DNA of 64,000 bases from Muribaculaceae bacterium (GTDB lineage: Bacteria > Bacteroidota > Bacteroidia > Bacteroidales > Muribaculaceae), in NCBI GenBank assembly GCA_017427945.1, contig JAFRRT010000012.1, positions 124,001 through 188,000 on the forward strand. The letters run 5' to 3'. Made by a program: the position numbers and the translations under genes. A model generated the notes under the pieces. The model did not search any database and had not been told where the DNA came from. It worked only from the letters and a program-made list of their open reading frames with translations. Position 1 is the stretch's first letter, and each line of letters begins with the position of its first letter. This document shows, one piece after another, positions 1 through 64,000 of the stretch.

Positions 1-1
1 G

Positions 2-535
2 AGATTCCAGGTCGAGAAGGTGCTGCAGCTGTCGCTGTTTGACCGCAAGAGCGGCACAGTGCGACTTGAAGAGGAAGATGCCAACGCTAACATCTACAGT
101 GTCATCAACACTTTCAACCTGAAAGTTGAAAAGTATGGCGGACACATTACTGCTAACCTTGATGCAGAGGATCCCATCGTCAATGTTGACAGGATGCATT
201 TCACCAACGTGATATTCAACCTCCTGGACAACGCCATCAAGTACCGCCGCGAAGACGTTCCTCTGGAACTGGTGGTGAGTACAATCAACCCCGACGATGA
301 CCACATCCAGATTACCGTCGCCGATAATGGCATCGGCATGAAGCGCGAAGACCTGAAGAAAATCTTCGAGAAATTCTACCGTGTTTCAACCGGCAACCGC
401 CATGATGTCAAAGGCTTCGGGTTGGGATTGGCCTATGTTCAAAAAATGATTGACCTCTTTGGCGGCAGCATTCGCGCCGAGAGCGAGGTCAACCGAGGAT
501 CAAAATTTATTATCACATTACCATTATACAAATAA
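2..535 (+). CDS. Sensor histidine kinase, C-terminal part (RprX-like), 5' truncated by window edge
   Basis: The open frame runs in from the window edge, so only the last part is present. It begins in the end of the dimerisation helix (RFQVEKVLQLSLFD), followed by an HATPase_c ATP-binding domain. The N box is NLLDNAIKYR, the G1 box DNGIGM and the G2 box GFGLGLAYV. As an inner-membrane two-component kinase it should phosphorylate the response regulator that starts about 10 bases after its stop. The kinase-regulator pairing and sequence style fit the Bacteroides RprX/RprY family. The sensor domain and the phospho-acceptor histidine lie outside the window, so the signal cannot be inferred. Confidence 0.93.
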   Translation, partial: RFQVEKVLQLSLFDRKSGTVRLEEEDANANIYSVINTFNLKVEKYGGHITANLDAEDPIVNVDRMHFTNVIFNLLDNAIKYRREDVPLELVVSTINPDDDHIQITVADNGIGMKREDLKKIFEKFYRVSTGNRHDVKGFGLGLAYVQKMIDLFGGSIRAESEVNRGSKFIITLPLYK

Positions 536-547
536 AAAATGACCATT

Positions 548-1258
548 ATGGAAGACAAATTGAAAATTTTATTGTGCGAAGACGATGAGAATCTTGGCAC
601 CCTCACTAGAGAGTATCTGGAGGACAAGGGCTTCAAGGCCGAGTTGTTTGCCGATGGCGAAGCCGGCTACAAGGCATTCCTGAAAGGCAAATATGATATT
701 TGCCTGCTTGACGTGATGATGCCCAAGAAAGACGGCTATCAGCTCGCCCAGGAAATCCGTGCTGTCAACAGCGATGTTCCCATCATTTTCCTTACCGCCA
801 AGACCTTGAAAGAAGACATTCTTGAGGGTTTCAAAATCGGTGCCGACGACTATATCACCAAGCCCTTCTCGATGGAGGAGCTCGTGATGCGCATCGAGGC
901 CATCTTGCGCCGCGTCAAGGGCAAGAAGGGTAAGGAGGTCACTGTTTACAAAATCGGTAAGTTCACCTTCGACACGCAACGTCAGGTGCTGTTCACCGAA
1001 GACCGCAGCGAGAACCTCACCACCAAGGAGAGCGAGCTGCTGAGCCTGCTGTGTGCCCACTTGAACGAGATTCTTGAGCGCAACTTCGCGTTGAAGACCA
1101 TCTGGATTGATGACAACTATTTCAACGCCAGGTCGATGGACGTTTACATCACCAAGCTGCGCAAGAAACTTAAAGAGGATCCCTCTATCGAGATCATCAA
1201 CATCCACGGCAAGGGCTACAAGCTCATCGCTCCGGAACTAGAGACCGAGGACAATTAA
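548..1258 (+). CDS. OmpR/PhoB-family response regulator (RprY-like)
   Basis: This 236-residue regulator has a receiver domain (residues 1-120) and a winged-helix DNA-binding domain (about 135-233). The acidic pocket is EDD at residues 11-13, the likely phosphorylated Asp is D55 in LLDVMMPKKDGY, and the switch lysine is in ITKPFS. The winged helix ends in a VYITKLRKKL recognition-helix region and HGKGYKL. I prefer ATG 548 (MEDKLKILLCEDD) to the in-frame ATG at 539, because homologues start at this point as I know them. It is co-transcribed with the kinase just upstream and is probably its target. Confidence 0.93.
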   Translation: MEDKLKILLCEDDENLGTLTREYLEDKGFKAELFADGEAGYKAFLKGKYDICLLDVMMPKKDGYQLAQEIRAVNSDVPIIFLTAKTLKEDILEGFKIGADDYITKPFSMEELVMRIEAILRRVKGKKGKEVTVYKIGKFTFDTQRQVLFTEDRSENLTTKESELLSLLCAHLNEILERNFALKTIWIDDNYFNARSMDVYITKLRKKLKEDPSIEIINIHGKGYKLIAPELETEDN

Positions 1259-1287
1259 TGTAACGATCGCCATCAACGACTAATGAT

Positions 1288-1330
1288 GTTGCCACTGTTC
1301 CACACATGGAGTGGAATGGCGGCAACGTCT
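1288..1330 (+). terminator. Probable terminator of the two-component operon
   Basis: GTTGCC (1288-1293) pairs with GGCAAC (1321-1326). Inside it GTTCCAC (1297-1303) pairs with GTGGAAT (1311-1317) through one wobble. A short T-rich stretch follows. It lies 30 bases after the regulator stop. Confidence 0.6.
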
Positions 1331-1401
1331 TTATTGAGGCACCGTTTGGTGTTCCCAATTTCGTTAAATGTGTTCAAATACATTCATTAAGCCTTCATTT
1401 G

Positions 1402-1432
1402 TTGCATTTTCATTCCATAATTGCTACCTTTG
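1402..1432 (+). promoter_or_regulatory. Bacteroidota promoter for the PlsC gene
   Basis: TTG at 1402-1404, 20 bases, then TACCTTTG at 1425-1432. This fits the -33/-7 consensus of the primary Bacteroidota sigma factor. The ATG at 1460 follows after a short leader. Confidence 0.75.
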
Positions 1433-1459
1433 CACCACTAACAGCAAATTGATTGGCCC

Positions 1460-2182
1460 ATGATATACATTTATCGTCTATACCAATGGTGCATCGTTTC
1501 GCCCATCATGCTGGTGCTGAGTATCCTCACAGCACTGGTCACCATCGTCGGCACCCTGTTCAATCAGGACTATTGGGGGTACTACCCGGCAAAGTGGTGG
1601 GCCCGCGTATGGTGCTGGCTGCACTTGGTGCGCGTGAATACCAAAGGCAGGGAACTCATTGACCACGAGACGAGCTATGTGTTTGTCGCCAATCACCAAG
1701 GGGCCTATGATATCTTTTCCATTTACGGTTTCCTGGGACACAACTTCAAATGGATGATGCGCAAGGGCATCACCAACATTCCCCTCGTCGGGACTGCTTG
1801 CCGCATGGCGGGCCACATCCTTGTGGATACCCACTCGACCCAGGGCCTTCGCAACACCATGGCCGCCGCCAAAAAGAAACTGCATGGCGGCATGTCAATC
1901 GTTGTCTTTCCTGAGGGAAGGCGCACCGACACGGGAAAGATGGCGCCCTTCAAAAACGGTGCCTTCAAGCTTGCCCTGGAGTTCGGCCTTCCTGTAGTGC
2001 CCATCACCATCGACGGCAGCTACAAGGTCATGCCACGCAGCACCTTTAACGTCACGCCTGGGACCATCACCCTTACCTTCCATGAGCCTATCCAGCACAC
2101 GGGAGGCAATGACATCGCACAGGTGAGCCACGAATGTCGCACCGTCATCCAACAGGATTTGCCCGAGGATATGCGCGACTGA
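1460..2182 (+). CDS. plsC: 1-acyl-sn-glycerol-3-phosphate acyltransferase (PlsC family)
   Basis: This 240-residue membrane enzyme should acylate lysophosphatidic acid to phosphatidic acid in phospholipid synthesis. A hydrophobic N-terminal segment (about residues 12-35) is the membrane anchor. The acyltransferase motif I, NHxxxxD, is NHQGAYD with His79 and Asp84. The substrate-binding motif is FPEGRR at 150-155, and the block VPITIDGS corresponds to the conserved V-P-I motif. The gene is monocistronic, between its own promoter and a strong terminator. PlsC-type enzymes are diverse, so the exact acyl acceptor is inferred. Confidence 0.88.
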   Translation: MIYIYRLYQWCIVSPIMLVLSILTALVTIVGTLFNQDYWGYYPAKWWARVWCWLHLVRVNTKGRELIDHETSYVFVANHQGAYDIFSIYGFLGHNFKWMMRKGITNIPLVGTACRMAGHILVDTHSTQGLRNTMAAAKKKLHGGMSIVVFPEGRRTDTGKMAPFKNGAFKLALEFGLPVVPITIDGSYKVMPRSTFNVTPGTITLTFHEPIQHTGGNDIAQVSHECRTVIQQDLPEDMRD

Positions 2183-2210
2183 AAACATATTACAAGAATA
2201 GATATGAGAG

Positions 2211-2241
2211 AACTGCCATGTGAAAACGTGGCAGTTTTTTT
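2211..2241 (+). terminator. Intrinsic terminator of plsC
   Basis: AACTGCCATG (2211-2220) pairs with CGTGGCAGTT (2227-2236) through one wobble, and a run of T follows to 2241. This is a classic rho-independent terminator. Confidence 0.85.
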
Positions 2242-2250
2242 CATATTGTT

Positions 2251-2281
2251 TTTGTAATCACTAATCTTTTTACTACATTTG
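2251..2281 (+). promoter_or_regulatory. Bacteroidota promoter for the BspA-like gene
   Basis: TTTG at 2251-2254, 19 bases, then TACATTTG at 2274-2281. It is 47 bases before the ATG at 2328. Confidence 0.75.
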
Positions 2282-2327
2282 TGGGAAAATAAACATAACA
2301 TAACATCACACTAAAAACATCAGCGAT

Positions 2328-5300
2328 ATGAAGACAAAAACTATTACTCGTCAATTATTGATGGCGTTGGTTTGCATCGCCACAGCATTCAGTGCATGGT
2401 CCTATGACCTGCAAGTGGATGGAATTTATTACAATGTATGGAGCAACCAAGCCACCGTGACCTATGAAAGCGAGCAAGGTGTAGCTTCCTACAGCGGCAA
2501 CGTGGTCATTCCTTCTTCTTTCACTTACAATGGCACTACCTATAACGTCACTGGCATTGGTGATAATGCCTTTGAGGGTTGCACCGATTTGACCACTATC
2601 ACAATTCCTAACTCAGTCACATGGATTGGAGAATATGCCTTCTATGGTTGTACAAACCTGTTTGGATCAAATGGGAACTATTATTTCTTCTTGCCGGAGA
2701 ACATCGCTTTGATTCGCGAATATGCGTTTGGTGGCGGCAACGCCATCATCCAATTTGAAGTGGACCCGAACAACGAATATTTCTCCTGCCACAACGGTGT
2801 ACTGTATAATAAGAACAAAACCAAACTGATCAGTTTCCCATCCGGTTCTACACTGACCGTACTCACCAGCAGCTTTTTCCCATCGACTCTCACCACTATT
2901 GGAAATGGAGCATTCGGCGACTGCCATCAACTGACAGGGCTTGAAATACCTGGCTCGGTGACACAAATTGGAGGATGGGCGTTTGACGGCTGCACAGGAC
3001 TGAAACGTGTTATCATTCCTGAAAGTGTCACGACAATTGGGACCTGTGCTTTCCGGTATGCCTATAACATGGAAACGGTCATCTGCCTTATCTCGACGCC
3101 ACCCACCATCGACGACGAGGCTTTTAGCTGTTTCAATATTGCCACTTTGGTCGTTCCCCCATCATCGCTCACAGCCTACAGAAATGCATCTGAGTGGAAG
3201 AGATTCACTGCCATCAAAAGCGCAAACTTCGACTTCGTGTATAATGGTGTCTTCTATAAGATTACCAGTTCAACCAACAAGACAGTCGCTGTTGTCCGTT
3301 CAATAGATGAACAATCGTTTGATAGCTATGACTATATGGGCGTTGTCAGCATCCCCCCGACAGTCACCTATGCCGGAAACACCTATACGGTAACGACTAT
3401 TGACAATTATGCTTTCTATTACAACAAACAGCTTGAACGGGTATATCTCCCGCCTACAGTAACAACCATCGGTGAACGCGCATTCTACGGATGCGAGAAC
3501 CTGCAGGTATTGTCTCTTAATGAGGGATTGACCGAAATTGGCCGATATGCAGTGTGCATCTGCCATAGTTTGACATCCATCACGCTCCCTGAAACACTTA
3601 CCACAATCGGAGAATACGCCTTCTACAATTCCGGACTGAACAGTATTGTAATTCCCAACTCTGTTACCACGATTGAACAGGGGACATTCGAAATGTGTGC
3701 AGGGCTGGAATCGGTTGTATTGGGTACCGGTATCACTGATATTGGCCCCAGTACATTTGCCAATTGTTCTTCATTGATTCATATCACAAGTATGGCTACT
3801 ACACCGCCCTCAATTACGTCAAGCACTTTTACATCCTATCAATACAACAACGCAACCCTGATAGTGCCCAAGGCATCACTCAGTGCCTATCAAGAAGCGA
3901 CCTATTGGTCCAACTTCACCAATTTCGAAACAACCGGCACCACCTTTGAGTATAATGGTATCTACTATTACATCAACGATGACGGCCAAACCGCCTCTGT
4001 CACTTACAAGGACACCAATTACAACAGCTACAGCGGCAACGTTGTAGTACCGGAATATGTCTATTACAATGGCTTCAACTACAAAGTGAACGCTATTGGA
4101 GAACGCGCCTTCTACAATTGCCAATCACTCCTTTCTGTCTCGATGCCCTCTTGTATACTCAGCATCGGCAAACACTCGTTCGACAAGTGTACAGCATTGA
4201 CATCTATATCACTTCCGTATTACCTGACGGTCATTGGGGATTATGCTTTCTATAGCTGCACTTCCCTCAGCTCGATAGACCTGTGTGATCAACTGAAAAC
4301 AATCTCGCAATTCTCATTGTCACACACCGCAATCAATTCGATTTCTATTCCAAGCAGTGTTGACAGCATCAGTTACACAGCATTCAACTACTGCAACTCG
4401 CTTACCGGCATCACGGTCAATCTCCATAACCAGAAGTATTGCAGCATTGATCGTGTGTTGTTCAGCAAAGACGGAAAAACGCTTGTCGCCTATCCTGGCG
4501 CTCATGCAGCTAACTATACAGTACCCAATGGCACCGAAGTCATCATGGCCAGCGCTTTCCGTGGTGGCGAGACATTGTCTCATGTGACCTTGCCGACATC
4601 GCTTCGCGAGATTCAGCACTCAGCATTCTTCGAAAACATCAGTCTTGAAGAAATTGTTGTTCCTAACGGTGTGACAACCATTGGAAACAGCGCCTTTTCT
4701 GGTTGTTCATCGATGACAAGAGCCGAACTGCCGTCTACACTCACATCGCTGGGCTATTTGGCATTTAACAATGTACCCGACTTGACTGAGCTCATCGTGA
4801 AAGCACAAACGCCACCCACGTGTGCCATTTACTACAACCCCAGAACAGGCGAGGTCTATGAAGCCTTCATGGATGACCATTACAATAATGTCACGCTGAC
4901 AGTTCCCACGGGTTGCACGGCAGCCTATCAGACCGCAAGTACGTGGAAGAAGTTTATGATTATCGAAGAGGAGAGCTTCCCAATCGAAAGTGTCCGCGGT
5001 GATGTCAATGGCGATGGCAATATCAGCATCGCCGACGTAACAGCACTTATCGATTACCTCCTGGATTCATCCTCGTCAGTCGCGACCGGAGCCGACTGCA
5101 ACCTTGACGGAAGCATCAGTATCGCCGACGTGACAGCACTCATCGATTACCTGCTTCAAAACAGCTGGGGCGACAAAAAGTGCATCGAACTATGGGGATT
5201 GAGTGGAATTGATTTTGGCAACACCCAATGGGGAATAGGTGGCGGCAGTATCGGTGTTGATTTGCAACCCTTATATCCCATTCAAGGCTACAGCTATGAT

Positions 5301-5828
5301 GATAATGGTCACGGCATCCTTGAATATACCGGTTATTTCAGCGCCCCCAGTTTCTTTCTTATAACGAAACCCGACCGTAGTGAAAGCATCCAAAATGATG
5401 GCGGTGCCTTCTATGTTGAAGAAGACGGCTACTACACCGTAAGTCTCAATACGGCCACACATGAGGTGAGCATTACGCCCTTTACGCCCTCAACGGGGTT
5501 GGCTCCAGCCACTTATCCGACGATGTGCATTGCCGGTGACGTGACCGACTGGGTGGCCAATACCTTATTCATGCAGCCTGTCAACCCGCGTTCGGTTCAA
5601 AACCATGACTGGTATCTGACACTCAACGTGACGTCAAACTCAATTATGAAGTTCGTGTATGACAGCTGGTATGCCTTCTGGGGTTCCGAAACGTTCCCCT
5701 ACGGCACTGGTTACGCCACCGGCGATAATATACCGGTACCTGCCGGTGAATACCAAATCATGTTCAACGACATCACAGGCAACTACATCTTCGTGCCCGG
5801 CACCTATCCGCAGATTCCCGAGTGGTGA
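2328..5828 (+). CDS. Large secreted BspA-type leucine-rich-repeat protein with dockerin-like pair and SusE/F-like C terminus
   Basis: This 1166-residue protein has a signal peptide (cleavage near residue 25, SAWSYDL). Three tandem modules follow, each opening with a YNGxYY-type header (about residues 31, 301 and 540). Each continues with BspA/LRR_5 repeats (IGDNAFEGC, IGERAFYGC and similar) and closes with a VPxxxxxAYxxAxxWxxF segment. Residues near 890-945 form two dockerin-like calcium loops (GDVNGDGN and DCNLDGS, each followed by ISIADVTALIDYLL). The last 220 residues hold two SusE/SusF-like beta domains (MCIAGDVTDW, YQIMFNDITGNYIF). BspA-like proteins are surface proteins that bind host or polysaccharide ligands; that role here is inferred. 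No LPxTG or T9SS tail was recognised. It has its own promoter and terminator. Confidence 0.85.
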   Translation: MKTKTITRQLLMALVCIATAFSAWSYDLQVDGIYYNVWSNQATVTYESEQGVASYSGNVVIPSSFTYNGTTYNVTGIGDNAFEGCTDLTTITIPNSVTWIGEYAFYGCTNLFGSNGNYYFFLPENIALIREYAFGGGNAIIQFEVDPNNEYFSCHNGVLYNKNKTKLISFPSGSTLTVLTSSFFPSTLTTIGNGAFGDCHQLTGLEIPGSVTQIGGWAFDGCTGLKRVIIPESVTTIGTCAFRYAYNMETVICLISTPPTIDDEAFSCFNIATLVVPPSSLTAYRNASEWKRFTAIKSANFDFVYNGVFYKITSSTNKTVAVVRSIDEQSFDSYDYMGVVSIPPTVTYAGNTYTVTTIDNYAFYYNKQLERVYLPPTVTTIGERAFYGCENLQVLSLNEGLTEIGRYAVCICHSLTSITLPETLTTIGEYAFYNSGLNSIVIPNSVTTIEQGTFEMCAGLESVVLGTGITDIGPSTFANCSSLIHITSMATTPPSITSSTFTSYQYNNATLIVPKASLSAYQEATYWSNFTNFETTGTTFEYNGIYYYINDDGQTASVTYKDTNYNSYSGNVVVPEYVYYNGFNYKVNAIGERAFYNCQSLLSVSMPSCILSIGKHSFDKCTALTSISLPYYLTVIGDYAFYSCTSLSSIDLCDQLKTISQFSLSHTAINSISIPSSVDSISYTAFNYCNSLTGITVNLHNQKYCSIDRVLFSKDGKTLVAYPGAHAANYTVPNGTEVIMASAFRGGETLSHVTLPTSLREIQHSAFFENISLEEIVVPNGVTTIGNSAFSGCSSMTRAELPSTLTSLGYLAFNNVPDLTELIVKAQTPPTCAIYYNPRTGEVYEAFMDDHYNNVTLTVPTGCTAAYQTASTWKKFMIIEEESFPIESVRGDVNGDGNISIADVTALIDYLLDSSSSVATGADCNLDGSISIADVTALIDYLLQNSWGDKKCIELWGLSGIDFGNTQWGIGGGSIGVDLQPLYPIQGYSYDDNGHGILEYTGYFSAPSFFLITKPDRSESIQNDGGAFYVEEDGYYTVSLNTATHEVSITPFTPSTGLAPATYPTMCIAGDVTDWVANTLFMQPVNPRSVQNHDWYLTLNVTSNSIMKFVYDSWYAFWGSETFPYGTGYATGDNIPVPAGEYQIMFNDITGNYIFVPGTYPQIPEW
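5000..5165 (+). other. Dockerin-like calcium-loop pair (in the BspA-like protein)
   Basis: Two copies of D-x-N-x-D-G followed by the helix SIADVTALIDYLL are separated by about 20 residues. The same pair recurs at 17101-17271 and, in variant form, in the protein at 61140-62114. Confidence 0.8.
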
Positions 5829-5861
5829 TTGTGATTGCTGATCGATGAGGTCATTGCATAT

Positions 5862-5898
5862 AGTGAGCCCCAAAAGCCAATAACTTTTGGGGCTCACT
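5862..5898. terminator. Bidirectional terminator between convergent genes
   Basis: A perfect 15-bp stem (5862-5876 with 5884-5898) has a 7-base loop and A/T-rich flanks. It serves the BspA-like gene on plus and the PHP phosphatase gene on minus. Confidence 0.85.
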
Positions 5899-5921
5899 AC
5901 TGTATTCTTAATATCTAATTA

Positions 5922-6665
5922 CTATGCGATAATCATGTCATTCTTGACAGTTTCCTCAAGTTCCGGTGCCATCCGTTTCCATTCCTTGGAATTGAGGTAT
6001 TCCATGATGATATGAGCGTGCTTGATATTGTGCATGTCACTACCCAGATAATCGATCATGCCATTCTTGGCAAACCATAAAGCGCTGTCGCGTGCCTCCT
6101 CACCAAAGTAACCCGTGAATGACAGGATATTGACCTGGAACCTGGCGCCTGCATTATGCAACTGCTCATAACGCTTGCGGCGGCGGGAGTAATAGGTATA
6201 ACGCTCGGGATGGGCAAGGATGGTCTTATAACCCTTGATCTGCATGTCGAACAGCAATTCATCAAGATTCATCAGCTCCTGCTGGAAGGAGTTCTCGAGA
6301 AGGATGTGATTGCCCGGCATGGGTAACAGGTGGTCGGCAGCATACTCTTTATCAAAATACTCATCCATGCGGTACTCGGCGCTCAATGCCAATTCCATGT
6401 CCAGACCTGCATCGGTGACGGCATCCTGGAGTTTAAGGAATGCGTCCATCAGCTTCTCGCGCGTATTCTCAAAAGTCACCGCGGTTACATGTGAGGTGAG
6501 GATGACACGGGAGATACCCATCTCGGCCTCGGCCTGCAGCATTTCAAGTGACTTCTCCATCGAGGGTGAGCCATGATCAACACCCGGCAGGATGTGGCAA
6601 TGAATATCAGTATTATAGAAGAGTTTAACCTGCTCTTTTTTATGTCCGAAGAGTTTGCCAAACAT
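5922..6665 (-). CDS. CpsB/YwqE-type PHP-domain tyrosine phosphatase
   Basis: This 247-residue protein matches the PHP-domain protein-tyrosine phosphatases that dephosphorylate capsule/exopolysaccharide tyrosine kinases. Visible metal ligands are DIHCHILPGVDHG near the N terminus, LTSHV, ILAHPERY and LGSDMHN near the C terminus, in the family order. I chose ATG 6665 (MFGKLFGHKK). The frame extends to a TTG at 6686, which is a less likely start. No kinase or capsule genes adjoin it. It stands alone with its own promoter and a shared terminator. The substrate is inferred from the family only. Confidence 0.85.
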   Translation of the reverse strand: MFGKLFGHKKEQVKLFYNTDIHCHILPGVDHGSPSMEKSLEMLQAEAEMGISRVILTSHVTAVTFENTREKLMDAFLKLQDAVTDAGLDMELALSAEYRMDEYFDKEYAADHLLPMPGNHILLENSFQQELMNLDELLFDMQIKGYKTILAHPERYTYYSRRRKRYEQLHNAGARFQVNILSFTGYFGEEARDSALWFAKNGMIDYLGSDMHNIKHAHIIMEYLNSKEWKRMAPELEETVKNDMIIA

Positions 6666-6702
6666 ATTCTTTTCGTTCTTTTTCAAAATTCAAATTGAAC
6701 TG

Positions 6703-6734
6703 CAAAAATAATCAATTTTCAGCATGTAGCCAAA
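6703..6734 (-). promoter_or_regulatory. Promoter for the PHP phosphatase gene
   Basis: On the minus strand TTTG (6734-6731), 20 bases, then TATTTTTG (6710-6703). Confidence 0.7.
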
Positions 6735-6910
6735 CCTCAAGCGATTTTTTCAATCAATTCATAGATAAATAGGGCAAAAAGGCGGGGTCGCAAACCGCTG
6801 TAAACACCTTATTGACAGGAAAAATGCGTCTAAACTGATAAAAAATGATGAAATTTAACTGATTTACAGAAAAAACCGGAAAAATCTTTTTCCAGTTCAA
6901 AAACTCTTTG

Positions 6911-6918
6911 TACCTTTG
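6911..6918 (+). promoter_or_regulatory. -7 element TACCTTTG for the L31 gene
   Basis: TACCTTTG followed by GCA is the usual Bacteroidota start-site context. The -33 element is a weaker T-rich stretch near 6887-6892. It gives an unusually long leader of about 135 bases. Confidence 0.65.
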
Positions 6919-6929
6919 CAGGCCATTAC

Positions 6930-6994
6930 AAAATTTGGGCATGTCGAACACTGTCGAAAGTTCAGTTTCAATGGTCAAGACACAACCAAATTTT
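6930..6994 (+). promoter_or_regulatory. Candidate structured leader of the L31 mRNA
   Basis: AAAATTTGG (6930-6938) is perfectly complementary to CCAAATTTT (6986-6994). The two arms would enclose 47 bases in the 5' untranslated leader. Ribosomal-protein leaders are often autoregulated; that use here is inference. Confidence 0.3.
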
Positions 6995-7059
6995 ATGTTA
7001 AAACGGCGTTTACCAGCGCCACAAATAAAACGTAAGTTAAACTATTAAAATATACTGAA

Positions 7060-7314
7060 ATGAAGAAAGATATCCATCCCGACAACTATCGCGAGGTTGC
7101 TTTCAAGGACATGTCAAACGAGGAGGTCTTCATCACCCGCAGCACGGTGAACACCAAGGACACCATTGAGATTGACGGCACCACCTATCCCCTGGTGAAG
7201 CTCGAGATCACCAATACCTCGCACCCCTTCTTCACCGGCAAGCAGAAGCTCGTCGACACCGCAGGTCGCGTGGACAAGTTCATGCAGCGTTACGGCAACC
7301 GCAAGAAGAAATAA
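7060..7314 (+). CDS. rpmE2: 50S ribosomal protein L31 type B
   Basis: This 84-residue protein begins [19 protein letters not shown] and contains [15 protein letters not shown] and the C-terminal [11 protein letters not shown], all typical of L31 type B. It lacks the zinc-binding cysteines of type A L31, as expected for the zinc-independent paralogue. It is a structural protein of the large subunit near the 5S rRNA/inter-subunit bridge. It is a single-gene unit with a long leader upstream. Confidence 0.95.
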
Positions 7315-7327
7315 GAGACATTACTAC

Positions 7328-7347
7328 TGCCGTGAGCGCTCACGGCA
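7328..7347. repeat. Perfect 20-bp palindrome after the L31 gene
   Basis: TGCCGTGAGC is followed directly by its reverse complement, just after the stop codon. It has no loop and no T run. It could extrude as a cruciform, add to termination or be a protein-binding site. Confidence 0.6.
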
Positions 7348-7362
7348 AGTACAACACAAAAC

Positions 7363-7402
7363 AGGCGACGCGCCTTCACATCGAGGGCGCGCCGCTTGTT
7401 AT
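7363..7402. terminator. Terminator between convergent L31 and DUF3667 genes
   Basis: GCGACGCGCC (from 7365) pairs with GGCGCGCCGC (7386-7395) through one mismatch, and TTGTTATTTTC follows on the plus strand. It probably serves both strands. Confidence 0.65.
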
Positions 7403-7413
7403 TTTCATGTTTT

Positions 7414-8502
7414 TCAATCATTCATGTAAATGGCTCCCATCGATCCAATTATACTGTCAATCGAGTTGTCTACGCCCAACCTATTACATACAAGGGTTGT
7501 TATCAATAAAACCGCGATTGCCAGCAGCAACCGCATGAACGGCTTACCCCAGATGCCGTTGCGCCATGACTTGGTATTAATGATATTGACTATTTCCAGT
7601 ATCACCCACATCAAAACCAGACGGTCAACACCCTTCGCCAAATACTTTGCCGATGCAGCCCACTGCTGCTCATAGAGATAATAAATAATACCTCCTATGC
7701 TGTTGACCACTTTACCTACAAACAACATGAGCAGCAAAGAAACCAGCACTCGCCAGATGGTACCCCACCATCCATAGCCGAACAGTTGCTTATAATCACA
7801 CATCAACATGATTGGCAGAATAATGACGACCATGATAGCGGTCGCTTCACTGCCATTATTTGACTTGTTCAGGGTTGAAAAGAAAAGTAATATCAAAAGC
7901 AACATGAACATGAGAAACTGCACACCTATAAAAACCTGAATATAGAAACCCTGAGGCAAGGTGTGTCGAGGCAAACGTGGAGCCTGTCGGAATAGGAACC
8001 ACACCGGCACAATAAAGAATGAGAATCCTATCAACGCAGCCCACGCAAGGTGATCTCCCATCCATTCATAGACACCGTCAATTAAGCTCTCATAATCTGT
8101 TGCCGCAACTCCACTGAGGTTGTCCGAGTAGTTCATGCCGAAAAGATTATTGAGCAGCGCAAGAGCAATCGCAACAATCACCAACATCTTGACGGGCGGG
8201 AAACTGGCCTGTCGCTTGCCGCTGATGTAGTCACGGATGAGATAACCCGGCCGCCAGATGAGTTGCCACAACGAGTAGGGCAACGAACGGGTGCCCACTC
8301 CCCAAACGTCCAAAATGCCCGTCCCCACACTGTGCCACGTGATAGGCCCGTAAATAGCCTTTTGGCCACAGCGCGGACAGTAGTTGTTATCAGAATTATT
8401 CCCGCAGTTGCAACACCGGTGATGCTCATGGCCATCTTGATAATCAAACGGTTGCTGCTGCCACTGGCGAAAACGCTGATATTTATCTTTAATGTAACTC
8501 AT
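7414..8502 (-). CDS. DUF3667 zinc-ribbon membrane protein, copy 1
   Basis: This 362-residue protein has an N-terminal zinc ribbon (CCNCGNNSDNNYCPRCGQKA) followed by the DUF3667 block (GTRSLPYSLWQLIWRPGYLI, FPPVKMLVIVAIAL) and about five transmembrane segments. The function of the family is unknown. It starts at ATG 8502, 13 bases after the stop of its paralogue; a TTG further upstream is unlikely. It is the last gene of a three-gene membrane operon. The two copies share the zinc ribbon, the SLPYSLWQL and FPPVKML motifs and KQLFGYGWWG, but diverge in the loops, so the duplication is old. Confidence 0.85.
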   Translation of the reverse strand: MSYIKDKYQRFRQWQQQPFDYQDGHEHHRCCNCGNNSDNNYCPRCGQKAIYGPITWHSVGTGILDVWGVGTRSLPYSLWQLIWRPGYLIRDYISGKRQASFPPVKMLVIVAIALALLNNLFGMNYSDNLSGVAATDYESLIDGVYEWMGDHLAWAALIGFSFFIVPVWFLFRQAPRLPRHTLPQGFYIQVFIGVQFLMFMLLLILLFFSTLNKSNNGSEATAIMVVIILPIMLMCDYKQLFGYGWWGTIWRVLVSLLLMLFVGKVVNSIGGIIYYLYEQQWAASAKYLAKGVDRLVLMWVILEIVNIINTKSWRNGIWGKPFMRLLLAIAVLLITTLVCNRLGVDNSIDSIIGSMGAIYMND

Positions 8503-8515
8503 CCTATTTCCAGAC

Positions 8516-9628
8516 TCAGGATACAAATACTGACAACATTTCCAGAAGCATTCCAGGCTGAAGCACTTCTATAGAAATGCAAAGTCCAATCGTTATCAAA
8601 ACCAACAACAACGGCAGGGCTATCACACGCAACCAACCCCGTTCACGCCACAGCTTGCGGTTAATGATGTCAACTAACGAGAGCAGCAGTCCAGCGACAG
8701 AGACCAAAAGCGTGGCAAACAAGAAAATTTTGAAATTGCGTCCATGAAAGCTCGAACTAGAACTGTATGACCGCGTGGCTATTTCATAAAGCAATAAGAG
8801 TCCAAAGAAAACGCAAGCAGGAGTGATCATTGTAAAGAACACACGCCACACATTGCCCCACCAGCCGTAGCCAAACAACTGCTTGTAATTCACCAACACC
8901 AAGACAGGTATCAGAAATAACGAACTCACTATTACCATATCCTCGAAGCCTGAACTACCTTCAGCGTAGCCCAAATCTATTCCAGACAGCTTCACTAAAG
9001 AGGATATGATGAACACCCACATGATGTACTCGATTGTCAAGAACACCTGGATAAAAAAGCCTTGTGGCAATGTGTGCCTTGAATTGCGTGGTGAGTGCCG
9101 GAACACCAGCCATGTGGGAAGTATGAGCAGTGAGAAAAGCAACAAGAACATCCAATCGGGATGATTCTCAACCCATTGGCTCACATAGTCAACATAATAT
9201 TGCCATCCTGTTGACATGATAGACCTAGAATCTGTATCGATAAGAGTATCCCAATATTCCGGGAAGATTGCCTTACCGACAAAATAGAGTACTACGGCCA
9301 CAAGCACCAGCATCTTGACGGGCGGAAAAGAAGACTGCCACTTGCCATTGATGTAGTCACTGATAAAGTAGCCGGGACGCCACAACAGCTGCCACAACGA
9401 ATACGGCAGTGAGCGACCTCCCAGACCCCACACATCCATCACACCCCGACGGACCACATCCCACGTGATGCGCCCTGCTCTCGCCTTTTGTCCACAACGG
9501 GGACAAAAGGTGCCGTCATACTCCTGGCCGCAGTTGTTGCAGTAGTGCATTTCACTGCCTAATTCCGGGTATTGACGAGGATTACGCTGCCAGTTGCGGA
9601 ACCGCTGATATAACTGTTTCAAACTCAT
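8516..9628 (-). CDS. DUF3667 zinc-ribbon membrane protein, copy 2
   Basis: This 370-residue paralogue of the following gene has the same architecture. The zinc ribbon is CNNCGQEYDGTFCPRCGQKA, the core is GGRSLPYSLWQLLWRPGYFI and FPPVKMLVLVAVVL, and five or so transmembrane segments include KQLFGYGWWGNVWRV. The start ATG (9628-9626) overlaps the upstream TGA stop in TGATG, so translation is probably coupled. A GTG one codon earlier is less likely. The function is unknown; the soluble zinc ribbon points to a cytoplasmic binding role. Confidence 0.85.
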   Translation of the reverse strand: MSLKQLYQRFRNWQRNPRQYPELGSEMHYCNNCGQEYDGTFCPRCGQKARAGRITWDVVRRGVMDVWGLGGRSLPYSLWQLLWRPGYFISDYINGKWQSSFPPVKMLVLVAVVLYFVGKAIFPEYWDTLIDTDSRSIMSTGWQYYVDYVSQWVENHPDWMFLLLFSLLILPTWLVFRHSPRNSRHTLPQGFFIQVFLTIEYIMWVFIISSLVKLSGIDLGYAEGSSGFEDMVIVSSLFLIPVLVLVNYKQLFGYGWWGNVWRVFFTMITPACVFFGLLLLYEIATRSYSSSSSFHGRNFKIFLFATLLVSVAGLLLSLVDIINRKLWRERGWLRVIALPLLLVLITIGLCISIEVLQPGMLLEMLSVFVS

Positions 9629-10257
9629 CACAGGGTGGGTTCTTCAGAAGACGCATCAACCACCTGAGGGATGGTATCGTCCTCAGGAACAGGCATCGTC
9701 TCAACAGGTTGGGTGGCAGCATTGCGCACACGGCGCTCGGCGAGGTATTCCTGCAGGCTGGTGAAGTTGAACAGCAGCAGGCTGATGCCGGTAATGAGCA
9801 CCACAGTGGACACACTCTCGCGCAGGGCAGGCACCATGAGCGACAGGAGACCGCACAAGACCACAATCACGGGACACAGGAAGTACCAGCCCTTGATATT
9901 CAAGCTATTGCGGGACAACAGCAGATAAATGATGTGGAACAGGCCCAACACGACCAGCAACACGCCCATGAGCAGTTGCAGGATTTCGTCAAACTTGCCG
10001 GGCTTAACGATCATCACGATGCCAAAGCACAAGCCGCCCACGGCGGGCAGCACGCCCAGGTAGTCGGTACTGGTGCGGGCATCGGCATGGCGCACGGCCA
10101 CCATGATCAGAAAAACCAGAGCGGGCAACATGAACATGGCCCCCATCACACGACAGCCCCACAGCAGAACAGTGGGCACCCCGTGAAAGATGATGAGGAT
10201 GATGCCGGCAAGCAACAAAATCACATTTGTCAGGAGGTTTATACTAACCTTTTTCAT
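9628..10257 (-). CDS. DUF308/HdeD-like multi-pass membrane protein
   Basis: This 209-residue protein has about six hydrophobic helices (NLLTNVILLLAGIILIIF, GAMFMLPALVFLIMV, LMGVLLVVLGLFHIIYLLL and others) and a short acidic Pro/Thr-rich C-terminal tail. The repeated helix pattern resembles HdeD/DUF308 membrane proteins, some of which act in acid or envelope stress. No catalytic motif is visible. I chose ATG 10257 (MKKVSINLL) rather than the GTG at 10299, which lies inside the -7 promoter element. It is the first gene of the operon with the DUF3667 pair. Confidence 0.7.
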   Translation of the reverse strand: MKKVSINLLTNVILLLAGIILIIFHGVPTVLLWGCRVMGAMFMLPALVFLIMVAVRHADARTSTDYLGVLPAVGGLCFGIVMIVKPGKFDEILQLLMGVLLVVLGLFHIIYLLLSRNSLNIKGWYFLCPVIVVLCGLLSLMVPALRESVSTVVLITGISLLLFNFTSLQEYLAERRVRNAATQPVETMPVPEDDTIPQVVDASSEEPTL

Positions 10258-10298
10258 TAGTTTTATATCAAAAAATCGAGTTGTTAATATTTTTTCCA

Positions 10299-10328
10299 CA
10301 AAAATATTGCAATTTAATCAACTTTCAA
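10299..10328 (-). promoter_or_regulatory. Promoter for the DUF308-DUF3667 operon
   Basis: On minus TTG (10328-10326), 19 bases, then TATTTTTG (10306-10299). It is back to back with the promoter of the lipid kinase gene. Confidence 0.7.
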
Positions 10329-10351
10329 AAAAATAATACACAAAAAATGTG

Positions 10352-10359
10352 TATCTTTG
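10352..10359 (+). promoter_or_regulatory. -7 element TATCTTTG for the lipid kinase gene
   Basis: TATCTTTG followed by GCC lies 18 bases before ATG 10378, leaving a very short leader. No clear -33 TTG is visible. Confidence 0.65.
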
Positions 10360-10377
10360 CCAAATTAGAGACGAAAC

Positions 10378-11280
10378 ATGACAAACCGCAAGAACATACT
10401 TGCCATCATCAATCCTGTGTCGGGCATCGGCAGCAAGGACAAGATACCACGGCTTATCGACACAGTGGTGGACAATGAACGCAACGACGTAAGCATCGTC
10501 ATGAGCGAGTATGCCGGTCACGCACGTGAAATTGCAGCTCAAGCAGTCCAAGACAGATTCGACGTGGTTGTCGCCATCGGAGGCGACGGCACCGTCAACG
10601 AGGTTGGCAGTGCCCTATGTGGCACCGACACCGCTCTTGCCATCGTACCCAGCGGCTCGGGCAATGGACTGGCTCGCCATCTGCGCATCTCCATGAATGC
10701 CAGTCGTGCCCTGCAGGTGCTCAACAACGGCGTGAAAGCCAAGTTTGACTACTGCACCGTCAACGGCAAGCCATTCTTTTGTGTTTGTGGCATGGGATTT
10801 GACGCTGCCGTCAGCAATAAGTTCGCCAACGAGGGCACGCGTGGTTTCATTACCTATATCAAGACGGCACTCACCGAGTACCTCAATTACAAGCCTCAGG
10901 CCTACAAGATTGATATTGATGACAAGGGCATGACCGACAAAGCCTTTGTCATCGCGTGCTGTAATGCGGCCCAATATGGCAACAACGCCTATATCGCCCC
11001 GCGTGCCACCATGCAGGACGGGCTCATCGATGTGACCGTTATGCATCCCTTCAACCCTGTAGTCAGCCCGCTGATTGGAGCACGGTTATTCCTGCGTCAA
11101 CTCAATGTTGACAACCACGTGAGCATCTATCGCGGTAAGCATGTGGTCATCGAGCGTCGACACGATGATGTCATCCACATCGACGGTGACCCTGTCATGA
11201 TGCCGGCAAAGCTCGTCATCGAGAACGTGAGCAAGGGCATCAACATCCTGGTACCGCCCTCTCTACCCGACAACGTATGA
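10378..11280 (+). CDS. Diacylglycerol kinase / YegS-type lipid kinase
   Basis: This 300-residue protein has the DAGK catalytic fold. It shows IINPVSGIGSK at the N terminus, the nucleotide-binding loop IGGDGTVNEV near residue 66, VPSGSGNGLARHL near 90 and a C-terminal beta domain with HIDGDP. It would transfer phosphate from ATP to diacylglycerol or a related lipid at the membrane. It is the first gene of a plus-strand run; the debranching enzyme gene starts 31 bases after its stop, so they may share a transcript. The lipid substrate cannot be read from sequence. Confidence 0.88.
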   Translation: MTNRKNILAIINPVSGIGSKDKIPRLIDTVVDNERNDVSIVMSEYAGHAREIAAQAVQDRFDVVVAIGGDGTVNEVGSALCGTDTALAIVPSGSGNGLARHLRISMNASRALQVLNNGVKAKFDYCTVNGKPFFCVCGMGFDAAVSNKFANEGTRGFITYIKTALTEYLNYKPQAYKIDIDDKGMTDKAFVIACCNAAQYGNNAYIAPRATMQDGLIDVTVMHPFNPVVSPLIGARLFLRQLNVDNHVSIYRGKHVVIERRHDDVIHIDGDPVMMPAKLVIENVSKGINILVPPSLPDNV

Positions 11281-11311
11281 AATATCAAAATATCAACAAA
11301 CATATAATGCA

Positions 11312-13270
11312 ATGAGTTATCTGAAATTTGATAAAAACCTGATGATCAACCTGCAGCAATCGCTGCCCAAGGAGATGCTGCGCACCAACCAGTCAGGGGC
11401 CTATCACTGCACCACCATTGTGGGCTGCAATACCCGCAAGCAGCACGGCCTGCTGGTCATCCCGGTGCCCGAGCTCGACAACAACAATCATGTGCTGTTG
11501 TCCACGCTCGACGAGACCGTTATCCAACACGGCGCACCCTTCAACCTGGGTCTGCATCGCTACAAGGGAGACACCTACAGCCCCAACGGCCACAAGTACA
11601 TCCGTGAGTATGACTGCGAGCGCGTCCCCACTACTACCTACCGTGTGGGTGGCGTGATTCTGAAAAAAGAGAAAATCTTCATCACCCACGAAAACCGCAT
11701 CCTCATCCGCTACACGCTGGTCGATGCCCACTCGGCAACGACATTGCAGTTCAGGCCGTTCCTTGCGTTCCGCAATGCCAATGACCTGTGTGTTGAGAAT
11801 GCCGTCGCCAACCGCGACTATCAGGAGGTGAGCAACGGTATCGCCACCTGCATGTATGACGGCTACCCCACCCTGTTCATGCAGATGAACCACAAGCCCA
11901 AGTTCGTGTTTGACCCGCACTGGTACAAGAACATCGAGTACATCAAGGACCAGGAGCGTGGCATCCCCTACAGCGAGGACTTGTATGTGCCCGGCTACTT
12001 CGAGGTGGAAATCAAGAAGGGCGAGCCGCTCATCTTCTCGGCAGGCGTTGAGGAAGTGAACACTAGGACACTGACCAAGATGTATGAGGACGAAATCAAG
12101 CCCCGCACGCCGCGCACGAGTTTCTACAACTGCATGAAGAACAGTGCCAAGCAGTTCTACATCACCAATAAGGAAGGCCACTATCTGCTGGCCGGTTATC
12201 CCTGGTTCAAGATACGTGCCCGCGACGAGTTCATCGCGCTGCCCGGTTGCACCTTGTCGGTACACCACCGCCAGGACTTCGAGCTCATCATGGACACCGC
12301 CATGCGCGCGTTGAATGACTTCATGCGTGACGGCACACTCGACAAGCACCTCGACGGACTTGACCTGCCTGACATCCCGCTCTGGGCCATCTGGGCTGTT
12401 CAGCGCTATGCCCATGATCTGAATGCCGAAGCGGCACGTGAGCGTTATGGCAAACTTGTCAAGGACCTCATCAACTTCATAGCCGACGGCAATCACCCCA
12501 ACCTCAAACTTGAGGCCAATGGTCTGGTGAGCACCGAAGGCACCCTGCGTCCTGTCTCGTGGATGAACAGCACGCACCCCAACGGCACACCGCTCATTCC
12601 CCGCACAGGCTTCCTGGTAGAATTCAACGCTTTGTGGTATAATGCCCTGCGTTTTGCTGTCGATGAATTGTTCGGCGAGGTGGAGGAAGAGAAAGCCTTT
12701 GTTGAGCGTTGCACCGAGATCATCAATAAATGCAAACCCGCATTCATCGAGACCTTCCTCAATGATTACGGCTACCTGTATGACTATGTGAACGGCGACT
12801 ACACCGACCTGAGTGTACGTCCCAACATGATTATCGCCGTGGGTACCGACTACAGTCCACTGGACCGTCGTCAACGCAAACGCGTGCTCGATATTGCAAC
12901 ACGCGAGTTGCTCACGCCTAAGGGTCTGCGCACATTGAGTCCCAACAGCTACGGTTACATACCCTGGTACCTGGGTACGCCCGAGGAACGCCAGACGGCC
13001 TACTATGCAGGTAGCGCCCGTCCCTGGCTGATGGACTTCTACAGCAAGGCCTACATCCGCGTATTCGGGCTGAACAGCATCTCGTTCATTGAACGCATGA
13101 TGATTGGCTTCGAGGACGAGATGAAGGAGGGTTGCATCGGCTCTTTGAGCGAGCTGTATGACGGCAACCCGCCATTCATCGGACGTGGTGCCGTGAGCTT
13201 CGCTCCCAACGTGGGCGGCATCCTGCGCGTGTTGCGCACTTTCAAGAACCTGCACATCATCGACGAATAA
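11312..13270 (+). CDS. Glycogen debranching enzyme (amylo-alpha-1,6-glucosidase type)
   Basis: This 652-residue protein matches the Bacteroidales glycogen-debranching protein. An N-terminal beta domain (from about residue 20, TNQSGAYHCTTIVGCNTRKQ) precedes a C-terminal six-hairpin glucosidase domain (about 270-650) with PWFKIRARDEFIALPG, LEANGLVSTEGTLRPVSWMN and GYIPWYLGT. It should remove alpha-1,6 branch stubs from glycogen or starch-like glucan in the cytoplasm. There is no signal peptide. It is followed within 14 bases by a glycosyltransferase and then a GH57 amylase, which together define an alpha-glucan operon. Confidence 0.9.
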   Translation: MSYLKFDKNLMINLQQSLPKEMLRTNQSGAYHCTTIVGCNTRKQHGLLVIPVPELDNNNHVLLSTLDETVIQHGAPFNLGLHRYKGDTYSPNGHKYIREYDCERVPTTTYRVGGVILKKEKIFITHENRILIRYTLVDAHSATTLQFRPFLAFRNANDLCVENAVANRDYQEVSNGIATCMYDGYPTLFMQMNHKPKFVFDPHWYKNIEYIKDQERGIPYSEDLYVPGYFEVEIKKGEPLIFSAGVEEVNTRTLTKMYEDEIKPRTPRTSFYNCMKNSAKQFYITNKEGHYLLAGYPWFKIRARDEFIALPGCTLSVHHRQDFELIMDTAMRALNDFMRDGTLDKHLDGLDLPDIPLWAIWAVQRYAHDLNAEAARERYGKLVKDLINFIADGNHPNLKLEANGLVSTEGTLRPVSWMNSTHPNGTPLIPRTGFLVEFNALWYNALRFAVDELFGEVEEEKAFVERCTEIINKCKPAFIETFLNDYGYLYDYVNGDYTDLSVRPNMIIAVGTDYSPLDRRQRKRVLDIATRELLTPKGLRTLSPNSYGYIPWYLGTPEERQTAYYAGSARPWLMDFYSKAYIRVFGLNSISFIERMMIGFEDEMKEGCIGSLSELYDGNPPFIGRGAVSFAPNVGGILRVLRTFKNLHIIDE

Positions 13271-13283
13271 AACGACAAGAGAT

Positions 13284-14546
13284 ATGAAAGCATTAATGTT
13301 CGGCTGGGAATTTCCGCCTCACATCCTGGGAGGATTGGGAACAGCGAGTTACGGGCTCACTAAGGGCATGTGGGAAAATGGTGACATGGATATCACCTTT
13401 GTCATCCCCAAGCCCTGGGGTGACGAGCCCAAGGATTTTGCCAGAATCATCGGCGCCAACAGCACGCCGGTGGCATGGCGCGATGTGAACTGGGACTATG
13501 TAGAGGGCCGCATCGGTAACGTGATGGACCCGCAGCTCTACTACAACCTGCGTGACCACATCTACGGCGACTTCAACTACATGAGTACCAACGACCTGGG
13601 ATGCATCGAGTTCTCGGGCCGCTACCCTGAGAACCTGTTGGAGGAAATCAACAACTACTCGATCGTGGCAGGCGTTATTGCCCGCACGGTGGACTGCGAC
13701 ATCATTCACTCCCATGACTGGCTCACCTACCCTGCCGGCATTCACGCCAAGCAGGTGACCGGCAAGCCTCTGGTTATCCATGTCCACGCCACCGACTTTG
13801 ACCGCAGCCGCGGCAACGTCAACCCCACGGTGTTCAGCATCGAGAAGGACGGCATGAACAACGCCGACCACATCATCACCGTGAGCAACCTGACACGACG
13901 CACCGTCATCGAGAAATACGGCATCAGCCCCGACAAGGTGACCACCGTACACAATGCCGTTGAGCCCTTGAACGAGGAATTGCTCAATCTGGAGGCGCCT
14001 CCCGGCAAGACGAGCAAGGTCATCACCTTCCTTGGACGCATCACCATGCAGAAAGGCCCCGAATACTTTGTCGAGGCAGCTGCCCAGGTGCTAAAAAAGG
14101 TCAATGACGCTCAGTTTGTGATGGCCGGCAGCGGTGACATGATGGACAAGATGATACGCCTTGCCGCCAAGCGCGACATCGCCGACCGTTTCCACTTCAC
14201 CGGCTTCCTTAAGGGCAAGCAGGTGTATGAGATGCTGGCAGCCAGTGATGTGTACATCATGCCCTCGGTGAGCGAACCATTCGGTATCTCACCGCTTGAG
14301 GCGATGCAGATGGGCGTGCCGTCAATCATCAGCAAGCAGAGCGGTTGCGCCGAGATTTTGGACAATGTCATCAAGATTGACTATTGGGACACTAACGCCA
14401 TGGCCGATGCCATCTACAGCATCATCAAGTATCCCGCCATGTTCAAGGAACTGCGCGACCAAGGTCTCGCCGAGGTGAACCAGATTACTTGGGACAAGGC
14501 AGGAGCCAAGGTCATCAACATCTACCGCAACCTCATCAACCGATGA
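13284..14546 (+). CDS. GT4-family glycosyltransferase, probable glycogen/alpha-glucan synthase
   Basis: This 420-residue GT-B enzyme has the N-terminal glycogen-synthase-like start MFGWEFPPHILGGLGTAS and an acceptor-side block DIIHSHDWLTYPAG. The nucleotide-sugar domain shows FLGRITMQKGPEYFVEAA and the E-x7-E motif in EPFGISPLE. It would extend an alpha-glucan from a nucleotide-activated glucose in the cytoplasm. The context between debranching enzyme and amylase supports glycogen metabolism. GT4 rather than GT5 membership is my reading from the length and motif spacing, so the sugar donor is uncertain. Confidence 0.85.
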   Translation: MKALMFGWEFPPHILGGLGTASYGLTKGMWENGDMDITFVIPKPWGDEPKDFARIIGANSTPVAWRDVNWDYVEGRIGNVMDPQLYYNLRDHIYGDFNYMSTNDLGCIEFSGRYPENLLEEINNYSIVAGVIARTVDCDIIHSHDWLTYPAGIHAKQVTGKPLVIHVHATDFDRSRGNVNPTVFSIEKDGMNNADHIITVSNLTRRTVIEKYGISPDKVTTVHNAVEPLNEELLNLEAPPGKTSKVITFLGRITMQKGPEYFVEAAAQVLKKVNDAQFVMAGSGDMMDKMIRLAAKRDIADRFHFTGFLKGKQVYEMLAASDVYIMPSVSEPFGISPLEAMQMGVPSIISKQSGCAEILDNVIKIDYWDTNAMADAIYSIIKYPAMFKELRDQGLAEVNQITWDKAGAKVINIYRNLINR

Positions 14547-14590
14547 GCCAACCACATTAAACAGATAACAACATAAACAAGAATACATAT

Positions 14591-16114
14591 ATGAAAGCGA
14601 TTTGTTTTTATTTTCAGATTCATCAGCCGTTTCGTCTGAAACACTACCGTTTCTTTGACATCGGTAATGACCACTATTACTATGATGACTTCGCCGACGA
14701 TGACATCATCACGCGCATCGCACAGCGGTCCTACCTGCCCGCCAACCAGATGCTGCTTGACATGATCAAGGAAAACGGCAAGAAGTTCAAGGTGGCATTC
14801 TCCATCAGCGGAACCGCGCTGGAACAACTCGAGCAGTATGTGCCCGAATTCATCGACTCTATGAAAGAACTTGCCGAGACCGGATGCGTGGAATTCCTGA
14901 GCGAAACCTACGCCCACAGCTTGTCGTCGCTCTATGACCCCGATGAGTTTGTTGCACAGGTCAAAGCGCATGACCAGAAGATATTCCAACTCTTTGGCCA
15001 GCGTCCCAAGGTGTTCCGCAACACCGAGCTGATTTATGATGACGACATCGCGTCGATGGTCTATGCCATGGGCTTCAAGGCTGCCATCACTGCCGATGCC
15101 AAGCACGTGCTGGGCTGGCGTTCGCCCAATTTCCTCTACAGCTCAGCTTCGGCTCCCAAACTCAAACTGTTGCTGAAGAACGGCAAACTGAGCGATGATA
15201 TCGCCTTCCGTTTCAGCAACCACGAGTGGGCATCATATCCGCTGACTGCCGACAAGTACATCCACTGGATTGCCGAACTGCCACAAGAGGAGCAGTTGGT
15301 GAACCTGTTTATGAACTACGACACTCTGGGAGAGCTGCAGCCTCGTGAAAGCGGCATCTTTGAGTTCATGCGTGCTTTACCGCGCTTCGCTGCCGAGCAT
15401 GACATCCAATTCTGGACCCCCAGTGAGGTTGTGGCTAAGTTCAAACCTGTGGCAAATCTTGCTGTACCTTATCCCATGTCATGGACCGACGCAGCCCGCG
15501 ACACCAGTGCATGGCTAGGTAACACCCTGCAACAAGAGGCCGTAAGGAAGCTGTATTCGATTGGTGAGCGCGTGCGCCTGTGCACCGACCGCCGCATCAA
15601 GCAGGACTGGAACTACCTGCAGGGCAGCGACCACTTCTTCTATATGTCCACCAAGCACAACGATGATGGCTCGGTTCACAGCCACTACAGCCCTTATGAT
15701 TCACCCTACACGGCATTCACCAACTACATGAACGTGCTGAGTGACTTCATGACGCGTGTCGAGGAGCAGTACCCTGCCAGCATTGACAACGAGGAGCTGA
15801 ACTCACTGTTGCTGACCATCCGCAATCAGGAGCAGGAAATAGAGAAGCTGCACCGCGAGGTGGAGATGATGCGTAACAACATCGTCAAGGACACCACAGG
15901 CGACTTCCCCGTCGACGAGGAGCCCGAACCTGAGCCCGCTCCTGCCGAGGAGAAGCAACCCGCTCCCAAGAAAAAGCCAGCTGTTAAAAAAGCTCCCGCC
16001 AAGAAGCCTGCGGCAAAGAAAGCTCCAGCCAAGAAAGCAGAAAAGCCCGCAGCCAAAAAGTCGGCTCCTGCAAAGAAAGCTGTTGCTAAAAAAACTCCCG
16101 CTAAGAAGAAATAA
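14591..16114 (+). CDS. GH57 alpha-amylase/glucan enzyme with histone-H1-like Lys/Ala/Pro tail
   Basis: This 507-residue protein begins with the GH57 hallmark FYFQIHQPFR. It continues with a (beta/alpha)7-type domain including FSISGTALEQLE, GCVEFLSETYAHSLSSL and AITADAKHVLGWRSPN, and ends near residue 400. A helical linker with heptad-like spacing (RNQEQEIEKLHREVEMMRNN) and a Pro/Glu stretch follow. Residues about 455-507 form a highly basic tail of repeated PAKK/AAKK units. It has no signal peptide and should hydrolyse or transfer alpha-1,4-glucan in the cytoplasm. The tail is unlike a GH57 enzyme and resembles histone H1 or bacterial Hc1 tails. Confidence 0.85.
   Translation: MKAICFYFQIHQPFRLKHYRFFDIGNDHYYYDDFADDDIITRIAQRSYLPANQMLLDMIKENGKKFKVAFSISGTALEQLEQYVPEFIDSMKELAETGCVEFLSETYAHSLSSLYDPDEFVAQVKAHDQKIFQLFGQRPKVFRNTELIYDDDIASMVYAMGFKAAITADAKHVLGWRSPNFLYSSASAPKLKLLLKNGKLSDDIAFRFSNHEWASYPLTADKYIHWIAELPQEEQLVNLFMNYDTLGELQPRESGIFEFMRALPRFAAEHDIQFWTPSEVVAKFKPVANLAVPYPMSWTDAARDTSAWLGNTLQQEAVRKLYSIGERVRLCTDRRIKQDWNYLQGSDHFFYMSTKHNDDGSVHSHYSPYDSPYTAFTNYMNVLSDFMTRVEEQYPASIDNEELNSLLLTIRNQEQEIEKLHREVEMMRNNIVKDTTGDFPVDEEPEPEPAPAEEKQPAPKKKPAVKKAPAKKPAAKKAPAKKAEKPAAKKSAPAKKAVAKKTPAKKK
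15955..16111 (+). repeat. Lys/Ala/Pro-rich repeat coding region (tail of the GH57 protein)
   Basis: At protein level PAKK, AAKK and VKK units repeat about ten times. Codons vary (aag/aaa, gct/gcc/gca), so it is not a recent slippage array. Confidence 0.75.
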
Positions 16115-16146
16115 CATCTTTTTCGTACTAACCAAACTATATCACG

Positions 16147-17274
16147 ATGTTGAAAATGAAATTGAAATCAACTTTTCTCGCCGTGTTAACGACGAGCCTG
16201 TTATGTGTGGCAAGCGCCTTGTCGGCTAATGCCCAAAGTGACCATTACTTGACGGTTCCCGACGTACAAGCCATTGGTGGAGGTACCGTAACCGTTCCCG
16301 TGAGCCTGAACAATGCCGGAGGCGTCTTCTCATTACAAATCGAGGTCTTCCTGCCCGATGGTGTTGAATTCCTCAGCGCCGAAGGTAGCGAACGTATTGC
16401 CAATGCCGAGTTTTTTGACTACAGTAAAGAGGACAAGTTCACAGAAGACAACCAACGCTATCGCCGCATTATCATCGGCAATGCCCAAAATATGTTTGAG
16501 AGTGCCATCAGCGGCAACGAGGGAGAAATCATTTACATCACCTTCCAGTTACCTGAAGGCGAGGGTGAATATCCCCTCCAGTTCAAGAACCTTCAGTTTA
16601 TCTCCCTCACCACGTTTGCCTTGAGCTACATGGATGATGTGACAGCCACCATCAACGCATCTAATTACTTCTTCACCTTCCCCGAGGATATTCAGGCAAC
16701 AAGCGGTGAGACAATAGTCGTGCCCCTCAATCTGTACAATACAGGCGGCATTTACTCCCTCCAAATTGACCTCATTATGCCCGACGGAGTTGAGTTTATT
16801 GATGTTACCCTCGGCGAACGTGTCAGTGCCGAATTCTTCAATTACGGCTCAGAGGACAAATACACTGACGATGGTCTGCGTTACCGTCGCGTCATCTTTG
16901 CCAACCTCCTGAACACGTCCAGCACCATCAGCGGCAATGAAGGAGTAGTGTTGTATTACACGTTGAAGATGCCTTATCATGTTGAAGGAACACTTCCCCT
17001 CCGCATCACGAACATCCAGTTCTTCAATCCGCCCACCTATGCCCTTGAATACATAGCTGATGCCGAAGGAAGCATCAACGTGACTCAGACTCCGTTATTG
17101 ATTGGTGACGTAAACCACGATGGCTCTGTCAGCATCGCCGATGTAACGGCACTGATTGACGTGCTGCTGGGTGTTGGTGATGGTTGCCAGATTTGTGGTG
17201 ATGTCAACGAGAGTCAAGATCTCAGTATTGCCGACGTTACTGCACTCATCGATAAATTGCTGGGCGTTTATTAA
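16147..17274 (+). CDS. Secreted protein with two cohesin-like domains and a C-terminal dockerin-like pair
   Basis: This 375-residue protein has a signal peptide (cleavage near ALSANAQ, residue 30). Two similar beta-sandwich repeats follow (about 33-165 and 170-305). Each opens with GxTVxVPVxLxNxGGxxSLQI, then PDGVEF, then AEFFxYxxEDKxTxD with YRRxI, which fits a cohesin-type fold. The last 60 residues are a dockerin-like pair (GDVNHDGS and GDVNESQD, each before the helix SIADVTALID). Cohesins bind dockerins in cellulosomes; having both in one protein suggests self-assembly or a scaffold. It lies 32 bases after the GH57 gene, so it may share its transcript. The cohesin call is by pattern only. 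Confidence 0.65.
   Translation: MLKMKLKSTFLAVLTTSLLCVASALSANAQSDHYLTVPDVQAIGGGTVTVPVSLNNAGGVFSLQIEVFLPDGVEFLSAEGSERIANAEFFDYSKEDKFTEDNQRYRRIIIGNAQNMFESAISGNEGEIIYITFQLPEGEGEYPLQFKNLQFISLTTFALSYMDDVTATINASNYFFTFPEDIQATSGETIVVPLNLYNTGGIYSLQIDLIMPDGVEFIDVTLGERVSAEFFNYGSEDKYTDDGLRYRRVIFANLLNTSSTISGNEGVVLYYTLKMPYHVEGTLPLRITNIQFFNPPTYALEYIADAEGSINVTQTPLLIGDVNHDGSVSIADVTALIDVLLGVGDGCQICGDVNESQDLSIADVTALIDKLLGVY
17101..17271 (+). other. Dockerin-like calcium-loop pair (in the cohesin-like protein)
   Basis: The two loops are D-V-N-H-D-G and D-V-N-E-S-Q, each followed by SIADVTALID. The second loop departs from the canonical DxNxDG. Confidence 0.75.
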
Positions 17275-17300
17275 CAGCAATATTTCAACAACCTGACAAA

Positions 17301-17336
17301 GGTGCGTCATGTAAAAGATGGCGCACCCTTTGTTTT
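17301..17336 (+). terminator. Terminator after the cohesin-like gene
   Basis: GGTGCGTCAT (17301-17310) pairs with ATGGCGCACC (17318-17327) through one wobble, followed by CTTTGTTTTA. Confidence 0.75.
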
Positions 17337-17432
17337 ATAGATGCCAACCATGCTTTTTATTTCCACTAAGATACCGCTGCAGCGACAAACAAGCATAATT
17401 AATTGATTTTTATGAAAAAGTGGTTGTGAAAT

Positions 17433-17463
17433 TTTGAGCATCGCCCTAAAAGTAGTACCTTTG
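17433..17463 (+). promoter_or_regulatory. Promoter for trigger factor
   Basis: TTTG at 17433-17436, 19 bases, then TACCTTTG at 17456-17463. It matches the consensus fully. Confidence 0.8.
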
Positions 17464-17512
17464 CACCCGCTTTTGAAAAGAATTATCAATTACAGACAAT
17501 ACAGACTAAAAG

Positions 17513-18883
17513 ATGAACGTAAGTTTAGAACAAATTGATGCGGTGAATGCTATTGTCACCGTTGATATCAAGAAAGAGGATTTTGCTGACAGTGTAGCAA
17601 AGGAAGTTGCTCAGATGGGAGTGCGCCATCCGTTGAAGGGATTCCGTCCCGGCAAGGCACCCAAGTCGTTGCTCATGAAGTTTTACGGCCCCAGCGTTAC
17701 CGCCGATGTAGTGGACCGCATGGTAAGCAAAGCGTTGTATGACCACATTCGCGAGAACAAGCTCCAGGTGCTCGGTGAGCCTCTGCCTAACGAGACTACC
17801 AAAGTCGATATCATGAACGATGACGAAATGGCGTTCAAGTTTGACCTGGGTCTGGCTCCCGCCATTGAATTGAAGCTCAACAAGCGCATCAACGTCCCCT
17901 ATTACAATATTGAGGTTACCGACCAGATGGTTGACGACGCCATTGCCCATGACCGCAAGCGCCTGGGTACACTCGTTGACGGCGAGGTAAGCGACAAGGA
18001 GTCAATGCTGCGCGGTTCGATGGTCGAGCTCGACGAGGAAGGCAATGAGAAGGCCGACGGTATCAAGGTCGAGCGCACTATTATTTCGCCCCGCTATATG
18101 GCCGATGAGGAAGAATCAGCCAAATTCGTCGGAGTAAAAGTAGGTGATACATTTACCTTCAATCCCCACAAGGCCAACAACGGCAACATCGCCGAGATGG
18201 CATCACTGCTCAATGTTGACCGCAACGAAGCCGACGTGAAGAGCGACTTCCGCGTTACCATCGAGGAAATCAAGGTGAACAAAGAAGCCGAGATGAACGA
18301 AGAGTTCTTCAAGGGCGTGCTTGGCACCGACACCGAGGTGAAGGACGAAGCTGCCTTCCGCGAGGCCGTTCGTGAGATGATTCAGCGCGCCAACGTTCCC
18401 GAGAGTAACTACCGCTTCACCGTAGATGCTCAGCGCATTCTCACCGAGAAAGCCGGCGAAATGCCTCTTCCCGAGGAGTTCCTGAAACGCTTCCTGAAAT
18501 ATCGCCGCGAACAGGACGAGAAAGAGAATACCGAAGTCACCGACGAGGAACTCAAGAGCATGTTGAAGCAACTGCGTTGGCAGCTTGTGAAGGACTATCT
18601 GGCACAGGAACTGGGCATCCGCGTTGAAAAGGAAGACATCGATAACGCCGCCTTCATTTTCGCCCAGGAACAGCTGTCACAGTACGGCATCTACAATGCC
18701 CCCGAAGACATCATCAAGCAGCAAGCCGAACGCTTCATGCAGGATGAGCGCGCCCGTGACGCCATCCAGGAGCATGCCATCGACAACAAGTTCTATGCAG
18801 CCGTGCGCGAAGCCGTGAAGGTCAATGAGAAGACTGTTAGCGTCGAGGAATTCCGCAAGTTGTACGAGAAAGACGAGAAGTAA
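17513..18883 (+). CDS. tig: Trigger factor, ribosome-associated chaperone
   Basis: This 456-residue protein has the ribosome-binding loop near residue 43 (HPLKGFRPGKAPKS, a version of GFRxGxxP). A divergent peptidyl-prolyl isomerase-like middle domain and a long helical C-terminal substrate-binding domain follow (about 280-450). It catches nascent chains at the ribosome exit. The Bacteroidota form has a low-similarity PPIase domain, as here. It is a single-gene unit with a strong promoter and terminator. No ClpP/ClpX genes follow, which differs from proteobacterial order. Confidence 0.92.
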   Translation: MNVSLEQIDAVNAIVTVDIKKEDFADSVAKEVAQMGVRHPLKGFRPGKAPKSLLMKFYGPSVTADVVDRMVSKALYDHIRENKLQVLGEPLPNETTKVDIMNDDEMAFKFDLGLAPAIELKLNKRINVPYYNIEVTDQMVDDAIAHDRKRLGTLVDGEVSDKESMLRGSMVELDEEGNEKADGIKVERTIISPRYMADEEESAKFVGVKVGDTFTFNPHKANNGNIAEMASLLNVDRNEADVKSDFRVTIEEIKVNKEAEMNEEFFKGVLGTDTEVKDEAAFREAVREMIQRANVPESNYRFTVDAQRILTEKAGEMPLPEEFLKRFLKYRREQDEKENTEVTDEELKSMLKQLRWQLVKDYLAQELGIRVEKEDIDNAAFIFAQEQLSQYGIYNAPEDIIKQQAERFMQDERARDAIQEHAIDNKFYAAVREAVKVNEKTVSVEEFRKLYEKDEK

Positions 18884-18923
18884 ACACTTCCCCCATTATA
18901 GGGTTTAAGGATATCTGATAGCA

Positions 18924-18955
18924 AAGGCGGTTGAGAAATACATCTCAACCGCCTT
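18924..18955. terminator. Bidirectional terminator between tig and the small lipoprotein gene
   Basis: A perfect 13-bp stem (18924-18936 with 18943-18955) has a 6-base loop. Confidence 0.85.
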
Positions 18956-18990
18956 CGTTATTCAGGTATCAGGTCAATTCATGAATTGTG

Positions 18991-19257
18991 TTACCGGTAA
19001 CACTTTTGGCAATAGGTACGGCGTTTGGCCTCAGCCTCTGCGCGTGTGACCTGCTTTATCGCCTTGGTGCATTTGAGCATTCCCTCGCACTTCTCGTTGG
19101 AGTGGAAACGAGTCGCTCCACTGCCAGTGCAAATCCACACGGTGTCGGTAGGCTGTACCGTATCGATGGCTACACGTTTCACATCTTCCTCGCTGGAACA
19201 TGCGCAGGCTATGAAGAGCAACACAATCCCCAATATAATATTTCTACCTGTCTTCAT
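18991..19257 (-). CDS. Small lipoprotein with Cys/His-rich C-terminal motif
   Basis: This 88-residue protein has a signal helix (NIILGIVLLFIACAC) with a lipobox-like cysteine at residue 18 or 20. SSEED follows Cys20; acidic residues after the lipid-carrying Cys resemble the surface-export signal of Bacteroidota lipoproteins. The rest reads VWICTGSGATRFHSN, KCEGMLKC and RTYCQKCYR, a pattern found in short Bacteroidota proteins that could bind metal through Cys and His. I chose ATG 19257 (MKTGRN). The function is unknown. It follows the PPDK gene after a terminator. Confidence 0.7.
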   Translation of the reverse strand: MKTGRNIILGIVLLFIACACSSEEDVKRVAIDTVQPTDTVWICTGSGATRFHSNEKCEGMLKCTKAIKQVTRAEAEAKRRTYCQKCYR

Positions 19258-19273
19258 TTTACTATATTTTAAC

Positions 19274-19302
19274 AACGGTGGGGCTCATTGGGCTCCACCG
19301 TT
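19274..19302 (-). terminator. Terminator after ppdK
   Basis: AACGGTGGGGC (19274-19284) pairs with GCTCCACCGTT (19292-19302) through one wobble. The T run on minus is weak, so read-through into the lipoprotein gene is possible. Confidence 0.6.
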
Positions 19303-19332
19303 ACATTTATAAAATTGTCCTTGATACAATCA

Positions 19333-22047
19333 TTAGGCCTCAACTGCTGCCTGTGCGGCTGCAAGACGTGCGATGGGCACGCGGTAAGGCGAGCAGGAAA
19401 CATAGTTCATGTTCATCGAAGCACAGAACTTAACGCTGCTGGGCTCACCACCATGCTCACCACAGATACCGAGGTTGAGCTCGGGCTTAACGGCACGACC
19501 CTTGCGGCATGCCATCTCAATGAGTTGTCCTACACCTTCCTGGTCGAGTACCTCGAACGGATCAACCTTGAGGATACCCAATTTCTTGTAAACAGCAAGG
19601 AACTTGCCTGCATCGTCACGTGAGTAACCGAAGGTCATCTGGGTCAAGTCGTTGGTACCGAAGGAGAAGAAGTCAACAACGCTGGCAATCTGGTCAGCAA
19701 CGAGGGCTGCACGCGGAATCTCAATCATCGTACCTACCTTGTAAGCCACGGTCTCGCCGCGCTCGGCGAATACCTTCTGAGCGGTAGCATTGATGATATC
19801 GGCCTGCATCTGAATCTCATTCTTCACACCAATGAGGGGCACCATAATCTTGGGCTTCACAACGATGCCCTTGGCCTGCATGTTAAGAGCGGCCTCAATA
19901 ATGGCGCGTGCCTGCATCTCGGTAATCTCGGGATAGGTGTTACCCAAACGGCAACCACGGTGTCCAAGCATGGGGTTGAACTCCTCAAGACCACTGCAAA
20001 CGGCCTTTACCTCCTCGATGGTACGGCCCATCTGCTCGGCGAGTTCACGCATAGTCTCGGGCTGATGGGGAACGAACTCGTGCAAGGGAGGATCGAGCAG
20101 GCGGATGGTTACCTCATAACCGTCCATTGCCTCAAAGATACCCTCAAAGTCACCACGCTGCAACGGGAGCAGCTTATCAAGAGCGACGCGGCGAGCCTCC
20201 TCGGTGGGAGCGATAATCATCTCGCGCATAGCCTTGATGCGGTCACCCTCAAAGAACATGTGCTCGGTGCGGCACAAGCCAATACCGTGTGCGCCCAGCT
20301 TACGAGCCACGCTGGCATCCTTGGGAGAGTCGGCGTTGGTATAAACGTCCATCTTGCTGTACTTCTCGGCCAGGGCCATCACATCAGCGAAGTCACCACT
20401 CAGGTCGGCATCAACAGTTGCCACCTTACCGTCGTAAACCTCACCGGTGCTACCGTTAATGGAAATCCAGTCACCCTCTTTATAGGTCTTGCCACCCATC
20501 TCAACGGTGCGAGCCTTATAGTCAACCTTGATTTCGCCAGCACCCGAAACGCAGCACTTACCCATACCGCGAGCCACAACGGCTGCGTGTGAGGTCATAC
20601 CACCACGGGCAGTCAGGATACCCTGAGCGACGCTCATACCGCGCAGGTCCTCGGGAGAGGTCTCCAAGCGAACCATGATGACTTTCTTCTTGCGTGACGC
20701 CCATTCCTCGGCATCATCAGCAAAGAATACGATTTGGCCAGTAGCGGCGCCCGGGCTTGCGGGCAGACCCTTGGCCATCACCTTAGCACTCTTGACAGCA
20801 GTTTTGTCAAATACAGGGTGCAGCAACTCGTCGAGCTTGCCGGGTTCCATGCGCTTGATGACAGTCTTCTCGTCGATAGCGCCTTCACGCAGCAGGTCCA
20901 TGGCGATCTTCACCATAGCGGCACCAGTGCGCTTTCCGTTACGGGTCTGGAGCAACCAGAGCTTGCCGTCCTGGATGGTAAACTCCATATCCTGCATGTC
21001 ATGGTAGTGCTCCTCGAGCTTGTGCTGAATGTCAACGAGCTGAGCGGCGCACTCGGGCATCGACTCCTCGAGGGAGGGATACTTCGCAGCGCGCTCTTCC
21101 TCGCTGATGCCTTGCAGCTTTGCCCAACGGCGGCTGCCCTCGGTCATAATCTGTTGGGGAGTGCGTACACCTGCTACAACATCCTCGCCCTGAGCATTGA
21201 TCAGGTACTCACCGTTGAACAGGTTCTCACCAGTACCGGCGTCACGTGAGAAGCACACGCCAGTGGCACTGTTGTCACCCATGTTACCATAGACCATCGC
21301 CTGTACATTGACTGCCGTACCATACTCCTCGGGAATCTGGTTCATGCGGCGGTACAGGATAGCGCGGTCGTTGTTCCAGCTGTCAAACACAGCATAGATG
21401 GCACCCCAGAGCTGATCATAAGCGTCGGTGGGGAAATCCTTACCGGTATTCTTTTTTACAGCGGCCTTGAAGCGAACCACCAGTTCCTTGAGGTCTTCGA
21501 CATCAAGTTCGGTATCAAACTTCACGCCCTTCTTCTCTTTCAGCTCTTCGATGATAGCCTCGAACGGGTCGATGTCAGTCTTGTTGGTAGGCTTCATGCC
21601 CAGCACCACGTCACCGTACATCTGAACGAAACGGCGGTAGCTGTCCCATGCGAAGCGGGGATTGCCCGACTTCTTGGCGAGCGTCTCGGCCACCTCATCG
21701 TTGATACCCAGGTTCAGGACGGTGTCCATCATACCAGGCATCGACACGGGAGCACCCGAGCGAACAGATACCAGCTGGGGATTGCTGGGATCATTGAACT
21801 TATTACCTGTCAAACTCTCGATGTGTTCAACGGACTTCTTTACTTCGTCCTTGATCATCTCAACAACGGCTTCGCGGCCTTTCTCATTGTAAAGACGGCA
21901 AACCTCGGTCGTAATAGTGAAACCCGGGGGAACGGGAACGCCAATCAAGTTCATTTCGGCAAGGTTAGCACCTTTTCCACCCAATAAGTCTCTCATGTCA
22001 GCACGGCCTTCTGCTTGACCGTTTCCAAAAGTGTAAATCGCTTTCAT
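19333..22047 (-). CDS. ppdK: Pyruvate, phosphate dikinase
   Basis: This 904-residue protein is full length for PPDK, which interconverts pyruvate + ATP + phosphate with PEP + AMP + PPi. It has the N-terminal ATP-grasp domain (LLGGKGANLAEMN, VSVRSGAPVSMPGMMDT). The swivelling phosphohistidine domain has the catalytic His in GGMTSHAAVVARGMGK. The C-terminal PEP/pyruvate TIM barrel shows GLCRTEHMFF and the acid/base Cys in SCSPYRVPIARLAAAQ. It acts in the cytoplasm in glycolysis/gluconeogenesis, as is common in gut Bacteroidales. Its own promoter lies at 22108-22137. Confidence 0.96.
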   Translation of the reverse strand: MKAIYTFGNGQAEGRADMRDLLGGKGANLAEMNLIGVPVPPGFTITTEVCRLYNEKGREAVVEMIKDEVKKSVEHIESLTGNKFNDPSNPQLVSVRSGAPVSMPGMMDTVLNLGINDEVAETLAKKSGNPRFAWDSYRRFVQMYGDVVLGMKPTNKTDIDPFEAIIEELKEKKGVKFDTELDVEDLKELVVRFKAAVKKNTGKDFPTDAYDQLWGAIYAVFDSWNNDRAILYRRMNQIPEEYGTAVNVQAMVYGNMGDNSATGVCFSRDAGTGENLFNGEYLINAQGEDVVAGVRTPQQIMTEGSRRWAKLQGISEEERAAKYPSLEESMPECAAQLVDIQHKLEEHYHDMQDMEFTIQDGKLWLLQTRNGKRTGAAMVKIAMDLLREGAIDEKTVIKRMEPGKLDELLHPVFDKTAVKSAKVMAKGLPASPGAATGQIVFFADDAEEWASRKKKVIMVRLETSPEDLRGMSVAQGILTARGGMTSHAAVVARGMGKCCVSGAGEIKVDYKARTVEMGGKTYKEGDWISINGSTGEVYDGKVATVDADLSGDFADVMALAEKYSKMDVYTNADSPKDASVARKLGAHGIGLCRTEHMFFEGDRIKAMREMIIAPTEEARRVALDKLLPLQRGDFEGIFEAMDGYEVTIRLLDPPLHEFVPHQPETMRELAEQMGRTIEEVKAVCSGLEEFNPMLGHRGCRLGNTYPEITEMQARAIIEAALNMQAKGIVVKPKIMVPLIGVKNEIQMQADIINATAQKVFAERGETVAYKVGTMIEIPRAALVADQIASVVDFFSFGTNDLTQMTFGYSRDDAGKFLAVYKKLGILKVDPFEVLDQEGVGQLIEMACRKGRAVKPELNLGICGEHGGEPSSVKFCASMNMNYVSCSPYRVPIARLAAAQAAVEA

Positions 22048-22107
22048 TTACTTTACTTTTTCTTAATATATTTGCAAATAATATTATACCTCTTGTTTTT
22101 TGCGGTG

Positions 22108-22137
22108 CAAAGGTACAAATTTTGCGTCAAACCACAA
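22108..22137 (-). promoter_or_regulatory. Promoter for ppdK
   Basis: On minus TTG (22137-22135), 19 bases, then TACCTTTG (22115-22108). Confidence 0.8.
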
Positions 22138-22359
22138 TATGAATAGCCGTAAAAAATCGCTACTATTACTCCATAATTGGCTTTTATTACATAAAAGTTA
22201 TATTTCTCAACGATTATCACGCGTTTAACATCAATTCATCATCACCCAAAAACAAGATTCATAACGATTTGCAGGGTGCAGGCATCCATCATGAACAAGT
22301 AGTCTGATTGCTCTACTCCGCTCATAATCTTAGCCAATATGAATTGAAAAGTACCTTGA

Positions 22360-22394
22360 TTTGACACGTATGTGATTTTTTTGCTGTAATTTTG
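22360..22394 (+). promoter_or_regulatory. Candidate promoter for folD
   Basis: TTTG (22360-22363) and TAATTTTG (22387-22394) are 23 bases apart, longer than usual. The -7 is convincing; the -33 pairing is less so. Confidence 0.5.
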
Positions 22395-22479
22395 TGGCTT
22401 GATTACGCTCATGAAGTTTCACGGGTGAGCATAATCGATTGAATGATAAATTATTAATTCAATAGCTACAGGATTTTTC

Positions 22480-23361
22480 ATGGAACTGATAGACGGAAAA
22501 ACTACCGCCGCGGCCATTAAGGAAGAAATCAAGGCCGAAGTGGACCAGATGATAGCAGCGGGAATGAAGCGCCCGCATCTTGCAGCCGTGCTCGTAGGAC
22601 ATGACGGCGGCTCGGAATCGTATGTGAAGAATAAGGTCATTGCCTGTGAAAAGTGCGGTTTCAAGTCATCGCTCATTCGCATGGAGGAAGACACCACCGA
22701 GAAACAGTTGCTGGACTGCATCAAGAAACTTAACGAAGATGCTGACGTTGACGGTTTTATCGTGCAATTGCCTTTGCCCAAGCACATCGATGAGCAAAAG
22801 GTTATCAACGCTATCGATTACCACAAGGACGTTGACGGCATCCACCCGATGAACGCTGGCCGCATGTCGCTGGGTCTGCCCAGCTTCATCTCGGCAACGC
22901 CATTGGGCATCATCACCCTGCTTCAACGCTATAACATCCCGACCTCGGGTAAGAAATGCGTGGTACTGGGCCGTAGCAACATCGTGGGCAAGCCCATGGC
23001 TCAGCTGATGATGCAGAAACAATATGGCGACTCGACTGTAACCGTGTGCCACAGCCGCAGCACAACCCTTAAGGAGGAATGCCGCCAAGCGGACATTATC
23101 ATCGCAGCCATCGGACGCCCCGACTTTGTAACCGCCGACATGGTGAAGGAAGGAGCCGTTGTCATCGACGTTGGCACGACACGCGTTGCCGACCCTGACG
23201 CCAAGAACGGCTATCGTCTGAACGGCGACGTGAAATTTGACGAGGTTGCTCCCAAGTGTTCCTACATCACTCCCGTGCCTGGCGGCGTTGGCCCCATGAC
23301 CATCTGCTCCCTGATGAAAAACACCCTCGCCGCTTCCCAAAAGACGGTTTATCCTGATTAA
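22480..23361 (+). CDS. folD: Bifunctional methylenetetrahydrofolate dehydrogenase / cyclohydrolase
   Basis: This 293-residue protein is full length for FolD, which oxidises 5,10-methylene-THF and hydrolyses the methenyl form to 10-formyl-THF. Visible signatures are ESYVKNK with the catalytic Lys, [26 protein letters not shown], the NAD(P)-binding GRSNIVGKP and the closing [12 protein letters not shown]. It supplies one-carbon units for purine and formyl-Met-tRNA synthesis in the cytoplasm. It is monocistronic, with a terminator straight after it. Confidence 0.95.
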
Positions 23362-23380
23362 AGGACAAGAGATATTAATA

Positions 23381-23416
23381 AAACGCCACGGGCATTGGGC
23401 TCGTGGCGTTTTTTAT
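23381..23416. terminator. Bidirectional terminator of folD and the PBP1A gene
   Basis: AAACGCCACG (23381-23390) pairs with CGTGGCGTTT (23402-23411), followed by T on plus. The minus strand also continues into GTTTTATT. Confidence 0.8.
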
Positions 23417-23447
23417 GATGTTTAAATCACTATTAACTTTTAACTAA

Positions 23448-25907
23448 TTAGTCGAACATTCCTTCAACGGCTTCGTCTTGGCCTCCGCCGCCACCGCCGC
23501 TTTCGCCGGATTCACCTCCGCCGCCACCGCCGTGCCAGCTTCCACCGCCAGAACCGTAGTAGCCGCCCAGTTCATCACCGCAAGCGTTAAAGCCTTTGGG
23601 GAATTCAAACTTGGTGCTCTGCTTGTAGGGCAATGATTTGTCATCATAAATCCACTTCATGAAATAGCCCAGGATAGGCAAAGCAGCCTCGGCACCCTGA
23701 CCCATCGCCATGCTGTTGAAGTGGATGTAGCGCTCTTCACCACCAACCCATACACCAGTGACCAGTTCAGGCGTGAATCCCATGAACCAACCATCGCTGT
23801 GGAAGTTGGTGGTACCGGTCTTACCACCCATGTCGGCAGTGATACCGTAGGCATAACGCAACCTTGCGCCAGTACCGCCATCAACAACCTCAAGAAGCAT
23901 CGAGAGCATTTTCAGGTAAGTGTCCTCACTCATGATCTCGGTCTGGCTGCCGGTAAACTCGGCAATCACGTTGCCTCGGTTATCGGTAATGCGCGAAACA
24001 TAAACCGGCTCCACACGCATACCACCGTTGGCAAATGCCGAGTAAGCTGCTACCATCTCACGCAAGGTAACCTCACAGGCGCCCAGACTCAATGAGGGCA
24101 CGGGGTCAAGATAGCTGGTGATGCCAAAACTGTGCATCCACTTTGCCAACTCATCAGGAGACATCGTGTAGTAGCCATTGCGCTCAATCCAGTTCTCACG
24201 AGTGCCACGCATGAAACCTGCCGAAATCCAGTTCTTTGAGTACTTCAACGCGTTACGCAGGTCCATTCCACCGCCACTACCCTCGTTCTGGGGGTTGTAC
24301 ACCTCGTTGTGCCAAATGATGTTGGGAGCGCCACCGGGACGAGTTGAGCAAGGAGTCAATCCACCGAACTCGATAGCCTGGGAATAAACGAAGGGTTTTA
24401 CTGTAGAACCAATCTGACGGCGGCCCGTCGATACCATGTCATACTTGAAGAAACGGAAGTTAGGACCTCCCACATAGGCCTTCACAAAGCCCGTGACAGG
24501 GTCCATCGACATCATTGAACAACGCAGGAACGACTTGGTGTAAAGCAACGAGTCGAGGGGCGACATCTGGGCGTCAAAACCACCTTCGTAGTTGAACAGA
24601 TGCATCTGAACCGGCTTCTTGAAGTTATCCATGATTTCGGCATCACTCAGGCCCTGATTCTTGAGCACACGGTAACGCTCGCTATGACGGATAGCAGCAT
24701 TGATGAGCGCCTGCTTGCCTGCGCTTGAAAGCTCATTCTTGTTATTAGTGTAAGGATTCTTGGTTCCACCGCGCTCACGCAAGAAGGCAGGCTGCAGCGT
24801 TTTACTCATGTGCTTATGCACCGCCTTCTCGGCATACTCCTGCATGCGAGAGTCGATGGTGGTGTAAATCTTCAGACCATCGGTATAAATGTCGTAATGC
24901 GATCCGTCGGGCTTGGTATTCTTGTTGCACCAGCCATACAGGGGGTTCACTGCCCAAGCCACCGAGTCATCGATGAATGCCTGCTGGTTCCATGACGGGT
25001 AATCGCTGCGTTTAGGCTTCTTGGCGCTCATCACGCGGCGCAACTCCTCGCGGAAGTAAGGTGCAGGACCGTCGTTGTGGTCAAGTTTCTTGAATTTCAC
25101 CACAAGGGGCGTTTCCTTCAACTGGTTGCACTCGGCCTCGCTCAGGTAACCCGCTTTCACCATCTGCTCAAAGACGACATTGCGGCGCTGGCGCGTGCGC
25201 TCGGCATGGCGCACGGGATTGTAATAAGACGGGTTCTTACACATTCCCACCAATGTGGCTGCCTCCTGGATGTTCAAGTCCTTGGGGTCCTTATCGAAAT
25301 ATACCTCAGACGCCATCTTGATACCCACTGCGTTGTTCAAGAAGTCGAACTGGTTGAAGTACATCTTGATGATTTCGTCCTTGGTGTAATAGCGTTCCAG
25401 CTTCACGGCAATCACCCACTCCACCGGCTTCTTCAAAGCACGCTCAAAGATGTTGTGGGACTCGGGAGAGTACAACTGCTTCGCCAGCTGCTGGGTGATG
25501 GTACTACCACCACCGGCACTCTTCTGGCCCATGATGATGCGCTTGATGATGGCACGCCCGAGTGCTTTGATATCGATGCCCGAATGCTCATCAAATCGAG
25601 AGTCCTCGGTAGCAATCAGAGCATCGGTCAAGTGGGGCGACATCTCGTCAAAGTCCACATAGATGCGGTTGCTGCGACTGCGATAGTAGCGGCCCATCTC
25701 CACGCCGTCGGCACTGTAAATCGTCGAAGCGAACTTATCAGTAGGATTCTTCAACTGGTCGATGGGCGGCATATAGCCAATCACACCATTGTAAATCAAC
25801 ACAAACAGCAGTACCAGCAATGCCACAAAAATGGCAAAACACGTCCACATCTTGCGAACGATGCTGCGACGCTTGTTTTTCTTCTTTCCAGTAGTTTTAT
25901 TGCTCAT
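23448..25907 (-). CDS. Class A penicillin-binding protein 1A with glycine-rich tail
   Basis: This 819-residue bifunctional murein synthase has a cytoplasmic basic start (residues 1-18) and a transmembrane helix (21-40). The GT51 glycosyltransferase domain has catalytic Glu101 in EDSRFDEHSGID, then GGSTITQQLAKQL. The transpeptidase domain has SxxK at Ser501 (GSTVKPF), the SxN motif in YSKNW and KTGTT. The C-terminal 40 residues are almost all Gly/Ser with a few acidic residues. It polymerises and cross-links peptidoglycan in the periplasm. Only 42 bases and no visible promoter separate it from the SUMF1 gene upstream, so it may be the last gene of the kinase operon. Confidence 0.92.
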   Translation of the reverse strand: MSNKTTGKKKNKRRSIVRKMWTCFAIFVALLVLLFVLIYNGVIGYMPPIDQLKNPTDKFASTIYSADGVEMGRYYRSRSNRIYVDFDEMSPHLTDALIATEDSRFDEHSGIDIKALGRAIIKRIIMGQKSAGGGSTITQQLAKQLYSPESHNIFERALKKPVEWVIAVKLERYYTKDEIIKMYFNQFDFLNNAVGIKMASEVYFDKDPKDLNIQEAATLVGMCKNPSYYNPVRHAERTRQRRNVVFEQMVKAGYLSEAECNQLKETPLVVKFKKLDHNDGPAPYFREELRRVMSAKKPKRSDYPSWNQQAFIDDSVAWAVNPLYGWCNKNTKPDGSHYDIYTDGLKIYTTIDSRMQEYAEKAVHKHMSKTLQPAFLRERGGTKNPYTNNKNELSSAGKQALINAAIRHSERYRVLKNQGLSDAEIMDNFKKPVQMHLFNYEGGFDAQMSPLDSLLYTKSFLRCSMMSMDPVTGFVKAYVGGPNFRFFKYDMVSTGRRQIGSTVKPFVYSQAIEFGGLTPCSTRPGGAPNIIWHNEVYNPQNEGSGGGMDLRNALKYSKNWISAGFMRGTRENWIERNGYYTMSPDELAKWMHSFGITSYLDPVPSLSLGACEVTLREMVAAYSAFANGGMRVEPVYVSRITDNRGNVIAEFTGSQTEIMSEDTYLKMLSMLLEVVDGGTGARLRYAYGITADMGGKTGTTNFHSDGWFMGFTPELVTGVWVGGEERYIHFNSMAMGQGAEAALPILGYFMKWIYDDKSLPYKQSTKFEFPKGFNACGDELGGYYGSGGGSWHGGGGGGESGESGGGGGGQDEAVEGMFD
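23462..23580 (-). repeat. Glycine-rich low-complexity tail of PBP1A
   Basis: GGN-rich sequence encodes G4-G6 runs broken by Ser-Trp-His and Glu-Ser. It is not part of the transpeptidase fold. Confidence 0.75.
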
Positions 25908-25949
25908 ATCTTTGGTTAATTATATTCTATATCTCGATAATTAATACAA

Positions 25950-27272
25950 CTAAAACGCCAAACGGAAGCCGTAAGAGCCTGAACCTGAATTATTGAAGAG
26001 CCTGAACACACAACAATCCTCGGGATAGCCATAGCCACCACCGCGAACGACATGTAAGCCATTATACTCTTCGCCCTTGGGATTCACCAACGGAGCGCTG
26101 CTCTCATTAATTCCGGGCCAATACCACCACCAGTCGCCGCACCATTCAGGCACGCCACCGGTCATGTCATAGAGACCTAATTCGTTGGGCTCCTTAGTGC
26201 CCACATCATGATAGACGCCATCATAGTTCTCGGAGTACCATGCAACCTCGTCAATGTCATTGCTTCCCGAGAAGACATAGCCATGTGTTTTGGCGCCACC
26301 TCGCGCCGCATATTCCCATTCGGCATCAGTCGGCAGGCGGAAGTTCTTTCCGGTCAACTGGTTCAGTTTTGCGATAAACTCTTGGCACTGGTCCCAGTTA
26401 GCCTCATCAAATGGAAATTGAGGGCCAAATTCTACCGTGCTGTCGGCCATGACGGCATACCACAATTCGCAAGTCACTTCATAGGCTCCGATATAATAAC
26501 CCGACAACGTCACCTTGTGGGGCGACGGCAATCCAGAGCGCACATTACCCTTCACAACCGACTCGATGTTATCAGGTATTTTGTATCGGGTATAAGTTCC
26601 GCCCGGGACATATACCATGACAATGGGTATCGTGTCTTTTACCATAATCGTCTCGTTGGGCAGGTCCATTGATTCAACCGGTGCCACTTGTTCAATAGGT
26701 AGTTGCTGTGGTTCAACTAATTGCTGAGTCGGCTGAGGTTTGAAGGAAAGATCAGTTAATTCTGATTTGTCATCATCATCCTGTTCATCTGATGGAGAAG
26801 TATCCCAGTCATCAAATGAATCTAAATCATCATAAGACATCTCCTCCAAGTTAAAATAGTATATGTGACTGTCCTCGCTCTCAGTGATGGTAATGAGAGA
26901 GTCAACACCATCAAATCCATCAGCCTCGACTTCAGCCACGTGCGAACCTTCTTTCAGTATATAGGTTGAGTTAGCGTCACCCATCTCCACATCGTCAATC
27001 GTCAAAATGGCGCCATACACATTACACTGAAATATCACCTCAAAATCCCGTGCGTTGGGTTTTGGAGCTGGTTTATATTTGCGGACATCATAGGATTCTC
27101 TTTTTTTCTTATGATGCCTCCAGTTGTCTTTGTTTGCCTTTGGCTTTGGTTTCTCCTTAGGCTTCTCGGTCTTGGTCACCGTAGGCTTGGCAACCGTTGG
27201 TGACTGAGCTAAAGCCTGTGGTGTCATCACAAACAAAGCAAATGCGAATAATATGATCAAGTACTTTTTCAT
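25950..27272 (-). CDS. Exported PEGA-SUMF1 (FGE-like) protein 1
   Basis: This 440-residue protein has a signal peptide (MKKYLIILFAFALFVM, cleavage near ALAQ). A Lys/Pro-rich stretch (about 25-70), a PEGA-like beta domain (about 76-145, DFEVIFQCNVYGAILTIDD), an acidic/Gln-Pro linker and a SUMF1/FGE-like domain (about 220-440, FRLPTDAEWEYAARGG, GLYDMTGGVPEWC) follow. The copper-site region reads RGGGYGYPEDCCVFR: the first of the two FGE cysteines is replaced, so formylglycine formation is unlikely. Its ATG overlaps the previous gene by 4 bases. It probably acts in the periplasm or at the wall as a binding or scaffold module. Confidence 0.82.
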   Translation of the reverse strand: MKKYLIILFAFALFVMTPQALAQSPTVAKPTVTKTEKPKEKPKPKANKDNWRHHKKKRESYDVRKYKPAPKPNARDFEVIFQCNVYGAILTIDDVEMGDANSTYILKEGSHVAEVEADGFDGVDSLITITESEDSHIYYFNLEEMSYDDLDSFDDWDTSPSDEQDDDDKSELTDLSFKPQPTQQLVEPQQLPIEQVAPVESMDLPNETIMVKDTIPIVMVYVPGGTYTRYKIPDNIESVVKGNVRSGLPSPHKVTLSGYYIGAYEVTCELWYAVMADSTVEFGPQFPFDEANWDQCQEFIAKLNQLTGKNFRLPTDAEWEYAARGGAKTHGYVFSGSNDIDEVAWYSENYDGVYHDVGTKEPNELGLYDMTGGVPEWCGDWWWYWPGINESSAPLVNPKGEEYNGLHVVRGGGYGYPEDCCVFRLFNNSGSGSYGFRLAF

Positions 27273-28435
27273 TTCTTAGTACGTTTGGGTTGCATTGAAG
27301 TAGCGGCAAGCCTTAGTCCTATGGACTGGCTGATATCGTCGGGGGAGACAGGATTGCGATAGGTCACGGTGCAATGAGTGGCAGCACTTTCCCAGAATCC
27401 GCCACGAGTCACACGGTACTCACCGGTCTTGGGACCAGTGGGATTCTTCTGGGCACCATTCTTGTAATGGCCATGCCAGTCGGAACACCACTCCGACACA
27501 TTTCCTGACATATCATAAAGTCCAAGCTCGTTCGGAGCCTTGTAGCCCACCAGGTGTGAAGCCTCGTCAAAGTTGTTATACCATGCCACCAGGTCGAGAC
27601 TGTCACTTCCAGCATATTTATAGCCATGGGTACTGCTACCGCCACGTGCGGCATATTCCCATTCGGCCTCGGTCGGTAAGCGGAACTTGATTCCTGTCAA
27701 GGTATTAAGTTTGTTGATGAACGTCTGACAGTCCTGCCAAGATACCGACTCCACTGGATTGTAATCTCCTATATTCTCACTTGGGTTATCGTCCATGACT
27801 TCTTGCCAGAGCTCTTGCGTCACCTCATACTTGCAAATGTAGAAAGATGTCACAGTCACATCGTGGGCAGGTTGTTCATCGTATTCTCCACTTTCATCAG
27901 AACCCATCTTGAAGGTTCCTCCCGTGACAAAAACCATGTCCTCTAACAAGGACTGAATGGCTGCCGATTCCAGCTTCTTGAGCTTGAACGGGAATGACTT
28001 CTTGGATGCCGAGACATTCACTTTACCGACATACTCATCGTAACCCTCAGCCACGATGCGCACCTCGTGCGAACCGGAGTGAAGAGTATATGTACCGTTG
28101 GCATTACCTATGAACGTGTTATCGATGTAAAGATCACCGTCAGGCGCATTGCAAGTGAATACCACCTCATGTTCAGTGGAAGAATTAGAGGCGTTTGCAG
28201 CCGTGCTGCCACTGCCCGATGCGCTGTTTGAGGAGGTGGAACGAGTGGTGGAAGTCCGTTTCTTGGATGATTTGGACGATGAAGATGATTTTGTTGTCTT
28301 CTTGGTGGTAGTGGTCTTGGTCGTTTGGGTCGATGACATACGGGGCTTGGCCACCTGTGCAGCCTGGCCAAACGCCGTTGCCGTGCACAAGAGCATGAAT
28401 ACTATCGAAACCAATATGCCAAGATGTTTCTTCAT
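27269..28435 (-). CDS. Exported PEGA-SUMF1 (FGE-like) protein 2
   Basis: This 388-residue paralogue of the next gene has a signal peptide (cleavage near TAFGQ, residue 24). A Ser/Thr/Lys-rich low-complexity segment (about 34-88), a PEGA-like domain (about 90-155, HEVVFTCNAPDGDLYIDN) and a SUMF1/FGE-like domain (165-380, FRLPTEAEWEYAARGG, LYDMSGNVSEWCSDW) follow. The C-terminal site is RGGFWESAATHCTVTYR, again lacking the first FGE cysteine but keeping the second. It starts 2 bases after the kinase stop and overlaps the next gene by 4 bases (ATGA). The Ser/Thr-rich linker is exported, so it is an unlikely kinase target. Confidence 0.82.
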   Translation of the reverse strand: MKKHLGILVSIVFMLLCTATAFGQAAQVAKPRMSSTQTTKTTTTKKTTKSSSSSKSSKKRTSTTRSTSSNSASGSGSTAANASNSSTEHEVVFTCNAPDGDLYIDNTFIGNANGTYTLHSGSHEVRIVAEGYDEYVGKVNVSASKKSFPFKLKKLESAAIQSLLEDMVFVTGGTFKMGSDESGEYDEQPAHDVTVTSFYICKYEVTQELWQEVMDDNPSENIGDYNPVESVSWQDCQTFINKLNTLTGIKFRLPTEAEWEYAARGGSSTHGYKYAGSDSLDLVAWYNNFDEASHLVGYKAPNELGLYDMSGNVSEWCSDWHGHYKNGAQKNPTGPKTGEYRVTRGGFWESAATHCTVTYRNPVSPDDISQSIGLRLAATSMQPKRTKK

Positions 28436-28437
28436 CG

Positions 28438-29958
28438 TTATTTATTATGCATCACACCACGTTTCATATCAGGAACCCATGCGTTATTCTGCTTGTCAAA
28501 GATATAGAATCCCTCGAAATAGGACCCGTCCTTCCAAGTGTAACGTCCATGGTGAACATGATTGTTCTTATAAGTGCCTACGAAGACGTCTCCATTGCCG
28601 TAGGTGTAAACAATGCTGTCGCCCTCAACATTGCCATTGACAAAAGTGCCCTCGCACTTGTCGGGAGTTTTGATAAACTTAGCAACGCCTTTACCCTCGG
28701 GCATTCCGGCAGCATTCACAGGACCTGTATATTTACAAGGTCCCAAAGGAATCTCCAACAGCTGATTACTCACTTGGGTGATAGCGACGGAATCTGTCTG
28801 TTCGGCCAGCGTTTCCTGTTTATCCTTGGAGCCGGAACCTCCATTGATGAGGAAGTAACCACAAACGGCGAGCAACAAGCCAGCGCAAGCGGCAACAATA
28901 ATCGCCTTCTTGGTTTTCTTGGTGTTCTTTGCAGCTTCCTCGTCGTCTTCCTGATTGATGTCTTGAATAATCTCAACTGAACGTTGCTGCGGCATTTCGG
29001 GTTCATTGAGGTCTATCAAGGTGGCCTCTGAATCATGGTTAGCAATCAGTTCCGAACCGCTCAAGAAGTCCATGATCTCCTGAACCGACTGGGGGCGCTC
29101 CTTGCGGTTGGTCTTCATCAGCCACAAGAGCACGTCCCTCATCTGTTTGCTCACCTTTGAAGGCAGGGGCAGTGACAGATGCTTGTCAGGGGTGCGGTCA
29201 TCATTGATATCGCTGGGCATGGGCGGCTTCTGGTTGGCGATCACGTTATAGAGCGTAGCGCCCAGAGCATAGAAGTCGGTCCAAGGTCCCAATTTCTCGT
29301 AGCTCTTTTCCATCTGCTCGATGGGTGCAAAGCCGTTGGTATAGGTGACAGAAGATGTGGACAAGGCGCCACCGGTCTTGCTGTTGAACTGCTTGCTGGC
29401 TCCGAAGTCGATGAGCTTTACCGTGCCGTCATTTTCCATCATGACGTTAGCGGGCTTGAGGTCAAGATGCCAAATGCCCTTGGAATGTACCTCCTGCAAC
29501 GCGTCAAGCACCTGCCTGAGGATGTCGCCAGCCTCGGCTTCAGAGACGGGCTTCTTGGTCCTTTTGAGTCTCTCCTTCAGATTCTCGCCATTAATGTAGT
29601 CCATGACATAGTAGGCGGTACCGTTCTCATCGAAGAGGTCATACACCCTGACAATGTGGGGATTGTTGAGCTGGCGTAACCTTCTTGCCTCTTTCTTGAA
29701 TTTCTCGAGTTGCTCGTTGAACTCCGTCACCTTCTCGTTATTGCTCACACTTACGGCGGTGTTGTTGCCGTCACGCTCATTTACGCCCTTCATGAAGAAC
29801 TCCTTGATGGCGTATTTCTCATTGAAATTGATGTGCGTGGCAACATAAGTGTTACCAAAACCGCCGCTCGACAGGTAGCTGTCAATGCGATAGGTGCCAT
29901 GCAGTACGGTGCCCACTTTGAGCATCGATTCCACATTTATGTTATTCTGGTTAGACAT
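28438..29958 (-). CDS. Transmembrane Ser/Thr protein kinase with extracytoplasmic MORN repeats
   Basis: This 506-residue protein has an N-terminal Hanks-type kinase domain (about 22-300). The glycine loop is LSSGGFGNTY, the ATP lysine is Lys52 in YAIKEFF, the catalytic loop is WHLDLKPAN (Asp166, Lys168, Asn171) and DFG is at 184-186. The usual HRD is HLD, a non-RD kinase. A transmembrane helix (about 347-370) follows an acidic linker. The outer part holds MORN-like repeats (GPVNAAGMPEGKGVAKF, VGTYKNNHVHHGRYTW). It should phosphorylate Ser/Thr in the cytoplasm, perhaps in response to an envelope signal. It sits between the PP2C gene and the SUMF1 pair. Confidence 0.9.
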   Translation of the reverse strand: MSNQNNINVESMLKVGTVLHGTYRIDSYLSSGGFGNTYVATHINFNEKYAIKEFFMKGVNERDGNNTAVSVSNNEKVTEFNEQLEKFKKEARRLRQLNNPHIVRVYDLFDENGTAYYVMDYINGENLKERLKRTKKPVSEAEAGDILRQVLDALQEVHSKGIWHLDLKPANVMMENDGTVKLIDFGASKQFNSKTGGALSTSSVTYTNGFAPIEQMEKSYEKLGPWTDFYALGATLYNVIANQKPPMPSDINDDRTPDKHLSLPLPSKVSKQMRDVLLWLMKTNRKERPQSVQEIMDFLSGSELIANHDSEATLIDLNEPEMPQQRSVEIIQDINQEDDEEAAKNTKKTKKAIIVAACAGLLLAVCGYFLINGGSGSKDKQETLAEQTDSVAITQVSNQLLEIPLGPCKYTGPVNAAGMPEGKGVAKFIKTPDKCEGTFVNGNVEGDSIVYTYGNGDVFVGTYKNNHVHHGRYTWKDGSYFEGFYIFDKQNNAWVPDMKRGVMHNK

Positions 29959-29990
29959 AATAGTTATATCTGTATGGTTTCTTAGGGTTT

Positions 29991-31253
29991 CTATTCTTTA
30001 TCGTCATCTGAGGCCTGTGCTTGGGCAGACTCATTGCTCTCAGCCTGCTCTTGACGTTTGGCTGCTACACTACGGTTATGGGCTTTGATGGCCTCGGCTG
30101 CAACATGGGCCCGTGATGAGTTGTGTGGTTTTGCCTGAGGCACCTCGGGATGAGCGATAGGCTCAACCGGCAAGGCTTCCTCGACAGTTTTTTCCACCGT
30201 CTGTTTGGCAGCCGGGTGTTTTGAGTTGCCCGTCCAGGCATAGAGTGTCAACCATGCCGCTATCGCTACAATTGCAGCTATGAGCAGTGCCCACCATATC
30301 CATGCAAACGACTTCTTGCCGCCATCGCTGCTGGATGATTTCGTCTTCACAGGCGAGTGAGAGATTTTGGTGATGTCGTCTTCCTCTTCGGTTTCATCAT
30401 CCGGCTCAATCTCCACGTTCTTAACCTGTTTCATGTTCAAGGCATTGCAGCGTGCCGTTTCCTCCTCGTTCACTGTGATTCTTGCATCTGCTGCATCTTT
30501 TTTCACGTCTTCGATGCGTATCAGGTAAGCACTGTGGTTATCCTGATTGCCCGATGTCGCGGCAATGAGTTTATTAAGTTTCTTCTCATCACTGCCTCTG
30601 CCTGAAAGCAAGCTGAAGAGTTCTTCATCATCCATCTCCTCGAGCATGCCGTCGCTGCACATATAGAAATAATCGCCCGACTTGATGTCGGTGATGTGGA
30701 TGACATCAGGCTTGACACGGTTGTCCTCACCAGGCTGTACGGCACGTGTGATGACATTCTTTTGCTGCGATGTCTTGATCTCCCCAAATGATATCTCCCC
30801 GCTCTGGTACAAGTCATAAACCAGGGAATGGTCACGGCTGATATAGAGGATTCTCTTGCCGGGCCTCAGGTGATAGATGCGGCTGTCACCAATGTGTGCC
30901 GCCATCACGCCGCCCTTGTGGAAATAGAGCAGCGTAAGGGTCGTACCCATTTTCTTGTAGTTCCCGTCGTCCTTTGCATCGAGTTTGCTGTAGGCAAAAG
31001 CGATGGCATCATTGAGCCATGCATCTTGCATGTATCCATCGGCAGGGACATTCATTCTGAAGTACTCAGCCAGGGCAGAGGCGAAAGTCTCACTTGCAAC
31101 TTCGCCTTTCTCATGCCCACCCATACCGTCGCAGACGATGAACAAGCGGTCATCGACCGTTGCAAGGCCCTTGACGGGATAGATGAAGTCTTCCTGGTTG
31201 TCACGAGCACCCAGCTCATGAATCGCCAACGGAGGATATATCTTGAGTTCCAT
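29991..31253 (-). CDS. Membrane-anchored PP2C-type Ser/Thr protein phosphatase
   Basis: This 420-residue protein has an N-terminal PP2C domain (1-250) with metal-binding motifs RDNQED (17-22), CDGMGGHEKGE (41-51), HIGDSRIY, MCSDGM and QDNHSAYL. An acidic linker, a transmembrane helix (about 318-345, WIWWALLIAAIVAIAAWLTLY) and an Ala/Gln/Ser-rich outer tail follow. It should reverse phosphorylation by the kinase encoded next, 32 bases downstream. Kinase and phosphatase share the same topology: catalytic part inside, tail outside. Confidence 0.92.
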   Translation of the reverse strand: MELKIYPPLAIHELGARDNQEDFIYPVKGLATVDDRLFIVCDGMGGHEKGEVASETFASALAEYFRMNVPADGYMQDAWLNDAIAFAYSKLDAKDDGNYKKMGTTLTLLYFHKGGVMAAHIGDSRIYHLRPGKRILYISRDHSLVYDLYQSGEISFGEIKTSQQKNVITRAVQPGEDNRVKPDVIHITDIKSGDYFYMCSDGMLEEMDDEELFSLLSGRGSDEKKLNKLIAATSGNQDNHSAYLIRIEDVKKDAADARITVNEEETARCNALNMKQVKNVEIEPDDETEEEDDITKISHSPVKTKSSSSDGGKKSFAWIWWALLIAAIVAIAAWLTLYAWTGNSKHPAAKQTVEKTVEEALPVEPIAHPEVPQAKPHNSSRAHVAAEAIKAHNRSVAAKRQEQAESNESAQAQASDDDKE

Positions 31254-31268
31254 TTCGATTAATGATTA

Positions 31269-31799
31269 TTATTTGATGTGGAAAGCCATGATTGTACTTC
31301 CCATCTGTATCGTGTCACCATCGTGCAGAACAATGGCATCTCCTGATTGCAACAGCAAATCATTCACACGGGTAGAATTCTTGTTCTTGTAGTTGCTGAC
31401 ATCCACCTTAATGCCACCATCAGGCAAACGACGCACATTGATGACCATGTGCTCACGGCTCATGAACTTGTCATCGGTTTCAACCTGCACATCGGCATTT
31501 GACGTGCTGGCCTTGCGGCCAACGACATTGCGGCCGATGGGCAACGGGTAGTCCTTGCCGTTACAGGTGAGGTGACAAGATTCCTGCATGTTGGCGTTCC
31601 CAATCTGTGTGGCCTGTGCTACGGGGTTACCATCGAGCTGTGTCTCTCCATCCTCGACCCTGAGCCTGTAAAATGGCACCACGATTCGCTTGCCGCACTT
31701 GGGGCATGAGAAATGCTTCTCAGCCTCATTCTTTGAGTTGGTCACCCTCAAGACTACGCCGCATGACGGGCACTTGATATTAATTGTTTGTGGTAACAT
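31269..31799 (-). CDS. Zinc-ribbon plus FHA-domain protein
   Basis: This 176-residue soluble protein starts with a four-cysteine zinc ribbon (Cys10, Cys13, Cys32, Cys35). A short linker with Thr-Gln motifs (ETQLDG, ATQIG) precedes a C-terminal FHA domain (about 85-174) with GR at 94-95, SREH at 114-117 and the Asn-Ser-Thr/Val-Asn pair near 141-146. FHA domains bind phosphothreonine, so this is a likely reader of the kinase. The linker threonines could be phosphorylated, giving intramolecular binding as in GarA/OdhI; this is inference. The start overlaps the end of the caspase-like gene by 20 bases. Confidence 0.88.
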   Translation of the reverse strand: MLPQTINIKCPSCGVVLRVTNSKNEAEKHFSCPKCGKRIVVPFYRLRVEDGETQLDGNPVAQATQIGNANMQESCHLTCNGKDYPLPIGRNVVGRKASTSNADVQVETDDKFMSREHMVINVRRLPDGGIKVDVSNYKNKNSTRVNDLLLQSGDAIVLHDGDTIQMGSTIMAFHIK

Positions 31800-32577
31800 T
31801 TATCTTACTTTTAGTGTTATGTTTCTTGTCATTTTTGTCCTGCCAATTGACGACCGGGCTATTACCGTCAAAGCCGCCCCACATCACCGGGTGGTGGGTA
31901 CTGCCGAAACGATCGTCGTTTATCACGCCGTTGTGGACAAAATCATAGAGCTCCCTCAGTGTGATGATCTGATCCCTGTTGGCATCGGCACCGCCACGAA
32001 GTCCTCGCTCTAGATACATCGTGAACAGGCTGTTGCTATACCACGTCTCGCGCGAGACCTCATTGGCACGCGACGAGAGAAAGAGAACGACATCCTCGGC
32101 ATTGGAGAATGCCTGTCTCCATACAGTATCATTGCGCATAATGCCCGAAAAACAGGCATCGGCTACAATCATTTTGGTTTTGGCTTTGCACTTGCCCATC
32201 TCCTCGGCAATCGCGCTATTGGTGAGAAGCCCATCATAGCACAGTAGGCCTTTCTCGGTGCCATGGCCGCTGAAGTAAAAGATGATTACATCATTGCTCT
32301 TGGCCGTGCAAAACCTGTATTTCATAGCCCGCAACACCGCTTTACAGGTTGCGGCGCTGTCGGTCAGCAGCGATGTGCTGAAACCGGTGGCGGCAAAGAC
32401 CTGCTTCATCACCTTGGCGTCATTGACACTGACACGCAGTTTTGAAGGCCTGTAATTGGCTACCTCATAGGGGTAGTCGTTCAAGCCCACGCACAAGGCA
32501 TAGCTGCGTGCTGACATCTGCCGTGGAATCGCGGCAAACATCAGGAACAGTATCATAAAGATGGTGAAGCGTCGCAT
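31780..32577 (-). CDS. Exported caspase-like (peptidase C14/metacaspase family) protein
   Basis: This 265-residue protein has an N-terminal signal peptide or anchor (FTIFMILFLMFAAIP, possible cleavage near residue 23) and then a caspase-hemoglobinase fold. YALCVGLNDYP opens the first strand, the catalytic His is His105 in YFSGHGTEKG and the catalytic Cys is Cys142 in IVADACFSG. A second hydrophobic motif (VVLFLSSRANEVSRE) follows the small-subunit position. It should cleave after Arg/Lys or Asp; the specificity is unknown. It overlaps the FHA gene by 20 bases. An exported caspase in a kinase/phosphatase operon is unusual. Confidence 0.85.
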   Translation of the reverse strand: MRRFTIFMILFLMFAAIPRQMSARSYALCVGLNDYPYEVANYRPSKLRVSVNDAKVMKQVFAATGFSTSLLTDSAATCKAVLRAMKYRFCTAKSNDVIIFYFSGHGTEKGLLCYDGLLTNSAIAEEMGKCKAKTKMIVADACFSGIMRNDTVWRQAFSNAEDVVLFLSSRANEVSRETWYSNSLFTMYLERGLRGGADANRDQIITLRELYDFVHNGVINDDRFGSTHHPVMWGGFDGNSPVVNWQDKNDKKHNTKSKINVTTNN

Positions 32578-32600
32578 AATAAATTCTTTCTTTGACCGGT

Positions 32601-33890
32601 TTAGAGTTGTGCTAACGCATCGTCCATATAATCGGGCATGTCATCGGCGACATCAGGATTGGGCGTCATCGGGTGGTTGTCATCGTTCATCTGATTGAGA
32701 GCGAAATCCTGAAGTTCACCATATGTGGACTGGTTGCCGTTACCCTCTTCCATGATGATATCTTCCCTCGACAAGTCGCCCGAATCGTCAACATCAATCA
32801 CAGCGATGTCAACTACGTCGTCACCGTCCAGATCAAGACCTCTCACTACGTGCCCGTCAAATTCGCCATAACCTACGATGCGCACCGAGTCATCAGAAAG
32901 GAAGTTCTCGAACGAAGCATCCTGGGCTCGCACGTCATCAAGGTTACCGCCCTTGGTGGCAGCAGCATTCATGGCAACCTCTTCGCCAGGCTGCAGTGAG
33001 AACATCTCGGCCAGCCTGATATCGTCATCTTCAGCAAAAGCGATATCCTGCACATCATCTTCGGCATCGGCAATAGCGACATCGGGATCAGCTTCGGGAA
33101 GTTCAGCGATGGCTACACCTTCGTCGGTAACATCAGCAATCGCAATGTCCTCGTTTTCCTCATACATGGGCGTCGCAGCAATCGCAATATCCTCGTTGAT
33201 TTTGTCTAAGGAAGCTTCATCAATGGCGATGTCCTCATTCATCTCCTGTACAGGGGTCTCCTCAAAGGCCATGTCAGCGGCTACTTCAACATCATCGGCG
33301 ACAACAGCCTCATTTACATCATCGGCAGCCAGGAGTTCATCTTGAACGATATCATCAACATCAGGCTCGGGCTCGTCGTATTGAGCGATCTGAGACTGAA
33401 TCTCCTCGGCAGTGATATCTTTAGCCTCCACTTCGGGACGTACCTGCTGGGAGAATGACTCGTGCTGGTCCTCGGTCATCGTCTCCCACTCGTCGGCAGT
33501 ATAGGTGCTGAAAATGACACCTCTCCAGTAGAACACGCCACCGGCACCCACTTGCTCGCGGGCCGATACAAAGGCCTCGTCAAAGGGCAATGCATCATCA
33601 ACCGATGCGATTCTCAAAGCAGGGGCGTTCTCCTCGGGTTCAACGACTTGTTCAGCGACAGGTGTTTCCTGTACATTGACTTTATCATCGGCTGGCAGGA
33701 CGTCGTCCTCGACACCGCTTTCCATATCGATGTGGGTAGCCAGAATGGCACCAGTACCAATCACGATGCCCGTTAAGCTGCCAATGGAGACAGGCTTCCA
33801 AGCTTTGGACATCACTTCCTTGAACGCACGTTCTTTATCGGTGTTACCCTCAAGGCCGTTACCCATGTAGATTGTTTCTTCGTTAATCAT
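32601..33890 (-). CDS. Acidic single-pass membrane protein with EDIAI-type repeats
   Basis: This 429-residue protein is of no family I recognise. A short cytoplasmic N terminus (INEETIYMGNGLEG) precedes a transmembrane helix (about 34-52, VSIGSLTGIVIGTGAILAT). A long very acidic region follows, with at least six (E)DIAIA-like repeats (about 217-300). Near the C terminus DLDGDDVVDIAVIDVDDSGD looks like tandem EF-hand-type calcium loops. Thr6 in an EET context resembles phosphothreonine sites read by FHA domains, so this may be a kinase substrate; that is inference. It is the first gene after the promoter at 33933-33964 and heads the caspase-FHA-PP2C-kinase operon. Confidence 0.8.
   Translation of the reverse strand: MINEETIYMGNGLEGNTDKERAFKEVMSKAWKPVSIGSLTGIVIGTGAILATHIDMESGVEDDVLPADDKVNVQETPVAEQVVEPEENAPALRIASVDDALPFDEAFVSAREQVGAGGVFYWRGVIFSTYTADEWETMTEDQHESFSQQVRPEVEAKDITAEEIQSQIAQYDEPEPDVDDIVQDELLAADDVNEAVVADDVEVAADMAFEETPVQEMNEDIAIDEASLDKINEDIAIAATPMYEENEDIAIADVTDEGVAIAELPEADPDVAIADAEDDVQDIAFAEDDDIRLAEMFSLQPGEEVAMNAAATKGGNLDDVRAQDASFENFLSDDSVRIVGYGEFDGHVVRGLDLDGDDVVDIAVIDVDDSGDLSREDIIMEEGNGNQSTYGELQDFALNQMNDDNHPMTPNPDVADDMPDYMDDALAQL
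33000..33245 (-). repeat. Degenerate repeat coding NEDIAIA-type units
   Basis: The units NEDIAIDEA, NEDIAIAAT, NEDIAIADV, EGVAIAEL, PDVAIADA and QDIAFAED are spaced 10-17 residues apart. DNA copies have diverged. Confidence 0.7.
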
Positions 33891-33932
33891 AATCGTTAAG
33901 TTTTAATGCAGTTAGTATTTGTTTTGACACTG

Positions 33933-33964
33933 CAAAATTATATTACCGTTATCCCGCCTTCCAA
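33933..33964 (-). promoter_or_regulatory. Promoter for the acidic protein-caspase-FHA-PP2C-kinase operon
   Basis: On minus TTG (33964-33962), 21 bases, then TAATTTTG (33940-33933). It makes the large operon independent of the upstream FHA-LytTR unit. Confidence 0.65.
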
Positions 33965-34010
33965 ACATTTTTAAGCCTATTGGACAAAATGGTGGGATTA
34001 ATGTATGAAA

Positions 34011-34691
34011 TTATTTTATATACCTCGCTTTACAGCCGGGGCAGTTGTTGTTCTGCAGCAACAGGTCATAATCGATAGTGCCCAGAAAGCGTCCGCACTT
34101 GGGGCAGACATAATCGCGCTGGAACTGCTTTTTCAATCGTTCCTGTTTGTCAATGGCCCTGTCGGTAGCCTGCCGATAGAAACCGTAAGCCATGATGAGC
34201 AACGCTATCACGGTAAAGGTAATCGAGTAAGGCCTGATGGACTCGCTCAAGGCAATCAGCAAACCGCCCAGCATCGTCAGGAAGATGGGAATCCTCGACA
34301 GCAGGTTGTTCATCTGCTGCCTCTTCCTGATGGCGATGGTGGCCTTGCTGTAATCCTCCCACACCTGTTTGAGAGGTTTGATGTCAACCAGGTTGGGCTT
34401 CATCTGCTCCAGGATTTCCTCCAGCGGGAGGTCAAAGCGGCTTTGTCCCAACTGGATTTTATCGTCCTTGGTGATTCTCTTGCTCTGGACCTCGACGCCG
34501 TTAACCCAAGTGACATTGGCCGACTTGATGTTCCTAATGACAAATGTGTTGTCATTGATTGCCGTGAGCTGGCAATGCTGCCTGCTCACATCACTGGGCA
34601 CACTAGCCGCTTCACCAAAGAGCGTCACCTGTGTATCATTCACGACCTTGAGTTTGGCGGTAGCGCCATCTCTGCCAATAATGAGTTCCAT
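34011..34691 (-). CDS. FHA-domain membrane protein with C-terminal zinc ribbon
   Basis: This 226-residue protein has an N-terminal FHA domain (1-95) with GR at 6-7, SRQH at 36-39 and Asn54/Asn64. Two transmembrane helices (about 130-175, IPIFLTMLGGLLIALSES and ITFTVIALLIMAYGFY) follow, then a C-terminal zinc ribbon (Cys196, Cys199, Cys217, Cys220). Both soluble ends should face the cytoplasm. It would bring phosphothreonine partners to the membrane. It is the mirror image of the other FHA protein (ribbon first, FHA last). The LytTR gene lies 4 bases upstream, so they form one unit. Confidence 0.85.
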   Translation of the reverse strand: MELIIGRDGATAKLKVVNDTQVTLFGEAASVPSDVSRQHCQLTAINDNTFVIRNIKSANVTWVNGVEVQSKRITKDDKIQLGQSRFDLPLEEILEQMKPNLVDIKPLKQVWEDYSKATIAIRKRQQMNNLLSRIPIFLTMLGGLLIALSESIRPYSITFTVIALLIMAYGFYRQATDRAIDKQERLKKQFQRDYVCPKCGRFLGTIDYDLLLQNNNCPGCKARYIK

Positions 34692-34695
34692 CAGT

Positions 34696-35064
34696 TTAAA
34701 TTTTGATTTTCACCATCATCTCCTTAAGGGTCTTCAATGCCTCCTTGGAAATGTCGAGCTGGTACGAAAAATTCATAAAGTCAGTCAGCACCAATTGTTT
34801 CTTGAGCGGATTGACTTTATAGATATAATCGAGATTGACGATGTACTTCTTGCCAATGCGGGCAAAGAGGTTTCGCTTTTCCTTGTTGAGCCGCTGGGCC
34901 AACATGTCCTCCATCTGGCCAAGGTTCATGCACACAGCGCTCTTTAGCTTGTTGCATGTGACAATGTAAGTGTAATTGCCGTCGGCCTCGAAATAGACAA
35001 TGCGTGGAACGTCGATGCGCAGCATCTCGTCCCTCGAGTTAAAAATCAGTCGTTGACTATCCAT
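34696..35064 (-). CDS. Stand-alone LytTR DNA-binding protein
   Basis: This 122-residue protein is nearly all LytTR domain. It shows RIVYFEADGNYTYIVT, a central helix (QMEDMLAQRL) and LFARIGKKYIVNLDYIYKV. LytTR proteins usually carry a receiver domain; here there is none, so activity must be controlled otherwise. It is the first gene of a two-gene unit with the FHA membrane protein and probably regulates the signalling locus. Confidence 0.88.
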   Translation of the reverse strand: MDSQRLIFNSRDEMLRIDVPRIVYFEADGNYTYIVTCNKLKSAVCMNLGQMEDMLAQRLNKEKRNLFARIGKKYIVNLDYIYKVNPLKKQLVLTDFMNFSYQLDISKEALKTLKEMMVKIKI

Positions 35065-35110
35065 TCAAACAACGGTTTTAAATATAGAGTTAATCAGTCG
35101 GTCAGTCAAT

Positions 35111-35128
35111 CAGAATCTTTAGATTCTG
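35111..35128. promoter_or_regulatory. Perfect inverted repeat CAGAATCT-TT-AGATTCTG in the LytTR leader
   Basis: Eight-base arms around TT lie about 11 bases after the -7 element, a good position for an operator. It could instead be a small RNA hairpin. Confidence 0.5.
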
Positions 35129-35138
35129 AATCAAACGC

Positions 35139-35168
35139 CAAATTTACTGCTTTTTTGCTAAACGGCAA
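35139..35168 (-). promoter_or_regulatory. Promoter for the LytTR-FHA unit
   Basis: On minus TTG (35168-35166), 19 bases, then TAAATTTG (35146-35139). Confidence 0.7.
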
Positions 35169-35242
35169 GAAGATTTGTCAACTATTTTACAAGAGCTTAT
35201 GAGAGGACAAAAAATTGACGTCGTTTTTAACCGAAAGTCAAT

Positions 35243-35282
35243 AAAAAAAGATTCCCCCTGCCTTGAAAAAAGCGGGGGGAAT
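35243..35282 (-). terminator. Intrinsic terminator of groESL
   Basis: On minus the stem of 35282-35272 and 35261-35251 (ATTCCCCC-type arms, one wobble) is followed by CTTTTTTTATT. Confidence 0.85.
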
Positions 35283-35320
35283 ATAAAAATCAGTTAATTC
35301 TCAAAAAGCAGTTACGGGAA

Positions 35321-36994
<1,674 letters not shown>

Positions 36995-36997
36995 TTA

Positions 36998-37270
36998 TTA
37001 GTCCATGACAATTGCCAGAATATCGTTCTGACGCATCATGAGCAACTTCTCTCCATCGATTTCAATCTCGTTGCCGGCATACTTGCCATAGAGCACAATG
37101 TCACCGGGTTTCACGATCATTTCCTCGTCCTTGGTTCCGTTGCCTGCGGCACGCACTTTGCCTTTGAGAGGTTTTTCTTTTGCACTGTCGGGGATGATGA
37201 TACCGCCGACAACTTCTTCAGCCTTTGCCGGTTCGATAAGAACGCGGTCATTTAATGGTTTAATAGTCAT
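36998..37270 (-). CDS. groS: Co-chaperonin GroES (10 kDa)
   Basis: This 90-residue protein is full length. It shows [12 protein letters not shown], the mobile loop [32 protein letters not shown] and a C-terminal block ILAIVMD. It caps the GroEL ring. It is first in the groESL pair. Confidence 0.97.
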
Positions 37271-37414
37271 GATTTTTTTAATGTTGTTTAAAAGTTATTT
37301 TGATGTTTAAATTTGATTTCCGTTTTGCGATACAGCAAACGCTATGCCAAGGGGTAATGACTGCCATCAATCCGACATTTTGTCACGCCTTCATGTCATA
37401 CCAATTACCCCCCA

Positions 37415-37449
37415 AAAAAGATTTGCGGAAATCTCCTGACTTCCGCAAA
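37415..37449 (-). terminator. Terminator of the tsaB-proS operon
   Basis: On minus TTTGCGGAA (37449-37441) pairs with TTCCGCAAA (37430-37422), followed by TCTTTTTTGG. It follows the proS stop at 37488. Confidence 0.8.
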
Positions 37450-37487
37450 CCATAAAACGTTCTTGTGGATTAACACAAAGTATCTTC

Positions 37488-38969
37488 TTAATAATTGCGC
37501 GCAAAGACGACACGGCGTGAGCTGGGCTTGCCTGAATAGATGCACTTACCCTCTTCCTCAGGTGCATCCAGGGGGATGCAGCGGATTGTAGCCTTGGTCT
37601 CTTCCTTGATTTTCTCTTCGGTCTCGGTAGTGCCGTCCCAGTGAGCAAGGATGAAGCCACCCTTTTCAATCTGCTCTTTGAACTCATCCCAAGTGTCCAC
37701 CTTGAAGGTCATCTCCTCACGGTGACGCAACGCCTTGTTAAAGATGTTCTGCTGGATTTCCTCAAGCAGGTCCTTAACACGGTTCTCGATGCCTGCGAGC
37801 TGCTCGACGCTCTTCTCGAGCGTGTCACGGCGCATTACCTCGACGGTACCGGCCTCGATATCACGTGCACCCAGCACGAGACGAACGGGCACGCCCTTGA
37901 GCTCATAGTCGGCAAACTTGAAGCCCGGACGCTTGTTGTCGGCATTGTCATACTTCACCGAGATGCCCATAGCCCTCAAATTGTTAACGATGGGTTCTAC
38001 CACCTTGTTGACTTCCTCGAGCTGGTCGTTGGTCTTATATACGGGCACGATGACTACCTGGATGGGAGCCAGATGCGGGGGCAATACAAGTCCGTTGTCG
38101 TCGCTGTGCGTCATGATGAGGGCACCCATCAGGCGCGTCGAGACGCCCCACGAAGTGGCCCATACATCCTGCAGCTTGTTTTCCTTGTCAATGAATTTCA
38201 CATCAAATGCCTTGGCGAAGTTCTGGCCCAGGAAGTGGCTGGTACCCGACTGCAGTGCCTTTCCGTCCTGCATCATGGCCTCGATGGTATAGGTCTCGAG
38301 TGCGCCGGCAAAACGTTCATTGGCGGTCTTGATACCCTTGAGAACGGGCAGTGCCATATATTTCTCGGCGAAGTCGGCATATACGTTCAGCATTTCAATG
38401 GCCTTTGCCTCGGCCTCTTCCTTGGTGGCATGAGCGGTGTGGCCCTCTTGCCAGAGGAATTCGGCGGTACGCAGGAACATGCGTGTACGCATCTCCCAAC
38501 GGAAGACGTTAGCCCACTGGTTGATCAGCAGAGGCAGGTCACGGTAACTGTTGATCCAGTTGCGATAAGTATTCCAAATGATGGTCTCGCTGGTGGGACG
38601 AATAACCAATTCCTCCTCCAGGCGTGCCGACGGGTCAACCACGACACCCTTGCCGCCCGGGTCGTTCATCAGGCGATAATGCGTCACCACGGCGCACTCC
38701 TTGGCAAATCCCTCGACATGGTCGGCCTCACGGCTGAGGAATGACTTCGGGATCAGCAAGGGGAAATAGGCATTCTGTACGCCTGTTGCCTTGAACATAT
38801 CATCGAGCTGGCGCTGCATCTTTTCCCAGATGGCGTATCCATAGGGCTTGATAACCATACATCCGCGCACTGCCGACTGTTCGGCCAGGTCGGCTTTCAC
38901 AACCAGTTCGTTGTACCATTGAGAGTAATTATCGGCTCTCTTAGTTAAATCTTTAAGCTCTTTTGCCAT
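37488..38969 (-). CDS. proS: Prolyl-tRNA synthetase (archaeal/eukaryote-like type)
   Basis: This 493-residue class II synthetase has motif 2 in [18 protein letters not shown] and [22 protein letters not shown], and motif 3 in [17 protein letters not shown]. An anticodon-binding domain (about 285-390) and a C-terminal zinc-binding-type region ending in [11 protein letters not shown] follow. It lacks the large editing insertion of bacterial-type ProRS, as is usual for Bacteroidota. It charges tRNA-Pro in the cytoplasm. It is the last gene of a five-gene minus operon. Confidence 0.96.
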
Positions 38970-38996
38970 TTTTCTATATGTATGAATTTGTGTTGA

Positions 38997-39641
38997 TTAT
39001 TTTTCTTTTGCGATATGATTCATGTTGATGTTTCCCTTCTTGGCCTGCTGCAGCATGGTCTTTTCGGGAATCAGGTAGATTTCCAGGCGGCGGTTGCGCT
39101 TGCGGTTCTCGACCGAGTTGTTGTCCACGATGGGGTCGGTCTCACCCAGTGCATAGGGTACCACATAGTCCACACTGCCATTCTCATCAAACCAGTCGAA
39201 TATGGCGTTCACACGTTGGCGTGTCAGGTTAAGGGTATATACCTCGCTGCCCGTGTTATCGCTGTGCATGACAAGCAACATCTTGTAAAAGCCCGGATTC
39301 TTCATCATCCTGACGAAGGGCTTGAGTTGAGCCTCGCCAATCTGATTCAGGACGGTATCGTTGGCATCAAACAACTGGCTGGCAGGGATGGTGACGACTA
39401 TCACCTCATCGTCACGCATGATTTCCACATCATAGTTCGACTTCTTGAAAGCCACCGCCATTTCATACTGGAAATCCTGTATCTTGTCGGCCTGTTTGTC
39501 ATTCTTGATTTCGGGCGTCACAATATTCTCATCAAGTGAGAGTTCATAGATGTCGTGGTCATCTTTGGCATTCAATGGCTGCTGACCCGACAACAGCATC
39601 AGGGCCAACACCGCAAGAATCATTTGTGATAGACGTCGCAT
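38997..39641 (-). CDS. OmpA-family C-terminal domain protein, exported
   Basis: This 214-residue protein has a signal peptide (MILAVLALMLLSGQQPLNA) and an OmpA/MotB-type peptidoglycan-binding domain (about 85-195). The domain shows LFDANDTVLNQIGEAQLKP, VMHSDNTGSEVYTLNLTRQRVNAIFDW and NRKRNRRLEIYL. It should bind peptidoglycan non-covalently in the periplasm. It has no beta barrel and no clear lipobox. It lies between rimM and proS with 14 and 27 base gaps. Confidence 0.85.
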   Translation of the reverse strand: MRRLSQMILAVLALMLLSGQQPLNAKDDHDIYELSLDENIVTPEIKNDKQADKIQDFQYEMAVAFKKSNYDVEIMRDDEVIVVTIPASQLFDANDTVLNQIGEAQLKPFVRMMKNPGFYKMLLVMHSDNTGSEVYTLNLTRQRVNAIFDWFDENGSVDYVVPYALGETDPIVDNNSVENRKRNRRLEIYLIPEKTMLQQAKKGNINMNHIAKEK

Positions 39642-39655
39642 AAATAAATCAGTTA

Positions 39656-40195
39656 TTATGTATTCAGTTCCAATAGGCCCTCAGGCAAGTCCACGACAAT
39701 CTCTTTGGATTCCTCATCAATTTCCTCGATGAGGTCGTCGCTTGCTGGCACCAGGACCTCGGAACCGTTACTGTTGACAATAAATATCGCATTCTCGGTC
39801 TGGTCGTCCACATCAGTGATTTCCCCTACCCTCTTACCGTCGGTCGTGACGAGTTGGAAGCCAATAAAGAAATCCAACGGATATCCGTCTTCCATCTCGT
39901 CATCCTGCATCATTCGCGAGAAGTCCCTCTTGAGGGCATAGATGTTGTGATTAACAAGCCGTGCCGCTTCGACCTCATTGTCGATGCCGTCGATGGTCAG
40001 TAGCGCCGTTTGTGCCGTCTTGGCACGGCTGGCGTTGATGAAGAAAGGCACATAGATGCCATTGATGTCAGTAACGATGCAGGACAGCTCCTGCAACACT
40101 TCGGCATCAACGTCAACAGTTGCCGACAGTTCTCCTGCGACACCATGCGGCTTGTTAAAACAACCGATTTCTATGAGTTCCTCACGCGAAATCAT
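39656..40195 (-). CDS. rimM: 16S rRNA processing/ribosome maturation factor RimM
   Basis: This 179-residue protein has the RimM N-terminal barrel (IGCFNKPHGVAGELSA) and the PRC-type C-terminal barrel (PLDFFIGFQLVTTDGKRVGEI, VLVPASDDLIEEID). It assists 30S head assembly and binds S19. The usual rpsP-trmD-rplS neighbours are absent; here it is in an operon with DUF4290 and tsaB. Confidence 0.93.
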   Translation of the reverse strand: MISREELIEIGCFNKPHGVAGELSATVDVDAEVLQELSCIVTDINGIYVPFFINASRAKTAQTALLTIDGIDNEVEAARLVNHNIYALKRDFSRMMQDDEMEDGYPLDFFIGFQLVTTDGKRVGEITDVDDQTENAIFIVNSNGSEVLVPASDDLIEEIDEESKEIVVDLPEGLLELNT

Positions 40196-40207
40196 TATAC
40201 CTAAAGC

Positions 40208-40804
40208 CTATTTCTTTTTCTTTTTCTTGCCCGTGGTTTGAGCCGGTCTCACTATCTTATATTCATGCAGGCGATGCGTTGCTGGGTCAAGACGAATCTC
40301 ACCCTTGCTGTAAAAAGCCAGGTCCTTGAAAATCTTGGCATCTTCCACATCTTCATTGCTGATTTGGTAGATGAGTTTCTTCATGTGGTTGGCAAGCAGC
40401 ATCACCAGTGCATCACGTTCCTCACCCTCGGGGTAAGTGGCAGCCCGCTGAATCATGCGCTCAATGTTCTTGCCGTAATGACGCATCTCGATGCGTTGCA
40501 ATTCATAGTGAATAGGCTCGGGCTTTGTCTCAAGGTTCTCCTCCCTGATGATATCGTCGAAGGGGAAATCCACGTCAAGCTTGAAATCACTCATGATCAT
40601 GAGGTGATCCCACAGCTTGTGCAGATAGTCGGCCTCGGTGCGCAGTTCAGGGAACATGTTCGCCATCTTTTGCACGATGGTATAAGCGCAGCGTGTGCGC
40701 TCTGAACGGTCCTCGATGGTGAGACAATGGTCAACCATCTGCTGCACATTGCGGCCATATTCCGGCAGTGGCAATTTCTTGAGAAGTGAGTTATATGTCA
40801 ACAT
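40208..40804 (-). CDS. DUF4290 family protein
   Basis: This 198-residue soluble protein begins YNSLLKKLPLPEYGRNVQQMVDHC and contains PELR, LWDHLMIMSDF and PIHYELQRIEMRHYGKNIE, all typical of the Bacteroidota DUF4290 family. It ends in a Lys-rich KKKKKK tail. No catalytic motif is known or seen. The tight linkage to rimM (12 bases) and tsaB suggests a translation-related role, as inference. Confidence 0.85.
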   Translation of the reverse strand: MLTYNSLLKKLPLPEYGRNVQQMVDHCLTIEDRSERTRCAYTIVQKMANMFPELRTEADYLHKLWDHLMIMSDFKLDVDFPFDDIIREENLETKPEPIHYELQRIEMRHYGKNIERMIQRAATYPEGEERDALVMLLANHMKKLIYQISNEDVEDAKIFKDLAFYSKGEIRLDPATHRLHEYKIVRPAQTTGKKKKKK

Positions 40805-40846
40805 AATCGTTAAAAATATTTCAATTTGTCCGATGCCACATCCATC

Positions 40847-41551
40847 TTACAGGTTGAGCACCGGGTTCTTAGGCTTGGTAGCCTGAAATTCCTTGAGATA
40901 GAGCGGCGTGCTGTAGGCCACATCGATGAAGTCCTGTGCCCGCCAGGCCCGCTCGGCAAGGGCCATCATATCGACAGCCACTGGTTTCACACCGTCGATA
41001 AAACGCACATTAGGATGATTAAACACCTGTCGCGCCTTGTCACTGCCGTTGCCCATCATGATGAGCGTGTGCCCTTCGTCAAGCAGGTTTTTGAAAGAGC
41101 CTTCGTCGAGAATCATCGCCTGCGGTTCCAGCACAGCCTCGAGTGCAGGGCTGTAGGCAGCGGTATATACCTCCATGCGGCGGGCGTCAATCATGGGGAC
41201 GTAGAGCAGTTTGTCCTCGTCAACAAAGTGATTGAACATCGTGCTCACCGCCATCAGTTGCAGGGTATTCACCCCGATGAGCGGCAGATTGAGTCCGAAA
41301 GCCAGTCCCTTGGCCTCACTCAGGCCTATGCGCAAGCCCGTATAAGAGCCAGGGCCGATGCTCACAGCAATCGCGTCGATAGGCAGTTCCCTCGAGCGTG
41401 CATATTTCAGCATTTCCTGTACATACTGGCTCAACAAGGTGGCATGTGTCTGACCCACATAGTTTTCACGGTGATCCAACACCTGTCCCTCGCTGGTCAA
41501 AGCCACCGAACACACCTCGGTCGAAGTCTCTATGTTCAGGATTGTCGCCAT
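40847..41551 (-). CDS. tsaB: tRNA threonylcarbamoyladenosine biosynthesis protein TsaB
   Basis: This 234-residue protein has the ASKHA/Gcp-like start ILNIETSTEVCSVAL and the block AVSIGPGSYTGLRIGLSEAKGLAFG, which is diagnostic. It forms the TsaBDE complex for t6A modification of ANN-decoding tRNAs. It lacks the metal-binding residues of TsaD, as expected. It is the first gene of the five-gene operon and has its own promoter. Confidence 0.95.
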   Translation of the reverse strand: MATILNIETSTEVCSVALTSEGQVLDHRENYVGQTHATLLSQYVQEMLKYARSRELPIDAIAVSIGPGSYTGLRIGLSEAKGLAFGLNLPLIGVNTLQLMAVSTMFNHFVDEDKLLYVPMIDARRMEVYTAAYSPALEAVLEPQAMILDEGSFKNLLDEGHTLIMMGNGSDKARQVFNHPNVRFIDGVKPVAVDMMALAERAWRAQDFIDVAYSTPLYLKEFQATKPKNPVLNL

Positions 41552-41570
41552 TTACTATCTCTAAAACGTG

Positions 41571-41600
41571 CAAAATTACTGCAAGTTATGCACAGAACAA
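41571..41600 (-). promoter_or_regulatory. Promoter for the tsaB-DUF4290-rimM-ompA-proS operon
   Basis: On minus TTG (41600-41598), 19 bases, then TAATTTTG (41578-41571). Confidence 0.75.
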
Positions 41601-41726
41601 AATAAATAACGTGGTTTTTGATTTTTTAAGTCATGACACAGCGTTATACTGAAAATCTTGCACATAGCCAGTACATGCGTCATAAAAGCCAAAACCACAG
41701 CCCAAAGAAGCCGTGCAACAAGCGCC

Positions 41727-43148
41727 TTAATGGCTGGTGTAGAAGTCGGTAATCTGGCGAATGGCGCGGGCGCAGACGGGGCAGAAATCTTCGACTTCGT
41801 TGATTTTCATGCGACATTCCTGAGCAGGACGGTAAACGCCCTTAGACTGGTAACCCCCACCCTCAAAGACGCCGACTCGCTGCGTAGCGTCATTAAGCGC
41901 CTTGCGTTCTTTGTCGTTGGTGATTTTGCGGTAGTTAGGCACTTTGAGGTCGGGCGGCGTGGGGATGGGCGTGCCTTTAGGCAGCATGTCGGCCCACTTG
42001 CTATTGAAGTCCACAAGCGTCGTAAGGTTGGGCTCCCAAGGCTCAGTATCGGCAGGATACATCGTCTCGTAAGCGTCGTCATAGAAGTATTCATCGCCCA
42101 GTCCCGCATAGGAGTGTCCAAACTCATGGACCAGCACCTGGGCAAAAGTGGGATGGTCGCTTGTAGTGACCATCAACTGATTGTAGATGCCTCCGCCACC
42201 ATAAGTGTCGCTGTTCACGATCACGATGATGTGCTCAAAGGGCACTCCCGAGAGCAAGTCGTAGAGGTGGTGGATGTCACGAGTAGTAAGATAACGGTCG
42301 GTGTAGAAAGTGTCATAGTGGGAGTTGACGGCGGTATTGCTCCAGCGGCTCAAATGGGGCACGCTGGGACCGGCATTAAGCGACTCGGCAGCCACGGCAA
42401 CAACATTGAACCGGTTTTTCAATGACTTGAACGGCTCACGCGCGAAGAGTGCCTCAACCACGCGCTGGCAATCGCTGTAGAATTTGCCCATCTGGGCATG
42501 AGTGTAGCCTTCGGCGACAATCGCCAGGTCGATACACTCAGTGATATCGGGTTCTCCATCGAGGGGACCTTCGGTAGGCATGTAGTTGCGTTTGCCTTGT
42601 TGGTCGGCCGGTTTTTCCGCAATGGGGAGTGTCTTGCCCTTCCAAATATAATGATAAGGGATGTTGTTGTCACCGATTTGTCGGATGAGGATGTCGCGCG
42701 GGTCCACGGTGTGACTCATCCTGGCAACAACCTTTCCGTGAAAGTCGGTGAGCGTTACGGTCACGTCAACCGGCTGCTTGGGGAGCGGGACGTTGTAGCT
42801 CGTTTCGAAGGCACGGTCAACACGAGTGGCTTCTTCGGTCGCCTGCCACTCCTGGAACAAGGTCGAAAAGGTGTGGACATAGAGCGTAGCACCCGTCGCA
42901 TGGTCAGTAACAGTGAGTTGGCCGTTGCCGCGCAGCGGAACCTCAGCCAGACGCGCCTTGCGCCCTGCCCAACGCGGTGTGATGCAGGCCTGTTCTAAAT
43001 AGATACGCTGGTCATGATTGTTACCGGCGAAGACATAATCAAGCCTGAGTGTACTGTCGCTGAAACACTCGTCAAACTGCTGCGCCCCGGCGCCAAGCCA
43101 CGAAAGGGCAAAAAGAATGGTCAAAAGGATTGTTTTCTTCATTGTCAT
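41727..43148 (-). CDS. Secreted M64 (IgA-type) zinc metallopeptidase
   Basis: This 473-residue protein has a signal peptide (cleavage near GAGAQQ), an N-terminal M64 beta domain (about 25-165) and the catalytic domain. The zinc motif is HEFGHSYAGLGDEYFYD (HExxH plus a downstream Asp/Glu). IDLAIVAEGYT opens the peptidase fold and FCPVCARAI closes it. M64 enzymes include the Clostridium ramosum IgA protease and BF3526-type peptidases of Bacteroides; IgA as substrate is not shown here. ATGs at 43148 and 43142 are both possible. Confidence 0.88.
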   Translation of the reverse strand: MTMKKTILLTILFALSWLGAGAQQFDECFSDSTLRLDYVFAGNNHDQRIYLEQACITPRWAGRKARLAEVPLRGNGQLTVTDHATGATLYVHTFSTLFQEWQATEEATRVDRAFETSYNVPLPKQPVDVTVTLTDFHGKVVARMSHTVDPRDILIRQIGDNNIPYHYIWKGKTLPIAEKPADQQGKRNYMPTEGPLDGEPDITECIDLAIVAEGYTHAQMGKFYSDCQRVVEALFAREPFKSLKNRFNVVAVAAESLNAGPSVPHLSRWSNTAVNSHYDTFYTDRYLTTRDIHHLYDLLSGVPFEHIIVIVNSDTYGGGGIYNQLMVTTSDHPTFAQVLVHEFGHSYAGLGDEYFYDDAYETMYPADTEPWEPNLTTLVDFNSKWADMLPKGTPIPTPPDLKVPNYRKITNDKERKALNDATQRVGVFEGGGYQSKGVYRPAQECRMKINEVEDFCPVCARAIRQITDFYTSH

Positions 43149-43163
43149 AAATCAGATTTTCGG

Positions 43164-43171
43164 CAAAGGTA
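43164..43171 (-). promoter_or_regulatory. -7 element TACCTTTG for the M64 peptidase gene
   Basis: It is 15 bases before the ATG on minus. No clear -33 TTG is seen. Confidence 0.55.
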
Positions 43172-43216
43172 ATGATTTTTGTTTTCACTTGTGCCATTTG
43201 GTTGGTGGAATTGTTG

Positions 43217-43224
43217 TATCTTTG
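43217..43224 (+). promoter_or_regulatory. -7 element TATCTTTG for the HsdR-N-like gene
   Basis: It is 12 bases before ATG 43237, back to back with the M64 promoter. The transcript would have an extremely short leader. Confidence 0.6.
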
Positions 43225-43236
43225 TACCAAAGAATA

Positions 43237-43698
43237 ATGTACGGCATGGTGGAGTTGAATTTGCCCGAATATGAGTATAAGGTCAAGAAACGTGAGGACG
43301 GCTCATGGACCATTTGGGACCGGCTGCGCGAGCGGTGGGTGTCGCTGACTCCCGAAGAATGGGTACGCCAGCACTTCGTCGAGTGGCTCGTTACCGAAAA
43401 AGGGTTCCCTGCCGCGTTGATGGGCAACGAGGTGTCGCTGACGCAAAACGGCATCTCGCGTCGCTGCGACACAGTGGTTGCCGACCGCACTGGCCAACCG
43501 CTGGTCATTGTCGAGTACAAAGCCCCGAACATTAATGTGACACAAAAGACCTTTGACCAGATTGTGCGTTACAACATGGTACTGCATGCCCGCTACCTGA
43601 TAGTGAGCAACGGCCTTAACCACTATTGCTGCCAGATTGACTACGAAGCGGGCAAATACAAATTCCTGGAAGACATTCCCTGCTACCAGGACCTGTGA
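43237..43698 (+). CDS. HsdR-N-type (type I restriction enzyme R N-terminal) nuclease-fold protein
   Basis: This 153-residue stand-alone domain matches the N-terminal domain of type I restriction R subunits. RRCDTVVADRTGQPLVIVEYKAP contains the PD-(D/E)xK residues Asp, Glu and Lys. TFDQIVRYNMVLHARYLIVSNG is the conserved follow-on. The frame is open further upstream, but the promoter at 43217 argues for ATG 43237 or 43246. No helicase, HsdM or HsdS genes are nearby, so this is not a restriction system. Such single-domain proteins are frequent in Bacteroidota with unknown role. Five secreted-protein genes follow on the same strand, starting 37 bases on. Confidence 0.8.
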   Translation: MYGMVELNLPEYEYKVKKREDGSWTIWDRLRERWVSLTPEEWVRQHFVEWLVTEKGFPAALMGNEVSLTQNGISRRCDTVVADRTGQPLVIVEYKAPNINVTQKTFDQIVRYNMVLHARYLIVSNGLNHYCCQIDYEAGKYKFLEDIPCYQDL

Positions 43699-43735
43699 AC
43701 AGAACAATAATAACATTCAATAACAACAAGGAATT

Positions 43736-44278
43736 ATGAAATCAACACTATCAAGCGTTTTCATGGCAACAGCCATCGTCATGATGGCTTTGTGTGGCAG
43801 TCCAATTCATGCGGCAAGCGCTGCTCCCGAGGGTTACAAGACCTTTGAGCTGACAGGTTTCCGAATGAGTGTTCCCATTGAATTCAATAAATCAGAGGGC
43901 TGGAGCAGTGACTCAAACATCAGTTTGAACTCCGATGCCATAAACCAGCGGGAAGATGGTAATGAATACAGTTCCAGCGCCACGATTAACGCCTATGACA
44001 TAGAAGGCAGCATCGATAATCTGAACGAGTATGCTCAGAACATGATGTGGTCGGTTAAGGCAATGGATGAGGAATGTGATGAACCTGTTGTTGAAGGGAA
44101 CACGGTCATCCTGCGCTCGACCAGCGACGTGGGAGACGGCTACCTCATCAACTGGCGTTTCCTTGTCGTCAACGAGGACGGTAAAATCGCAGGAGGCACC
44201 ATTTCCTACCGTGGCGAAGAAGCCAATATCTATGACAGCATTGTGACACCTGTTATCCAATCCATCGAGTTCAAGTAA
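43736..44278 (+). CDS. Secreted protein of unknown function, cluster gene 1
   Basis: This 180-residue protein has a signal peptide (ATAIVMMALCGSPIHAASA). The mature part (YKTFELTGFRMSVPIEFN, DGYLINWRFLVVNEDGKI, PVIQSIEFK) looks like a small alpha/beta domain of the kind that ends PsbP/DUF1795-like proteins (last strand IxSIxF). The likeness is weak and I assign no function. It is followed after one base by the next gene. Confidence 0.75.
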   Translation: MKSTLSSVFMATAIVMMALCGSPIHAASAAPEGYKTFELTGFRMSVPIEFNKSEGWSSDSNISLNSDAINQREDGNEYSSSATINAYDIEGSIDNLNEYAQNMMWSVKAMDEECDEPVVEGNTVILRSTSDVGDGYLINWRFLVVNEDGKIAGGTISYRGEEANIYDSIVTPVIQSIEFK

Positions 44279-44279
44279 C

Positions 44280-44843
44280 ATGAGAACGCTGTTAGTGATA
44301 CTATTGCTGAGCCTTTGCGCCCGAGGGTATGCCCAGAACGCTCTGGAGAAAGACGCTCCTGAGCGGGAAGATTACCGTTTTGAAGTCTCATTCATCACAG
44401 GTGACTTAGGCTATGTAGATCAAGTCATTGTCAAGGGCTTTACCCCATTTGACGAGAGTCCCTGTCTTGAATATAAGTATGAGTTGGTGGAGAGGCTTGC
44501 CGAAGTACCTGATGCCAACGAAACCACTTATTGGGTGAACGACAAGACCGACATCAACTTTGACGGCTTCCCTGACCTGCTGATTTTCCTCGGTCGCAAT
44601 AGCGTAGGCCGCATCGAGGAGTTTTATGCCGCGTATGCGTGGGATGAAGAGAACAAGTACTTTGCCCTGGTTCCCGGTTTTGACGAAATAGGCAATCCCG
44701 TCTTTCACCCCGACAGCAAAACCATCACCAGCACCGTACGCACCGATGCTGCAGAAAAGACCACCTGGACGTATGTATGGGACGGCTGGCAACTCGAAAT
44801 CATAGATGAAAAAATCTCAAATCTGTTTGACGATGATGAATAA
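44280..44843 (+). CDS. Secreted XAC2610-like (calcium-loop) protein, cluster gene 2
   Basis: This 187-residue protein has a signal peptide (LVILLLSLCARGYAQ). The calcium-type loop DINFDGFPDLLIF precedes YAAYAWDEENKYF and GNPVFHPDSKTITSTVRT with WTYVWDGWQLEI. This order resembles XAC2610-type proteins, some of which are periplasmic immunity proteins against lysozyme-like effectors. The match is by pattern only. It overlaps the next gene. Confidence 0.7.
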   Translation: MRTLLVILLLSLCARGYAQNALEKDAPEREDYRFEVSFITGDLGYVDQVIVKGFTPFDESPCLEYKYELVERLAEVPDANETTYWVNDKTDINFDGFPDLLIFLGRNSVGRIEEFYAAYAWDEENKYFALVPGFDEIGNPVFHPDSKTITSTVRTDAAEKTTWTYVWDGWQLEIIDEKISNLFDDDE

Positions 44844-46287
44844 ACAAGTATTTCTCACAGTCTTTTGTGCTATCGGTCTCACCACTATGATGGCACATGG
44901 CAGTGTTGCAGCTAAGAACAATTCCGCAACGCTGCCGCCGATGTTCGCGCTTGGCATCGACCACGGCATGATGCAGGTCGTGTATTGGACATACACCGAT
45001 GAGCCCCAATACGATGCAGAATATGATGAATTCTATGAAATAGAGCATCAAGCTTGGCAACTTCAAGAGAATTTGCGTCACAATGCTGAACTATACACCA
45101 AGTTGATTGTTGACGGCGACAAGACGCGAGACATAAAATACGTTGACGAACTCCTGCTCAATCCAGATGGTGAGAAGTTATTCCCGGGCGAGCTGCATGG
45201 CAGGCCCCAGATTCCCTCGCCAGGCGCCCGATTTGCTTTGGTAGGCGAACCGGCATTAAATGATGAGGATTTAGCCGGCATAGTTATCGTGACCGACAGT
45301 TATCTTGCCAAACACAAGCCAATGACCATCAAACCGGCCTCGGAAGAAGAAATCCTGCCATTGCCGGCAAATGTCATCAAAAAGATGGAAGACACCTACG
45401 GCATGAAAGTCGAGAGATCGATGCAATCCAGCATCATCGGTGACCGTTACATGTCTGGCGCACTGCAGTTCAAGGGTGAGTACAAGCATCCTCAAAAGGA
45501 TAGAGGCCCTGACTATAAAGCGGCCCTGGCGTTGGAAATCATCACCGACGGCAACAAGATTTATTCCTATCCTGTGGAAGGATATTATTTCCCTGATGAA
45601 GGCCCCACATGGAATGCCGATGATGGCGGTGAGTACTTCCCCAGCCAAATCGTAGCGGCTTTTGAGGGTCCACAGGGTCCTGAATTCTGTTTCATACACT
45701 GGGCACCCGAGAGTGCCACCACCGGCATGTTCACTATCCAGGGCAACGAACTCGTGCGCCAGCTATATGCCGTGTACCATACCCTAATCGATGAGAATTT
45801 CCCCATCTGGAAAAAGGATATCGAGGAAATGAAACGGCTCTACATCGCCGATGACCCTTACGAGAACGAGAATGTGGAATTGACCAAGTGCGCTCACGTC
45901 TTTATCGACTGGGAAGGAGAACAGATTTGGATCAGCGACGAGGCCGAAGAAAACGGCGCCTTCTTCAGCCGCGAGGACGGAGAGCTAAAACTGATTACGA
46001 CGGTGAGAGGCAACCTGAAGCCGTCGTTTCCCGAGAGCAGGGACGGCAACAATTACCTGATAGTTTCAGGTCCTGCGGGAGGACCGTCATATTATACCGA
46101 GGTCTTCAAACTGCAGAGAGGCAAGGTCGTTGAAAAATTCAATGTCATGGAGATATACGGCGAAATCGACGAGTGCTCCCTCAATGGCAAAACTATCAGC
46201 GCAGAGGAGGGAAAGGCTTATTTGAAAGCCATTCCCGAAGCCAGAGAGCCCTTTATCTTTTGGGAAGAGATCAACAACAAACAATAA
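44833..46287 (+). CDS. Secreted protein of unknown function, cluster gene 3
   Basis: This protein of about 484 residues has a signal peptide (VFLTVFCAIGLTTMMAHGSVAA). I chose ATG 44833, which overlaps the upstream gene by 11 bases in ATGATG; a frame start at 44806 would break the signal peptide. The mature protein is acidic and rich in Tyr/Trp, with repeated beta-strand patterns (ALALEIITDGNKIYSYPVEGYYF, GNNYLIVSGPAGGPSYYTEVFKL). No family is recognised. Confidence 0.75.
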   Translation: MMNKQVFLTVFCAIGLTTMMAHGSVAAKNNSATLPPMFALGIDHGMMQVVYWTYTDEPQYDAEYDEFYEIEHQAWQLQENLRHNAELYTKLIVDGDKTRDIKYVDELLLNPDGEKLFPGELHGRPQIPSPGARFALVGEPALNDEDLAGIVIVTDSYLAKHKPMTIKPASEEEILPLPANVIKKMEDTYGMKVERSMQSSIIGDRYMSGALQFKGEYKHPQKDRGPDYKAALALEIITDGNKIYSYPVEGYYFPDEGPTWNADDGGEYFPSQIVAAFEGPQGPEFCFIHWAPESATTGMFTIQGNELVRQLYAVYHTLIDENFPIWKKDIEEMKRLYIADDPYENENVELTKCAHVFIDWEGEQIWISDEAEENGAFFSREDGELKLITTVRGNLKPSFPESRDGNNYLIVSGPAGGPSYYTEVFKLQRGKVVEKFNVMEIYGEIDECSLNGKTISAEEGKAYLKAIPEAREPFIFWEEINNKQ

Positions 46288-46291
46288 TGTG

Positions 46292-46984
46292 ATGAAAAAG
46301 TTAACCGCAATATTAGTCTGTTTGTCGGTACTGTCATTCAGCCTTCACGGCAATGATAGTGACTTTTTACCGTTCAAAGCCATCGACGGCGCGTGGATGA
46401 GCAAACGCATCCCGGTGAACAGTAGCGATGGAACGGCAGACGTAATGACCCTGCTCAAGGCATTCCATTCAGTATGGCCCACCGAAGCCGTGCAGGCGCT
46501 GATTGACGAAGCGGGTGACAGGCGATACGTCCCGAATGATGTCACCGAATGTGATGACTGCACAGGACATACGTTTGTTGACTGTGATGATTACAACTGC
46601 GCATATTTTGACAACGGTGAGGCCGAACCGCAGCTTATCGAGGCAAGAGCGTATCCACGCGAGAACGGCCACACGCTCTTCGGCATCTGCCTTGAAGACT
46701 ACGGCGATGAACAGACGGTGTTCTGCTGCTTCTACGATTATGACCCAGACACCCGGCTGATGACACCTGAAGACGGGCCTTACGTCGAACCTCATCGCAT
46801 ATGGGCCGATTCCAGGCTGAGTTATCAGCTTGGCATGGAATATGACCTGACCTTCATCGTGAAAGAAACTTCACCTGATGGCGATTATTGGTTCCACCAC
46901 TATTACTACAACGGCATGGTACACATCTACAACCATTCAGGAAAAAATGGCTATACTGATGAAGAAGACGAATTTGAAGAATAA
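46292..46984 (+). CDS. Secreted protein of unknown function, cluster gene 4
   Basis: This 230-residue protein has a signal peptide (LTAILVCLSVLSFSLHG). It contains a small Cys cluster (CDDCTGHTFVDCDDYNC) that could bind metal or form disulfides, then a Tyr/Asp-rich beta part (FCCFYDYDPDTRLMTPEDGPY). It starts at ATG 46292, after GTG 46289 and 4 bases after the previous stop. No family is recognised. It is followed by the YARHG gene after 13 bases. Confidence 0.75.
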   Translation: MKKLTAILVCLSVLSFSLHGNDSDFLPFKAIDGAWMSKRIPVNSSDGTADVMTLLKAFHSVWPTEAVQALIDEAGDRRYVPNDVTECDDCTGHTFVDCDDYNCAYFDNGEAEPQLIEARAYPRENGHTLFGICLEDYGDEQTVFCCFYDYDPDTRLMTPEDGPYVEPHRIWADSRLSYQLGMEYDLTFIVKETSPDGDYWFHHYYYNGMVHIYNHSGKNGYTDEEDEFEE

Positions 46985-46997
46985 ACTCACAGAAAGT

Positions 46998-47936
46998 ATG
47001 AGAAAGATAGCAATCACCATACTGCTGCTCGGCACGCTTACCGCAGTGGCGCAGCAAATCAAGCATGGCAGCATGTGGTACAACGGTGCCCTTGTCTATG
47101 ACGCCACCTTAATTGAAGGAGGAAAAGTGCTGATGAACACCTGCGCTGAGGGCGAGGATATCGGATTCATGCTTGTTCCTGTTCAAGGCAAGCCGGACAC
47201 CTACAGCATTACCCAGAGCCCACACGACGTGATGATGGTCGAAGAGGAAGATGCAACAGTTCAATACCTCCAGCAAGACGCCATCGAAGTCCTATGTTTC
47301 TATAAGCCTGACGGCGTCCTGTACAAGTTGATGACTAAAACCGACGAGCAAGACAACCAGAAGCTCAATGTGGAAAACTGGATGAGGATGATCAGGGGTG
47401 ACTACACCATGGCAGACGGCATCCGCGTGACCATTGACTGGGATAAAGCGCTTGTGGGAGGTACCTATGTGCCTGTCGAAGCCATGACATTTAACGGCCA
47501 GGTGACTGGTATCATAAAAATCGACGGAGGAGGGCCACCGTTAAATGGCTGTTTTGAAGTGGAATTCACCACCGAAGGCCTTATCCTATACGAAGTCGGC
47601 TTTGATGAATTTGGGTTTCCTCACAGGCTGTGGGGTGACGGTATCGTTCTCACCGAATCCAATCCTGAGAACGGCCGCTTTGACTTTGCGGGTTACTCAT
47701 TGCTCCACGGCAGCGAGCTGTATTACTACAATAAACCGACACTGCGGATAATGCGCAACAGCATTCTTGCCCGTCACGGCTATATGTTCCAGTCCAAGGA
47801 CCTGAAGAAATACTACAGCAACGAGCCCTGGTATCATCCTGCCGACAGCAACGATGACATCCAGCTCTCATTCCTTGAGCAACTGAACATCGATTTAATT
47901 AAATACAGAGAAGCCACTTATGATATTGAGCAGTAA
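46998..47936 (+). CDS. Secreted YARHG-domain protein, cluster gene 5
   Basis: This 312-residue protein has a signal peptide (IAITILLLGTLTAVAQ) and a C-terminal YARHG domain (about 250-285, IMRNSILARHGYMFQSKDLKKYY and WYHP). YARHG is an extracellular domain of unknown function, often next to peptidase or binding domains. The middle (GDYTMADGIRVTIDWDKALVGG) is beta rich with no assignment. I chose ATG 46998; the frame is open further upstream but overlaps the previous gene and gives no signal peptide. Confidence 0.82.
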   Translation: MRKIAITILLLGTLTAVAQQIKHGSMWYNGALVYDATLIEGGKVLMNTCAEGEDIGFMLVPVQGKPDTYSITQSPHDVMMVEEEDATVQYLQQDAIEVLCFYKPDGVLYKLMTKTDEQDNQKLNVENWMRMIRGDYTMADGIRVTIDWDKALVGGTYVPVEAMTFNGQVTGIIKIDGGGPPLNGCFEVEFTTEGLILYEVGFDEFGFPHRLWGDGIVLTESNPENGRFDFAGYSLLHGSELYYYNKPTLRIMRNSILARHGYMFQSKDLKKYYSNEPWYHPADSNDDIQLSFLEQLNIDLIKYREATYDIEQ

Positions 47937-47990
47937 ACAGGATTCACCCAATTCTGCTCCATAGGGTCAAAGACACACCGGAAAAATTAG

Positions 47991-47998
47991 TATATTTG
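47991..47998 (+). promoter_or_regulatory. -7 element TATATTTG immediately before the helicase start
   Basis: The element ends 5 bases before ATG 48004, so the transcript would start at or within a few bases of the start codon (leaderless). Confidence 0.6.
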
Positions 47999-48003
47999 CA
48001 ACC

Positions 48004-50388
48004 ATGAATGAGGACTATCTGAATAAATTGAACGAACAACAGCGGGCGGCCGTCGAGTATTGCGACGGACCGCAACTGGTGATTGCAGGGGCGGGCTCGG
48101 GCAAAACGCGCGTGCTGACCTACAAAATCGTGCACCTGCTGCAGCAAGGCTACGAGCCCTGGCGCATCATGGCACTGACGTTCACCAACAAAGCAGCACG
48201 CGAGATGCGCGAACGCATCGAGCCGCTGGCGGGTCCTGAGGTAGCTGCCCAATTGTGGATGGGCACGTTCCACTCGATTTTCTCACGCATACTGCGCCGC
48301 AATGCCGAGCGCATCGGGTTCAAACCCGATTTCACCATCTATGACCAGAGCGACTCCCGGTCACTCCTCAAGCTCATCATCAAGGAGAAAGGGCTTGACG
48401 ACAGGCTCTACAAACCGGCATCTATTCAAACACAGATCAGCAATGCCAAGAATGCCTTGATAGGCCCTGACGACTATGCCCGCAATCAGGCCCTCATTGA
48501 TGCCGACCGCGACGCCTTGCGTCCCGAAATCGCCAACATCTATAACGCCTACTGGAAACGTTGCCGCATCGCGGGCGCCATGGACTTTGACGACTTGCTG
48601 TTCTATACCAACATCCTGTTGCGCGACAACCCCGATGTGTTGGAACAGTATCAGGAGTTCTTCAGGTACATCCTTGTTGATGAGTACCAGGATACCAACT
48701 TCTCACAGCACCTGATTGTGCACCAGCTGAGCCAGAAGTATAACCGCCTGTGCGTGGTGGGCGACGATGCCCAGAGTATTTACAGCTTCCGCGGCGCGAA
48801 CATCGACAACATCTTGAAACTGACGAGGTTTTATCCCGATATCAAGACCTTTAAACTGGAACGCAACTACCGTTCAACACAGACCATCACCGATGCCGCC
48901 AACAGCCTGATCAAGAAAAACAGGGGACAGATTCCCAAGCACCTGTTCAGCAAGAATATGCTGGGAGAACGCATCCCTGTGATTCAGTGCTACAGCGACT
49001 ACGAGGAAGCTTATGTTGTCGCCAACCAGATAGCGGCCCTCAAGGCACGCCAGGGTGACAGCTATGAGGACTATGCAGTGCTTTACCGCACTAATGCGCA
49101 GTCGCGCGTACTGGAGGAAGCCTTGAGCAACGGTGGACGTCGGGACAAGCACGGCAACATGCGCAGTGCTATCCCCTACCGCATCTATGGTGGCCTATCG
49201 TTCTACCAGCGCAAGGAAGTGAAAGACGCCATCTGCTACTTCAGACTGGTTATCAATGCCGACGATGATGAAGCACTGAGACGTGTCATCAATTATCCGT
49301 CACGAGGTATCGGTGACACTACAGTGAGCAAAATCAATCACTGCGCCACCGAGAACGGCGTGAGCATGTGGCAGGTCATCAATAACACGGAACAATTTGG
49401 GCTGAACGCAAACCGTGGCACCTTGACCAAACTGGAAGGTTTTGCTGCCTTGATTAAAGGTCTGATCGAAATGAATCAGAGCGGTGCCGATGCACTGACC
49501 ATGGCCCGCGAGACCATTAAGCAGACACGCATCAAGAGCGTGTTGTTGGGTGACAGCACACCTGAGAACATCAGTCGTATCGAGAACCTCGACGAGCTTG
49601 TCAATGCTGTGAATGACTTCCAGCAAGGCAAAGAAGAGAGTGGCGACGAGCATTGTCAAATCGGCGACTTCCTTGCCGAGACGTCACTGCTCACCGATCA
49701 GGACATGAATGACCCCGAAGGCGAGAAAGTGACCTTGATGACCGTGCATGCGGCCAAGGGCCTGGAATTCAAGAACGTCATCATCGTAGGCGTGGAGGAA
49801 GACCTTTTCCCCAGCGCGATGAGTGCCGGCTCACTGTACCAGATTGAGGAGGAGCGGCGTCTTTTGTACGTTGCCATTACGCGTGCCGAGGTGAATTGCG
49901 TGATTACCTATGCCACATCGCGTTACCACAACGGTCAGACCAAGAGCTGCGTCATGAGCCGTTTCCTGCGCGACATCGCACCCGAATACCTGCTAATGGG
50001 CAGCACCAACTCCACGCCCGTTCCGTCCCGCAAGCGCTCACGATGGGAGGACGATTGGGACGATGAACCTGTGCAGGAAAAGCCCAGACGTGTTGCTGAG
50101 GCCAAGCCTCGAAGCACCAAGACGACGCCCGCGCCATCAAGGCCGTCAAGGCCTACTGTCACTCCCCCATCACGTCCTGCGACCCCGCCTCCAACGAGTG
50201 GCGGCAACTTTGCTGCACACAGTGCCGACGAGTTGCAAGAAGGCAGCCAGATTTTGCACTCGCGATTCGGCCGTGGTACGGTCATCAAAATCGACACCAG
50301 CGGCAGTGACGCCAAGATTGACGTGTCGTTCGCCGACGGAAACATCAGGAAATTGTTATTGAAATTCGCTAAATTCGAAATACTGTAA
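48004..50388 (+). CDS. UvrD/PcrA-family superfamily 1 DNA helicase
   Basis: This 794-residue 3'-5' helicase has motif Q (LNEQQRAAVEY), Walker A AGAGSGKT at residues 28-35, motif Ia LTFTNKAAREM, motif II VDEYQDT, motif III VVGDDAQSIYSFRGA, motif IV RNYRST, motif V MTVHAAKGLEF and motif VI LYVAITRA. A Lys/Pro/Thr-rich linker (about 680-745) and a Tudor-like C-terminal piece (GSQILHSRFGRGTVIKI) follow. It should act in repair and replication-fork clearing, like PcrA. nspC begins 5 bases after its stop. Confidence 0.94.
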   Translation: MNEDYLNKLNEQQRAAVEYCDGPQLVIAGAGSGKTRVLTYKIVHLLQQGYEPWRIMALTFTNKAAREMRERIEPLAGPEVAAQLWMGTFHSIFSRILRRNAERIGFKPDFTIYDQSDSRSLLKLIIKEKGLDDRLYKPASIQTQISNAKNALIGPDDYARNQALIDADRDALRPEIANIYNAYWKRCRIAGAMDFDDLLFYTNILLRDNPDVLEQYQEFFRYILVDEYQDTNFSQHLIVHQLSQKYNRLCVVGDDAQSIYSFRGANIDNILKLTRFYPDIKTFKLERNYRSTQTITDAANSLIKKNRGQIPKHLFSKNMLGERIPVIQCYSDYEEAYVVANQIAALKARQGDSYEDYAVLYRTNAQSRVLEEALSNGGRRDKHGNMRSAIPYRIYGGLSFYQRKEVKDAICYFRLVINADDDEALRRVINYPSRGIGDTTVSKINHCATENGVSMWQVINNTEQFGLNANRGTLTKLEGFAALIKGLIEMNQSGADALTMARETIKQTRIKSVLLGDSTPENISRIENLDELVNAVNDFQQGKEESGDEHCQIGDFLAETSLLTDQDMNDPEGEKVTLMTVHAAKGLEFKNVIIVGVEEDLFPSAMSAGSLYQIEEERRLLYVAITRAEVNCVITYATSRYHNGQTKSCVMSRFLRDIAPEYLLMGSTNSTPVPSRKRSRWEDDWDDEPVQEKPRRVAEAKPRSTKTTPAPSRPSRPTVTPPSRPATPPPTSGGNFAAHSADELQEGSQILHSRFGRGTVIKIDTSGSDAKIDVSFADGNIRKLLLKFAKFEIL

Positions 50389-50393
50389 CCATT

Positions 50394-51536
50394 ATGGAAT
50401 ACAAGACGCCTTACTATATTGTGTATGAGGAAAAGCTGCGCAAGAACATAGAGCTGATTACAGGCGTGGCGCAACGGACTGGTGCGGACATCATCATGGC
50501 CTTCAAGGCCAACGCGCTATGGCGCACATTCGACATTTTCAGGGAATACGGCATCGAGTCCACTGCCAGCTCGCTGAACGAAATGCTGCTAGCCATTGAC
50601 GAGCTGAAATGCCGCCCGCACACCTACTGCCCCGCATATACCGACGAGACCATCGACGCCTACATTGCAGGCAGTTCTCATATCACATTCAACTCGGTAG
50701 AGCAGTACATGCGCTTTGCCGACAAGGTCAAGGCCCATAATAATGACTGGCCCGGTGAACAGGTGAGCTGCGGCCTGCGCGTGAACCCCATGTGTTCGGT
50801 TATCGAAACAGACATCTACAATCCTTGCTGCCCTGGCTCGCGTTTCGGTGTGCTGGCAAGCGACCTCGATGAGTTGCCCGAAGGAATTGAGGGCTTCCAT
50901 TTCCATGCACTGTGCGAGAGCACGAGTTTTGATCTGGAAAAGGTGCTATTGGCATTGAAACAGCAGTTCGGGAAATACTTGCCACAGCTCAAATGGCTCA
51001 ACATGGGAGGCGGCCACCTGATGACGCGCAAGGGTTACAACATCGGACACCTGGAACAGGTGCTGGGCGCTTTCCGGGGAGCCTACCCCAACCTGCAAAT
51101 CATTCTGGAGCCGGGCAGTGCCTGGTGCTGGCAGACGGGTGACCTGGAGGCCAGTGTGGTAGATGTGGTAGCCAACAGCAGTATCACGACGGCTATCATT
51201 GATGCCTCCTTTGCCTGCCACATGCCTGACTGCCTTGAGATGCCCTATAAGCCCAAAATCACTCAAGCACTTGAAGAGGTTGACACGTCAAAGCCCACCT
51301 ACCGCATGGGCGGCAACTCATGCCTGAGCGGCGACTATGTGGGCGACTGGAGTTTCGAGAAACCGCTGCAGCGCGGTGACCGCATCACCTTTGAGGACAT
51401 GAATCACTACACGACCGTCAAGACCAACATGTTCAACGGCATACAGCATCCTTCCATCCTGCTGAAACGCATGGACGGAAGCATCGAGGTGCTGCGGGAA
51501 TTTGATTACATTGACTACAAGTCACGAATGAGTTAA
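50394..51536 (+). CDS. nspC: Carboxynorspermidine decarboxylase
   Basis: This 380-residue PLP enzyme of the alanine-racemase fold decarboxylates carboxy(nor)spermidine, the last step of the alternative polyamine pathway. The PLP lysine is in AFKANALWRTFDIF, HALCES and GGGHLMT bind the phosphate, and GNSCLSGDY supplies the second-subunit residues. It is separated from the helicase gene by only 5 bases, so they are co-transcribed. The partner carboxyspermidine dehydrogenase is not in the window. Confidence 0.93.
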   Translation: MEYKTPYYIVYEEKLRKNIELITGVAQRTGADIIMAFKANALWRTFDIFREYGIESTASSLNEMLLAIDELKCRPHTYCPAYTDETIDAYIAGSSHITFNSVEQYMRFADKVKAHNNDWPGEQVSCGLRVNPMCSVIETDIYNPCCPGSRFGVLASDLDELPEGIEGFHFHALCESTSFDLEKVLLALKQQFGKYLPQLKWLNMGGGHLMTRKGYNIGHLEQVLGAFRGAYPNLQIILEPGSAWCWQTGDLEASVVDVVANSSITTAIIDASFACHMPDCLEMPYKPKITQALEEVDTSKPTYRMGGNSCLSGDYVGDWSFEKPLQRGDRITFEDMNHYTTVKTNMFNGIQHPSILLKRMDGSIEVLREFDYIDYKSRMS

Positions 51537-51626
51537 AAGCCCATCAATGACCTTCCAATTTAAACAGAACAACCCATTCGTGGGGATTTCTGGGCATTCG
51601 TGTTAAATATCCAAAATTTGTGGTAA

Positions 51627-52904
51627 TTACCTGCCGGAGTAGGTTACGCCGTAGCCTACAAAGTGGTCATAGCGCTCACCCATTGGGCGGTCGTAGACCT
51701 TGACGAGATATTCGTTGATCGTCTCGTAATGGTCACCTTCAATTTTTCCTGTCTGGCCCACTGTCGTGCCATCAGGTACCCAAAGGTACATATAGTTGTA
51801 TGCACCCTGCTTGAGCAACAAGTCGGCAGTATAACATCCGCTGCTGTCATCATACTTCATCATTGCCTGCGAGCCGGAATATCCTTCCAGAAACTCACCA
51901 TATAACCAAACGTTGCCACCATTGAGTTTGCCACCCGTGTCAAGAGTGAAGTGCGTAATCATATAGTCGGCCTGAAGGGCGTTTTCCCCGAAAGCCTCGG
52001 CATTGCGGATGGTGAAACGGCCAAACTGTGTCTTGTCATACAAGTACTGAATCTCGTTGCGGGGCTCATCGACACGCAAGATGGCATGATACATCGGTTC
52101 GTAATAACGAATGGACTGAACACCCATGTTAAGGTTATGGGCAGACACCGTTTCAAAACGCCTGAACTCATTGCCGGCAGGGAAAATGAGATCCTTGTTG
52201 TGGTCATAGGTCACATGGTCAACACCCACCATCATGGGTCGCGTTACGGTAACGGCATTGTCCTGACGTGAGTTCTGTGAAACGACACAGATGAACTCAC
52301 TATAGGGATCCTGAATTTGATTGGGCTTGTAACGAATATCGAACGACACCTGCTGGAAACGGTTATTATATTCCACATCGGTGCGTGATGTCACTTGAGG
52401 GAAGACGCTCACCGTGCCCTCACAGAGCGAGAAACGTGTTTGGAACAGGATTTTTGTCGGGTCGTCCTGCTCATAAACGGTGAGCATGTAGTTGCCACTC
52501 ACATAAAACTCCATATCGGCATTAGGTAGCACGAACTGGTAATTATAGTAGTGGACATAGGTGGCTTCGCTTGGCTCATAGTCCTCAATGTCACCGTAAT
52601 TGAAACCACTCACATATTCACTCTCCACCAATTGCGACGGTTGCCAGTCTGCGTTGCAGTGAGTGACACTGTAGCGCAGGTAATGCACGTCGTAATCCAA
52701 GTAGTCGAAATTAATGAGCAAGCGGTCGTCGGAATTCATCATGAGCACCGGGGGCATGTACATATTGCTTGCCATGCACACCTTAAGGGAGCGCACGTTG
52801 CTGTCAAAGATAATAGGCCTTGTCTCTACCCTGTTCTGCGCGACCGAGGAAAGTGCCACAATAAAGCAGCACAACAGTCCCAATATTCTGTTCTGTTTCA
52901 TCAT
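51627..52904 (-). CDS. DUF5103 exported protein (type IX secretion plug-like)
   Basis: This 425-residue protein has a signal peptide (ILGLLCCFIVALSSVAQ) and DUF5103 features: RLLINFDYLDYDVHYLRYSVTHCNADW, YHYYNYQF-type strands, FSLCEGTVSVFPQVTSRTDVEYNN and YMYLWVPDGT. The family includes a plug protein of the type IX secretion translocon in Bacteroidota. Whether this genome has T9SS is not visible here. Two adjacent ATGs (52904, 52901) are possible. It is convergent with nspC; I see no clear terminator between them. Confidence 0.85.
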   Translation of the reverse strand: MMKQNRILGLLCCFIVALSSVAQNRVETRPIIFDSNVRSLKVCMASNMYMPPVLMMNSDDRLLINFDYLDYDVHYLRYSVTHCNADWQPSQLVESEYVSGFNYGDIEDYEPSEATYVHYYNYQFVLPNADMEFYVSGNYMLTVYEQDDPTKILFQTRFSLCEGTVSVFPQVTSRTDVEYNNRFQQVSFDIRYKPNQIQDPYSEFICVVSQNSRQDNAVTVTRPMMVGVDHVTYDHNKDLIFPAGNEFRRFETVSAHNLNMGVQSIRYYEPMYHAILRVDEPRNEIQYLYDKTQFGRFTIRNAEAFGENALQADYMITHFTLDTGGKLNGGNVWLYGEFLEGYSGSQAMMKYDDSSGCYTADLLLKQGAYNYMYLWVPDGTTVGQTGKIEGDHYETINEYLVKVYDRPMGERYDHFVGYGVTYSGR

Positions 52905-52981
52905 TCTCTATATTTATCTGTTAGACAGGATTTTGGTGCTTGAGTTTAAATGGAGCGCTACTCAGAGTCATGAAACAAGTG

Positions 52982-53953
52982 TCAGCGTACCAGCAAGTAG
53001 ATGGTGTAAGCCACATAGGCGGCAAAGAAGATGATGCCCTCTACCCGGTCAAACTTGTTTTTCTTGAAGGTGTAAATCACCATATAAAGCATGAAAGCCG
53101 CCACAATCATCACAGTATAGTCTATGATGTTGATGGACTGGAAATACAGCGGTTTGACCGTTGACGCCGCGCCGAGGATGAACATCAGGTTGAACAGGTT
53201 GCTGCCGATAACATTTCCCAAAGCGAGTTGAGGATTATGCTTGCTGGCTGCAATGACAGCGGTCACCAGTTCGGGCAAAGATGTGCCCACGGCAACAATG
53301 GTGATGGCGATAGCCGCCTCACTCATGCCCCATGCCGCAGCCAGCTTCTTGGCGCTGTCAAGGAACAAGTTGCCACCGTAGATGAGTAATACCAGTGAAG
53401 CCAGAGCAATGGGCCACAAAAGCCAAAGGCTCTTTCCTGTGAGCGAAGACGAGGCTTCCTCATCAGCATCCTGAAGCGCCTTTTTGGGGTCCTTCCCTTT
53501 CTGGATAACCACCCAACCCATGTAGCCGATGAACACCAGCAGTAACACAATGCCGTCAAGACGATTCAGGGAGCTGTCAAGGCCCGGCACGATGGAATCA
53601 TTGGCAATAGCCATGACGAGGAGCGACATGAAGATGAGGAACGGGATGTCCCTAATACGCTGTAACCGCTCGATGGCAAATGGACAAATGATGGCCGTGA
53701 CACCAAGAATAAGGAAGATATTGGCAATATTTGAGCCGATGACGTTACCCATGGCAATGTCGCCGCTGTCGCTTAGCGCCGATTTTATCGACACGAACAG
53801 TTCGGGCGAGCTGGTGCCGATGCCCACTATGGTCAGTCCAATGATGAAGTTTGATATCTTGGCGCGCTGGGCTATTGCCACCGACGAGTCAACCAGATAG
53901 TTCGCCGCCAGCAACAACAGTCCAAGGCCTACAATCAGCAACAGATAGTCCAC
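52982..53953 (-). CDS. Calcium/sodium antiporter (CaCA family, YrbG-like)
   Basis: This 323-residue protein has about ten transmembrane helices and the two inverted alpha-repeats of the family. Repeat 1 is GIGTSSPELFVSI with GNVIGSNIANI, and repeat 2 is VGTSLPELVTAV with GNVIGSNLFNL. It exchanges Ca2+ for Na+ across the inner membrane. The start is GTG 53953, 11 bases after the alaS stop and behind a purine-rich stretch (AGTAGAAGAA), so it is probably co-transcribed with alaS. Confidence 0.92.
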   Translation of the reverse strand: MDYLLLIVGLGLLLLAANYLVDSSVAIAQRAKISNFIIGLTIVGIGTSSPELFVSIKSALSDSGDIAMGNVIGSNIANIFLILGVTAIICPFAIERLQRIRDIPFLIFMSLLVMAIANDSIVPGLDSSLNRLDGIVLLLVFIGYMGWVVIQKGKDPKKALQDADEEASSSLTGKSLWLLWPIALASLVLLIYGGNLFLDSAKKLAAAWGMSEAAIAITIVAVGTSLPELVTAVIAASKHNPQLALGNVIGSNLFNLMFILGAASTVKPLYFQSINIIDYTVMIVAAFMLYMVIYTFKKNKFDRVEGIIFFAAYVAYTIYLLVR

Positions 53954-53964
53954 TTCTTCTACTT

Positions 53965-56583
53965 TTAGAGATTCAGTGCTTCGCGCATCGCCTGCAAGGC
54001 CTGTTCAAGGCCTTGAGCATTGCGTCCGCCTGCCTGAGCGAAGTGCGGCTGGCCACCGCCACCACCCTGAATGCATTTGGCAGCGCCACGCACGATATTG
54101 CCTGCATTCAGGCCGCTCTTGACCAAATCCTCGCTGAGCATGACAGTAAGCATGGGCTTATCCTCAAACTCGGTTGCAGCAAGGAAAGCAGTTGCAGTAG
54201 GACAATCGGCCTTGATTGCCAGAGCCACGCCCTTGACGATGTCGGGCATGCGCTTGCCGGTAAGGGTGATAACGTTCATGCCATTTTCGGCCTTAGCCTC
54301 GTTCTCAAGCTGCTTGGCAAGGACGGCAATACGTTGTTTCGTGAAATCGTCCACCTGTTTCTTGAGTTCAGCATTCTCGTTGAGCGACTTTTGCAGCGCG
54401 GTAATGGCATCGGGGGCGTTGTTGAGCAATTCCTTGACATGACCCAAGGTGTCTTGGGCATGATCGAGCATATCCTCGACACCGGCACCGGTGATGGCCT
54501 CGATGCGGCGGATGCCGGCAGCAATACTGCTCTCGCTGACAATGCGTACAATACCGATGTTACCGGTATTGGGCACATGGGTGCCACCACACAACTCAAC
54601 CGAGTCACCATACTTAATGACGCGCACATGGTCGCCGTATTTCTCACCAAAGAGTGCCATGGCACCCATCTGGCGAGCCTCGTCGATAGGCATCTCGCGA
54701 TGTTCTTCACGAGTGATGGCGTTGCGTATCATCTTGTTGGCGAGGTGCTCCACCTGACGGATTTCCTCAGGCGTCACCTTGCGGAAGTGCGAGAAGTCGA
54801 AACGCAGAGAGTGGGGATCGACATAAGAACCTTTCTGCTCAACATGGGTACCCAGCACCTGACGCAGGGCGGCATGGAGCAAGTGGGTTGCCGTATGGTT
54901 GCACTCGGTGGAACGGCGAGCCTCTACATCGATAACTGCATGCAGTGTGGCATTGACGTCGCTGGGCAACTTGGCAGTGATATGTACAGGCAGGTTATTC
55001 TCACGCTTGGTGTCGGTCACCTCGATAACCTCGTCGCCCAACTTGAGGACACCACGGTCACCCACCTGGCCACCCATCTCGGCATAGAACGGAGTGCGGT
55101 CAAGCACTATCTGGTAGAACGACTTGTTCTTTTGTGTCACCTTGCGATAGCGCAGGATGTTCACGTCACACTCGGTGAGGTCATATCCTACAAACTCGGT
55201 AACGCCGTCCTTGAGCTCCACCCAATCGGTAGCCTCGACGGCAGCAGCATTGCGGGCACGCTGCTTTTGCTTCTGCATCTCGACATTGAACTCCTCCTCA
55301 TTGACCGTCATGCCGTTCTCACGCAAGATGAGTTCGGTAAGGTCCAATGGGAAGCCAAAAGTATCATAGAGCGTAAAGGCCTCCTTGCCATCGACAACAG
55401 TCTTGCCGGCTGCCTTGGTGTCGGTGATGACCTTCTCGATAAGCTTCATGCCTGTGTCAAGGGTGCGCAGGAAGGCATCTTCCTCCTCTTTGGTGACATG
55501 CTTGATGAGGTCAGCCTGAGCCTTGATTTCGGGATAAGCCTCGCCCATACTCTCGATAAGGGTATCAATCAGGCGGTACATGAACGCCTCCTTGAAGCCC
55601 AGGAAGGTGTAGCCGTAGCGCACGGCACGACGCAAGATGCGGCGGATGACGTAGCCTGCCTTGGCGTTGCTGGGCAACTGACCGTCGGCAATCGAGAAGG
55701 CTATCGTGCGTACATGGTCGGCCACGACGCGCATGGCAACATCCACGTCCTTGTTCTCGCCATATTTCTTACCGCACATCTCGCCCAACTTACCGATAAG
55801 CGGCTGGAAGACGTCGGTGTCATAGTTGGATTTCTTGCCCTGCAAAGCCATGCACAGGCGCTCAAGGCCCATACCCGTGTCGATGACGCGATTGGGCAAC
55901 GGCTCGAGCGTGCCGTCGGCCTTGCGGTTAAACTGCATGAACACGAGGTTCCAAATCTCGATGACAAGCGGGTTGTCCTTGTTGACGAGCGATGCGCCGG
56001 GAACAGCAGCTTTCTCCTCCTCACTGCGCAGGTCGATATGCACCTCGCTGCAAGGGCCGCAAGGTCCCGTGTCTCCCATCTCCCAGAAATTGTCATGACG
56101 GTTACCGTTCAGGATGTGATCCTTGGGCAGATGAGTCTCCCAGAATCCTGCAGCCTCATCGTCACGCTCCAGGCCATCGTTCTTGTCGCCCTCAAACACC
56201 GTGGCATAAAGGCAGGTCGGGTCAAGTTTATATACGTTGACCAACAGGTCCCATGCCCAGTCAATAGCCTCGTGCTTGAAATAATCACCGAATGACCAGT
56301 TTCCCAACATCTCAAACATGGTGTGGTGGTAAGTGTCATGTCCCACTTCCTCAAGGTCATTGTGCTTGCCGCTGACGCGCAGGCACTTCTGTGAATCGGC
56401 TACACGGCGCCATTGCGCTTCCTTGTTGCCCAAAATGATGTCCTTGAACTGGTTCATGCCGGCATTGGTGAACATAAGGGTCGGATCGTCCTTGATGACC
56501 ATTGGAGCCGAAGGCACAATGTGGTGGCCACGCTCCTCAAAGTAACGCTTAAACGTCTCTCGAATTTCTTTTGCAGTTAGCAT
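53965..56583 (-). CDS. alaS: Alanyl-tRNA synthetase
   Basis: This 872-residue class II synthetase is full length. The catalytic domain shows [37 protein letters not shown] and [13 protein letters not shown]. The editing domain has zinc-type motifs [11 protein letters not shown] and [13 protein letters not shown]. The C-terminal C-Ala domain ends in [19 protein letters not shown]. It charges and proofreads tRNA-Ala. The Ca/Na antiporter gene follows on the same transcript. Confidence 0.97.
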
Positions 56584-56621
56584 CTTCTTTATCTTAATTT
56601 ATTATAAATGTTCTTGTTTTG

Positions 56622-56652
56622 TTGCAAAACCTAAACTTTTTGTTTACCTTTG
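56622..56652 (+). promoter_or_regulatory. Promoter for the MerR-type regulator gene
   Basis: TTG (56622-56624), 20 bases, then TACCTTTG (56645-56652). It is 54 bases before ATG 56707. Confidence 0.75.
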
Positions 56653-56706
56653 CAGGGTTGTAATCAACTTGCAAAATTACTCAATAATCTTTATTTGTGC
56701 AAGACC

Positions 56707-57066
56707 ATGCAGGAACTCGACAAAAAATTCTACAAAATCGGTGACGTTTCAGAGATACTGGGTATCCCCGAATCCACCCTGCGCTACTGGGAGACGCAGT
56801 TCACCATCATTCGCCCCAAGCGCAACAAAAAGAACATACGCTACTACACGCCCAACGACATTGAGACCATCAGTAAAGTCTATTACCTGGTCAAGGAAAA
56901 AGGCTTGAAACTGGATGCGGCACAGGCCCAGATTCGTCACAACCGTGACGGCGTGGACAAGCGCTTTGACGCCATTGAGCAGCTCAAGGACATCAAGAAA
57001 CAGTTACTGAAGTTCCAGAACACCCTTGACGAGCTCTTCCCCGGCGTCACCATCCCCAAGGAATAG
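56707..57066 (+). CDS. MerR-family transcriptional regulator
   Basis: This 119-residue protein has the MerR winged helix at its N terminus (FYKIGDVSEILGIPESTLRYWETQF, RYYTPNDIETI) and a short helical dimerisation segment (KDIKKQLLKFQNTLDELFP). It lacks an effector domain and metal-binding cysteines, so it is the short Bacteroidota type. I chose ATG 56707 because the frame extension upstream overlaps the promoter. Its targets are unknown. Confidence 0.9.
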   Translation: MQELDKKFYKIGDVSEILGIPESTLRYWETQFTIIRPKRNKKNIRYYTPNDIETISKVYYLVKEKGLKLDAAQAQIRHNRDGVDKRFDAIEQLKDIKKQLLKFQNTLDELFPGVTIPKE

Positions 57067-57129
57067 CATGACTGAAAGCGAGTAGCTGCAGGCCATAGAA
57101 GCCATTACAGCAAGGCTGTTAAAAAACAA

Positions 57130-57163
57130 GTCTGGCAACGCGCGTCACCGCGCATTGCCAGAC
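57130..57163. terminator. Bidirectional terminator between MerR and the OmpP1-like gene
   Basis: GTCTGGCAA (57130-57138) pairs with TTGCCAGAC (57155-57163), with further GC pairing inside and A/T-rich flanks. Confidence 0.8.
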
Positions 57164-57211
57164 ATTCTTTAATGAATTTTATAAACGTAATTTCCGGGTT
57201 GGATTTTCTTT

Positions 57212-58858
57212 TTAGAAGCGCACTCCCAAAGTGAGAGAGATGCGGTTGTTGTGGTCCGTCACATCAGCGCTGACGTTAGGCTCATAGCCGTACTCATCAT
57301 TGATGGGCGAGAAGGCGTTATATACGCTCTCACGCATCTTGTGAACAAACGCCAGGTCGGTGTAGAACGACTTGTTGCGGTAACCCACACCACAGGTGAA
57401 GTTCTGGACCGTGTTGTCATACTGGTAAGCGGGATTTGTTCCCACAGTGGAGATGTTGAAGTCGTAATTGTCGACGCCTTTCTCCACCTGAGTAGTCTTG
57501 AAGCTGTAACCAGCACGCAGACTCCAATTGGGATTGGCACGCCACTCACCGCCAATACGGATGATGTGAGAGGGCTTGAAATAATCCTTCACGTTATAGG
57601 TCACGTCGGGATAGTCATTGCCACGGTCGTCACCAATGCGCATCGTCTCGTTGGCCACATACTCGTAGTCCAAACTGATGATACCGCTTGTACCGATCAC
57701 ACCAGCTACACTGCCCATGAAACGCCACGGAGTCTTGATAGTGTAGGTGCTGGAGTAGTCAAGGCCATTGTTGCTGCCCTTGTCGGCACTGTAGAGGTTG
57801 TTGCCGTTCTGCAATGCATTCAACGCTGCACTCACATAGTAGGTGTCACGCATGTCGTAATAGGTGGGCGTATGGAACGCGGCACCGAAACGCAGCGACT
57901 GGGTGGGCTTATAAATCAGACCCATCTTGAAGTTGACGCCAGTACCCTCGGTGTGCAGGTAGTTGTACAGTCCCCACTCGGCCCTTGTGCCATCGGCAGT
58001 CATCGGGCTTGTGTAAAGGTCTTCGTCATCGGCCATGATATAGGCGTTGGTCAGATCCTCTTCATAGGCCTGGAAACTTCTGTAATCCAAGTCGAGGATG
58101 CCGAAGTCAAGTCCCCAGTACACCTTGTTGGCAAAGTTACCACCAAAGGCGATGTTGTATTCGTCGGCATGACCACGCTCGTCAACCTCATAGTAGGCGT
58201 TGCCTGAGGTTATCGGCCTGTTCTGCTCATCAAACACAAACATACCTTTCATCATGCCGTCCTCAGCATTGATGGCACCTACATAACCTCCACTTCTCGT
58301 CGGCATGTCAAAGGTCGTTACAGCGGCCCAGGGAGCATAGCCGTCAAAATAGGGGTCGAAATCGTTGGTCCAATACAGGTCGGCATCGGTATAACCCGGT
58401 ACATTGACAAACGCGTCGGCAATGTAATTACTCATCGAAGTGGGGATATTTGACACAGCGCCGGTGTAGTGACGGTTGAACGACTGCAAGCGATTATAGG
58501 TGAAACCGAAGTTGAGGTTGGGCACCGACTCGCTGTCAAGGCGGATTGCTCCGATATAACCCACGTTGTTCACATTGAACTTGGTCTCGTTCAATTTATC
58601 CATTCCAGCTTTGGTACTGTTGAAGTCCAAGCTCATGGTGATACCCAGATCGGAACTGCGGTATACTCCGATACCACCGGGGTTTTGAGTGAGCACCGAC
58701 AGGTCGCCTCCCAGGGCTCCGAAGGCACCTGCCATAGACTGGAAGCGTGAGGTACCACGGAGTTCGGTTTGTGACATCTGCAGGACATCAAAAGCGTCCT
58801 GAGCGTTGATCAAGAGAGGAAGTCCGCACAACAAGATGGCAAAAACTTTCTTCTTCAT
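57212..58858 (-). CDS. FadL/OmpP1-like outer membrane protein
   Basis: This 548-residue protein has a signal peptide (VFAILLCGLPLLINAQ). The N-terminal plug-like stretch GTSRFQSMAGAFGALGGDLSVLTQNPGGIGVYRSSDLG matches OmpP1/FadL-family proteins. Alternating aromatic strands run to the C terminus, which ends in the aromatic GVRF typical of outer-membrane barrels. It may take up hydrophobic molecules across the outer membrane, but the Bacteroidota branch is poorly studied. It is a single gene. Confidence 0.85.
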   Translation of the reverse strand: MKKKVFAILLCGLPLLINAQDAFDVLQMSQTELRGTSRFQSMAGAFGALGGDLSVLTQNPGGIGVYRSSDLGITMSLDFNSTKAGMDKLNETKFNVNNVGYIGAIRLDSESVPNLNFGFTYNRLQSFNRHYTGAVSNIPTSMSNYIADAFVNVPGYTDADLYWTNDFDPYFDGYAPWAAVTTFDMPTRSGGYVGAINAEDGMMKGMFVFDEQNRPITSGNAYYEVDERGHADEYNIAFGGNFANKVYWGLDFGILDLDYRSFQAYEEDLTNAYIMADDEDLYTSPMTADGTRAEWGLYNYLHTEGTGVNFKMGLIYKPTQSLRFGAAFHTPTYYDMRDTYYVSAALNALQNGNNLYSADKGSNNGLDYSSTYTIKTPWRFMGSVAGVIGTSGIISLDYEYVANETMRIGDDRGNDYPDVTYNVKDYFKPSHIIRIGGEWRANPNWSLRAGYSFKTTQVEKGVDNYDFNISTVGTNPAYQYDNTVQNFTCGVGYRNKSFYTDLAFVHKMRESVYNAFSPINDEYGYEPNVSADVTDHNNRISLTLGVRF

Positions 58859-58925
58859 AGCTATCTAATTGATTATATTTCAGTTAAAAATATGAATTAA
58901 TGCGTGTGTGTTGGTGTTTTTGCCA

Positions 58926-60113
58926 TTAGCGACGATGTCCGCCACCACCATGGCTGCCGCCTCCGCCGCCACCCGACGAGCCACGGCTACCGCCACCTGA
59001 GCTGCTGCCGCCACTATAGGAACGGCTGCCACCGCTTGAGCTGCTGCCGCTGCTGTAGGAACGGCTGCCACCACTGCTGCTGCCGCCACTGTAGGAACGA
59101 CCGCCGCCGCTGGAGCTGCCGCCGCTGTAGGAACGACCGCCACCCGAGGATGAACGCGAAACACTGCTGCTACGGGATGTTACGCCCGAGGTACCACGTG
59201 AACCCATGTTGCCGCCACGCGAGCCAATGCTGCCGCTACCACGGCTACGGGTAGTGCTACCAATGCCTGAACCACGATTGCCGTCAGCACCGCGAGCGGC
59301 AATGCCACTGCGGCTGTGATTGTTGCCCAGACCTACACGGCTGCGACCGTTGCGGTTAGCTGCCAAACCTTGGCGGTGACCGCCTGCGCGCCAGCTGTGA
59401 CCATTGTAGTGGGGGGTAGTGTGGCCATAGTAAGTGGGATTGCTATACCAGTGATGTCCCCAGCCATAAGGGTGACCCCAGCCCCAACCAGTGCGATACC
59501 AGGGGCTGTAATGCCAACCCCAGTGCCAGTTGCTGTAATAACCGTAATACCAGGGATAATGCCATGACCAAGGGCTGTACCAGCCATAAGCTCCATACCA
59601 ACCGTAACCCACATACCAGGGCTCATACCAGCCAGTGTACCAGGGATAATAGGACGAAGCCCATCCATAGTAATTGCCATAACCCCAGTCACTGCCTACC
59701 ACCAAATTGATGGTCGGTGACTCATCATAGTAAAGTTCTACCAAGTCATCGTCATCGCTCAAGATTACGATGTCGGGGTTGTAGAAACGCTCAATGCGAC
59801 GCGTGTTAGCAAACGCATCCTCAAAGATCGTGTCACCATTGATGTCGACTTCATAACTAAGTGAATCGTACTCAACGCCATGGCGGTTGTACTCATCAAC
59901 ATCACGCTCGGCGCGGTAGTTGTTGCTTGACACCACCTTGTAATTCTCAGGGACCTCGCCATATACAGCGATGGTCTTAGCAGGCTTAACGACGGTCGTC
60001 TTTACCGTAGCGGGCTTTGATGCATCATAATAGATGTCGTCATAGTCCTGAGCAAAGAGCGGACCAGCAGTCAAGGCCATCATGCCAATTAAAGCTAATA
60101 CACTGTTTTTCAT
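58926..60113 (-). CDS. Secreted Trp/Tyr/Gly-rich protein with Ser-Gly repeat tail
   Basis: This 395-residue protein has a signal peptide (VLALIGMMALTAGPLFAQ). An ordinary N-terminal part (about 20-135) is followed by a central part (about 138-215) made almost only of Trp, Tyr, Gly, His, Ser and Pro (WYGAYGWYSPWSWHYPWYYG). The tail (about 310-395) has RSYSGGSSSGGG-like repeats and ends SHGGGGHRR. No catalytic motif is seen. Such composition suggests a sticky or fibrous surface/secreted protein. Function is unknown. Confidence 0.8.
   Translation of the reverse strand: MKNSVLALIGMMALTAGPLFAQDYDDIYYDASKPATVKTTVVKPAKTIAVYGEVPENYKVVSSNNYRAERDVDEYNRHGVEYDSLSYEVDINGDTIFEDAFANTRRIERFYNPDIVILSDDDDLVELYYDESPTINLVVGSDWGYGNYYGWASSYYPWYTGWYEPWYVGYGWYGAYGWYSPWSWHYPWYYGYYSNWHWGWHYSPWYRTGWGWGHPYGWGHHWYSNPTYYGHTTPHYNGHSWRAGGHRQGLAANRNGRSRVGLGNNHSRSGIAARGADGNRGSGIGSTTRSRGSGSIGSRGGNMGSRGTSGVTSRSSSVSRSSSGGGRSYSGGSSSGGGRSYSGGSSSGGSRSYSSGSSSSGGSRSYSGGSSSGGGSRGSSGGGGGGSHGGGGHRR
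58935..59150 (-). repeat. Tandem repeat coding RSYSGGSSSGG units
   Basis: At least five units of about 36 bases (12 residues) are visible, with the bases TAGGAACG recurring on the plus strand at each Arg-Ser-Tyr. Slippage here would change the tail length. Confidence 0.75.
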
Positions 60114-60396
60114 AATCTATCACGTTTTAAAATTCATTATTATTAAAAATGTTTCTTACGCCTTTTAGACACATTAAAATTAAAAAAGTTTAAGTTGACT
60201 TTTAAAAAGTGTTGCAAGTTATGATAGAAAAACCGAACGACGGCCATTTTTTGCGTGAAAAAATACTAATCGCACGATTTTTAACACAATAACCGCTATT
60301 CGATGGCAAAAACCGTGCCATCATGGACATGGCAGTGGCATGACACACGTGACAATGACAGCGTTTAAGTTTTTTTATGTAATTTTGCTGCCGGTT
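60114..60396. other. Intergenic region before the TrmN6 gene
   Basis: This 283-base A/T-rich gap holds the leader of the Trp/Tyr-rich gene on minus and, on plus, the -7 element TAATTTTG at 60380-60387. No RNA gene is seen. Confidence 0.6.
60380..60387 (+). promoter_or_regulatory. -7 element TAATTTTG just before the TrmN6 start
   Basis: The element ends 9 bases before ATG 60397, giving a leader of only a few bases. Confidence 0.5.
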
Positions 60397-61107
60397 ATGG
60401 GAAGGGAGAAAGTTTTCAGATTCAAGCGTTTTGCAGTGGTCAATGACCGCAGCGCCATGAAGGTAGGCACCGACGGCGTGCTGTTGGGTGCATGGTGCCC
60501 CGTTGACGGAGCCCGACGTGTGCTCGACGTGGGAACAGGCTGCGGCGTCATCGCCCTGATGGTCGCCCAGCGCAACCCCGTTGCCATCATCGACGGCATC
60601 GACATCGATCTTGGGGCCGTCGAGGAAGCCGCCCACAACTTCGCCGCCTCGCCCTGGGGCGACCGCTTGAAAGCCCATGACATGGATTTCAACGACATGG
60701 TCGACAAGCACGCCTATGACCTGATTGTCTCCAACCCACCCTACTTCATCGACAGCCTGCTGCCGACAGATAACAAGCGCACTCTCGCCCGACATACCCG
60801 CACACTCACCTACCGCCAACTCATCGAAGGGGCGGCACGGCTGCTTACCGACGATGGCACGCTGGCACTGATTTCCCCTACCGATGCCGAGGAACAGATT
60901 ATTGAAGCGGCCACATTTGCCTCGCTGCCTGTAAGGCACGTGACACGCGTCATCCCCGTTGAGGGCGGAGAGGCCAAGCGCACGATGTGGGAGCTTTCAC
61001 GGCGCGCACGTCCTTATCTGGAGGACACAATTACGATCGCCCACGCCAACGGTGACTTCACCCAAGAGTATATCACACTGACGAGGGACTTCTATTTGAA
61101 ATTTTAG
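60397..61107 (+). CDS. tRNA1(Val) A37 N6-methyltransferase (TrmN6/YfiC family)
   Basis: This 236-residue Rossmann methyltransferase starts with the family's FRFKRFAVVNDRSAMKVGTDG. The SAM motif is VLDVGTGCGVIALMVAQ and the N6-adenine methylase motif is IVSNPPYF. It should methylate A37 of tRNA1(Val). The start ATG 60397 (MGREKVFRF) suits homologues; an open frame upstream covers the promoter. Its stop faces the SUMF1-dockerin gene 32 bases away. Confidence 0.9.
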   Translation: MGREKVFRFKRFAVVNDRSAMKVGTDGVLLGAWCPVDGARRVLDVGTGCGVIALMVAQRNPVAIIDGIDIDLGAVEEAAHNFAASPWGDRLKAHDMDFNDMVDKHAYDLIVSNPPYFIDSLLPTDNKRTLARHTRTLTYRQLIEGAARLLTDDGTLALISPTDAEEQIIEAATFASLPVRHVTRVIPVEGGEAKRTMWELSRRARPYLEDTITIAHANGDFTQEYITLTRDFYLKF

Positions 61108-61139
61108 GGGATGGACTTAGACGATATTACTATTGGTAG

Positions 61140-62114
61140 TTATAAGACGAGGCGAAGACCCAAGTCGCCGCTTATGCCTGCAGGCATGTAGTAACCTCGA
61201 TAGGAAACGCGGCAGTAGCCCACAGGGCCATACCAGCTGCCGCCACGCAGCACCGTGAAAGTACCCGTCTCAGGTCCCGTCGGGTTGGTCTGGGGTTCGG
61301 CGGGATATGTGTCGCACCAGTCAAAACACCACTCCCACACGCTGCCCGACATGTCATACAGCCCCAACTCATTGGGAACCTTTGTAGCAACAAGATGAGA
61401 CTGCTCACCGCTGTTGCCCGAATACCAAGCCACCTCATCAATGTCATCACCTCCTGCATACTTGTAGCCACGGCTCTTGTTGCCGCCACGGGCCGCATAT
61501 TCCCATTCGGCTTCGGTGGGCAACCTGAAGGTCTGGCCTGTCATCTCATTCAGTTTGGCGATGAAATCCTGGCAGTCATACCATGTGACACGCTCCACCG
61601 GCAGATTCAAGTCGCCGGTTGAATAACTCGGGTTGTCGCCCATCACTGCCACCCAAAGGGCCTGAGTCACCTCGGTCTCACCAATGCTGAAATCGCTCAA
61701 CGTCACTTCATGGGCAGGCTTCTCCCTATCATAGGCATCGGTGCCCTGCTCGGGCGTTGCGCCCATGGTGAATGTGCCGCCCTCGACTGCCACCATCGTG
61801 AAAGACACATCGCCCACGACGAAGGTCTGGTTTTGCTGTACATCATGCTGCCAGATGCCTGTCAACAGATAGTCAATGAGATCGGTCACGTCAGCGATGT
61901 TGACTGATCCGTCAAGATTCACATCGGCACAGGATGATGTCGTCTGTGAGGCTCCACCCAGCAATACGTCGATGAGCGAGGTCACGTCAGCTATATTCAC
62001 GTTGCCGTCGCCGTTCACGTCGCCCGCCTGATTTGTGGCAGGGGCAGCGGTACAAGGCATCATGGCCAGCAATGCCGCAAGCGATAGCAGCACGGTTTGA
62101 AAAGACTTCTTCAT
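61140..62114 (-). CDS. Secreted dockerin-like plus SUMF1 (FGE-like) protein
   Basis: This 324-residue protein has a signal peptide (VLLSLAALLAMMPCTAAPA). An N-terminal dockerin-like pair (about 30-85; GDVNGDGNVNIADVTSLID and DVNLDGSVNIADVTDLIDYLL) comes before a SUMF1/FGE-like domain (about 100-324; FRLPTEAEWEYAARGG, GLYDMSGSVWEWCFDWCD). The C-terminal site reads RGGSWYGPVGYCRVSYR: the second FGE cysteine is kept and the first is replaced. I chose ATG 62114 because upstream extension gives no signal peptide. It is the third SUMF1 and the third dockerin-type protein in the window. Confidence 0.85.
   Translation of the reverse strand: MKKSFQTVLLSLAALLAMMPCTAAPATNQAGDVNGDGNVNIADVTSLIDVLLGGASQTTSSCADVNLDGSVNIADVTDLIDYLLTGIWQHDVQQNQTFVVGDVSFTMVAVEGGTFTMGATPEQGTDAYDREKPAHEVTLSDFSIGETEVTQALWVAVMGDNPSYSTGDLNLPVERVTWYDCQDFIAKLNEMTGQTFRLPTEAEWEYAARGGNKSRGYKYAGGDDIDEVAWYSGNSGEQSHLVATKVPNELGLYDMSGSVWEWCFDWCDTYPAEPQTNPTGPETGTFTVLRGGSWYGPVGYCRVSYRGYYMPAGISGDLGLRLVL
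61855..62030 (-). other. Dockerin-like calcium-loop pair (N-terminal, in the SUMF1 protein)
   Basis: The two loops are D-V-N-G-D-G and D-V-N-L-D-G, each followed by NVNIADVT- or SVNIADVT-type helices. This is the only one of the three that is N-terminal. Confidence 0.78.
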
Positions 62115-62156
62115 GCAGTTAAGAGGTTTTCTTGGACGTTTTAATCTAATCGGGTA

Positions 62157-62164
62157 CAAAAGTA
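62157..62164 (-). promoter_or_regulatory. -7 element TACTTTTG for the dockerin-SUMF1 gene
   Basis: It is 42 bases before ATG 62114 on minus. No clear -33 TTG is seen. Confidence 0.55.
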
Positions 62165-62219
62165 GGCAGAATTCCCCGATTGACGCGCCTGTCATATAAA
62201 GAAAATGTGCATGGCACAA

Positions 62220-62258
62220 AAAAAACAAAAGTCCCGAGACGCCGAATTGTCAAGGGAC
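62220..62258 (-). terminator. Orphan terminator-like hairpin on the minus strand
   Basis: On minus GTCCC (62258-62254) pairs with GGGAC (62235-62231), with GAC/GTC inside, followed by TTTTGTTTTTTTTG. It ends no annotated gene; a small RNA of up to about 250 bases could precede it. Confidence 0.4.
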
Positions 62259-62513
62259 CTATATGTTCTGTGTCGCGTCATGCTTCATCAGCAGTTTGAC
62301 ACAATGTTGAAGTGTTTTATTATTAAGAAAAAGTCAGTTTTTATCGTTTGAAGCTTTTATTCTTCAACTGAGTCGATATATTGACTAGCATTCCATCAAA
62401 AAGTTTAACCACACGATAATATTTAACATTCGTTAAGAATTAAGCCTCTTCTTTTTTTGAAAAAAAATCAGGCCGAGATAGCCGATTTACCACATTAAAT
62501 GATTAATTTTGCC

Positions 62514-62521
62514 GAAACAAT
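62514..62521 (+). promoter_or_regulatory. -7 element TAATTTTG for prs
   Basis: It is 18 bases before ATG 62540. The -33 is not well defined. Confidence 0.55.
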
Positions 62522-62539
62522 TTTTATGGAAATTTCGCT

Positions 62540-63475
62540 ATGGCTGATTTGAAGATTTTCTCGGGCACGAACTCCCGATATGTTGCACAAAAGATTGCAG
62601 CGGAACTGGGAACCGAACTTGGTAATGTCAATATCCTGCGTTTTGCAGATGGAGAGTTTGAGGTATGCTATGAAGAGCCCGTGCGCGGGGCAGAAGTGTA
62701 TCTGGTACAATCCACATTCAACGCAAGTGAAAACCTCATGGAACTGCTGCTGATGGTGGATGCCGCCAAGCGCGCATCGGCCCACTCGGTAATCGCAGTC
62801 ATCCCCTACTTCGGCTGGGCCCGACAGGACCGCAAGGACAAACCGCGTGTGTCAATCGCAGCCAAACTGGTCGCCAACCTCTTGATAGCAGCCGGCATCG
62901 ACCGCCTGATCACGATGGACCTGCATGCCGACCAGATTCAAGGTTTCTTCGACATCCCTGTGGACCACCTCTATGCCTCAACGATGTTTGTTCCTGATAT
63001 TGCCAACCTCAACCTCGAGAATCTCGTCATCGCCTCACCCGATGTGGGCGGTGCCAAACGCGCGAACTCCTATGCTAAATACTTCAACGCGCCCCTCGTG
63101 CTGTGCCACAAGCAGCGCCTGCAGGCCAACGTGGTGGAGAGTATGACCATCATAGGTGACGTCACCGATAAAGATGTCATCCTCATTGACGACCTGGTGG
63201 ACACTGCCGGCACCATCTGCAAGGCAGCATCATTGATGAAAGAGAACGGAGCCCGCAGCGTGCGTGCTTACATCTCCCACGCCGTGATGAGTGACCCCGC
63301 CAGCGAGCGCGTGATGGAAAGTGGACTTGACGAGCTGGTCATCAGTGACAGCATCCCCTATGACACCGAACGCTGTCCCAAAGTGCGCGTGCTGAGTGTC
63401 GATAAACTGTTCGCCAGCACCATCAAGCACGTCAACAAGAAGGAATCCATCAGCGAGGTATTCCTCTTTAAATAA
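62540..63475 (+). CDS. prs: Ribose-phosphate pyrophosphokinase
   Basis: This 311-residue enzyme makes PRPP from ribose-5-phosphate and ATP. It shows FSGTNSRYVAQKIA, FADGEFEVCYEEPVRG, PYFGWARQDRKDKPR, the metal site MDLHADQIQGFFDIPVDH and the PRPP loop VILIDDLVDTAGTICKA. It acts in the cytoplasm and feeds nucleotide, His and Trp synthesis. It has its own promoter and terminator. Confidence 0.97.
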   Translation: MADLKIFSGTNSRYVAQKIAAELGTELGNVNILRFADGEFEVCYEEPVRGAEVYLVQSTFNASENLMELLLMVDAAKRASAHSVIAVIPYFGWARQDRKDKPRVSIAAKLVANLLIAAGIDRLITMDLHADQIQGFFDIPVDHLYASTMFVPDIANLNLENLVIASPDVGGAKRANSYAKYFNAPLVLCHKQRLQANVVESMTIIGDVTDKDVILIDDLVDTAGTICKAASLMKENGARSVRAYISHAVMSDPASERVMESGLDELVISDSIPYDTERCPKVRVLSVDKLFASTIKHVNKKESISEVFLFK

Positions 63476-63501
63476 ACACTCAAACCGAACAACCATATTT
63501 A

Positions 63502-63533
63502 GTGAGTGGCCGCCAAGGTCACTCACCTTTTTA
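63502..63533 (+). terminator. Intrinsic terminator of prs
   Basis: GTGAGTGGCC (63502-63511) pairs with GGTCACTCAC (63517-63526) through one wobble, followed by CTTTTTAC. Confidence 0.85.
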
Positions 63534-63580
63534 CATAATTACAAAAGTGCGGCATATTAATTATATTTAAACTTTTTTTA

Positions 63581-63611
63581 TTTGTTATTTACATTTTTTT
63601 GATTAATTTTG
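63581..63611 (+). promoter_or_regulatory. Promoter for the PD40-like gene at the window end
   Basis: TTTG (63581-63584), 19 bases, then TAATTTTG (63604-63611). The leader to ATG 63682 is about 66 bases. Confidence 0.75.
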
Positions 63612-63681
63612 CTGCATACTCAATGACCATTATTGAATTGTTTTATAACCGAATTGTTTAACTTAAAACCATTTAACCATC

Positions 63682-64000
63682 ATGATGAGAAAAGTTCTTT
63701 TCGCTTTGGCGTTAGGCTTCTCGATGAGTGCAATGGGTCAGGTACTGAATGTGACCTCGATTGAGAAGGTCAATCTGCCTGAACAGGCTGCTGTAGCGGC
63801 AATAAGCCCCCAGGGCGATTACCTGCTGCTGACCAGCGCCACCAACCAGGGCCTCACCAAGTTAGACCTGACAAGTGGCCAAACAACCGTGCTGAGCACT
63901 GCTGCCAGCGCCGGCCACAACGTGAAGATTTCGCCCGACGGCCAAACGGTCGTTTATCGCGAAGGCTCTTTCAACGACAAGCATCTGCGCTATTCATCGC
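63682..64000 (+). CDS. Secreted PD40/TolB-like beta-propeller protein, 3' truncated by window edge
   Basis: The open frame starts ATGATGAGAAAAG and runs through the window end (106 codons seen). A signal peptide (KVLFALALGFSMSAMGQ) is followed by propeller-type repeats: AAISPQGDYLLLTSATNQG and VKISPDGQTVVYREGSFND both show the SPDGxxxxY signature of PD40/WD40-like repeats. It is probably a periplasmic or secreted protein; TolB-like or peptidase-linked propellers both fit. The rest is outside the window. Confidence 0.8.
   Translation, partial: MMRKVLFALALGFSMSAMGQVLNVTSIEKVNLPEQAAVAAISPQGDYLLLTSATNQGLTKLDLTSGQTTVLSTAASAGHNVKISPDGQTVVYREGSFNDKHLRYSS

Follow-up and report, generated by a model that had tools for sequence, protein, structure and literature searches.

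A recurring Bacteroidota gene module that may link membrane Ser/Thr kinases, PP2C and FHA proteins to a LytTR regulator and an envelope-directed caspase

The genes described here, from a Bacteroidales bacterium, form a conserved module that appears to link membrane kinases, an off-switch and phosphate readers to a simple gene regulator and an envelope-directed caspase-like protease. In the reading to which we give an even chance, this is a Bacteroidota envelope-signalling module in which a kinase/PP2C/FHA circuit would gate a LytTR switch that controls an envelope regulon, a periplasmic caspase included; the module as such and its putative operator are well supported by sequence comparison. 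In the window, i.e., the whole stretch of 64,000 nucleotides that was analysed, the preliminary description had seen a candidate undescribed phospho-signalling system in nine adjacent minus-strand genes (25950-35064). All of these open reading frames are present, including the claimed overlaps of 20 bases between the caspase and FHA genes and of 4 bases within the SUMF1 pair, and Pfam backs each domain call. Its view of an undescribed system is borne out by the recurrence of the gene set across many genera, by the retention of the catalytic motifs, and by the literature searched, in which no description of the set was found. To our knowledge, little has been charted of Ser/Thr phospho-signalling in gut Bacteroidota, and what their caspases do is largely unknown.

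The locus, read along the minus strand, begins with a stand-alone LytTR DNA-binding regulator of 122 amino acids without receiver domain (34696..35064; PF04397, 48.8 bits), followed by an FHA-membrane protein of 226 amino acids (34011..34691; FHA, 45.1 bits) with a membrane segment, judged a hairpin by eye, and a C-terminal zinc ribbon. Next comes an acidic single-pass membrane protein of 429 amino acids (32601..33890), in which a predicted cytosolic N-terminus containing Thr6 and the motif EETI precedes a transmembrane segment (34-52), two folded ectodomain segments and an acidic linker, and for which no Pfam family scored above cut-off. The caspase-fold protease (31780..32577; 265 amino acids; Peptidase_C14, 68.9 bits) has a signal-like N-terminus, His105/Cys142, Asp140 and an EF-hand-like loop in its C-terminal part. 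It is followed by a soluble zinc-ribbon FHA protein, znFHA (31269..31799; 176 amino acids; FHA, 37.6 bits), by a PP2C phosphatase (29991..31253; 420 amino acids; PP2C_2, 44.2 bits) with one predicted transmembrane segment (319-337) and a predicted periplasmic tail, and by a Hanks-type Ser/Thr kinase (28438..29958; 506 amino acids; Pkinase, 154.5 bits) with a transmembrane segment (353-371) and a MORN-like tail (E 0.095 here and 2.6e-7 in L074, a close relative). Two PEGA-SUMF1 proteins with signal-like N-termini lie at the periphery, one of 388 amino acids (27269..28435; FGE-sulfatase 158.5 and PEGA 33.4 bits) and one of 440 (25950..27272; 85.7 and 24.0 bits, respectively); at the pair of positions that we take to be the FGE active-site Cys residues, one of the two is by eye still Cys in each protein. 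By hydropathy, a single membrane segment is present in each of the FHA-membrane protein, acidic protein, PP2C and kinase, and signal-like N-terminal segments in the caspase and both SUMF1 proteins. The zinc ribbons and the MORN-like character of the kinase tail had been overlooked before.

Conservation was assessed on 80 named loci, the best 80 of at least 393 caspase relatives in species genomes, so that the counts describe the nearest caspase subfamily; many contigs stop within the locus. From 54 match rows outside the own genome, 41 (40 regions) were used and 13 weak ones left out. Both znFHA and PP2C occur in 60 of these 80 loci (58/78 without near-duplicates), all five core partners in 38 and none in 7, while control regions around unrelated caspases gave 0/8. 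The FHA-membrane protein is found in 61/80 of the best caspase loci and a LytTR match in 50/80, the LytTR gene lying directly 5' of the FHA-membrane gene in 44 of those 50; the znFHA gene directly precedes PP2C in 58/80. A link to a type VI secretion threonine-phosphorylation pathway (PpkA/Fha/PppA) would show itself in adjoining T6SS structural genes; in a count by protein cluster, no cluster outside the module families reached more than 10 of the 80 loci. Co-occurrence had been set beforehand as a possible point of refutation, and the expectation that the genes might rarely be found together was not borne out. The core consists of LytTR, the FHA-membrane protein, the acidic membrane protein, znFHA, PP2C and the kinase or kinases. 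The acidic protein, earlier labelled a repeat protein, is instead a conserved core family, and the SUMF1 pair, earlier counted as a component, is peripheral, a SUMF1 match of either kind occurring in 18/80 of the best caspase loci (SUMF1a-type 16/80, SUMF1b-type 4/80).

The caspase is common in the module but optional. Across 119 family genomes, a same-strand caspase lies within 15 kb of 18/34 module-type PP2Cs, compared with 0/36 weaker PP2Cs; the raw count was 19, from which one weak opposite-strand match was left out. The rows for this distance test comprised 37 caspase rows, 31/34 acidic rows, all 34 module-type PP2C rows and 36/61 weaker PP2C rows; among the caspases, two pieces of one match in genome G012 were merged under an approximate score and weaker rows were dropped. 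Conversely, of 33 family caspases scoring over 70 bits, 14 lack a module-type PP2C on the same contig at a distance of up to 15 kb. Together with modules that lack the caspase, this indicates that the protease is not tightly tied to the signalling genes, and its inclusion in the set by the preliminary description holds only with that qualification.

The window caspase has the C14 domain and the catalytic His and Cys by which Peptidase C14 is recognized, and His105 and Cys142 are invariant in 48 sequences; outside that set, the relative L043 lacks the Cys. Judged by sequence, its nearest relatives of solved structure are Geobacter GSU0716 (3bij) and metacaspases, which share the catalytic His/Cys core; the window caspase differs from them in its signal-like N-terminus, EF-hand-like loop and conserved QHPVxWG-type end. 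In alignments, Asp140 immediately precedes the catalytic Cys, and an Asp before the catalytic Cys is a feature of Arg/Lys-specific metacaspases. PP2C and caspase are fused in one chain, separated by one hydrophobic stretch, in 12 protein clusters, and a fusion is the sole exception to the hydrophobic, signal-like caspase N-terminus seen in 79/80 of the best loci.

Some of these features could be accommodated by an outside-in proteolytic trigger, in which the periplasmic caspase would be the sensor and would cut the ectodomain of the kinase, of PP2C or of the acidic protein (in the last after Arg111, for instance), thereby starting or stopping a cytosolic phospho-signal. In the fusion, a single chain that apparently spans the membrane carries both protease and phosphatase; the acidic and caspase genes adjoin in 41/80 of the best caspase loci; Asp140 resembles the metacaspase residue, and all 20 aligned acidic proteins have Arg111. 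We nevertheless regard this trigger as unlikely, since the signalling core survives without the caspase, also in the same-genus genome L172, where the gene order is otherwise identical, and since Arg111, which may be structural, is kept even where no caspase adjoins.

Still less probable is that the caspase serves as the killer in anti-phage defence or programmed cell death. Such a role would agree with the caspase effectors of bacterial conflict systems described in PMC7159879 and PMC8195603, in which, as in EACC1-associated caspases, a caspase-fold protein shares an operon with signalling domains. Generic PADLOC models match the kinase, caspase and PP2C, and the module is plasmid-borne in Runella rosea. 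From those systems the window caspase departs by its signal-like N-terminus and by the lack of a detectable NTPase core: profile scans found no NTPase or nuclease family in the nine proteins, and the EACC1-type model (NCBIfam caspase_w_EACC1) gave 63.8 bits, below its cut-off of 140. The locus lies beside groEL here as well as in the three relatives L072-L074, and 50,697 phage records yielded no match. A further comparison is offered by cyanobacterial kinases and orthocaspases, which bear C-type-lectin domains targeted by diversity-generating retroelements (PMC7517822); there, too, kinases and caspases are found with lectin-fold ligand-binding parts, but mostly as predicted cytosolic multidomain proteins, unlike the operon with PP2C, FHA and LytTR seen here.

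Writer, eraser and reader genes stand together with their catalytic motifs kept, as a phospho-signalling locus demands. The HxD-type motif is present in 90/100 and the DFG-type motif in 99/100 kinases, and the PP2C motif columns are invariant in 21 aligned sequences; the window PP2C reaches 172 bits with a Stp1-type model (cut-off 230) and matches 17 solved chains, Stp1, PstP and PppA among them. Less in keeping with the main reading, a simple SxxH-type FHA pattern is found in only 37/61 FHA-membrane proteins versus 56/65 znFHA proteins. In the acidic protein, whose AlphaFold model is confident at about 91-150 and 341-400, Thr6 lies in the short predicted cytosolic tail and is kept in at least 90% of 61 sequences. 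A strict Thr motif occurs in 29/58 acidic proteins versus 10/645 unlabelled open reading frames, and a looser one, broadened once the misses of the strict motif were known, in 47/58 versus 33/645. Thr6 is likely to be a phosphosite and FHA ligand.

Kinase, PP2C and two FHA proteins at one locus also characterize the actinobacterial PknA/B-PstP-FhaA/B-RodA-PbpA locus, and by analogy the module might tune peptidoglycan synthesis in cell-wall growth control, with the neighbouring PBP1A as a target. The PBP1A gene indeed follows 42 bases downstream on the same strand, and PBP1 is carried by loci L107 and L102. We consider this improbable, however, given that PBP1 is found in just 2/80 of the best caspase loci and that none of the four promoters predicted below precedes an obvious wall-synthesis gene. 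The locus differs from the actinobacterial one, moreover, in its added LytTR, acidic membrane protein and caspase and in the PASTA family, which Pfam scans did not find in the window kinase (162.3 bits with the PASTA-kinase equivalog model; cut-off 450).

The regulatory side of the module rests on a feature overlooked earlier: the acidic gene's promoter has a direct repeat with a period of 21 bp (ATTTCATACATTAAT / ATTTTGTCCAATA; 33976..34011, minus strand), which is a putative operator and LytTR site. It lies upstream of a promoter (33931..33965, minus strand) with TTTGG near -33 at 33965 and TATAATTTTG near -7 at 33942-33933, which we take to be of Bacteroidetes type; the transcript start predicted earlier at 33933 fits this promoter, with the -7 box at 33942-33931. 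The own genome has four operator sites, the three others preceding two outer-membrane beta-barrel genes and one gene for an exported protein. They were first found with 0, 1, 1 and 2 mismatches; since the pattern was then narrowed to the positions common to all four, their present perfect match holds by construction, and it is the absence of a fifth site within three mismatches in this genome that counts. A lag of 21 is seen in 14/77 upstream regions of acidic genes, whereas none of 35 other lags exceeds 2, a count that does not depend on the operator PWM; half-site pairs, with a pattern drawn from sites seen earlier, number 28 at spacing 21, and none of 12 other spacings has more than 6. Similar sites precede related genes. 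With the PWM, which was trained on seven sites and thus favours loci close to those, 48/79 non-training acidic upstream regions, a few near-duplicates included, score below 10 bits, which counts against the proposed reading. One site in genome G034 was taken as chance, being located within a coding frame; the reversed control likewise gave one match (G019).

We think it rather unlikely that some regulator different from the LytTR next door binds the repeat, LytTR and phospho-circuit being just neighbours. That explanation draws on the LytTR gene's own promoter, which is without the repeat (LytTR is preceded by none of the four genome sites, and LytTR upstream regions have no lag-21 excess, 1/72), and on LytTR genes being present in 53/119 family genomes, more than carry the site. 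Against it, half-site bases track LytTR type, position 7 being C in 6/6 rows with weak and 0/10 rows with strong LytTR, as judged by eye, confounded by shared ancestry and with 12 rows having no LytTR in the locus. Furthermore, the repeat sits between the LytTR-FHA pair and the operon, with the LytTR-operator spacing given in PMC6193735, where LytTR Regulatory Systems (LRS) have two 9-bp repeats, in most cases separated by 12 bp, immediately before the -35 region. A direct repeat of this period is a geometry known for LytTR.

LytTR, named as regulator in the preliminary description, does have the LytTR domain, but is best read as one half of a regulator/membrane-partner pair with the adjoining FHA-membrane protein, with a detectable operator and regulon. 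LRS such as HdrRM and BrsRM (PMC6193735) likewise comprise a stand-alone LytTR gene with a gene for a membrane protein next in order, and direct repeats of 21-bp period (about 12-bp gap) just upstream of the promoter. Relative to that account, the membrane partner here bears an FHA domain and a zinc ribbon, and what the repeat would control is not the LytTR promoter but another operon, to which the FHA, PP2C, kinase and caspase genes belong.

In the proposed mechanism, membrane kinases would sense the envelope through periplasmic tails, MORN-like in the window, and would place a phosphate on the acidic membrane protein at its conserved N-terminal Thr. Both FHA proteins would read the phospho-Thr mark, and the membrane FHA protein, once bound there, would let go of its partner, the LytTR regulator. 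The latter would bind the 21-bp-period repeat and activate the operon from the acidic gene through caspase, znFHA, PP2C and kinase to SUMF1, giving positive feedback, and would also activate the three other envelope genes. PP2C would reset the Thr mark, and the caspase produced in this response would work as a regulated protease in the periplasm. What the sequences themselves show is the set of genes with their conservation, the PP2C-caspase fusion, the Thr motif and the operator with its four copies in the genome. We infer Thr6 phosphorylation, its reading by FHA and LytTR binding to the repeat, and in the same way activation as opposed to repression, caspase export and the caspase substrate. 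The phosphorylation-gated switch as a whole, with Hanks-type kinases marking the Thr of the hitherto unnamed acidic protein, the membrane FHA protein reading it, a LytTR activator being released and feedback loading the periplasm with caspase, is put forward tentatively, at somewhat below even chances.

New here, as read from the genomes, are the conserved Thr6 of the acidic protein and the 21-bp-period promoter repeat with its four genome sites. The present locus suggests that LytTR/membrane-protein switches, the signals of which PMC6193735 calls unknown, can be wired to kinases via FHA domains. The module provides a concrete set of genes that recurs, with predicted phosphosite, readers, operator and four-promoter regulon. 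It is present in named, cultured strains and hence testable: Bacteroides caecigallinarum ET21 (L092), Prevotellamassilia timonensis (L132), Prevotella sp. P5-108 (L128), Runella aurantiaca (L136) and Runella rosea (plasmid NZ_CP030851.1) carry it. Biochemical work could readily start from the PP2C-caspase fusion, which occurs in Runella. If the phosphorylation-gated switch is true, it would mean that bacteria have a caspase pathway operating across the inner membrane and, for Bacteroidota, a new class of one-step coupling from Ser/Thr phosphorylation to transcription.

ORF coordinates and Pfam bear out the preliminary description of nine minus-strand genes between window positions 25950 and 35064 in positions, domains and overlaps: a LytTR regulator, a membrane FHA protein (FHA-membrane, 34011-34691), a single-pass membrane acidic protein (32601-33890), a caspase, a soluble zinc-ribbon FHA protein (znFHA, 31269-31799), a PP2C phosphatase, a kinase and two PEGA-SUMF1 proteins. 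Both FHA proteins carry zinc-ribbon-like CxxC pairs, which score weakly in Pfam and are visible in the sequences. Hydropathy gives FHA-membrane one hydrophobic segment; by eye it is a hairpin, which would place both the FHA domain and the zinc ribbon in the cytosol. The kinase has a MORN-like tail, whose match is below the cut-off in the window and has E 2.6e-7 in a relative (L074). In the caspase, His105 and Cys142 are retained and are invariant across 48 aligned sequences; the alignment also contains an EF-hand-like D-x-N-x-D-x-x-I-T-x-x-E loop. One module caspase, L043:1260-1988, has lost the catalytic Cys (DAT for DAC) and is possibly an inactive homologue. The upstream neighbour of the module is groEL, and a PBP1A gene (23448-25907) lies on the same strand 42 bases downstream. 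PBP1A also occurs near the module in L107 and L102; only two of 80 named loci have it. The window GroEL is 97% identical to that of three MAG contigs titled Prevotellaceae (L072-L074), where the order is groEL, LytTR, FHA, acidic, caspase, znFHA, PP2C, kinase and then SUMF1, with one SUMF1 gene each in L072 and L073 and two in L074.

A scan with the window caspase gave matches, many of them weak, in 43 of 119 family genomes. Forty regions were compared, covering 41 of the 54 match rows other than the window's own. Queried with the window proteins, they repeatedly showed the order LytTR, FHA, (acidic), caspase, znFHA, PP2C, kinase(s). Both znFHA and PP2C were present in 17 of the 32 regions with higher-scoring caspases, and none of the five core partners in six; in eight control regions around other, low-scoring caspases, neither znFHA nor PP2C was found. 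Among these controls, L066 contains a cluster of LytTR, kinase, SUMF1 and FHA genes several kilobases from the caspase, and L069 has a weak kinase match. A caspase-profile scan of species genomes extended the comparison to the best 80 of 393 relatives, with contigs titled Prevotella, Bacteroides, Muribaculaceae, Butyricimonas, Tannerella and others and, more distantly, Cytophagales (Runella, Persicitalea, Rhabdobacter) and Saprospiraceae. In these 80 loci the partners found were znFHA (64), PP2C (61), FHA-membrane (61), kinase (59), the acidic gene (53, or 62 when a profile was used) and LytTR (50). znFHA occurred with PP2C in 60 loci (58 of 78 after removal of near-duplicates); FHA-membrane, acidic, znFHA, PP2C and kinase were all present in 38, and none of the five in seven. 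Same-strand neighbours within 300 bases were znFHA-PP2C in 58 loci, LytTR-FHA in 44, and acidic-caspase and caspase-znFHA in 41 each.

Across the 119 family genomes, PP2C matches form a high-scoring group (34, above 150 bits) and a weaker one (61, below 100 bits). A same-strand caspase lies within 15 kb of 18 of the former (19 including one weak opposite-strand match), and the acidic gene is near 17; around the 36 weaker PP2Cs examined of the 61, there was no caspase and one weak acidic match. A module-type PP2C lies within 15 kb of 19 of the 33 caspases above 70 bits and is absent for 14. In genome G095, of the same genus as the window, a module at L172:7918-9722 has the gene order of the window minus the caspase, the gap between acidic and znFHA genes being 125 bases; it offers a natural comparison for caspase gain or loss. 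Further caspase-free modules with the same core are found across the order (L152, L153, L165, L166). The signalling core thus consists of FHA-membrane, acidic protein, znFHA, PP2C and kinase, usually plus LytTR, with the caspase as a frequent add-on. SUMF1 proteins of either kind occur in 18 of the best 80 loci and are peripheral. Of the nine-gene system first put forward, a recurring core including PP2C, the FHA proteins and the kinase thus stands, while the SUMF1 pair drops to the periphery and the caspase becomes optional.

A physical link between phosphatase and caspase is seen in a single Runella aurantiaca ORF (L136:9140-10705), with PP2C at residues 14-208 and caspase at residues 289-511. 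The same architecture was found in 12 protein clusters (P0001-P0012) among 120 of 636 database matches listed, at 49-93% identity across at least 99% of the length; the tested PP2C motif is present in 11 of the 12 and the caspase His and Cys motifs in all. In all 12, a hydrophobic stretch separates the domains (best 17-residue mean hydropathy 1.24-2.19); that of L136 itself is below the 19-residue cut-off applied elsewhere in the analysis. Judged from these sequences, the fusion fits a cytosolic phosphatase and a periplasmic caspase. On a 76-kb plasmid of Runella rosea (L211, NZ_CP030851.1:1-15772), FHA, acidic homologue, FHA, PP2C and caspase are separate adjoining genes; a VWA-domain gene lies ahead of this set and OmpA-family, PD40 and SUMF1 genes are close by. 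L136 lies near a Rep3 initiator gene and may therefore be plasmid-borne, too. The Saprospiraceae caspase L149 is fused to eight stretches of MORN repeats, and MORN, the repeat type of the window kinase tail, stands on many caspase rows among the database matches listed.

In a search with the acidic protein, with the 8000 closest candidates scored, 105 of 106 clusters had no Pfam domain, and all four clusters with a source-given name are hypothetical or uncharacterized. The AlphaFold model of the acidic protein is confident only at about residues 91-150 and 341-400, and a fold search with it gave no informative match. The N-terminal tail ahead of the membrane segment, some 30 residues long, is variable save for one Thr in acidic context followed by Ile/Val; this Thr6 is kept in at least 90% of 61 sequences. 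Half of the acidic proteins (29 of 58) carry the strict motif, which among other products of the same loci is found in 6 of 50 LytTR proteins, 6 of 103 kinases and 10 of 645 unlabelled ORFs. The remaining acidic proteins mostly show near variants, for example DEATQ or NEETR; a pattern loosened post hoc matches 47 of 58 as against 33 of 645 unlabelled ORFs. With kinase, phosphatase and two FHA readers encoded alongside, Thr6 would most naturally be read as phosphosite and FHA ligand.

The gap between the FHA-membrane and acidic genes contains ATTTCATACATTAATCCCACC-ATTTTGTCCAATA (33976-34011), two similar halves 21 bp apart, followed by a Bacteroidetes-type promoter. With a pattern from this site and its relatives, the whole 2.77-Mb genome has four sites (0, 1, 1 and 2 mismatches). 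Reduction to the positions common to the four gives TTTCATACATTAAT-N12-TCCAAT, which recovers the same sites with zero mismatches; no fifth site lies within three mismatches in the genome, and the reversed pattern has none. The other three sites lie outside the window, and each likewise has a Bacteroidetes-type promoter after it. The genes downstream of them (L187:5091-5780, L192:3878-4669, L193:3319-4545) are two for outer-membrane beta-barrels, with PF13505 scores of 43.0 and 48.1 bits, and one whose product has a signal-like N-terminus and no family.

Across the 119 family genomes, with two mismatches allowed, eight sites were found in five genomes, four of them the window genome's own; the reversed pattern gave one match. 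G052 and G027 have one site each, immediately upstream of the acidic gene, and the G034 site falls within a coding frame. The site in G060, a genome of the same genus as the window (L202:2550-4527), has two mismatches and precedes a DegP/HtrA-like gene by about 390 bases. The product of this gene matches Trypsin_2 (128.4 bits) and has PDZ domains; by eye a short membrane-peptide-like ORF of about 25 codons lies between site and gene. A model-free test for self-repeats (at least 10 of 12 bases) found lag 21 in 14 of 77 distinct acidic upstreams, compared with at most two at any of 35 other lags. The excess is absent upstream of LytTR (1/72), FHA (1/81), caspase (2/123), znFHA (2/99) and PP2C (0/99); kinase upstreams gave 7/148 at lag 21, yet six also at lag 24. 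Counted over 647 upstreams, TT[TC][CGT][AG]T half pairs occur 28 times at spacing 21 and no more than six times at each of twelve other spacings. A PWM scored at least 14 bits in 24 and at least 10 bits in 31 of 79 non-training acidic upstreams, as against 5 of 692 other upstreams (four kinase genes and one caspase gene, same loci). By eye, half-site position 7 is C in all six rows (five loci) with LytTR scores of 81-98 bits and in none of ten rows with LytTR at 110 bits or more; for 12 more rows the locus lacks LytTR. Such a pattern would be expected if LytTR were the binder; shared ancestry could also yield it.

In LytTR Regulatory Systems as reported (PMC6193735), a pair of 9-bp repeats, in most cases separated by 12 bp, lies just upstream of the -35 element and adjoins a LytTR/membrane-protein gene pair, whereas in the module the repeat is absent from the LytTR gene's own promoter. 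For this reason membership is not claimed; by analogy, we propose that the module may work like such a system with an FHA-type membrane partner. Among the papers searched, no description of the gene set was found in titles, abstracts or selected passages, nor any co-mention of 'LytTR' with the full term 'forkhead-associated', and PADLOC and NCBIfam return generic kinase, caspase and phosphatase models only. The claim of a candidate undescribed system is supported; the parts are of known kinds, and their combination and wiring look new.

Summarizing, the gene set, its conservation, the fusion, the Thr motif and the operator are established from sequence, and we infer the arrows that connect them as follows. 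The kinase would act as sensor and phosphorylate Thr6 of the acidic protein; the FHA proteins would bind the phosphorylated residue, upon which FHA-membrane would let go of LytTR, and the freed regulator would activate the operon and the three envelope genes. PP2C would reset the phospho-signal, and the caspase would be an induced periplasmic protease. In L077, L087 and L089, three to five kinase genes of differing length stand in a row, which could mean that several sensors feed one phosphatase and one reader pair.
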